Source: a virus
Direction: 5' to 3' (one strand)
Virus record (IMG/VR): IMGVR_UViG_3300042691_005220
Location: 1-24,254 of that record
Length of the DNA stretch: 24,254 nt
In this document: positions 1-24,254 of the stretch, one piece after another
How positions within the stretch are numbered: position 1 is the first letter of the stretch
How the letters are laid out: the number at the start of each line of letters is the position of its first letter
Notes under the pieces: generated by a model
The model's input: only the letters and a program-made list of their open reading frames with translations
Databases searched by the model: none
What the model was told of the DNA's origin: nothing
Position numbers and translations under genes: made by a program

Positions 1-81
1 TAGCAGTGATTGTGCTACAAATACCCGTAGGGTGTTCTCCTAAATCAATTGGTCATAGCTGAACACTATTAAAAATGTTTG

Positions 82-119
82 AAAAGGTCTTTATACTCGT
101 TATAAAGGCCTTTTCTTTT
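82..119 (+). terminator. Rho-independent terminator upstream of the tail operon
   Basis: A 14-base arm at 82-95 (AAAAGGTCTTTATA) pairs with 101-114 (TATAAAGGCCTTTT) through one G-U pair, with a five-base loop. A T-rich run (TTTTCTTTT, 111-119) follows. The A-rich left foot means it could also work on the other strand. It separates an upstream unit from the tail operon. Bases 1-62 before it have short open frames ending at 43 and 62; either could be the tail of an upstream gene, but nothing in them identifies a product. Confidence 0.85.
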
Positions 120-125
120 GGACGA

Positions 126-133
126 ACTAAATA
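126..133 (+). promoter_or_regulatory. T4-late-like promoter motif (ACTAAATA) of the tail operon
   Basis: ACTAAATA lies just after the terminator at 82-119 and 55 bases before the first tail gene. It matches the T4 late promoter TATAAATA at all but two positions and recurs at six other boundaries in this window. With T4 spacing, +1 would be A139, which is also the A of an ATG that opens a 22-codon frame (139-207). No -35 element is obvious. The assignment is inference from motif and position. Confidence 0.5.
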
Positions 134-138
134 CACAC

Positions 139-207
139 ATGCAGGAAGGACCTGTATCTACAATTAATCAAGAAGGACTTGACGCTTATGGCATTCGCTA
201 CCTATGA
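139..207 (+). CDS. Possible 22-residue leader peptide
   Basis: A short frame opens with ATG at the predicted +1 of the ACTAAATA promoter and ends at TGA 205-207, overlapping the start of the first tail gene (ATG 188) in another frame. It contains the tandem phrases Gln-Glu-Gly-Pro and Gln-Glu-Gly-Leu, which come from a near-exact 13-base repeat (142-154 and 169-181); the second copy also supplies the Shine-Dalgarno GAAGGA for the gene at 188. It could be a leaderless leader peptide coupled to the operon, or chance. I would not assert that it is translated. Confidence 0.2.
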   Translation: MQEGPVSTINQEGLDAYGIRYL

Positions 208-625
208 CGACCTCAAATCTGTTGAGGCAAACATTGATGAATATGGTGTTCTAGACTGGGATCAAGAACTAACACGTTCAGAAAGCGAAATCAAGCGTGT
301 CCTCAAAGTGCGTTGGTGGGAACAATATCAACGCAATCATACTTCACTGCTGAACACACTGCCCAATTTTAATCTGCTGACAGAGTCGCAGTTCACACAG
401 GCCACTGTGTATCACAGCCTAGCCTATCACATCTGCCCCAAACTCACGCAGTTCTCAGGTGCTGAACCAGACAAGTTTCAGGTCATGATGGACTACTACT
501 CAAAACGCTTTGAACACGAAATGGATCTCATACTTCGTGAAGGTGTAGAGTATGACATCAACAATGACAGCACAGTGGCACAGGATGAGAAGGCACCCAC
601 AAAAACGCTGAGATTGACGAGATAA
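188..625 (+). CDS. Head-tail connector-like protein (first gene of tail operon)
   Basis: A 145-residue acidic protein, mostly predicted helical, without signal peptide or membrane segment. Its size and its place directly before a tail-terminator-like gene suggest a head-tail connector or adaptor, which would sit at the portal-tail interface. I see no decisive motif, so the role rests on synteny. The start is the ATG at 188, with GAAGGA at 172-177 at good spacing; the in-frame TTG at 179 lies too close to that site. The stop TAA shares its last base with the ATG of the next gene, which implies translational coupling. A conserved phage protein of unknown function is the alternative. Confidence 0.55.
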   Translation: MAFATYDDLKSVEANIDEYGVLDWDQELTRSESEIKRVLKVRWWEQYQRNHTSLLNTLPNFNLLTESQFTQATVYHSLAYHICPKLTQFSGAEPDKFQVMMDYYSKRFEHEMDLILREGVEYDINNDSTVAQDEKAPTKTLRLTR

Positions 626-1071
626 TGGCACAGAATCTACGCCAACAGATCAGTCAAGATCTAGTGAACACTCTCAAAACACTCACTGACCCTAGGCCAG
701 TGTTGGTGACCAGCGAGCCATTCAATGTGTTAGAAATTGCCATAACGCAGTTCCCTGCCATACTGATTACACCAAGACAAGAAACACGTGAAACAATCAC
801 AATGGGAATCCCGGGAGCGGGTAGGAGAATGGGCACCTTGGATTTTGAAATCCGTGCCTATGTTCGCGGCAACGAACTGGATCGCAAGCGCAATGATCTC
901 ATAGAGGCCATTGAAGAAGCACTAGATTCAGATCGTTATCGTGGGCTGGTTCAAACTGGTGTGCTAGATAGTCAAATTGTGTCAATTGACATCATAGACC
1001 GTCTACCACCATTGGCTGAAATCTCTTTGGCTCTACGTGTGAAATACAACTATGTGAGGACACTAACATGA
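625..1071 (+). CDS. Tail terminator protein (lambda gpU / HK97 gp10-neighbour type)
   Basis: A 148-residue protein whose second half has the pattern I associate with tail terminators and tail-completion proteins: G-T-L-D-F-E-I-R-A-Y-V-R-G near residues 71-83, then an R-N-D-L-I-E-A-I-E-E-A-L helix, then a strand-rich C-terminus ending in a tyrosine-bearing edge strand. Such proteins form a ring that caps the tube and joins it to the head. It overlaps the previous gene by one base and the next by four (ATGA). Its place two genes before the tail-tube genes fits. The exact family is inferred by pattern, not by search. Confidence 0.65.
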   Translation: MAQNLRQQISQDLVNTLKTLTDPRPVLVTSEPFNVLEIAITQFPAILITPRQETRETITMGIPGAGRRMGTLDFEIRAYVRGNELDRKRNDLIEAIEEALDSDRYRGLVQTGVLDSQIVSIDIIDRLPPLAEISLALRVKYNYVRTLT

Positions 1072-1262
1072 TACAGGTTTACAAGAATGGCGTTATGAGA
1101 TCTATCAACCCAAAAGATCAAACGCAATATCAAGATGCTGGCTGGTCCACATCTCAAGAACAGGCAGGAGAAGAGGTTATTCGTCTCAAGCCCCCGGTGA
1201 AGTCTAAGGCCACCGTAAGAGCCTTAGAAGAAGCCAATATCAACCAACAAGGAGACGAATAA
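1068..1262 (+). CDS. Small conserved-type tail-operon protein, unknown function
   Basis: A 64-residue protein beginning with a short strand-like segment (M-I-Q-V-Y-K-N-G) and a G-W-S motif near residues 25-27, then a charged helical tail rich in Glu, Lys and Gln. It overlaps the tail terminator gene by four bases (ATGA) and the first tail-tube gene by one base (TAATG), so it belongs to the operon and is probably translated in step with the tube. Small proteins at this place occur in many phages, but I do not recognise this one and assign no function. Confidence 0.7.
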   Translation: MIQVYKNGVMRSINPKDQTQYQDAGWSTSQEQAGEEVIRLKPPVKSKATVRALEEANINQQGDE

Positions 1263-1699
1263 TGGCCATACTAACAGGAAACAACGGGGTAGTCAAAATT
1301 GACAATGCCTCAGGCACCCCCACTGCAATCGCATCAGTGCGTAATTTTTCAATTGAGATCACTCGTGACACAATTGAAACTACCACAATGGGCAAAGATG
1401 TTCGCTCATATCTAGGTGGCTTGGCATCATTTAGTGGATCAGCAGACATCTATTTTGATGATGCCAACTACACTGGTGGCGCTTCAGTGGTTGCCGCATT
1501 GAACCCAACACTAGGTTCAGTAGGTGACGCACCACTTACCATTGAACTATTTCTAGATACCACCAGCAAGAAGTTTGCAGGTGAGTGCATCATCACAGGA
1601 TTCACAGTGAACTCCAGTATGGACGGTATGGTAGAAGCATCTATCAGCTTCCAGGGTTCAGGTGATGGCAGTGATATTGGCATAGCATACACAGCATAA
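1262..1699 (+). CDS. Major tail tube protein, copy 1
   Basis: A 145-residue beta-rich protein of the phage major tail protein type (TP901-1/Phage_tail_2-like). Features include the opening M-A-I-L-T-G-N, the core E-T-T-T-M-G-K-D-V-R, the stretch S-Y-L-G-G-L-A-S-F-S-G-S-A-D, and a C-terminal G-M-V-E-A-S-I-S-F-Q-G-S-G strand that closes the beta sandwich. Tube proteins stack as hexameric rings around the tape measure. Translation starts from a strong AAGGAGAC site. A close paralogue follows at 1710. The two share a 50-base identical tract while neighbouring codons differ at most third positions. Which copy forms the tube cannot be told from sequence. Confidence 0.85.
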   Translation: MAILTGNNGVVKIDNASGTPTAIASVRNFSIEITRDTIETTTMGKDVRSYLGGLASFSGSADIYFDDANYTGGASVVAALNPTLGSVGDAPLTIELFLDTTSKKFAGECIITGFTVNSSMDGMVEASISFQGSGDGSDIGIAYTA

Positions 1700-1709
1700 G
1701 GAGACCATC

Positions 1710-2156
1710 ATGGCTATATTAACAGGTAATGACGGTGCACTCAAAGTAAATGGCAAGAATGTTCTTAGTCTAAGAAACTTCTCCGTTGAAATAACACGTG
1801 ACACCATAGAAACAACCACAATGGGCAAAGATGTTCGCTCATATCTAGGTGGCTTGGCATCATTCAGTGGATCAGCTGATTTCTATTTTGATCCAGACAC
1901 TGCCACAGATGGATTTGATGCGGCTGAAACCACATTCAATCCCACAACAGGCTCAGTGGGTGATGCCATAGTATCAGTGGTAGCCTACCTAAAGTCAGAT
2001 GCCAGCAATGACATCGCTTTTGCAGGCAACTGCATACTGACAGGTTATACCGTGAACAGCACAATGGATGGTATGGTTGAAGGCAGCCTATCATTCCAAG
2101 GTAGTGGTGATGGCAGTGATCTTGGTGTTGCATTCACAACCACAGGCAATGTCTAA
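1710..2156 (+). CDS. Major tail tube protein, copy 2 (tandem paralogue)
   Basis: A 148-residue paralogue of the gene at 1262, with the same opening M-A-I-L-T-G-N, the same E-T-T-T-M-G-K-D-V-R core and the same C-terminal strand (G-M-V-E-G-S-L-S-F-Q-G-S-G). It differs mainly in the loop around residues 60-75 (D-P-D-T-A-T-D-G-F-D) and ends in a threonine-rich tail. The AAGGAG of its ribosome site overlaps the stop of copy 1. Two full-length, intact copies suggest either a mixed tube, or one copy specialised for a tube end or for decoration. The role split is unknown. Confidence 0.85.
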   Translation: MAILTGNDGALKVNGKNVLSLRNFSVEITRDTIETTTMGKDVRSYLGGLASFSGSADFYFDPDTATDGFDAAETTFNPTTGSVGDAIVSVVAYLKSDASNDIAFAGNCILTGYTVNSTMDGMVEGSLSFQGSGDGSDLGVAFTTTGNV

Positions 2157-2159
2157 TTA

Positions 2160-2450
2160 ATGGCCAATATAAGCATTACGGGCATAGACAAGGACATGGC
2201 CATGTTGAGCCGTGAACTTGAACGTGGCCTACAGCAGTTGGCTGAACAGGTCAAACAGCTGGCACAGGCCAATACACCTATTAAAACGGGTCGTGCTCGT
2301 GGTGCTTGGACCAAGAAGACTAGCAAACAAGATTTTGAAGTAAGCAATAGGGTTCCTTATATTCAACGACTAGAGGCTGGAGCGAGCCGTCAGGCGCCAA
2401 AGGGCATCATAGGACCAACTCTCGCACAAATAAAAGGAAAAACCAAATGA
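2160..2450 (+). CDS. HK97 gp10-like tail completion / neck protein
   Basis: A 96-residue protein with the typical motif order of the HK97-gp10/minor tail Z group: a long N-terminal helix, N-T-P-I-K-T-G-R-A-R-G-A-W near residues 38-50, then V-S-N-R-V-P-Y-I-Q-R-L-E-A-G at 61-74, then S-R-Q-A-P-K-G-I-I-G. Family members act at the head-tail joint or in tail completion. Its place after the tube genes is unusual; it normally precedes the terminator. The Shine-Dalgarno is weak, so coupling to the gene ending three bases upstream is likely. It overlaps the next gene by four bases (ATGA). Confidence 0.8.
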   Translation: MANISITGIDKDMAMLSRELERGLQQLAEQVKQLAQANTPIKTGRARGAWTKKTSKQDFEVSNRVPYIQRLEAGASRQAPKGIIGPTLAQIKGKTK

Positions 2451-2797
2451 GTAAAGTATTAGACAAAGCAACAAGTCATTTCAGAACACGGATTTCAGGT
2501 GAAATGAAACGGGTTCATGTTCCAGAATGGGAATGTGATATCTATTTCAAACCCACTCTGACATTGAGAGAACAAGGCAAGCTCATAGAGTTAGCCAGCC
2601 AAGGCAAACAAGTAGAAGCTCTCGTAGAGAGTCTTGTTGTAAAGGCCCGCAATCAAGACGGAACCAAAATGTTCACAATGCCAGACAAGATGATCCTGCT
2701 CAATGAAGTAGATCCAGCCGTGATCATTCGTGTGGTAGGTGAAATCAATGAAGCCAATGGTGAAGAAGCGGACTTGGAGCAAGTGGAAAAAAACTAA
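2447..2797 (+). CDS. Tail assembly chaperone, short form (lambda gpG-like)
   Basis: A 116-residue protein between the tube genes and the tape measure, the usual place of the lambda gpG chaperone that coats the tape measure during tail assembly. It has a short strand region (W-E-C-D-I-Y-F-K-P near residues 28-36), a central helical section and an acidic C-terminus. The last codons before the stop form a slippery heptamer A-AAA-AAC (2788-2794) in the correct phase, followed by a hairpin. A fraction of ribosomes should therefore shift to -1 and make the longer form described at 2794-2964. The long form would be 172 residues. Confidence 0.85.
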   Translation: MSKVLDKATSHFRTRISGEMKRVHVPEWECDIYFKPTLTLREQGKLIELASQGKQVEALVESLVVKARNQDGTKMFTMPDKMILLNEVDPAVIIRVVGEINEANGEEADLEQVEKN

Positions 2798-2850
2798 TAG
2801 GAGATCCAGACCTAATGTTTGCCTGCCGTTTGGGCAAAGACCTGGGTCTC
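2788..2850 (+). promoter_or_regulatory. Programmed -1 ribosomal frameshift signal
   Basis: The heptamer A AAA AAC occupies 2788-2794 in X-XXY-YYZ phase relative to the upstream gene. A six-base spacer (2795-2800, containing the zero-frame stop) separates it from a hairpin in which 2801-2808 (GAGATCCA) pairs with 2843-2850 (TGGGTCTC, one G-U). An inner stem TTTGCC/GGCAAA (2818-2823 with 2833-2838) sits inside the loop. Slippery site, 6-base spacer and stem match classical -1 frameshift cassettes. The -1 frame then stays open to 2964, where its stop overlaps the tape measure ATG. Confidence 0.85.
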
Positions 2851-2964
2851 ACGTTAGAACAGGTATTTGATATGACCACTATAGAATTTCAGACTTGGGC
2901 TGCTTTCTATAGTTGGGAAAACAAAGAAGTCAAGAAAGCACAACAGAAATCAAGGAGCAGGTAA
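2794..2964 (+). CDS. Frameshift extension of the tail assembly chaperone (lambda gpT-like part of gpGT)
   Basis: Read in the -1 frame after the slippery heptamer, codons 2794-2961 give 56 residues beginning L-I-G-D-P-D-L-M-F and containing L-G-L-T-L-E-Q-V-F-D-M and W-A-A-F-Y-S-W, a pattern typical of lambda gpT-like domains, which bind the tube protein. The stop TAA ends at 2964 and shares that base with the tape measure ATG, the same TAATG arrangement seen at other junctions in the operon. It has no good start of its own, so it is expected only as the C-terminal part of a 172-residue fusion. Confidence 0.85.
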   Translation, partial: LIGDPDLMFACRLGKDLGLTLEQVFDMTTIEFQTWAAFYSWENKEVKKAQQKSRSR

Positions 2965-5408
2965 TGGCTGAAATCAAGATCACGGCGGACACCAGTCAAG
3001 CAGAACGCAAGATCAATGACCTAGAGTCAGCACTCAAAGACTTGAACAAGGTGAGTGGTCTGGTTGGCGGCGCATTGGCTGGTATCACTGCCGCAGGTGT
3101 TGGTTTGGCAGTGAGTTTCAAAGCAGTGACAGATCAGATTGGCGATCTTGCTGATCTTGGCAAAGCCCTAGGCGTGTCCGCACAGCAGTTGACATATCTA
3201 CAGCAGTCAGCACAGTTGGCAGGCATAGGAGCAGATGAACTCAATGCGGCTCTGTTTAGACTGCGTGGCAACATAGGTGATGCATTGGTCAAAGGCACGG
3301 GTCCTGCCAATGACGCTCTAAAGAGATTGAATCTCAATGTGCGTGAACTATCAACATTACCTGCTGATCAGCAGATAGCCAAGATCACACAAGGCCTGCA
3401 AGGCATACCAAACCCAGCAGAACGAGCAGCATTGGCCATTGATCTATTGGGCAAGCAAGGACCAAGACTGCTGGAAGTGGCTGAAAACGCCAAGCGTATT
3501 GCTGAAGAAGCTGAGAAGATGGGCATTGCACTCAGTGATGTTGACGTTAGAAATTTTCAACTGGCTGGTGATGCACTAGATGAATTGAGTTTCATTGCCA
3601 AAGGTGCGTTAAAAACTGCCTTGGCTGAACTGGCACCCTACATCATTGCCATCGCACAAGAACTTAAACAATCAGCCTTAGAAGGTGGCGGCATTGGCAA
3701 TGTGATACGTGAAAAGGTCATACCCGCAATCAAACTGGCCGCTCAGGCTATGGCCGTATTGGCCACCTTCTTTGTGGCAACAAAAATCACAGCAGGGGTG
3801 ATTGCTGCCACAGCCGCCATGCTCAAGATGTATCAGGCTATCAAGATAGCAACCACAGCCGCAGGTGTGTTGAATGCTGTGTTGGGCAAGAATCCGTTAT
3901 TAAAGATCGCAGGTGCAGTGGCTGGACTTGTTGGTGCGGCAGTTGTGGTAGATCAGATTGGCAGTGCATTTGATGACCTTGACAAAAAAGCCGCAGACAT
4001 CGCAGCCAACACACGGGCCAATTTGATCAAAGAAGCTGAACTGCGTAATAACCTGCCACCTGAAGTGGCGCGACTAAATCAAGAACAAGAAAAGGCACTC
4101 AAGGCTCTTGATGACACTCTAATCAAACTGCAACAGAACACACGCTATCAAAGCGATATCTTGAAGTTTGGCAAAGATGAAGCAGACATCCGTAAGTTGA
4201 TTGCAGAAGAAGCAGAGAAACTAAAGAAAGTCAATCTCACAATGACTCCAATTCAAGAACAGAGTCTAAGACTAGAACTTGAAAAAGAGCAGGGTCTCAA
4301 ACGTCAGAATGAATTGTTTAACAAGCAAAAATCACTAGTTGAAGGTATTATACAAAGCCAAACTGATTCTACTACCAAGATGTTCCGTGATCTAGAAAAT
4401 GTTCGCAGAGCAGGTAGAGGAGAGACACCATTACCAGAAGTTGAAATAAACAATCAAGGTGATCTACAGGCCAATGCAGGTCGTGCAGAACAAATACAAC
4501 TACAGAACATCAACAAGTTCATACAGAATGAGCGTGCCAAATATGATGATGTGTTCAAGTTGGATCTAGAATACAGCCGTAAGGTTGAAGAGATCAACAA
4601 GATTGCCATATTGGCACGTGAAACAGGCAATGCTGAATTGATTGCACAAGCAGAGGCTCTACAGGGCACCCTGCTGTCATTAGAACAAGACTATCAGGAT
4701 CAAAGAATTGCCATTGCTGAAGCCGCTGCCAAGAAGATGGAAGACCGTGAGCTCAAGAGGATTCAAACCGTGCTGATGGCCAACCAATCAGGCATTGCAC
4801 AGGCTCTAAGCGCAGAAGATTCTGCCATGTTGCAGAAGATTGGACAACAAGAACGTCAAAAGGCCATTGTGGCAGAACGCATTGCCTTTGAAAAGAAATC
4901 AGATCTAGAGAAAGCACAATTTGGTATTGATCAAGCTGCCAATATGTTTGCGGCTCTAGGCAAAGAAAACAAAAAGGCCTTTGAAGCCAGCAAGGCTCTA
5001 AACATTGCTTCAGCCATCATGAACACCTATCAGGCTGCTACCAAAGCGTTAGCAACATATCCATTCCCCTTTGGTCTAATTGCTGCCGCTGGTGCCATTG
5101 CCGCTGGTATGGCGCAGGTCAGCGTGATACGTTCACAACAATACTCAGGCAGAGCACTGGGCGGACCAGTTATGGGTGGCACACCTTACCTAGTTGGTGA
5201 AAGTGGTCCAGAATTGTTCACTCCCAACACCACTGGTTCAATAACTAGAAATAGTGACCTAGGTGGCAAAGAACCAGTCAATGTCAACTTTACCATTGTG
5301 GCCAATGACACACAGGGCTTTGATCAATTGTTGTCAAGTCGCAAGGGTGTAATACAACAGATAATATCAGATGCCATGCTGGAGCGTGGTCAAAGGAGCA
5401 TGATGTAA
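2964..5408 (+). CDS. Tape measure protein
   Basis: An 814-residue protein that sets tail length and is threaded inside the tube. The start is the ATG at 2964, which overlaps the stop of the frameshifted chaperone and has AAGGAG at 2952-2957; an in-frame non-ATG start upstream would run through the chaperone extension and is unlikely. An N-terminal coiled region leads into a Gly/Ala-rich hydrophobic segment (about 30-52). A large hydrophobic region follows (about 257-333), then long charged coiled coil. Near 731-760 is the tape-measure C-terminal signature G-G-P-V...P-Y-L-V-G-E-S-G-P-E-L-F-T-P. No lysozyme or peptidase motif is evident. At about 0.15 nm per residue it would give a tail of roughly 120 nm (inference). 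Confidence 0.93.
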   Translation: MAEIKITADTSQAERKINDLESALKDLNKVSGLVGGALAGITAAGVGLAVSFKAVTDQIGDLADLGKALGVSAQQLTYLQQSAQLAGIGADELNAALFRLRGNIGDALVKGTGPANDALKRLNLNVRELSTLPADQQIAKITQGLQGIPNPAERAALAIDLLGKQGPRLLEVAENAKRIAEEAEKMGIALSDVDVRNFQLAGDALDELSFIAKGALKTALAELAPYIIAIAQELKQSALEGGGIGNVIREKVIPAIKLAAQAMAVLATFFVATKITAGVIAATAAMLKMYQAIKIATTAAGVLNAVLGKNPLLKIAGAVAGLVGAAVVVDQIGSAFDDLDKKAADIAANTRANLIKEAELRNNLPPEVARLNQEQEKALKALDDTLIKLQQNTRYQSDILKFGKDEADIRKLIAEEAEKLKKVNLTMTPIQEQSLRLELEKEQGLKRQNELFNKQKSLVEGIIQSQTDSTTKMFRDLENVRRAGRGETPLPEVEINNQGDLQANAGRAEQIQLQNINKFIQNERAKYDDVFKLDLEYSRKVEEINKIAILARETGNAELIAQAEALQGTLLSLEQDYQDQRIAIAEAAAKKMEDRELKRIQTVLMANQSGIAQALSAEDSAMLQKIGQQERQKAIVAERIAFEKKSDLEKAQFGIDQAANMFAALGKENKKAFEASKALNIASAIMNTYQAATKALATYPFPFGLIAAAGAIAAGMAQVSVIRSQQYSGRALGGPVMGGTPYLVGESGPELFTPNTTGSITRNSDLGGKEPVNVNFTIVANDTQGFDQLLSSRKGVIQQIISDAMLERGQRSMM

Positions 5409-6046
5409 TGCCAGATCTAGCAACCAATTTTCCCACATCACCAGAAATACAAAGCGTCACGTTCAAGGTGAACACACCTAGCCAGATATCAGAATCATTC
5501 TCAGGCAAGATACGCCGTGTAGGCTTTGGCATTAGTTATTATAGTTTCAGCATCAAGTATGGCAACCTTACACCCCTGCAGGCAGGATCAATCACAGGCT
5601 ATCTCAGTCAAGCACTGGGTCAGCAGTTTTCATTCAACATAGTGCTGCCAAAGATATCCTTTACCAAGATCACAGCGGCATCAGCAGGTGGCGCACAAAC
5701 CACCAACACCGTGAACACATCAGGCACAGCCGCAAGAGGCTCCACTTCAGTGACATTGACCAATTGTGGTGCCAACAAGAATGTTTTGGCAGCAGGAGAC
5801 TTCTTCAAGTTCAACAATCATTCCAAGGTCTATATGTGTGTATCACCTTGCACTGCCAATAGTAGTGGAGTGGCCACACTGTTCTTTTCGTGTCCTACAG
5901 TGACTTCAGTGCCATCCTCAACCATTGTGACAATAACCAATGTGCCTTTTCAGGCCATACTGGCAGAACCAGAACAGCTGTTTGACACAGGTTTTGGTGG
6001 CATCACCACATTGACTATTGAAATGCGTGAAGTATGGGGTAATTGA
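5408..6046 (+). CDS. Distal/minor tail protein (Dit or lambda gpM-position)
   Basis: A 212-residue beta-rich protein directly after the tape measure, where distal tail (Dit) or gpM-like proteins sit. The N-terminal part (S-G-K-I-R-R-V-G-F-G-I, Y-Y-S-F-S-I-K-Y) resembles the strand pattern of Dit-like hubs. A Ser/Thr/Ala-rich segment at about residues 92-120 looks like an inserted loop or small beta domain. The C-terminus returns to strands (T-G-F-G-G-I-T-T-L-T-I-E-M-R-E-V-W). It overlaps the tape measure by one base. It probably forms the ring joining tube and tip; the exact family is uncertain. Confidence 0.65.
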   Translation: MPDLATNFPTSPEIQSVTFKVNTPSQISESFSGKIRRVGFGISYYSFSIKYGNLTPLQAGSITGYLSQALGQQFSFNIVLPKISFTKITAASAGGAQTTNTVNTSGTAARGSTSVTLTNCGANKNVLAAGDFFKFNNHSKVYMCVSPCTANSSGVATLFFSCPTVTSVPSSTIVTITNVPFQAILAEPEQLFDTGFGGITTLTIEMREVWGN

Positions 6047-6669
6047 TGAAAGATTTTTCAACCACAGCCAACAAAGACGAATACTATCGCGATCATACCA
6101 TAAGTGTAGACTGCGTTGAACTGCATCTCAAAACTGCCGCAGGTGCCAACATACCTGTGTATCTCAACTCAGGTGGTTTTGATCTAGCATTTGACTCAGG
6201 CACTGCTCCCACAGCAGGTGTCAACACCTATACTGCACAGGGTGACTTCATTGGCTTTAGTCCGCTGACAGAAGATTTTGATGTCAAGGTGGGCAAGTTC
6301 TCAATATACCTCAGTGGCATTGGCAACGGCTATGTGAGTTATCTAATCAACAATGAAATTGAAGGCAAGCGTGTGTGTGTCTACAAGGCCTTTCTTAATT
6401 TTGGCGCAAGTGGCACAGGACCATTAGATTTGGTTGCTGCCCCTATCTTAATGTTTGACGGTATTATCTACAACTATGCAGTGGTTGAAACTGCCAACTC
6501 CTGTCAGATCACCATAGACTGCTCCAGTCTATTCGCGGATTTTGAACGCACCAATGGACGCAAGACCAACAACTGGTCAAACTGGTTGTTTCAAGGACAA
6601 AAGGCAGATGACTGCTTTGTTAAGAGTGGTTTTGTGGGACAGACAGAATACAAATGGGGAAGAATTTAA
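6046..6669 (+). CDS. Minor tail protein, lambda gpL-position
   Basis: A 207-residue beta-rich protein. The ATG at 6046 shares its A with the TGA of the previous gene (TGATG), like other junctions here; a TTG three bases upstream is less likely. The first part has strands typical of tail hub proteins (L-H-L-K-T, F-D-V-K-V-G-K-F-S-I-Y-L-S-G-I-G). The C-terminus F-E-R-T-N-G-R-K-T-N with a later D-D-C-F and W-G-R resembles conserved C-termini of phage tail-hub families (lambda L and DUF2163-like), which connect the distal ring to J. Several cysteines (D-C-V-E, R-V-C-V, S-C-Q, D-C-S, D-C-F) recall the metal-binding lambda gpL, but this is a weak analogy. Confidence 0.6.
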   Translation: MKDFSTTANKDEYYRDHTISVDCVELHLKTAAGANIPVYLNSGGFDLAFDSGTAPTAGVNTYTAQGDFIGFSPLTEDFDVKVGKFSIYLSGIGNGYVSYLINNEIEGKRVCVYKAFLNFGASGTGPLDLVAAPILMFDGIIYNYAVVETANSCQITIDCSSLFADFERTNGRKTNNWSNWLFQGQKADDCFVKSGFVGQTEYKWGRI

Positions 6670-7136
6670 TGATAGTTCGTAAAATGCAACCCAGCGAGTT
6701 TGATGCCACCATTATATGTTTTCAATACTACAGAGATGAAGCCATTGAAAGTCTGCCTCGCATTGCAGAAGAGTATGATGAAAACTCAGTAATCAACACA
6801 ATCAAACGCTATGCAGTCAATTATGATCACTGCTGGTTCAATGCCTACGAAGGCACCAGAGTGGTAGGATTCATTGCAGGCTACGCTTCAGAATGCCCTT
6901 GGAACAAAGACATTATTGATAGCAATATTGCTTTTATCTATCTGTTGGACACGCACAAGAACATGGATAACTTTCGCCAACTCTTAAACAAGTTCAAAGA
7001 GTGGTCAATAACTATAGGTGCCCGTGCAATGACAGCAGGCGATATTGGTATCAATCCAGAAAGAACACAACGACTGTTTGAACATTTTGAATTTACTCCA
7101 GGTGTTTGGATGAACAAGGAACTAAGCCATGAGTAA
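6669..7136 (+). CDS. GNAT-fold acetyltransferase-like protein inside the tail operon
   Basis: A 155-residue protein with GNAT topology. It opens with M-I-V-R-K-M. A strand R-V-V-G-F-I-A-G-Y-A (about 64-73) matches beta4, and S-N-I-A-F-I-Y-L-L-D (about 85-94) the strand before the acetyl-CoA loop. A helix with R-Q-L-L-N-K-F-K-E-W follows, and the C-terminus has F-E-H-F-E-F-T-P-G. The usual Q/R-x-x-G-x-A loop is not obvious, so CoA binding is unproven. ATG 6669 overlaps the previous stop by one base and has GGGGAAG at 6656-6662. It sits where lambda has the tip peptidase gpK. Substrate unknown; it may modify a tail or host protein. Confidence 0.65.
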   Translation: MIVRKMQPSEFDATIICFQYYRDEAIESLPRIAEEYDENSVINTIKRYAVNYDHCWFNAYEGTRVVGFIAGYASECPWNKDIIDSNIAFIYLLDTHKNMDNFRQLLNKFKEWSITIGARAMTAGDIGINPERTQRLFEHFEFTPGVWMNKELSHE

Positions 7137-10100
7137 GGTCTTTAAAGCCATTGGCAATGCGGTTAGCTCAGTAGTCAAGGCTGTAGTCAAGGTTGTTGGC
7201 AGTGTGGTCAAGGCAGTGGTCAATGTGGCTGCTTCAGTGGTCAACTTCGTGGCACAACCATTTATGGGCATGTTGGGAGGGACCCCTGACATACCTAGTG
7301 CGGCAGCAGAAGAAGCAAGACAGCAGGGTGTGCTACTGCAGAGTGAAGGCTCTAATGTAGCAATCCCAGTAGTCTATGGCTATCGCAAGGTAGGCGGCAC
7401 TGTGGTGTTTGCAGAAACAGGATCTAGCAACAACAGATATCTCTATGTGGTCTATGTGTTCTCAGAAGGCCTAGTAGAAGGACTTCGTGAAGTGTTCATT
7501 GATGATTGGCAATTGCCAATTGCGCTGACTGCTAACCTAAATGCAGGACAGGTGGTTGACGTCACTACAGATCGTTATGCAGGCCGTGTTCGCCTGCAGT
7601 GGAGCCCAGGACAGTATTTTGCCAATCCAGCATCCAGCACTGTGGGCACCACTGCCAAAGCAGGCATCTTTGCTGAAGCACCCAGTTTCACTGCCAACAT
7701 GCGATTCAATGGCTTGGCAGTATTGGCCGCAAGATATGAATGGAAAGAAATTACCACACAGGCTGAGGCTGATACCAATCCATTCAATGGCAACATACCA
7801 CAGGTGCAGATCAGTCTACTGGGACGCAGAATAGCCAGTCTGCTGGTAGCCAATCCAGAATCAACCACCTATGACAACGCACCTGTGCGTTATTCAACCA
7901 ATCCTGCTGAGATACTGTTAGACTATCTACGCAATCCTCGCTATGGCAAAGGTCTAACCAATGATGACATTCATTGGGATTCGTGGAAGAAGGCCGCTGT
8001 CAAGTGCAATCAGGTTGTGACATATCTTAATACCAACAGTGACATCACAGGTCCTATCATGACCTGTAATTATGTATTGCCCACAGATCAAACCATATTT
8101 GCCAATGTGAAAACACTGTTGATGGGCTTTAGAGCCTACATGCCTTATGTGCAGGGCAAATACAAACTGCGTATTGAAGATGCTGGCAATGACACAGATG
8201 TCTTGAGTGGTGTGGCCACCATAGTAATGACTGCTGTGGCACAGCCTTTCCTCAAGAGCAGCTACACTGGCAATGTGGTAGATATCGTGGGCAATGTCAC
8301 CTACACTGGCATTGAAAAGTCAGCCAAATACAATGTGGTGTCAGTTTCATATGTGGATCCAGATCAGAAGTTCTCAGTGCAACAGGTGATCTATCCTGAA
8401 TCAGAAACAGAACGACAGATCTACATAGATCGTGATGGCGGCAGAGAAAACAAACTGGATGCCACCTTTCCCACGCTGACCAACTATGCCATGGCCAAAG
8501 ATATGGCTCGCTTGTTGTTCAACAAGAGCCGCAGACAAGAAACCTGTTCACTAACCATATCATCAGAAGGTCTAGAACTAGAGCCAGGTGATAACATACG
8601 CATCCAATCTAATGTGTTGAATTTTGGCACAGATCCTTGGCGTGTGATTTCACTCAGAGTCAATGACAACATGACCGTGGATATTGGCTGTGTTCGCAAT
8701 CCTGATGACATCTATCCCTACGTGAGAGCAGGCGAAGAAGACATTGTGCTGGCAGTCTATGTGCCCAAAGGTTCAATCATCTACTATCCAGGCAGTTCAA
8801 ACACACCTCTGATTGGATTGGTGCCTCCACAAAATGCCATTTACCCTAGAGATGTGCCGTCAACACCCAGCAACCCAGGACCTACCAATCCCAACGCACC
8901 AGGCGGTGGTGGTGTAGGTGGTGGTGTAGGTGGTGGTGTCATTGTGGTGCCTCCTGTGAATCCTCCTGTGGTGCCTGTGCCTCCTCCAGCGCCATTTGCC
9001 GCTGTGTTGGTTTTAAAATCAAGTTCAGCCACTAGAGTAGGCACCACAAACTTCTTGATCAATCTTGTGTTCACCCAGCCTCAAGATGGTCTTTATTCAT
9101 ATGCCAAACTATTTTGGAGATACAACGCTAGATCACCCTGGATTGAACAGCGCATTGACACCAAACCAGGTCCAGGTGGAGATATTCCAGTCACACTAGG
9201 CCCTAGCCTACCACCAGGTGATTACGAAGTTTATATCAGAGCCTTTGCCACAGACAACAGTCACAGCATCAATGTGACTCGCACCACAGCATCAGTGCGT
9301 GCCAACACAGGAGAACTGCCAGGTATCATTGCCAGCACCAGCGTGATTCAAGTGGCTGAAGGTTGGGCGCCACCACCCAGTGATATACCTTCTACACCTC
9401 GCTATGATGATGACATAGCGGAGTTGAACATCACACCTAAATTGGCATCAGGTGAACCTTCAAACCCACGTAGAATGACCATGACACTGCGACAGATCAG
9501 CAATGCCTTTGTGGATCCGTTCAATGCTGGCATAGATGGTGTAAGGATCTATTACAAACAGCGCGATGAAACCTTTTACAGTTATGAAGACAAGAAGTTT
9601 GCTACTCTAGGCAATTATCAGCCAGGTCAAACTGTCACATTTGATCTGCAGGGTGAATTTGGAGCTAAAGTTTTCCCCAGCGACATTATACCCGACACTG
9701 CCAACGACATTGCCCAAAAATATGATTTTGTGGTCAGGCTCACTTACACTGACGGACAACCAGCACTGAAACAAATGGGTCCTGCAAGAGGTCTAGTAGA
9801 AAAAGATGGTCTTGGAAACCTTGATCATGTGGTGTTTGGCACTGCCTCATTGGCCACAAGTGGCTCACAGCGCAGTCAACTGATACCTGCAGGATTTAAT
9901 TCAACATTCAAAACCGTTGATGAAGATCCCAACAGAACCAGCAATAGTGGTGCTGAACTTACACCTAGCGTATTTAGAATATTTGCCTTTCCCTTTGAAG
10001 ATAGAATACAATTCACTTTCAATCCACCTGTGACCAATATCGGCAGATGGCGTGGCTATAGATTGAGATTCCGTGAAATGATTCCTGGTATCAATCCTGA

Positions 10101-11244
10101 CTATAGACAATTTGACATTCCTGGTGTGACCAACAATGAAAACAAGGTGTTGTTTGATCTACCAGGACAAGGATTCCGTTTGAATGCCAAATATGAATGG
10201 GTCATTAGTGTGTTAATTGCAGGCACTCCTGACGTGGTTGAAGCCACCAATAGTCTTTATGCCAGATACTATGTGCCCAGCAATCAACGAGAGGACAACA
10301 TCTATGCCTTCTTTGGATTCACACTGAGAGACACCCGTGAAGCCATAGGTGCGTTGAGAACCACCTTTCCAGCATTGCCCACAATCAATCCTAGATCCTT
10401 TATCAAGAAACAGGTGTTGCCGTTTGACGTCTACGACAGCACAACATTTTTAAGTTATAAACTGCGTAAATCTGCCACAGGCTTTCCTATCAATCAATAC
10501 ATGAAACTGCGTTTTCAAGCACCACCCTCAGGTGCCACACACATCATCTGTTTCCGCAGAGTCTATGACAGTGTAGGTGTCACTAGAACCACAGTGACCA
10601 ATGTGCCTAAATACTATCAACTGGGACCTTGGGAGAAAGTTAGAGTGCAGTTGAGTTCGTTGGCCACTGATGCGGAAGGATTCAAAACACTCAATCTGCG
10701 TGGCCCTATTGATTATGACTATTTCAATCCCTACTATCAAGTGGCGGGTGGCAGCACGTCATATGGCACAGGATTGGTTTCAAATTCATTTGGTGCTGCA
10801 CCCAATGCCTTTAGAGAACCTACAAGTTCGCCAAAAATCTCAGGTGTATTTCCTATCAGCAGGTTTGGCGTAGGCAATGCTGAATCAGTTAACAGACAGC
10901 ATCAATATCTGTTTGTGCTAGAAGATTCAGGCACAATAGCAACCAAAGGTCTGTTGATACGTGATTTTATAACTAGAAATCAAATTGTTGATAGAGATTA
11001 TAGAAGTGAAGTAGATGGATTTACCAATATACAAGGCAGTGTTCAGCCCATAGTGATAGATGATACCAGCGTGTATAACTCCCTAGACGCAGGCTTCCAA
11101 CGCAGGCTCAGTGAAGCTATTGATAGCCCTAGTATTGATAAAATGCACGATCTTTCAAATCCCTGGAATGGTCCACCACTACAATCAAATGGAGTCTATT
11201 CACGATTTATGGAACAGCCAGGCAATGGCGACACGGTGTTTTAA
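7129..11244 (+). CDS. Tail tip attachment protein (lambda gpJ-like, host specificity)
   Basis: A 1371-residue central tip protein. Residues 1-50 form a repetitive Val/Ala/Lys helix (V-V-K-A-V-V repeats). Residues 75-110 carry G-S-N-V-A-I-P-V-V-Y-G and Y-L-Y-V-V-Y-V-F-S-E-G, and 254-293 carry Y-S-T-N-P-A-E-I-L-L-D-Y-L and Y-G-K-G-L, both hallmarks of J-type tip proteins. At about 575-625 lies a linker of Pro/Asn, then (GGGV) repeats, then Pro/Val. After it come fibronectin-III-like beta domains and a variable C-terminus that likely binds the receptor. It overlaps the GNAT gene by eight bases (ATG within the last codons). Confidence 0.9.
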   Translation: MSKVFKAIGNAVSSVVKAVVKVVGSVVKAVVNVAASVVNFVAQPFMGMLGGTPDIPSAAAEEARQQGVLLQSEGSNVAIPVVYGYRKVGGTVVFAETGSSNNRYLYVVYVFSEGLVEGLREVFIDDWQLPIALTANLNAGQVVDVTTDRYAGRVRLQWSPGQYFANPASSTVGTTAKAGIFAEAPSFTANMRFNGLAVLAARYEWKEITTQAEADTNPFNGNIPQVQISLLGRRIASLLVANPESTTYDNAPVRYSTNPAEILLDYLRNPRYGKGLTNDDIHWDSWKKAAVKCNQVVTYLNTNSDITGPIMTCNYVLPTDQTIFANVKTLLMGFRAYMPYVQGKYKLRIEDAGNDTDVLSGVATIVMTAVAQPFLKSSYTGNVVDIVGNVTYTGIEKSAKYNVVSVSYVDPDQKFSVQQVIYPESETERQIYIDRDGGRENKLDATFPTLTNYAMAKDMARLLFNKSRRQETCSLTISSEGLELEPGDNIRIQSNVLNFGTDPWRVISLRVNDNMTVDIGCVRNPDDIYPYVRAGEEDIVLAVYVPKGSIIYYPGSSNTPLIGLVPPQNAIYPRDVPSTPSNPGPTNPNAPGGGGVGGGVGGGVIVVPPVNPPVVPVPPPAPFAAVLVLKSSSATRVGTTNFLINLVFTQPQDGLYSYAKLFWRYNARSPWIEQRIDTKPGPGGDIPVTLGPSLPPGDYEVYIRAFATDNSHSINVTRTTASVRANTGELPGIIASTSVIQVAEGWAPPPSDIPSTPRYDDDIAELNITPKLASGEPSNPRRMTMTLRQISNAFVDPFNAGIDGVRIYYKQRDETFYSYEDKKFATLGNYQPGQTVTFDLQGEFGAKVFPSDIIPDTANDIAQKYDFVVRLTYTDGQPALKQMGPARGLVEKDGLGNLDHVVFGTASLATSGSQRSQLIPAGFNSTFKTVDEDPNRTSNSGAELTPSVFRIFAFPFEDRIQFTFNPPVTNIGRWRGYRLRFREMIPGINPDYRQFDIPGVTNNENKVLFDLPGQGFRLNAKYEWVISVLIAGTPDVVEATNSLYARYYVPSNQREDNIYAFFGFTLRDTREAIGALRTTFPALPTINPRSFIKKQVLPFDVYDSTTFLSYKLRKSATGFPINQYMKLRFQAPPSGATHIICFRRVYDSVGVTRTTVTNVPKYYQLGPWEKVRVQLSSLATDAEGFKTLNLRGPIDYDYFNPYYQVAGGSTSYGTGLVSNSFGAAPNAFREPTSSPKISGVFPISRFGVGNAESVNRQHQYLFVLEDSGTIATKGLLIRDFITRNQIVDRDYRSEVDGFTNIQGSVQPIVIDDTSVYNSLDAGFQRRLSEAIDSPSIDKMHDLSNPWNGPPLQSNGVYSRFMEQPGNGDTVF
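8905..8940 (+). repeat. In-frame 12-base tandem repeat in the tip-protein hinge
   Basis: GGTGGTGGTGTA is present three times in tandem (8905-8916, 8917-8928, 8929-8940; the last copy ends GTC). Each copy encodes Gly-Gly-Gly-Val in the hinge between the J core and its C-terminal receptor-facing half. The unit is a multiple of three, so slippage would change hinge length without breaking the frame. Confidence 0.85.
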
Positions 11245-11253
11245 GGACAACTC

Positions 11254-12087
11254 ATGCCAACTCAACTAGCATCCGCACAACTAAACATCAAGGCCACTCA
11301 AACTGCACAGGCCCGCAAGACCATACGGCCTGTATTGGCCTTTGCCGTCACTGCCAGTATCACACCAGTCACTGGCTTTGTCTACTATCAACAGGGACAA
11401 TTGGATCTAGAAACCATAACCATCAAGGCCACTGGCCGCAGTAGTTGGGGTGCTCTTAGCACTTGGAGCAGTTATACTGACTATGTCACAACCAAACTGC
11501 CTATCAAATGGACAGCGCCACTGTTGGATATTGGCAGCAAGGACTATTTCAATCTTGAGATACAGGCAGATTTTGATGGCACCATGAGCTACGTGATACA
11601 CGTCAGCGACACAGGTCTGTTTAATGGCGAAGAAGTAGAGTATGTGATACAAGAAGGTGATACCAATATCTCTGCGTTTTATGGACAATATGTCTATGTC
11701 ACGGGCATCTGCACAGGAGCAGAACTTAGACAAATGACAGTGAGCACCAACACAACCAAAACTACATTCAAAATACCTGATGTTGACACCAGCACTCTAG
11801 CAGGGTCAATCACCAGTAGAACCATACCACTCACAGTGAGCGTGAGCAAGATCTATGATCTCAACATTGAGCCACATGCTGCCACTCCCTACAATGTCAA
11901 TCTCTATGTCAGCGACACAGCCACCAGCAAGGTGTTGATACCAGTCATAGTAAGCAAGACCGCAGCCTCACCAAGTTTTGCCCTGTTTGGCATAGACAAT
12001 GATGCCAGAAACGGTGTAGTAGATCTAACCATAACTGCACTGCCAAGAATGGTGATGTTTGGCGGTAATATCACGGTGGTGGCCTAA
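11254..12087 (+). CDS. Tail tip/fibre-associated structural protein, unknown family
   Basis: A 277-residue protein, Thr/Ser/Val/Ile-rich and predicted nearly all beta, without signal peptide or membrane helix. A segment at about residues 93-160 (D-Y-F-N-L-E-I-Q-A-D-F-D-G, F-Y-G-Q-Y-V-Y-V-T) looks like a compact beta sandwich. The C-terminus ends in alternating hydrophobic strands. AAGGA precedes the ATG nine bases after the J stop, so it is the last gene of the tail operon. Its place suggests a tip-associated or fibre-base protein. I do not recognise the family. Confidence 0.6.
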   Translation: MPTQLASAQLNIKATQTAQARKTIRPVLAFAVTASITPVTGFVYYQQGQLDLETITIKATGRSSWGALSTWSSYTDYVTTKLPIKWTAPLLDIGSKDYFNLEIQADFDGTMSYVIHVSDTGLFNGEEVEYVIQEGDTNISAFYGQYVYVTGICTGAELRQMTVSTNTTKTTFKIPDVDTSTLAGSITSRTIPLTVSVSKIYDLNIEPHAATPYNVNLYVSDTATSKVLIPVIVSKTAASPSFALFGIDNDARNGVVDLTITALPRMVMFGGNITVVA

Positions 12088-12092
12088 GCAAA

Positions 12093-12100
12093 AATAAATA
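12093..12100 (+). promoter_or_regulatory. T4-late-like promoter motif (AATAAATA)
   Basis: AATAAATA lies in the 29-base gap between the tip-associated gene and the fibre-like gene at 12117. With T4 spacing, +1 would be A12106, leaving a leader of about 11 bases that holds AGAGGAT as ribosome site. It would give this pair of genes independent late expression. Confidence 0.45.
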
Positions 12101-12116
12101 TCAAGAGGATAACACA

Positions 12117-12596
12117 ATGACATTTCCATCAGGAACCACAATCAGCACTCTCAATCTAGATAGCCCAGATGATGATCCCAGTCTGGCTCGTGCAGACATC
12201 TATAATGCAGTGGTAGCACTCAATAGCCTGATTGCCAGTGAAAACAGTGCCAGTGGTGTTGTGGTATTGGACAGCAACACCAAGATACCAGGTAGCCTAC
12301 TGCCAACCACACAGACACCAACCAGCACTCTTACACTGCAACCTTCAACAGGCATTATCAGCATACGCAATGTGTTGAGACTCTATCCCATAGTGACTGC
12401 TGATCTAGGCACCTATCTTGGCACCAGTAGTCCCTCAGCTGGCGACCTTGTGTATTTGACAGATGGTGATGCGGGACAGCCCTGCGTGGGAGTCTATGAT
12501 GGCAGCGTGTTTCGTGTGATAAGGCTGATGACACAGGTGGGCTCAGTTGGCGCTGCCTTCACTGCTACCAGCACACTCTCAGCAGAGGCAGACTAA
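12117..12596 (+). CDS. Fibre-like tail protein
   Basis: A 159-residue protein. The N-terminus (L-N-L-D-S-P-D-D-D-P-S-L-A-R-A-D-I-Y-N-A-V) resembles the attachment segment of phage fibre proteins. The C-terminal part (Y-L-T-D-G-D-A-G-Q-P-C-V-G-V-Y-D-G-S-V-F-R-V) has the small, glycine-bearing strand pattern typical of fibre knobs, with the product of a late-type promoter and AGAGGAT ribosome site. It is likely a short fibre or a fibre base. A paralogue-like use of the 'x-G-A-W/V-x-x-I' knob ending occurs in the fibre at 16036. Receptor unknown. Confidence 0.6.
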   Translation: MTFPSGTTISTLNLDSPDDDPSLARADIYNAVVALNSLIASENSASGVVVLDSNTKIPGSLLPTTQTPTSTLTLQPSTGIISIRNVLRLYPIVTADLGTYLGTSSPSAGDLVYLTDGDAGQPCVGVYDGSVFRVIRLMTQVGSVGAAFTATSTLSAEAD

Positions 12597-12597
12597 T

Positions 12598-12786
12598 ATG
12601 ACACTGAAAGAACTGGCTCAAGAAATTGAAATAATTAAAAGCAATCATCTTGCCCACATGGCAGAAGACATTGATCGCGTAGAAAAGAAAGTGGAGAAAA
12701 TGGATACCAGAGTGTGGGCTATACTGCTGTTGTTGGTAGGTGCAGTGGTTTTACCAGCAGTTGTAGACTTCGTGCAGAAAATTTAA
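12598..12786 (+). CDS. Small coiled-coil/membrane protein, possible holin or XhlA-like
   Basis: A 62-residue protein: residues 1-38 are a charged helix with heptad-like spacing (I-E-I-I-K-S-N-H-L then I-D-R-V-E-K-K-V-E-K-M), and residues 39-58 are one hydrophobic span (V-W-A-I-L-L-L-L-V-G-A-V-V-L-P). The C-terminus has a Lys. This coiled-coil plus single C-terminal membrane helix resembles XhlA-type and other holin-like proteins; a structural membrane anchor is also possible. The ATG starts one base after the fibre-like gene's stop, and a strong terminator follows. No endolysin is next to it. Confidence 0.65.
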   Translation: MTLKELAQEIEIIKSNHLAHMAEDIDRVEKKVEKMDTRVWAILLLLVGAVVLPAVVDFVQKI

Positions 12787-12807
12787 ACGCCATCTAGAAA
12801 AATCAGT

Positions 12808-12849
12808 CAAAAATATCGCGGTTGTTGATGTCAGCAACGGCGATTTTTT
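12808..12849 (+). terminator. Rho-independent terminator after the fibre-like/membrane pair
   Basis: ATCGC (12815-12819) pairs with GCGAT (12840-12844) and GTTGTTG (12821-12827) with CAGCAAC (12832-12838, one G-U), separated by a single G-G mismatch, with loop ATGT. An A-run precedes and a T-run (12844-12849) follows, so it may act on both strands. It closes the unit begun at 12093 and marks the left edge of the accessory block. Bases 12850-12950 hold no gene that I can support. They contain a weak TTGATA (12914) - 17 bases - TAATAA (12937) promoter-like pair that would put +1 near the ATG at 12951. Confidence 0.85.
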
Positions 12850-12950
12850 ATGGGCTCAAAATGAAATTTGTCATTTGTAGGCCTAGCAATACATAGACCA
12901 GTCCCTGCCACATTTGATAGGCAATAGAATGCCATCTAATAATTATCTGT

Positions 12951-13421
12951 ATGACCAAAGATGAACTCAATCTCAAACTGTCAGAAGTGGCAGAGTTTCG
13001 TATGCCCAAACTCACAGCCAGTGATATCAAAATATCTAAACAAAAGGCCAGAGGCAAAGGTCGCCCCACAAAAGAATGGTTGTATCAAGAAGAACATGAA
13101 GAAGTTTTTATAGATATGTTTCAGGGCATCAATCCCACACACAATCCTGAATTGGTCAAGGTCAAAATACAGGCCATAGACTGCGAAGACTGCGGAGCTC
13201 ACTGTGAGAATGGCAGACAAATGGAAATCAAGTTTTATAAATCCGCGCCCAATCACGTGGCACATTGGCGTAAGCGTTGCAAGACCTGCAACAAGTATCG
13301 TGATCCCAACACAGGACTATACACACTGCCACAAGGTCCTTCTTGTCAAGTGTTTCTCAATTGGGCCAAAGCAGAATTTACTGCCAGAAATAAACTCACT
13401 AAAAAGCAATCAGATAAATAA
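12951..13421 (+). CDS. Zinc-ribbon protein with AT-hook-like motif, unknown function
   Basis: A 156-residue basic protein. Residues 32-40 (K-A-R-G-K-G-R-P-T) resemble an AT-hook. Cys78-x2-Cys81 and Cys110-x2-Cys113 form two CxxC knuckles about 29 residues apart, as in a zinc ribbon or treble clef; Cys85 and Cys132 are further candidates, and an H-W-R-K-R precedes the second knuckle. DNA or RNA binding is likely by inference; a regulatory or nuclease-accessory role is possible. No Shine-Dalgarno precedes the ATG, and an AT-rich TAATAATTAT lies just upstream, so a leaderless mRNA is possible. It is the first gene of the accessory block. Confidence 0.7.
   Translation: MTKDELNLKLSEVAEFRMPKLTASDIKISKQKARGKGRPTKEWLYQEEHEEVFIDMFQGINPTHNPELVKVKIQAIDCEDCGAHCENGRQMEIKFYKSAPNHVAHWRKRCKTCNKYRDPNTGLYTLPQGPSCQVFLNWAKAEFTARNKLTKKQSDK
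13413..13420 (+). promoter_or_regulatory. T4-late-like promoter motif (GATAAATA) for a small RNA
   Basis: GATAAATA overlaps the last codons of the zinc-ribbon gene. With T4 spacing, +1 would be A13426, exactly the first paired base of the three-hairpin structure at 13426-13543. No open frame starts nearby, so the product would be a non-coding RNA. Confidence 0.4.
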
Positions 13422-13425
13422 TTTT

Positions 13426-13543
13426 AGCAGAGTCCTTTCCTGGAAGATGGTTGCACATATATTGGGTTCTACTGCCATTGGACCCAACTCTGTTAGAAGC
13501 CCGAGGCAATCTTGGGCTTCGCCTTGACTGCTTTGGCAGTTTT
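13426..13543 (+). ncRNA. Candidate structured small RNA (three hairpins plus terminator-like end)
   Basis: Three hairpins occupy most of a gene-free stretch. The first has an outer 7-bp stem (13426-13432 with 13488-13494, one G-U) enclosing a directly adjacent inner 8-bp stem TTGGGTTC/GGACCCAA (13462-13469 with 13480-13487). The second has a 10-bp stem GAAGCCCGAG/CTTGGGCTTC (13496-13505 with 13511-13520, one G-U) and a GCAAT loop. The third is ACTGC/GCAGT (13527-13531 with 13536-13540) followed by TTTT, like a short terminator. A late-promoter-like motif predicts transcription from 13426. It does not fold as a tRNA. It could instead be a 3' untranslated region of the upstream gene. Confidence 0.5.
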
Positions 13544-13574
13544 ATCACTTTACAACAGCTTTTTGTTATGTTAT

Positions 13575-13582
13575 TATAAATA
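13575..13582 (+). promoter_or_regulatory. T4-late-like promoter motif (exact TATAAATA)
   Basis: This is the one exact copy of the T4 late consensus TATAAATA in the window. It lies 25 bases before the ATG at 13608, with TTAGGAGAG as ribosome site between. Predicted +1 is near 13587-13589. It would drive the three overlapping genes 13608-15225. Confidence 0.55.
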
Positions 13583-13607
13583 CATTATAGCAACTTAGGA
13601 GAGCAAA

Positions 13608-13985
13608 ATGGCAATCAAACAGCCCTACATTGTATTAGACCAGCGACAGGGACACAGTCAAAAATACGGCACTGAAATGACCACTATCATAATGGTAGGA
13701 GTCAAAGACCGTAGAGAGTATGTCACCTACATTGACGCACCCAATCGCAATGTCAAACACTGGCAACACATCACTAATAGCCCCACACACGGCTTTGTGC
13801 TGAGAAACCTAGACACCACTAACAAAAGCACCAAAAAAGGTCAGACCATAATCAATGCGGATTCACAACCAATCATTGAATGGGAAACTGACACCTTGGA
13901 TGAAGTGTTGGCGGATGCTCAGAAGTTTTGGGCAGAAGAAGACAAACGCAATGGCAGTGATAAGTTTGGAGATCTATTTGAATGA
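13608..13985 (+). CDS. Conserved-type phage protein of unknown function
   Basis: A 125-residue soluble protein without membrane segment. The first half is beta-rich (P-Y-I-V-L-D-Q-R, Y-V-T-Y-I-D-A-P-N-R-N). The middle holds H-I-T-N-S-P-T-H-G-F-V-L-R-N-L and the motif I-I-N-A-D-S-Q-P. The C-terminal third is a charged helix ending in an acidic G-D-L-F-E tail. An acidic tail of this type can serve as a partner-binding peptide, as in single-strand binding proteins, but no OB-fold signature is clear to me. It has a good ribosome site and an exact TATAAATA promoter motif, and overlaps the next gene by four bases. Function not assigned. Confidence 0.65.
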   Translation: MAIKQPYIVLDQRQGHSQKYGTEMTTIIMVGVKDRREYVTYIDAPNRNVKHWQHITNSPTHGFVLRNLDTTNKSTKKGQTIINADSQPIIEWETDTLDEVLADAQKFWAEEDKRNGSDKFGDLFE

Positions 13986-14209
13986 GATCTTTACTAAAAA
14001 AGAAAATGACTGCATTAGAATGGAATAATCGCCTAAGTCAAACAGAATACACTGAGCGTAGGATCACCTATGAGGGCAAATACCTAGGTGTTATGATCAA
14101 AGACCTACCTACGCATTACATCAAGTGGGGCATACTAAATTTAGGTAGTAGTAGTTGGGCTGACTTCTTTGCTAGAGAACTTCAAAGACGTGATAGAAGT
14201 TTTAAATGA
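13982..14209 (+). CDS. Small QSregVF/DUF3820-like protein
   Basis: A 75-residue basic protein with the pattern Y-E-G-K-Y-L-G-V-M-I-K-D-L-P-T-H-Y-I-K-W (residues 30-49), close to the 'GKYKG..i.dlP..Yl.W' core of the DUF3820/QSregVF family, which occurs alone or attached to exonucleases and helicases. It starts in the ATGA overlap with the previous gene and its end overlaps the next gene by four bases, so the three are probably co-translated. This suggests a nucleic-acid-related role with the polymerase-like protein downstream. The family function is not well known. Confidence 0.6.
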   Translation: MRSLLKKKMTALEWNNRLSQTEYTERRITYEGKYLGVMIKDLPTHYIKWGILNLGSSSWADFFARELQRRDRSFK

Positions 14210-15225
14210 CCTATACACCTAACTTCAATGACCCTCGTGTTCGTGCTAGATCAATATCAGCATTGACATTTGTAGAACAATACATCAAATCCACACAAAG
14301 CCGTTGGTTGTCTAGCAGAGAGATAGCCCGACATTTTGGTTGGCAGGGCAGACCCTTAGGCAAGTTCCTTAAGGATCATTTGCTAGTTTGCACTGATGCC
14401 TATTACAATATCCAAACAGGTCAATGCAAAAAATATACCAGCAATCCACAAGGTGTTAGTCTTCTAAAACAACAATTGGGTCTAGTGGCAGTTCCAGTGA
14501 ATATCCCAGATACCCTACAACAGCAGTTAAACACAGGTCTATTTGATTACAAAGACACTGGGCATAGAGAATACCACCCTCTGCAAAATTTACCCAAACG
14601 CATTAAACTACCTTTGCTTAGGGCCAGCAATTACAGACATGAGTATGACATCCAATGTTGTGCTCAATCACTGCTTCTACAACACGCAGAACAATTGGGT
14701 TTTGATCAAGCTACACCAGCACTTAGTGAATATATTTCTAACAGAACAGATGTAAGACAACGGCTTAGTGATCAATTGAGTTTAGACACACACACAATCA
14801 AACGAATACTCACAGCCATTCTAAATGGTGGCAGTATATCTGCTTGGCATGAAAACATGATCTTTGCCTATGTGGACTATAATAGGCTAATGATCTCTGA
14901 ACTCAAAGACAATGAATACATTCTACAATATCAGAAAGATGTTAGAGCAATGTGGAAGGCAATTAGACTGCATCAGTCATTGAGGAAAGGAGAAAGATTC
15001 AATGCCAAGATGAAGAGTGAGATTTATAGATTGTTAGAGGAATCAGTGAGAGTGGTGATTAAGAAGCATTTGAAGAAGACCAAGAACAAGGCATTCATTG
15101 AACATGACGGGTGGAGTTCAGAGAGAGCAGTTGATATTGATAGATTGAAATATGAAGTTGAAAAACAAACAGGGTTTGTGATTGAACTTGATTGGACAAT
15201 ACATGAATATGTTGACTCTTACTAA
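14206..15225 (+). CDS. Superfamily-A-polymerase-like protein with N-terminal HTH (TV-Pol-like candidate)
   Basis: A 339-residue protein. Residues 35-60 (L-S-S-R-E-I-A-R-H-F-G-W-Q) form a winged-helix-like segment. After that come features in the order of a minimal polymerase palm: G-H-R-E-Y-H-P-L-Q-N-L-P-K-R (119-132); Y-D-I-Q-C-C-A-Q-S-L-L-L (147-158) as motif A with Asp148; I-K-R-I-L-T-A-I-L-N-G-G (198-209) as motif B with Lys199; and E-H-D-G-W (299-303) as motif C with His300-Asp301. The best-matching concept I know is TV-Pol, a family-A-related group in mobile elements and virophages proposed to be primase-polymerases. This is pattern reading, not a profile hit. It overlaps the DUF3820-like gene by four bases. 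Confidence 0.5.
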   Translation: MTYTPNFNDPRVRARSISALTFVEQYIKSTQSRWLSSREIARHFGWQGRPLGKFLKDHLLVCTDAYYNIQTGQCKKYTSNPQGVSLLKQQLGLVAVPVNIPDTLQQQLNTGLFDYKDTGHREYHPLQNLPKRIKLPLLRASNYRHEYDIQCCAQSLLLQHAEQLGFDQATPALSEYISNRTDVRQRLSDQLSLDTHTIKRILTAILNGGSISAWHENMIFAYVDYNRLMISELKDNEYILQYQKDVRAMWKAIRLHQSLRKGERFNAKMKSEIYRLLEESVRVVIKKHLKKTKNKAFIEHDGWSSERAVDIDRLKYEVEKQTGFVIELDWTIHEYVDSY

Positions 15226-15292
15226 TACACACACGCACACACAGCATTATACTGTTGCGGTTCTCCTCAGTAATCGCTATTTTGGATAAAAA

Positions 15293-15466
15293 ATGAAACT
15301 ACTATGCACAATGTCAGATGAAGAATTTGACCAAATTGAACCCCACATTCAATGCCGTGAATGGGCAAACCCCATGGCAGACGAATACATCTTTTATGAC
15401 GCCACTGAGCAATTCCAATTCATGTTGGCCCTCTTTTCAATAACCACCTATACCAGCGGAGAATAA
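15293..15466 (+). CDS. Small acidic protein, unknown function
   Basis: A 57-residue acidic protein opening M-K-L-L-C-T-M-S-D-E-E-F, with W-A-N-P-M-A-D-E-Y near 24-32 and a mildly hydrophobic stretch F-M-L-A-L-F-S-I near 43-50 that is too short and polar-flanked for a sure membrane helix. The ATG follows GGATAAAAA, a weak ribosome site, 67 bases after the polymerase-like gene. That gap holds an ACAC-rich stretch (15226-15242) and nothing else I can name. The stop TAA is part of the AATAAATA promoter motif of the next gene. Codon use resembles that of its neighbours, so it is probably real. Confidence 0.5.
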   Translation: MKLLCTMSDEEFDQIEPHIQCREWANPMADEYIFYDATEQFQFMLALFSITTYTSGE

Positions 15467-15469
15467 ATA
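15462..15469 (+). promoter_or_regulatory. T4-late-like promoter motif (AATAAATA), leaderless type
   Basis: AATAAATA ends four bases before the ATG at 15474. With T4 spacing, +1 would fall on or next to the A of that ATG. There is no room for a Shine-Dalgarno between motif and start, so a leaderless mRNA is predicted. The motif overlaps the stop codon of the small gene upstream. Confidence 0.45.
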
Positions 15470-15473
15470 TATT

Positions 15474-15818
15474 ATGCCAAGAAGCGGACTAAGACCTCAT
15501 ACATGGTTAATTGGAACAGATCCCGTTGATCACAAACTCTATACTGATTGCCAACGAGCACGAGCCCAGGCTCATTTTCGTGGCGAAGCGTGGACTATTA
15601 CAGAACAAGAATACATTGCACTATGGCGCAAGGATGATCTTTATCTCAAAAAAGGCAGAACCATTATGAGCATCTGTTTGACCATGAGTGATCCAGATCT
15701 AGGTTGGCACATAAACAATGTTGAATTGATCAGTAGACAAGATCATTTTAAGAAATGCAATCAATCAAAGAATGGCATGCCAAGAACACGCCGTCGCAAG
15801 GAGAAGACCCATGCTTGA
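15474..15818 (+). CDS. Conserved-type phage protein with degenerate HNH/endonuclease-VII-like C-terminus
   Basis: A 114-residue basic protein. Residues 9-52 (H-T-W-L-I-G-T-D-P then Y-T-D-C-Q-R-A-R-A-Q-A-H-F-R-G-E-A-W then I-T-E-Q-E-Y-I-A-L-W-R) form a compact conserved-looking core. The pattern C-L-T-M-S-D-P-D-L-G-W-H-I-N-N-V-E-L (68-85) followed by His91 resembles the 'sidR.d...GY...Nv....H' end of HNH/endonuclease-VII-like nucleases, but the upstream zinc knuckles and catalytic His pair are not evident. It could be a nuclease remnant or a binding protein. The C-terminus (R-T-R-R-R-K-E-K) is strongly basic. The start has no Shine-Dalgarno (see the promoter motif at 15462). Confidence 0.6.
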   Translation: MPRSGLRPHTWLIGTDPVDHKLYTDCQRARAQAHFRGEAWTITEQEYIALWRKDDLYLKKGRTIMSICLTMSDPDLGWHINNVELISRQDHFKKCNQSKNGMPRTRRRKEKTHA

Positions 15819-16032
15819 TAGTAATTTTGACCCTTATGAAGCCATGGTGAACATGGATCGCAATCTACAGAATGTCATAGCCGCCCACAATCTATTGGCA
15901 CAGCGAGTAGAAGTTCAATCTAAGATCATTGACACCTTGATAGAAGCAATTAAGACTTCAAATAATTCTAATGAGATCATGTTGCATGAATTGAGATCAG
16001 GTGTCATTGACAAACTTAAGGAAATGAAATAA
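15811..16032 (+). CDS. Small coiled-coil protein, unknown function
   Basis: A 73-residue protein that is mostly one long amphipathic helix (N-L-Q-N-V-I-A-A-H-N-L-L-A-Q-R-V-E, then I-I-D-T-L-I-E-A-I-K), ending in Lys-Glu-Met-Lys. The start is the ATG at 15811, seven bases after AAGGAG (15798-15803); an ATG 39 bases upstream in frame lacks a site. It overlaps the previous gene by eight bases and ends four bases before a fibre gene, so it may be a fibre assembly helper, the usual neighbour of fibre genes. That role is inference from position. Confidence 0.55.
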   Translation: MLDSNFDPYEAMVNMDRNLQNVIAAHNLLAQRVEVQSKIIDTLIEAIKTSNNSNEIMLHELRSGVIDKLKEMK

Positions 16033-16035
16033 ATC

Positions 16036-16881
16036 ATGGCTAAACCCGCAATTACCAAACGAGCAGTCAAAGGTCTTGCACTGACCTATGCAGAACTAGA
16101 TACCAACTTTCAGAATCTAGCAGATGCCACTATTGCAGTGACAGGCGACACCGGCACTATAACCAACAACCTCAATGATAGTTTTCAGATTGCAGGCGGC
16201 ACAGCTTTAACCAGTTCAGTAGCAGGCACCACACTGACACTGAACCTAGACAACACAGCGGTTAGTGCAGGATCATATACCAATGCCAATATCACAGTAG
16301 ACGCACAAGGACGCATCACAGCCGCAGCCAATGGCTCAGCAGGTGGTAGCGGCACTGTTCAAGCAGGCGATCAATATGATTTTGCCTTCTATGATCTTGC
16401 TGATGGCAATACTAGAATCAATAACAGCCCAGCCCTGTTTACAGATGCCAGTGATGGCCTACACCTAGGTGCTGATCTAGATGTCAACGGCAAATCAATC
16501 AAGGCCTTAATTGAAAACAATGTGAGCATTACTACATCAGGAGCCAATGCCAATACAACCACAGCCCGTATCATAATTGACAGCGGGCGTGCCAGTGTCA
16601 CAGTGCATGCCAGTGGCCAAGTAGAAATGCACAGCTCAGCACTAGGTGAAATAGAGCTAGACAATCAAAATTGGCCTACTGCGCCCAGTGCGGACAATTA
16701 CAAGGTATTAATGACAACTCCAAACGGAGCAAAGGCAGACCTAAGTTGGCAATATCCTGCACAGACCTTTACTACAACACAACGCAATGCCTTGACTGCT
16801 TTCAATGGCATGTTGATTTACAATTCAACTGACAGCAAGATACAGGGCTATGCGGGTGGTGCCTGGGTTAACCTACATTGA
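16036..16881 (+). CDS. Tail fibre protein (KGxALTYxE type)
   Basis: A 281-residue fibre protein. The N-terminal tag (residues 6-28: I-T-K-R-A-V-K-G-L-A-L-T-Y-A-E-L-D-T-N-F) is the attachment segment typical of many marine phage fibres. Residues 69-100 hold the repeat module L-N-L-D-N-T-A-V-S-A-G-S-Y-T...I-T-V-D-A-Q-G-R, shared with the fibre at 17473. Then comes a beta-rich body, and a C-terminal knob ending N-G-M-L-I-Y-N-S-T-D-S-K-I-Q-G-Y and A-W-V-N-L. It likely binds the host surface. It belongs with the coiled-coil gene four bases upstream; AAGGA at 16018-16022 lies rather far from the ATG. Confidence 0.8.
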   Translation: MAKPAITKRAVKGLALTYAELDTNFQNLADATIAVTGDTGTITNNLNDSFQIAGGTALTSSVAGTTLTLNLDNTAVSAGSYTNANITVDAQGRITAAANGSAGGSGTVQAGDQYDFAFYDLADGNTRINNSPALFTDASDGLHLGADLDVNGKSIKALIENNVSITTSGANANTTTARIIIDSGRASVTVHASGQVEMHSSALGEIELDNQNWPTAPSADNYKVLMTTPNGAKADLSWQYPAQTFTTTQRNALTAFNGMLIYNSTDSKIQGYAGGAWVNLH

Positions 16882-16896
16882 TTTCCTAGGTTTTCT
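16870..16896 (+). terminator. Weak terminator at the end of the 16036 fibre gene
   Basis: AACCTA (16870-16875) pairs with TAGGTT (16887-16892), loop of 11 bases, followed by TTCTGATGTTTTT. The left arm overlaps the last codons of the gene. The stem is short, so termination is uncertain. It precedes the next promoter motif at 16916. Confidence 0.35.
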
Positions 16897-16915
16897 GATG
16901 TTTTTCTGCGTTTCT

Positions 16916-16923
16916 ACTAAATA
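16916..16923 (+). promoter_or_regulatory. T4-late-like promoter motif (ACTAAATA)
   Basis: ACTAAATA, the same variant as at 126, lies 76 bases before the ATG at 17000. With T4 spacing, +1 is at 16929-16930, the first base of a small hairpin (16929-16944). The predicted leader of about 70 bases carries the switch-like hairpins listed at 16929-16982. Confidence 0.5.
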
Positions 16924-16928
16924 GTCTG

Positions 16929-16982
16929 TAGGGAACATTTCCTATAACAGACAACCATATGTTGTCTGAGTAGACAACATAT
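16929..16982 (+). promoter_or_regulatory. Structured 5' leader with mutually exclusive hairpins
   Basis: The leader of the gene at 17000 begins with TAGGGAA/TTCCTA (16929-16935 with 16939-16944, one bulged G). Then AGACAAC, GTTGTCT and AGACAAC follow one another. Hairpin A pairs CAGACAAC (16948-16955) with GTTGTCTG (16961-16968), a perfect 8 bp with a CATAT loop. Hairpin B pairs ATATGTTGTCT (16957-16967) with AGACAACATAT (16972-16982), a perfect 11 bp with a GAGT loop. A and B share the middle arm and cannot coexist. Hairpin B ends six bases before the AAGGAGAC ribosome site. It may be an RNA switch, a stability element or a dyad operator. Confidence 0.6.
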
Positions 16983-16999
16983 CAATCAAGGAGACAAAT

Positions 17000-17398
17000 A
17001 TGTCAGCAGCATCAAATTATCTAGAGAACAAGATTCTCGACCACGTTCTAACCGCAACAGCATACACACAGCCATCACGCTTCTTGGCTCTTTACACAGC
17101 CAGCCCAGGCGAAGCAGGCAGCCACACTAATGAAGTTTCTACTTCAGGCACAGCCTATGCTCGTCAAGCAGTGACATTTGCAGCCGCAGCCAGTGGTAGT
17201 TCTGCTACCAACGCTACCGTGACATTCCCAACTGCCACTGCCAACTTTGGAACTATCACTCACGTGGCAGTGGTTGACAGTGATGTAGAAGGTTCAGGCA
17301 ACGTGTTGTTCTACGGTGCAGTCACAACCAGCAAGACCATTGAAACAGGTGACACATTCCAGGTAAGTTCTGGCAATTTGACTATCAGCCTAGACTAA
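17000..17398 (+). CDS. Tail-fibre-associated structural protein (marine phage type)
   Basis: A 132-residue beta-rich protein of a type common in marine phages, with M-S-A-A-S-N-Y-L-E-N-K-I-L-D-H-V (1-16), R-F-L-A-L-Y-T-A-S-P-G-E-A (27-39), A-Y-A-R-Q-A-V-T-F (52-60), F-G-T-I-T-H-V-A-V-V-D and G-N-V-L-F-Y-G-A-V near the end. It is annotated in relatives as a tail or fibre protein, and its fold is probably a beta sandwich. It is a single-gene unit: own promoter motif, structured leader, strong AAGGAGAC site and a strong terminator. That suggests high, separately controlled expression, as for a multi-copy structural or decoration protein. Confidence 0.7.
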   Translation: MSAASNYLENKILDHVLTATAYTQPSRFLALYTASPGEAGSHTNEVSTSGTAYARQAVTFAAAASGSSATNATVTFPTATANFGTITHVAVVDSDVEGSGNVLFYGAVTTSKTIETGDTFQVSSGNLTISLD

Positions 17399-17410
17399 TA
17401 GTCATAAACT

Positions 17411-17446
17411 CAAGACTTGAGACACGGACTCCTCAAGTCTTGTTTT
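17411..17446 (+). terminator. Strong rho-independent terminator after the 17000 gene
   Basis: CAAGACTTGAG (17411-17421) pairs perfectly with CTCAAGTCTTG (17432-17442), 11 bp with a 10-base loop, followed by TTTT. The left arm is itself inside a near palindrome (CTCAAG-A-CTTGAG, 17409-17421), so an alternative small hairpin is possible. It isolates the 17000 gene from the fibre genes downstream; no promoter motif of the TAAATA type lies between here and 17473. Confidence 0.85.
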
Positions 17447-17472
17447 ACATTTAACTTTTAGGAGCGTGTCTA

Positions 17473-18180
17473 ATGTCAACAATTGTCACAAGAGCAGGTA
17501 AAGGCTCAGCACTAACCTGGACAGAAGGTGATGCCAACATCACCAACCTTAATAATGACAAGATGGAGAACTTCACCGTTGCTGGTGATAGTGGCACCAA
17601 TCAAACCGTTTCAGGTGGCAACACCTTAACCATCTCAGGTGGCACTGGACTTAGTTCAGTAGCGTCAAATACAGATGTTTTAACAATCAATCTAGACAAC
17701 ACCGCAGTTGCGGCGGGTTCATATACCTATGCGTCAATCACCGTGGATGCACAAGGCCGCTTGACTGCCGCTTCAAATGGCACAACCCCATTAACTTCAG
17801 GTGGTGCATTGGGCACACCTTCATCAGGCACATTGACCAACTGCACGGTAAATGGCACTGATCCTATTGGTTATAGAGATTTGCCCGCAGTAGGCACTAA
17901 GACTTCAAGTTATACATTGGCCACAGGTGATGTAGGCAAGTATGTTCAAGTAGGTAGTGGTGGTAGCATTACTATACCTAACTCTACATTTGCAGAAGGT
18001 GATGTTGTTGTGATTGCCAACAATCACTCAGCAGCCATAACCATTACCTGCTCAATTACAGATGCCTATATTGCAGGCACTGACACAGACAAGGCCACTG
18101 TATCATTGGCCACTCGTGGAGTCTGCAACATCCTGTTCCTAAGTGGAACTCGTTGCATCATAACAGGCAATGTATCATAA
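17473..18180 (+). CDS. Tail fibre protein (KGSALTWTE type)
   Basis: A 235-residue fibre protein. N-terminal tag R-A-G-K-G-S-A-L-T-W-T-E-G-D-A-N-I (residues 7-23) corresponds to the tag of the fibre at 16036. Residues 72-103 repeat the module I-N-L-D-N-T-A-V-A-A-G-S-Y-T...V-D-A-Q-G-R, nearly identical to that fibre. The body is Gly/Ser/Thr-rich (G-G-A-L-G-T-P-S-S-G-T-L-T-N-C). The C-terminus (G-D-V-G-K-Y-V-Q-V, then G-D-V-V-V-I-A-N-N) is a beta domain of the kind found in phage fibre and capsid-associated proteins. AGGAG precedes the ATG. Its TAA shares a base with the next ATG, so it is coupled to the LamG-type protein. Confidence 0.8.
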   Translation: MSTIVTRAGKGSALTWTEGDANITNLNNDKMENFTVAGDSGTNQTVSGGNTLTISGGTGLSSVASNTDVLTINLDNTAVAAGSYTYASITVDAQGRLTAASNGTTPLTSGGALGTPSSGTLTNCTVNGTDPIGYRDLPAVGTKTSSYTLATGDVGKYVQVGSGGSITIPNSTFAEGDVVVIANNHSAAITITCSITDAYIAGTDTDKATVSLATRGVCNILFLSGTRCIITGNVS

Positions 18181-18899
18181 TGAGTGGCTTTCTATGTTCA
18201 ATGGTTGGTGTTAGTCCTGCGGCTGCGGCAGGTGCATTTTCAGTTCCTACTGCTGCCTTTACTGATGATTCAAATACCAAACTGTTATTGCATTTCAATG
18301 GCACTAATGGCGCCACATCAACAACAGATGATAATGGAAGTGGTAGGACTGCTAAAACCATAACATTGACTACTAGTTCATTGTCAACTACGCAGACAAA
18401 GTTTGGCACAGCCTCACTGAGAGTAGATGGCACTGGTGGCGATCGTGCCACAACACCAGACAGTGGTGATTGGGATCTACAGGCCGTGCCAAGAACATTT
18501 GAAGCATGGGTTTATATTAGTTCATTTACTGACATATCAAGAAATTCACCAAACCATATACCTAAGTTAATGGGGCATATGGATCAAGGTGGTAATATCT
18601 ATTGGGCATTTGGACCTAATACTGAGCAAGGCATGAGTTTTTATTATTGGTCAGGTGGCAATAATTGGTTTCACTCAACTACTAAAGATCTAGTTACAGG
18701 TCAATGGTATCACATGGCACTAATTACCACAGCTACAGGTGCCAAAGGCTATGTTAATGGCGTAGAATACTTAAGTTCAGCATTGACTAACACACCAACT
18801 GCAGGAAATACCATATTCTCAATAGGTGCAGAATTTGGTCAAAGCATGAATGCCTACATTGATGAAGTTCGTGTTAGCCACGTGAATAGATATACCTAA
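18180..18899 (+). CDS. LamG/concanavalin-like receptor-binding protein
   Basis: A 239-residue protein. A short hydrophobic N-terminus (M-S-G-F-L-C-S-M-V-G-V) and an Ala-rich spacer lead into a LamG/concanavalin-A-like lectin domain from about residue 33: K-L-L-L-H-F-N-G-T-N-G, then F-G-T-A-S-L-R-V-D-G, T-F-E-A-W-V-Y-I, W-Y-H-M-A-L-I, V-N-G-V-E-Y and Y-I-D-E-V-R-V-S. These are the standard landmarks of such domains. It likely binds host glycans. The N-terminus could be mistaken for a lipoprotein signal (Cys at 6), but there is no basic N-region. The ATG at 18180 overlaps the previous TAA by one base. Confidence 0.8.
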   Translation: MSGFLCSMVGVSPAAAAGAFSVPTAAFTDDSNTKLLLHFNGTNGATSTTDDNGSGRTAKTITLTTSSLSTTQTKFGTASLRVDGTGGDRATTPDSGDWDLQAVPRTFEAWVYISSFTDISRNSPNHIPKLMGHMDQGGNIYWAFGPNTEQGMSFYYWSGGNNWFHSTTKDLVTGQWYHMALITTATGAKGYVNGVEYLSSALTNTPTAGNTIFSIGAEFGQSMNAYIDEVRVSHVNRYT

Positions 18900-18909
18900 G
18901 GAGACCTAG

Positions 18910-21900
18910 GTGGCAGATTTATATTATATTGAAGAAGACTATTATAACCCCAGTCTAGGCTATTTTGTCTATACTGCGGATGCCGCCGCTGCCAGTGGTA
19001 GTTCTGCCACAATGTCAGTGTCAGGCGACAAGGTAGTTGAGGCAGCTGCCACCATGTCAGCCGCATTTACACAAACTGCTGACGCCTTTAGAACACAAAC
19101 TGCTCAAAGTGATATCTCTTCTGCCTTTGCACAATCAGCATCTGTGGGCAAATTATTGTCCGCTGTGATTGACTGCGGTGCCTTGTTTACTCCAGGCATT
19201 ACTGCTCTTGCATTTAAGAATCACACAGCCATACTAGATGTGGTGTTTACCGCTACCACAGTTGGTGTTGTTAACAGATCTGCCACAATGGCTGTTGATA
19301 ATATTGCCAATCTCAATGCACAGGCTGCCAAAACTGTTGATGTCAACACTACCAGCACAACATCAGCAACCGTCGCAGTCAATGGCAATTTCACAGCAGC
19401 AAATAGTCTAGTATTCCAAAGCACCAGCTCACTATCTGTGTCTGCACAGAATGTGCAATTTGGTCAGGCCACCTTAGCCAGCACCTCAAGCATATTCACC
19501 ACAAGATATTTTGGCAGTTCCAGACCAATGAGTGGAACCGTGTCTGGTGCTCATGAGTTTGTGACTTCGCCAAAGCAGTATGGCACACACGCACTAAAAC
19601 TTTCATCAGACTCGTCAAGCTATTCTTCTGAAACCACAGGTGAATTTATAGTTGGTGACAATCAAGACTTTGTGGCAGAAGCATGGGTCTACATAGATAA
19701 CGGTGTTGAATACAGCGGTGGTATTCAACCAATTTTGTTTGGAGTTGGTCAAGTCACTGCAGGACTAGCCAGCGTAAACACTGCCAGTTCATGGGCCATT
19801 GGACATGATTTTACCAATAGATATTTGAAATTTACCTATGTAAGCAATAACGATGTTATTGCCAGCATTACTACCACTCAGGTAGTGGCCATTGGCCAAT
19901 GGGTTCACATAGCAGTGGCAAGAGCCAGTGGTGTTCTCCGTTTGTATTATAATAATAATCAAGTTGGATCATCAGTTAGTTTTACAGAAGCATTTAAATT
20001 ACCTTCTTCAGCAGCCAATAGAAAGTTGTATCTAAAGAGCAGTTATAACCTAGGCACTAAAACAGTTTATTTTGATGAAGTCAGTTATAGAATTGGATCT
20101 AGTTCAAGAGAAGGTTATTCTGCTGTCATTGCTAACGAACCAGTCACACAGGTTATTCTACTGCATCTTGACAACAACCTTGATGATGACACGTCAGTTG
20201 TTCTACTAGGTGCAGCCGCCTTAACATCTGCATTTAGTTTAACTGCCACAGCACAAGAACTATCAAGTGCTCAAGCCACGTTGGTGAGCACACTAACTCT
20301 ATCTGCTCTAGCAAGTGTGAATAGACCAGCAGTTTTAACTGTGAATTTGGTGGCCACGCAGACTGTGACGGTGACACGCATTCAAGAGGCTGTTGGCACA
20401 CTGTCAACACAATTCAATCAGGCAGTCACAGTGGACAAGACAGCTGGCACTGGTGCTAGTTTCAACCTAGTGACTAGTGTGGCATCTGAGGCAGCAAGAA
20501 CAAGAACAGCCACAAGCACAATCACATCAGCATTTACACCTACATTAACTGCTGATGTGTTCAAGAACATGACAGCCATACTTGATGCAGTCACCACACT
20601 GACTGCTGTGGCCACTACCAATGTGGATAGTGCCAGTGCGTTATTGAGTGCTTTTGCTCTGGCCAGTGATGTAAACAGAACAAGAACTGGCGCTAGCACT
20701 GCAAACAGTTCTGCCTCGCTGGCTGCCACCGTGTTTAGAACACAGGATAACCAAGCTGAATTTACTGTAAATCTCACCGTAAATGCCACGATTGGTCTGT
20801 TAGAAACAGCCGCAGCCAATGCCACTTCGTTTGTCTCTATGGGAATTGTGGCAGCAAAAACAGCCACAGGTCTAGTGTCAGCACAAACAGCGTTTGTGGC
20901 ACAAGCAGTGGCAGCAAGAACAAGAAGCACACCTGTTCAACTTGACAGCGCAATCACACAGACTGTGTTAGCATTTAAGATTCATCAGGCGCAGGCCAGC
21001 GCCACTGTGACTAGTCAAGTGTCAACAGCAGCAGTCAAGACCAGTGTGGCCACACTGAATATCAACACTGCGGCTACGCTTGGTGCGCAGGTCAACAAGC
21101 AAGTAAATCCCACACTGGTGTTTGAGAGTATAGGCACACAGTTGGCAGTGCCACACATCAACGCTGAGGGCACTGTGGTATTGAATGCCGCCAGTGCGCT
21201 GACTGCAGTGGCAGGCCGACTGATTCAGTTGGCTACCACACTGCCTGACAGCGGCATTAGGTTCAACACCAACACTACCACTGATGTGGGTGACACTGTG
21301 TTGTATTTGGCAGATTATTCCGCTACGCCAGCAGCTCCTGCACCCAACAGGACTGCTAGATACGCAGTGGCATTTTGGGCACATTCGCCTTTGGGCACCG
21401 TGTTCACACACGGTCCAGTGCCCAATCAAGAGGATGGAAAATTCACATTTGGTGCTTCATCATTGACCCTGCACTCACCTACTGATTCAGGCAATGACGC
21501 AAGAACTGCCACCTTTAGTGGTCTAAACACCACGGGTTGGCACCATTATCTCATATACAAAAGCACCAGCACAGTGTTGCCTCAACTGTATCAAGACGGT
21601 GTGTTAACGGCCACTGTGACAATAGCCACCACGGATGATGGCAACACACCACCTAGTCCACCCACAGATGATCTGCTGAATGTGTATGAATGTGGTCCTT
21701 CAAGTTTCTCCCCCCAAGACAACAGCCTTAACTTCATGTTGGGTGCAGCTGTAAGTGGTTGGCTGGTAGATCTAAATGAATTGAGTAATATTGCCAAATC
21801 CGTAATACCTATGCAGGGCAGCCTGCACCAATTTGTCTGCTATTTTGACAGTGCGACACCAGATTTTGGTCAATTGGAGACAAGACAGAAGTTGTTCAAC

Positions 21901-22986
21901 AGCGGGGGCTACAGAGACCTAGGCGACACAGGCACGCTGACTGGACTGGCACAGCCTCAGATCTATGTGAGACTGAACACAGGCAGTGACACTCTCCTGC
22001 GTGGCACTATAGCGCCAGTGCTGAATCAAACTCAAAATCAACTGTTAGAGATTGCTGCCTTTGATGTATTTCCTTCAGGGCAGAGCTCAAACCTCTACGT
22101 GCAGACACAAGAGATCACTGGCAGCGTGGCCAATACCTTTGTGTCAGGCCTCTTGGCACTGACTGAACTGACTGCGGCTGCCAATGCAGTGTTGTTGCTT
22201 CAAATTGACATGAATAGCAGTGTCTTACAGGCTGCTGCTGCCACAAGACAGCGCAGGGCCTCTAGCACACAGGCTGTGTCAACTGAAATGGCTGTGTCAG
22301 GCGCAAGAATAGCCAGCACGGGAGTGAATTTAGACACAACGGCTAATCTAGCTGTCACAATAGGCCGTGTGCAACCTGCTGGTGCAGTTCTAGACAGTGT
22401 AGTGTCAGTGATCTGTGAAGAAGGTGAACTGGTAATAGGCTCAGCTGTGATGCTGGTGAACACTGTGCTGACATGTGAAGCCACTGAAATACTGGCAGAA
22501 CAAGGCTCAGCTGATCTTGCGGCTGCCTGCAGTCTAAATGCAATAGTCACAAGAATCCAACCAGCTCTAATCACAGTCACAGTCACGGCCACAGTGACCG
22601 CTGAGGGTCTGCAAATACCAGCAGAACAAGGCTCAGCTGCGTTAACCAGCACAGCGGCTGTGTCAGTGTCAGCCATCAAGTTGGTGCGTGTATCCACAGC
22701 ACTGTCAGTGAGTGCTACCAAGTCAGTGCAGGCACAAAGACTGGCAGGTGTAGCATCACAGATCACAGTAAACAGTGTGATCACAGCCACACTGGGCAAG
22801 ATTGCAGGACTGGTAGCAACACAACTCAATGTGCAGGGATTCCAAATCACAGTGGCCTTGGTGATCAACATAGATCCCAACTTGACCATAAGGATTCTAC
22901 CAGAGTCAAGAGTGTTGACTATCACAGGAGAAACCAGGCTGCTGATGGTGTTGAGTGAAACAAGACTACTTACTATAAAAGGATAA
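18910..22986 (+). CDS. Giant repetitive fibre protein with two LamG-like domains
   Basis: A 1358-residue protein with a GTG start, six bases after AAGGAG (18898-18903). Residues 31-190 are eight 20-residue repeats. Residues about 195-400 are a LamG domain (F-V-A-E-A-W-V-Y-I, W-V-H-I-A-V-A-R, V-Y-F-D-E-V). Residues 441-780 are seventeen 20-residue repeats with no insertion or deletion. A second LamG-like domain covers about 785-1040 (W-H-H-Y-L-I-Y, L-Y-Q-D-G-V-L). About ten repeats of mostly 21 residues run to about 1320. The C-terminus has three E-S/T-R units (E-S-R-V-L-T-I, E-T-R-L-L-M-V, E-T-R-L-L-T-I). It is Ala/Thr/Ser/Val-rich, so probably an extended, trimeric beta fibre displaying two lectin-like modules. 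Confidence 0.8.
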   Translation: MADLYYIEEDYYNPSLGYFVYTADAAAASGSSATMSVSGDKVVEAAATMSAAFTQTADAFRTQTAQSDISSAFAQSASVGKLLSAVIDCGALFTPGITALAFKNHTAILDVVFTATTVGVVNRSATMAVDNIANLNAQAAKTVDVNTTSTTSATVAVNGNFTAANSLVFQSTSSLSVSAQNVQFGQATLASTSSIFTTRYFGSSRPMSGTVSGAHEFVTSPKQYGTHALKLSSDSSSYSSETTGEFIVGDNQDFVAEAWVYIDNGVEYSGGIQPILFGVGQVTAGLASVNTASSWAIGHDFTNRYLKFTYVSNNDVIASITTTQVVAIGQWVHIAVARASGVLRLYYNNNQVGSSVSFTEAFKLPSSAANRKLYLKSSYNLGTKTVYFDEVSYRIGSSSREGYSAVIANEPVTQVILLHLDNNLDDDTSVVLLGAAALTSAFSLTATAQELSSAQATLVSTLTLSALASVNRPAVLTVNLVATQTVTVTRIQEAVGTLSTQFNQAVTVDKTAGTGASFNLVTSVASEAARTRTATSTITSAFTPTLTADVFKNMTAILDAVTTLTAVATTNVDSASALLSAFALASDVNRTRTGASTANSSASLAATVFRTQDNQAEFTVNLTVNATIGLLETAAANATSFVSMGIVAAKTATGLVSAQTAFVAQAVAARTRSTPVQLDSAITQTVLAFKIHQAQASATVTSQVSTAAVKTSVATLNINTAATLGAQVNKQVNPTLVFESIGTQLAVPHINAEGTVVLNAASALTAVAGRLIQLATTLPDSGIRFNTNTTTDVGDTVLYLADYSATPAAPAPNRTARYAVAFWAHSPLGTVFTHGPVPNQEDGKFTFGASSLTLHSPTDSGNDARTATFSGLNTTGWHHYLIYKSTSTVLPQLYQDGVLTATVTIATTDDGNTPPSPPTDDLLNVYECGPSSFSPQDNSLNFMLGAAVSGWLVDLNELSNIAKSVIPMQGSLHQFVCYFDSATPDFGQLETRQKLFNSGGYRDLGDTGTLTGLAQPQIYVRLNTGSDTLLRGTIAPVLNQTQNQLLEIAAFDVFPSGQSSNLYVQTQEITGSVANTFVSGLLALTELTAAANAVLLLQIDMNSSVLQAAAATRQRRASSTQAVSTEMAVSGARIASTGVNLDTTANLAVTIGRVQPAGAVLDSVVSVICEEGELVIGSAVMLVNTVLTCEATEILAEQGSADLAAACSLNAIVTRIQPALITVTVTATVTAEGLQIPAEQGSAALTSTAAVSVSAIKLVRVSTALSVSATKSVQAQRLAGVASQITVNSVITATLGKIAGLVATQLNVQGFQITVALVINIDPNLTIRILPESRVLTITGETRLLMVLSETRLLTIKG
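20230..21249 (+). repeat. Seventeen tandem 60-base coding repeats (20-residue units)
   Basis: Residues 441-780 of the giant fibre align as 17 consecutive units of exactly 20 residues. A typical unit reads A-F-x-L-x-A-x-x-x-R-T-R-T-x-x-x-x-x-x-S, e.g. the units at 521-540, 541-560 and 581-600. Divergence between units is high in DNA and protein, but spacing is strict, which points to structural constraint rather than recent duplication. Confidence 0.8.
22495..22638 (+). repeat. Direct 18-base repeat marking a 63-base period
   Basis: GCAGAACAAGGCTCAGCT occurs at 22495-22512 and 22621-22638, exactly 126 bases apart, twice the 63-base unit of the C-terminal 21-residue repeats. It encodes Ala-Glu-Gln-Gly-Ser-Ala in both. 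Unlike the older 60-base units, these two copies are still identical, suggesting younger duplication or exchange. Confidence 0.8.
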
Positions 22987-22990
22987 TGAT

Positions 22991-23320
22991 ATGACAACTA
23001 TAACAGGATTTCAAGAAGACACAGATGGCGCATGGATCTACAAAGATAGCAATGCCAGACTGACCTACACCATGGATTGGGTTGATTGGCTGCCACCAAA
23101 CACAGCTCTTAGCACTGTGGTCTACACGCACAACAGCAGAGCCAATGATGCTGACCCCGTGGTGTTGCATTCAACGGGTATATCAACTACCAAGACCTTT
23201 GTGAATCTGTCAGGAGGCACAGTGAACAGAGTCTATGTGATAACTGCTGAAATCACCTTGGACAACGGTTCAATTGACCGCAGACATTTTCGCATCAAGA
23301 TCAGCAATCGTTCAGCCTAA
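22991..23320 (+). CDS. Gp77-like fibre-tail adaptor protein
   Basis: A 109-residue beta-sandwich protein with D-G-A-W-I-Y-K-D near residues 12-19, Y-T-M-D-W-V-D-W-L at 26-34, L-S-G-G-T-V-N-R-V-Y-V-I-T at 73-85 and R-R-H-F-R-I-K-I near the end. This order of landmarks fits the phage fibre-tail adaptor (Gp77-like) group, Ig-like domains that couple fibres to the tail. It follows the giant fibre by four bases with AAAGGA as ribosome site, so the two are co-expressed and probably interact. The family call is by pattern. Confidence 0.65.
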   Translation: MTTITGFQEDTDGAWIYKDSNARLTYTMDWVDWLPPNTALSTVVYTHNSRANDADPVVLHSTGISTTKTFVNLSGGTVNRVYVITAEITLDNGSIDRRHFRIKISNRSA

Positions 23321-23350
23321 GCGATTATTTTAACTGATCTGCGGGCTCTT

Positions 23351-23358
23351 AATAAATA
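23351..23358 (+). promoter_or_regulatory. T4-late-like promoter motif (AATAAATA), leaderless type
   Basis: AATAAATA ends five bases before ATG 23364. With T4 spacing, +1 is exactly the A of that ATG and no Shine-Dalgarno is present, so a leaderless mRNA is predicted. It separates the fibre region from the packaging genes; the 43-base gap holds no clear terminator. Confidence 0.5.
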
Positions 23359-23363
23359 TTCAT

Positions 23364-23837
23364 ATGAATGCACAAGAAGCCCTTGAATTAGGTCTTGAAC
23401 CCGCCACACCTGAAACAGAAGGCACTCAAGAAACCTTTGAGATTATTCCCTATGTGGAACCAGAGCGTGATCCCTCCAAAACAGGACCACAGCCCAAGAA
23501 ATTAGTAGCAGTAGAAGTCCTAGGCTATGAAGTGGGCAGAGGCCTACGCAAGAAGGTTGTGAGCCCAGAAGATGTCTACAAACTAGCCGCTTTGGGCATG
23601 AGCAATAGAGAAATTGCTCGTTGGTTTGACATTGATCATCAGGTGGTAAACTACAATTTTCAAACAATCATAGATAAAGGCCGTGAGGACATGAAAACCA
23701 GTCTAAGGCGTGCTATGCTCAAGAACGCTATGAGTGGCAATGCCGCATTACAGATCTTCTTGGCGAAAAATTTACTTGGAATGTCAGACAATCCAGGCAC
23801 CAAAGAAGATGACAAGATCTTACCTTGGAATGATTAA
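23364..23837 (+). CDS. Candidate terminase small subunit (HTH protein)
   Basis: A 157-residue protein. Residues 1-65 are acidic and probably partly disordered. Residues 68-104 are a helix-turn-helix (P-E-D-V-Y-K-L-A-A-L-G-M-S-N-R-E-I-A then F-D-I-D-H-Q-V-V-N-Y-N-F). Residues 113-140 (S-L-R-R-A-M-L-K-N-A then N-A-A-L-Q-I-F-L-A-K-N-L-L-G) match the C-terminal helix pattern common in phage small terminases, which recognise packaging sites. The next gene is a methyltransferase and TerL would be expected beyond the window. A transcription regulator is the alternative. The ATG has no Shine-Dalgarno. Confidence 0.65.
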   Translation: MNAQEALELGLEPATPETEGTQETFEIIPYVEPERDPSKTGPQPKKLVAVEVLGYEVGRGLRKKVVSPEDVYKLAALGMSNREIARWFDIDHQVVNYNFQTIIDKGREDMKTSLRRAMLKNAMSGNAALQIFLAKNLLGMSDNPGTKEDDKILPWND

Positions 23838-23869
23838 AACACAAAAGATATTTGCTACAAAGGACACAA

Positions 23870-24254
23870 ATGAAATATCAAATACTACAGGGTGATAACC
23901 GCGAAACCCTTAAAACACTAGCGGACAATTCAATAGATGCGATCATAACTGATCCACCCTACGGTATAGACTTTCTAGGCAAGGCCTGGGATGCTAATAC
24001 AGGTGCTCTAGAAACCTATCAAGAATGCCTGCGTGTGCTCAAGCCAGGTGGCCATATCCTGGCATTCTCAGCCGCTCGAACCTACCACCATCTTGCCATC
24101 ACCCTGGAGCAGGCAGGCTTTGAGATCCGTGATCAGATCATGTGGATCTACAGTTCAGGCTTTCCCAAGAGTCAGGACATTGGCAAATCAATTGATAGGG
24201 CCGCTGGTAAGAAAGATCCCAACTATGGCACCAATAAAGCATCAGTTGTGACCA
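23870..24254 (+). CDS. DNA methyltransferase, N-terminal part (cut by window end)
   Basis: At least 128 residues are present; the frame is open at the window end. It opens with M-K-Y-Q-I-L-Q-G-D-N-R-E and has the catalytic motif T-D-P-P-Y-G at residues 27-32, then L-R-V-L-K-P-G-G-H-I-L-A-F at 54-66, as in the N4-cytosine/N6-adenine methyltransferases of the PF01555 group, where the DPPY motif precedes the SAM-binding FxGxG. That later motif would lie beyond the window. AAGGACA is the ribosome site. It may protect phage DNA from host restriction, or mark DNA for packaging control. Confidence 0.9.
   Translation, partial: MKYQILQGDNRETLKTLADNSIDAIITDPPYGIDFLGKAWDANTGALETYQECLRVLKPGGHILAFSAARTYHHLAITLEQAGFEIRDQIMWIYSSGFPKSQDIGKSIDRAAGKKDPNYGTNKASVVT

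Follow-up and report, generated by a model that had tools for sequence, protein, structure and literature searches.

A conserved structured RNA of small freshwater siphophages is a candidate C4-like antisense regulator of the adjacent operon

The antisense RNA Sar of phage P22 blocks a phage mRNA at its start region. CopA is a plasmid copy-number antisense RNA whose loop-initiated pairing blocks translation. RNAII of pMV158, also a plasmid copy-number antisense RNA, likewise blocks translation through pairing initiated at a loop (PMC4485353). The C4 RNA of phages P1 and P7 (RF01695) is cut by RNase P out of a co-transcript, and its loops occlude a ribosome-binding site (PMC5320573). In the annotation of phage P1, C4 lies directly upstream of its target sites a2 and b2 on the same strand; these sites precede icd, and icd overlaps ant1. 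Folded for comparison, C4 formed a closing stem with two inner hairpins.

The window analyzed here is a 24,254-base IMG/VR virus record (IMGVR_UViG_3300042691_005220) from a siphophage, with recognisable tape measure, tail and terminase-like genes. An earlier note on this DNA had described the motif GATAAATA at 13413-13420 followed by a series of stems. All of them were present (Table 1), and the region folded better than shuffled sequences did. Its minimum free energy was -49.9 kcal/mol versus -34.4 kcal/mol for the shuffles (z = -4.54), and none of 200 shuffles was as good. The RNA is probably about 105-120 nt long, and in the window it likely ends at P5. An ORF of 107 aa in a different frame (13204-13527) runs across these hairpins and was treated as chance.

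Table 1. Features of the RNA and its surroundings, in window coordinates.
Feature	Position	Strand	Basis or remark
Zinc-ribbon-like ORF, 156 aa, just upstream	12951-13421	+	Homologs in relatives end at the TAAATA of the RNA
TAAATA promoter-like motif of the RNA	13415-13420	+	Relatives; genome-wide enrichment upstream of starts
P1, closing stem	13426-13432/13488-13494	+	Fold; covariation
P2, small hairpin	13433-13444	+	Fold; longest own helix
P2 segment CUUUCCUG	13435-13442	+	Can pair with leader 13596-13603
GGUUGC linker	13449-13454	+	Complementary to leader GCAAC 13590-13594; duplex prediction
P3, 8-bp hairpin	13462-13469/13480-13487	+	Fold; covariation
P3 loop, 10 nt, UACUGCCAUU	within 13462-13487	+	Loop in nearly all relatives
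UGCCAUU in P3 loop	13473-13479	+	Complementary to AAUGGCA 13607-13613
P4, 10-bp G+C-rich terminator-like hairpin	13496-13505/13511-13520	+	Fold; hairpin here in relatives inspected
P5, small hairpin, then TTT	13527-13531/13536-13540; whole 13527-13543	+	Sequence; fold
Promoter-like TTTACA-17-TATTAT of next transcript	13549-13582	+	Overlaps TAAATA 13577-13582
Putative target leader GCAAC..UAGGAGAG (Shine-Dalgarno) and AAUGGCA at start codon	13590-13613	+	Complementarity
OB-fold SSB/RPA/PriB-like protein, 125 aa	13608-13985	+	AlphaFold pLDDT 85.6; Foldseek, VIA

Relatives were gathered with both flanking proteins as queries and by scanning for a DNA pattern. The same element was found at the same position in about 29 distinct phage loci, and wherever the zinc-ribbon ORF served as the query, the element lay directly 3' of it. 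The carriers are small, uncultured freshwater siphophages of about 30 kb that are abundant in lakes; one of them (G010) has a terminal redundancy of 123 bp, i.e. a complete genome of about 29.6 kb. A covariance model (R1) was built from 15 loci. It found one strong copy per record in 14 of 14 related records and independently recovered L013 and a later distant set with 42 to 75 bits. Annotated phages gave no match, whether the query was the DNA or either flanking protein, and neither did bacterial genomes. Matches from a first loose pattern scan were mostly chance and were discarded. Three loci from a stricter scan (L138, L143, and L145), with neither TAAATA nor P1, were also rejected as chance matches.

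Across the relatives, stem P1 encloses P2 and P3, and a G+C-rich hairpin follows. In the aligned stems, 92.4% of the cells were paired, and 11 of 14 pairs had changes on both sides (five of eight pairs in P1 and all six counted pairs in P3). The covariation score was 0.534 versus 0.171 for shuffles, and slid controls also failed. The alignment fitted with R1 leans to the model's own structure; an independent MAFFT alignment (n = 15) agreed on the covariation. The loop of P3 consists of ten bases ending in UGCCAUU, and the stem sequences beneath it are quite different. The earlier note had named compensatory changes in related phages as the test of its stems, and these were found in strength. 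P1, P3, and P4 proved to be conserved, whereas the conservation of P5 did not extend to all relatives. That the element is a conserved structured RNA is nearly certain.

The start of the RNA is predicted at about 13426. In every relative listed, TAAATA is followed, after 4-5 nt (nearly always 5), by AG[C/T] at the start of P1. Because this spacing is fixed, it supports the predicted start, in agreement with the A13426 proposed before. In the window, GATAAATA, which is TAAATA plus two preceding bases, overlaps the last codons and the stop (13419-13421) of the upstream ORF, and part of its conservation could be coding. The protein encoded there gave a structure prediction of low confidence (pLDDT 55.5), which was left aside. 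Among the relatives, the stop of this ORF overlaps TAAATA in either of two registers while the position of the motif is unchanged; therefore, the coding frame does not explain where TAAATA is placed.

TAAATA was counted in 11 related genomes. It occurred 111 times on the coding strand versus 20 times on the other strand, and 54 of the 111 (49%) were located 5-45 nt before a predicted start versus a background of 4.6%. In a ranking of common hexamers, only Shine-Dalgarno-like pieces came as high. TAAATA appears to be a genome-wide promoter-like motif in these phages, suggesting a TAAATA promoter class in siphophages of about 30 kb. It has the core of the T4 late promoters (TATAAATA) and lies equally far from the inferred start. 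A difference is that the phages here are siphophages of about 30 kb and that some sites also overlap sigma-70-like elements. A PHROGs scan of 10 ORFs of G010 (mostly of unknown function) recognised no factor of the gp55/gp33 type, although distant forms could be missed. Of the earlier proposal of a T4-late-type promoter, the results bear out the core and the spacing. The motif, its spacing and the terminator-like hairpin are consistent with a discrete, promoter-linked and terminated RNA as suggested earlier, and we infer that it exists as a separate molecule.

Behind the terminator-like hairpin there are a second TAAATA, a short leader and a gene, the start of which is AUGGC in most relatives. 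The central part of the RNA shows 6-15 bp of complementarity with the 5' leader of this next transcript. Free-energy duplexes with large internal loops allowed were noisy, so contiguous helices were used instead. The longest helix was 13-15 bp in L007, L116, L136, and L004, 12 bp in L140, 9-11 bp in L005, L139, L144, L029, and L212, and 6-8 bp in the remaining loci, the window included. The near-invariant UGCCAUU loop is complementary to the AAUGGCA start region. [A/T]TGGC[A/T] was found at +16 to +30 past the next TAAATA in all listed leaders except that of L144. A mini-ORF preceding the gene provides the AUGGC target in L004 and L212; the pairing elements of L212 have swapped their order, and both still match. 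The earlier suggestion of an sRNA, a decoy or a mimic is thereby narrowed to an RNA whose loops are complementary to the next transcript at its leader and start codon.

Besides the conserved structure and the promoter-like motif, we observed that the complementarity changes along with its target. Distinct RNA/leader matches were AUUUUCCUGGUAAG/CUUACCAGGAGAAU, UUUGGUUGCACA/UGUGCAACCAAG, UCAUUCUAUUCUCCG/CGGAGAAUAGAAUGG, and GUCUGUCA/UGACAGAC. L144 and L004 carry matching insertions in both RNA and leader, and in L183 the loop AGCCAUUG matches an altered start codon context, CAAUGGCU. Own and permuted RNA-leader pairs were then compared, with one representative per class. For 17 classes, the summed energy of own pairs was -256.9 kcal/mol versus -186.8 ± 10.6 kcal/mol for permuted pairs (p ≤ 2e-4; this and the following permutation p-values are optimistic because the classes are related by descent). 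The first six groups gave 1/720 permutations, and the eight early classes alone gave p of about 2e-4 to 6e-4. The pairing had been spotted by eye in early loci, and only the later set is out-of-sample: for these nine later-fetched classes, p was about 0.001 with 24-32-nt leaders and 0.015 with 40 nt. When dimer energies were used, with intramolecular folding and opening of the RNA charged, p was ≤8e-4. A mirrored-leader control kept a residual signal (median p 0.06), and the complementarity is partly generic anti-Shine-Dalgarno. Antisense pairing of the RNA with the next transcript is likely on these comparisons. The window's own pairing, with 8 bp plus another 7 bp at the start codon region, is modest and among the weaker ones. 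Its own leader ranked 9 of 26 by dimer energy, and its own start ranked 17 of 1866 candidate starts; since other candidates rank above this start, the mechanism in the window is inferred mainly from the relatives.

The best matches of the 125-aa protein behind the RNA were RPA, SSB, and PriB (Foldseek probability 0.98, E 8e-3; VIA Z up to 6.7), modest scores that indicate its fold and not its function. It has a short acidic C-terminal tail and, judged by the modeled fold, likely binds single-stranded DNA. The first gene of the presumed target operon is OB-fold SSB-like in most relatives. In G006, G016, and L007, a different protein lies behind the same kind of RNA and leader. The RNA-leader match persists across these two protein families, suggesting that RNA and leader form one module. 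From the 125-aa ORF on, stop/start overlaps follow in series in the window (13982, 14206); the first gene overlaps the next in most relatives, not in all. Because the genes after the first vary, we abandoned the notion of a replication initiator encoded in every downstream operon.

We consider it rather probable that the element is a C4-like antisense RNA that represses translation of the adjacent operon. The RNA would start at P1 from a TAAATA-type phage promoter and end at the terminator-like hairpin. A hairpin loop and the linker, both enclosed by P1, would present the complement of the next leader and its Shine-Dalgarno region, and the near-constant UGCCAUU loop would pair with AAUGGC(A) at the start codon. 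The RNA would cover the ribosome-binding site and the start codon, and translation of the first gene would be repressed. Through the stop/start overlaps, the genes behind the first would also be repressed, and the operon could be silenced. For repression acting in trans, we put the chance somewhat above even.

Similar to the case of C4, the RNA has a closing stem and inner hairpins with target-pairing loops or linkers, and it immediately precedes the target leader on the same strand. Both have two pairing elements, one of them at the ribosome-binding site, and in both the first target gene overlaps the next. The a' element of C4, CUGUCAA, resembles CUGUCA of several relatives, a 6-7-nt match that may be chance. 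Unlike C4, promoter-like motifs and a terminator-like hairpin are located between the RNA and its target here, one loop is complementary to the start codon itself, and the order of pairing elements is opposite in most members (L212 has the C4 order). Judged by the TAAATA spacing, the RNA would be initiated directly rather than processed by RNase P as C4 is. The RF01695 model matched none of 15 records at E ≤ 10, with phage P1 as the positive control at 68.8 bits, and R1 did not match phage P1. Because the C4 model fails in both directions and the RNA has its own promoter-like motif and terminator-like hairpin and a loop that reads the start codon, we do not count it as a C4 member; it is of the same kind and built alike. 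No Rfam family matched the RNA at gathering score in the search that the earlier note had called for, and ARAGORN found no tRNA, so that the tRNA mimicry considered there finds no support.

As with P22 Sar, this would be a phage antisense RNA at the start region of a phage mRNA; Sar comes from the opposite strand with full complementarity, whereas here the RNA is on the same strand and uses loops. The CopA/RNAII type shares the loop-initiated block, sometimes via a leader peptide, and a mini-ORF stands at the target in L004 and L212. In contrast, that type is cis-antisense with perfect complementarity, and a replication initiator was not identified here. If true, the element would give the C4 type of same-strand phage antisense RNAs a second, sequence-unrelated family, unusual in having a loop that matches the start codon itself. 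Since many phages show joint changes in RNA and target, reporters can test the pairing without an isolated phage. Possible, though doubtful, is a wider reading. The element would be an autonomously transcribed two-loop RNA of an origin independent of C4, a retargetable lock with a near-constant loop that reads the start codon and a variable loop that co-evolves with the leader. This module would travel with different genes, and its T4-late-like TAAATA promoters would work without T4 machinery.

The same base pairs would also serve if the RNA were the 3' UTR of the upstream gene and masked the next ribosome-binding site only within a read-through transcript, the next gene then being translated only from the mRNA of its own promoter. 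In favor of this, RNA and target are in tandem on one strand, and the upstream ORF has its stop codon where the RNA begins. However, a terminator-like hairpin and a second promoter intervene in the coding-clade loci inspected, the TAAATA-P1 distance is fixed, and the best AUGGC-type target in L218 (12 bp, with wobbles) is 1.2 kb off, behind a GIY-YIG ORF. We regard such action in cis as unlikely.

The loops might instead act on many AUGGC phage mRNAs, host mRNAs or ribosomes, as a riboregulator or anti-Shine-Dalgarno decoy, and the match to the neighbor would be incidental. About a third of the Shine-Dalgarno-preceded starts of ORFs ≥60 aa in these phages (75 of 228) are ATGGC, a second gene in G007 and G009 fits both loops too, and L144 keeps the UGCCAUU loop with a target start lacking AUGGC. 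Yet in many classes the extended complementarity tracks the own leader, and in several genomes the own start came first among real candidates, which makes this explanation quite improbable. A structured 3' end that serves stability and termination of the zinc-ribbon mRNA without regulatory pairing would suit strong hairpins sitting at a stop codon, but it leaves the UGCCAUU loop on varying stems, the TAAATA spacing and the covariation with the downstream leader unexplained, and is very improbable.

One clade has no gene at the start of the transcript right behind the RNA, which counts against the antisense reading. In the distant clade (L013, L209, L210, L213, L216-L218, and L220), a TAAATA comes after the RNA and leads into a long non-coding stretch that is conserved and measures about 500 bases in L218 (L218:3165-3716). 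A GIY-YIG-like ORF comes after it in several of these loci with ORFs listed. The stretch had no Rfam matches at gathering score and is possibly an intron or some other large RNA. More distant still, L149 (2600-2760) and L151 have TAAATA at the same place, and the hairpin behind it is simpler but keeps the loop (UAUUGCCAUU or UAACGCCAUU), possibly a minimal form of the element.

TAAATA was also seen elsewhere in the window. At 16918-17000, a hairpin, GACAACCATATGTTGTC, stands between TAAATA and the gene at 17000, and this arrangement of TAAATA and hairpin start recurs in many relatives. At 128-179, a small hairpin (GCAGGAAGGACCTG) follows TAAATA; its stem varies and stays paired in relatives. 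At 15464-15474 and 23353-23364, TAAATA is very near the start codon, and the mRNAs may be leaderless there if +1 is about 6 nt downstream.

Follow-up and report, generated by a model that had tools for sequence, protein, structure and literature searches.

Between the tail fibre genes and the terminase small subunit gene of an uncultured phage lies a gene whose product seems to carry the motifs of a polymerase palm within only 339 amino acids. Is this protein a polymerase, and if so, what would it do at such a place? The window, i.e. the whole analysed stretch of 24,254 nucleotides (IMG/VR record IMGVR_UViG_3300042691_005220), had been read in a first-pass annotation as encoding a small protein resembling TV-Pols or other superfamily-A polymerases. 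The reading frame is intact (ATG at 14206, stop at 15223-15225, plus strand), and D148, K199 and H300-D301 are found exactly where that annotation had placed them. Its location among tail fibre genes was also correctly recognised: the neighbourhood comprises a J-like tail protein and fibre-like genes, and the right end of the window holds the terminase small subunit gene and a cut-off methyltransferase gene. The gene is the third of a trio whose members overlap by ATGA at 13982-13985 (genes 1 and 2) and at 14206-14209 (genes 2 and 3). Co-translation with a DUF3820-like protein had been claimed; the upstream gene of the overlap at the polymerase start is that of the DUF3820-like protein. The match of the window copy to PF12843 reaches only 19.2 bits and is thus under the curated cut-off of 22. 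Its homologue in locus L044 (L numbers denote loci from the searches described below) scores 34 bits, above the cut-off. The features of the region, with the evidence in brackets, are as follows.

13549..13582, plus strand: possible promoter, TTTACA-N17-TATTAT plus TG, leading into TATAAATA (10/12 consensus positions)
13608..13985, plus strand: trio gene 1, predicted OB-fold (SSB/PriB-like) protein of 125 aa with the C-terminal tail KFGDLFE (AlphaFold2, structural neighbours)
13982..14209, plus strand: trio gene 2, DUF3820 (PF12843)-like protein of 75 aa (Pfam profile matches)
13986..15289, plus strand: exchangeable slot, in the window holding the DUF3820-like gene and the polymerase gene (DNA similarity breaks, presence/absence)
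14206..15225, plus strand: trio gene 3, predicted minimal family-A / TV-Pol-like polymerase (ORF, 57 members, AlphaFold2 model, structural neighbours, profile link)
14206..14505, plus strand: N-terminal domain of the polymerase, residues 1-100 (DSSP of the model)

The late-type promoter proposed earlier could not be established. TATAAATA occurs once, at 13575-13582, with 0.42 occurrences expected by chance, and it lies upstream of trio gene 1 and not of the polymerase gene itself; sigma-70-like sites are no denser in the region than chance would give (11 observed vs 9.3 expected). We therefore did not accept that the polymerase has a late promoter of its own. TAAATA is present upstream of the OB-fold gene in 13/13 stretches compared, mostly behind a -10-like stretch, two pairs of these stretches being identical and the TAAATA of L168 lying further upstream. 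The promoter-like element, host-type or late-type, would serve the whole trio.

Searches with the polymerase sequence against Pfam, PHROGs, NCBIfam and PDB sequences returned nothing significant, only sub-threshold matches, and identification by sequence search alone was given up. In contrast, iterated searches of IMG/VR expanded from 8 to 15, 28 and finally 68 loci. Seven loci were not extracted as duplicates, cut or frame-broken (L012, L014, L015, L016, L025, L031, L038), and five further ones were dropped (L048, L068 and L070 as identical, L055 as frame-broken, L077 as cut), so that the 61 extracted loci together with the window gave 57 distinct full-length proteins, among which near-duplicates remain; the family alignment used for profiles (A4) has 52 rows. 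R121, Q127, Y147, D148, R184, K199, W250, Y274, E278, H300 and D301 are invariant in 57/57 members, and G208 and G302 are each present in 56/57, some members being only about 25-30% identical to the window protein. The family is real, well conserved and absent from the family databases searched (Pfam, PHROGs, NCBIfam). Among named phages the sole match was one Desulfovibrio phage (two records; E 1e-5, residues 126-212). A single Polaromonas plasmid matched in the plasmid search (E 8e-7 over residues 126-329), and no relative was found in GTDB bacterial and archaeal genome contigs (query A1). The Polaromonas plasmid protein likewise had no relative in bacterial or archaeal genomes, and a viral scan queried with the Desulfovibrio phage protein returned none.

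The A-B-C motif order of a reduced palm, as read in the first pass from YDIQCCAQS (D148), IKRILTA (K199) and EHDGW (H300-D301), holds throughout the family, and the GHREY...LPK segment noted alongside contains R121. The positions of interest are listed below with their state among the 57 members.

14566..14568, plus strand: R121, hairpin Arg before motif A (57/57; pairs with R257 of the Polaromonas plasmid protein P0002)
14647..14649, plus strand: D148, putative catalytic Asp of motif A, palm strand 1 (57/57; pairs with D285 of P0002)
14662..14664, plus strand: A153, family-A ribose steric-gate position, D+5 (54/57 Ala)
14755..14757, plus strand: R184, fingers Arg outside the RxxxK place (57/57)
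14800..14802, plus strand: K199, motif B Lys, fingers helix 195-206 (57/57; Kx7xG spacing)
15103..15108, plus strand: H300-D301, motif C, turn of hairpin 296-305 (57/57)

K199-x7-N207-G208 has the motif B spacing of family A (K522-x7-YG in T7 DNA polymerase, K631-x7-YG in T7 RNA polymerase). Position 153, assigned as the steric gate by an ungapped five-residue step from D148, is Ser, Cys and Met once each in the members without Ala; the sequences of T7 DNA polymerase and T7 RNA polymerase show E480 and G542 at motif A +5. In Pol I the corresponding Glu, E710, blocks ribonucleotides, according to the accessible text of PMC9324360. Because Ala replaces Glu here, the polymerase is predicted to tolerate ribonucleotides and to select only weakly against rNTPs, as would be expected of a primase or an RNA polymerase. 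The T7-type RNA polymerase combination of a motif-B Tyr with a small +5 residue is not seen, the Tyr position being A, C, N, Q or S in most members. In the fingers, E, P, V or T predominate at position 195, and Arg is not one of the eight residues commonest there; the invariant R184 sits 15 residues ahead of K199. Position 179, which may correspond to the published TV-Pol fingers Asp, is D in 27/57 and N in 22/57 members.

The AlphaFold2 model of the polymerase (22-sequence alignment) reached a pLDDT of 91.7 and a pTM of 0.77. According to DSSP, strand 145-149 carries D148 and is followed by helix 153-163 and by helices within 171-206, the final one (195-206) holding K199; the C-terminal part consists of helix 267-291, hairpin 296-299/302-305 with H300-D301 at its turn, helix 311-322 and strand 328-332. 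As modelled, the elements follow one another as in a family-A palm (RRM-type) with the fingers inserted after strand 1. The palm suspected from the letters is therefore present in the predicted fold, with D148, K199 and H300-D301 on the expected elements. VIA-align listed 50 matches, every one of them a family-A DNA polymerase (Z 10.1-11.6 over 209-250 aligned residues), with T7 DNA polymerase entries among them at Z 10.7-11.3 with 11-12% identity over 213-241 aligned residues. Foldseek against the PDB gave no match at E <=1e-3; its top matches were T7 DNA polymerase and KlenTaq at E 1.3e-3 with probability 1.00, and mitochondrial RNA polymerase followed at a weaker E (7e-2). In a search of viral models the best matches were uncharacterised Caudovirales proteins (1.4e-10), with virophage replication proteins slightly lower (Qinghai Lake virophage ‘helicase/primase/polymerase’, 6e-7; Zamilon ‘DNA replication protein’, 2e-6). 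For roughly the first 100 residues the model predicts helices 10-26, 37-44 and 50-59 and strands 60-64 and 76-79; such a helix-helix-helix-hairpin order would fit a winged helix. Ahead of the hairpin of R121 lie two short helices (81-91 and 102-110), possibly a vestigial thumb; most VIA alignments begin near residue 98-101. We rate the polymerase fold and its catalytic competence as highly probable.

How does this protein relate to known minimal polymerases? As available to us, the text of Iyer, Abhiman and Aravind 2008 (PMC2579912) defines TV-Pols by a two-helix thumb, a hairpin Arg, two palm Asp, and a fingers Asp with RxxxK, gives their size as 400-600 aa, proposes a priming role from their linkage to helicases, associates them with D5-like helicase or transposon genes, and counts Microcystis phage LMM01 among the carriers. 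The comparison set comprised four TV-Pol-like proteins: LMM01 MAP_030, which we take from its motifs and its transposase neighbour to be the LMM01 gene meant in that text, two Polaromonas plasmid proteins and the Desulfovibrio phage protein. Profile alignment of the family against this set (hhalign) gave a probability of 99.4 and E 1.9e-21 over 222 columns, and paired D148, K199 and H300-D301 with their counterparts. The hairpin Arg (R121) and both palm Asp (D148, D301) of the definition are thus found. The RxxxK is not, as K199 lacks an Arg at position 195; the LMM01 and Polaromonas plasmid proteins also lack an Arg at -4. Because of this missing Arg we call the protein a TV-Pol-like variant, judged by its motifs, rather than a strict TV-Pol. 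Shared with TV-Pols are the minimal family-A core, the hairpin Arg, the two palm Asp, the fingers Lys with Kx7xG, the carriage by viruses and plasmids, and the neighbours, virophage proteins in structure and TV-Pol-like proteins in profile. In contrast, the phage polymerase has no Arg four residues ahead of the fingers Lys, is shorter (339 aa), bears a winged-helix-like N-terminal domain, and is encoded in the fibre-packaging interval of tailed phages. Also, a D5 helicase (D5_N) was found in 0/50 polymerase records, whose completeness is uncertain. Some unannotated or differently annotated proteins came up in these comparisons. Nitratidesulfovibrio phage SRB7757 encodes an unannotated 767-aa protein (L010:2101-4404) with the TV-Pol-like motifs KRILTAGCYGA and LLHDG and a long C-terminal extension, and the TV-Pol-like proteins of the Polaromonas plasmids pW9NP1 (L082:37-1653) and pH8NP1 (L083:1287-2792) are annotated as ‘hypothetical’ and ‘Clp protease N-terminal domain-containing’. 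With 19.9 bits, Clp_N stayed short of the Pfam cut-off of 20.7 bits.

A second relative in kind is divPolA2 of barbaviruses and other phages, which in the available text of PMC11348598 is likewise a small phage protein that has a palm but no recognisable thumb, joined to an unrelated N-terminal domain and encoded in a variable neighbourhood; its hairpin segment is also similar (RMYDLGIQNLPK vs REYHPLQNLPK). However, divPolA2 has Glu at motif A +5 where the phage family has Ala, and hhalign against divPolA2 AUR84708 was weak (probability 3.2 with the 52-row and 4.5 with the merged 56-row alignment, E 0.009-0.014). With the T7 DNA and RNA polymerases the protein shares the order of palm and fingers and motifs A, B and C, but it lacks their exonuclease or promoter-recognition domains. 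The T7-type profile alignment pairs K199 with the motif-B Lys; a terminase control gave a probability of 0.2. The first-pass annotation had regarded the whole arrangement as undescribed. It is not unique to this phage, since dozens of contigs from uncultured phages have it too, in the form of an exchangeable cassette. The available text of the mostly open-access TV-Pol and phage literature (PMC2579912, PMC11348598, PMC10061031, PMC7581432) yielded no published description of the lineage.

The product of trio gene 1 bears directly on function. Its AlphaFold2 model (11 relatives, pLDDT 84.1) shows strands and a helix in OB order. VIA-align neighbours are PriB (Z 6.5), RPA and SSB, with Z of 5.0-6.5 in the middling range and with generic OB folds and a few unrelated non-OB chains also among the structural neighbours; Foldseek placed RPA, MCM10 and SSB on top (E 0.014-0.032). 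In the tail of the protein F120, L123 and F124 are invariant in 11/11 relatives. A small MP protein gives the family-A polymerase CcPol of SCCmec the ability to prime de novo (PMC7581432, as far as its text is available), and MP is predicted to be an OB fold in the accessible part of PMC10061031. As in PolA-SSB primases, a small predicted OB-fold protein is encoded near the polymerase, and with CcPol-MP the locus shares the presence of both genes in one run. The differences are considerable: the phage polymerase is smaller, has no exonuclease remnant and no adjacent helicase gene, and the OB-fold gene comes first, with the DUF3820-like gene in between, and persists without the polymerase. The accessible text of PMC7581432 also states that CcPol-MP itself favours dNTPs. 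The pairing is not obligatory, because the OB-fold gene cluster is present in only 4 of the 62 loci clustered and the gene is kept without the polymerase in close relatives.

These relatives show that the polymerase is an exchangeable accessory gene in a variable fibre-packaging slot. The OB-fold protein is encoded in 17 loci. In L165, L166 and L170 the nearest genes on each side are 79-95% identical to those of the window, yet exactly the DUF3820-like gene and the polymerase gene are absent; at the DNA level, similarity to these loci ends at 13985 and restarts at 15290 (13998 and 15290 for L167). The polymerase was absent from 11/11 whole OB-gene records by family profile search; these records are possibly fragments, with the slot itself covered in L165-L170. 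Elsewhere the slot holds a 233-aa protein (L166:6558-7259 and L167:6610-7311), a 231-aa protein (L168:6527-7222) or small ORFs (L169). The slot proteins of L166 and L168 had no Pfam match, and that of L168 ends in VEDLF. Mantel tests, from which ten duplicate or partial loci were excluded, showed no correlation of polymerase distances with those of TerL (r 0.075, p 0.30, n 25) or TerS (r 0.058, p 0.32, n 25), in contrast to TerL vs TerS (r 0.852, p 0.0005, n 20). Among neighbour clusters, built on the output of a simple ORF caller and not of a gene finder, the correlation with a zinc-ribbon-like cluster was weak (r 0.326, p 0.03, n 10) and two others were uncorrelated (r 0.138, p 0.11; r 0.193, p 0.12). 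The accessory status thus follows from syntenic relatives that lack exactly this cassette and from a divergence that does not track the terminase, which also means that the polymerase has been swapped largely independently of the packaging genes. A role as core replicase of the phage was rejected, as close syntenic relatives lack the gene. Searches for replication families, covering the first 50 of 65 records, found neither DNA_pol_A nor SSB (PF00436) in any of them and DnaB_C in a single one, of 101 kb; since the completeness of the records is uncertain, these absences hold for these contigs only. An AAA+ ATPase (PF00004, 32 bits for the L042 copy) recurs in contigs that carry the polymerase (L042:7590-8528, L046:13335-14195, L072:9900-10775; cluster of 8 loci) and is possibly a helicase or a loader.

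What, then, would the enzyme do? We favour, with some reserve, a minimal, catalytically competent TV-Pol-type family-A polymerase that acts most likely as a primase-polymerase in phage replication or repair. The main ground for priming is the overlapping OB-fold gene, which parallels CcPol-MP. Against this reading, the profile comparison with T7 DNA polymerase is weak (hhalign probability 5.6, 14.9 with the merged alignment and 1 with the single sequence), as are the Foldseek E-values to the PDB. The missing RxxxK Arg, the non-obligatory pairing with the OB-fold gene, the absence of D5_N from the 50 records and the dNTP preference of CcPol-MP also count against it. We infer activity, residue roles, priming, ribonucleotide use, OB partnership and host hand-over as follows. 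The polymerase would consist of palm and fingers with a reduced thumb, preceded by an additional DNA-binding domain that is probably a winged helix. D148 and D301 would perform metal-dependent nucleotide transfer, K199 and R184 would hold the incoming triphosphate and R121 the template, and single-stranded DNA would be held by the N-terminal domain together with the co-translated OB-fold protein. Without the ribonucleotide-excluding Glu, the polymerase could lay down a short primer and then extend it, and the primer would be taken over, probably, by the host replicase.

The strongest competitor, although an unlikely one, is a primer-dependent repair or translesion DNA polymerase of low fidelity that does not prime. 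An exonuclease domain would not fit into the 339-aa model, a reduced thumb together with a non-aromatic residue in place of the motif-B Tyr suggests distributive, error-prone synthesis, and the distribution of the gene is that of an accessory function; in contrast, Ala at the steric-gate position and the gene overlap with a predicted OB-fold protein, as in the known primase pair, speak for priming. The same small steric-gate residue, comparable to Gly542 of T7 RNA polymerase, the DNA-binding-like N-terminal domain and the mitochondrial RNA polymerase among the Foldseek matches would fit a single-subunit RNA polymerase transcribing phage genes, like the T7 enzyme or as suggested for divPolA2. 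We regard this as quite improbable, however, since the aromatic of RNA polymerase motif B (Tyr639) is missing, all 50 matches listed by VIA-align are DNA polymerases, and 339 aa leave little room for the promoter-recognition parts of T7 RNA polymerase.

The accessory distribution that fits repair fits other roles too. A variable slot beside fibre genes and an exchange independent of the terminase would suit a polymerase fold used in phage-phage competition, counter-defence, template-free addition or fibre diversification, a reading that has very little probability: the window contains no template/variable repeat pair but only repeats of 102 nt (75%) and 40 nt (70%). Diversity generation of the DGR type was dropped for want of a suitable repeat pair in the window. 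The accessory presence of the gene might also be that of an inactive relic with a structural role, yet the catalytic and neighbouring residues are unchanged throughout a family this divergent, which makes a relic barely conceivable.

A bolder version of the primase-polymerase reading is possible but doubtful. Here, a new lineage without a ribose gate would start chains de novo, probably with ribonucleotides and the OB partner, and would pass from one small tailed phage to another as a replication cassette lodged between fibre and packaging genes; the aromatic-x-x-L-F tails of its neighbours would tie them to one hub, possibly the host sliding clamp. Such tails (FGDLFE, FRDLFN, FEDLFE, FDKLFGG) were observed on small, seemingly unrelated proteins adjoining the polymerase, namely the product of 13608-13985 in the window and neighbours in L011, L019, L021, L024, L028, L030, L039, L040, L041, L043, L044, L046, L049, L053 and L066. 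They are reminiscent of (S/D)LF, with which the clamp-binding motif of bacteria, QL(S/D)LF, ends according to the accessible text of PMC9690074. The pattern for the count was chosen after viewing the tails, and nine loci that were duplicates or partial were omitted, as was the final same-strand gene of every locus; on this basis the tails are found in 16/195 genes within two places of the polymerase vs 10/597 further away (Fisher p 5e-5), and by family in 7/127 vs 3/337 (p 0.006); shuffled tails gave a mean of 0.9 and a maximum of 6 matches. The same tail is also present on some phage methyltransferases.

With 339 residues, 209-250 of which align to family-A polymerases, the protein would be near the natural minimum and would show what the superfamily can dispense with. 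Tens of unannotated phage genes would gain a testable function, and polymerases of phages, virophages and plasmids would be linked. CcPol-MP has raised the question of how chains can be started without a primer by a polymerase of family A, and the trio would offer a second and very compact system for addressing it.

Two further observations concern other genes of the window. The adjacent genes at 1262-1699 and 1710-2156 are clearly similar, tail-tube-like by look only, and have the look of a tandem duplication. The 102-nt repeat, at 16237-16338 and 17683-17784, is common to two fibre-like genes.
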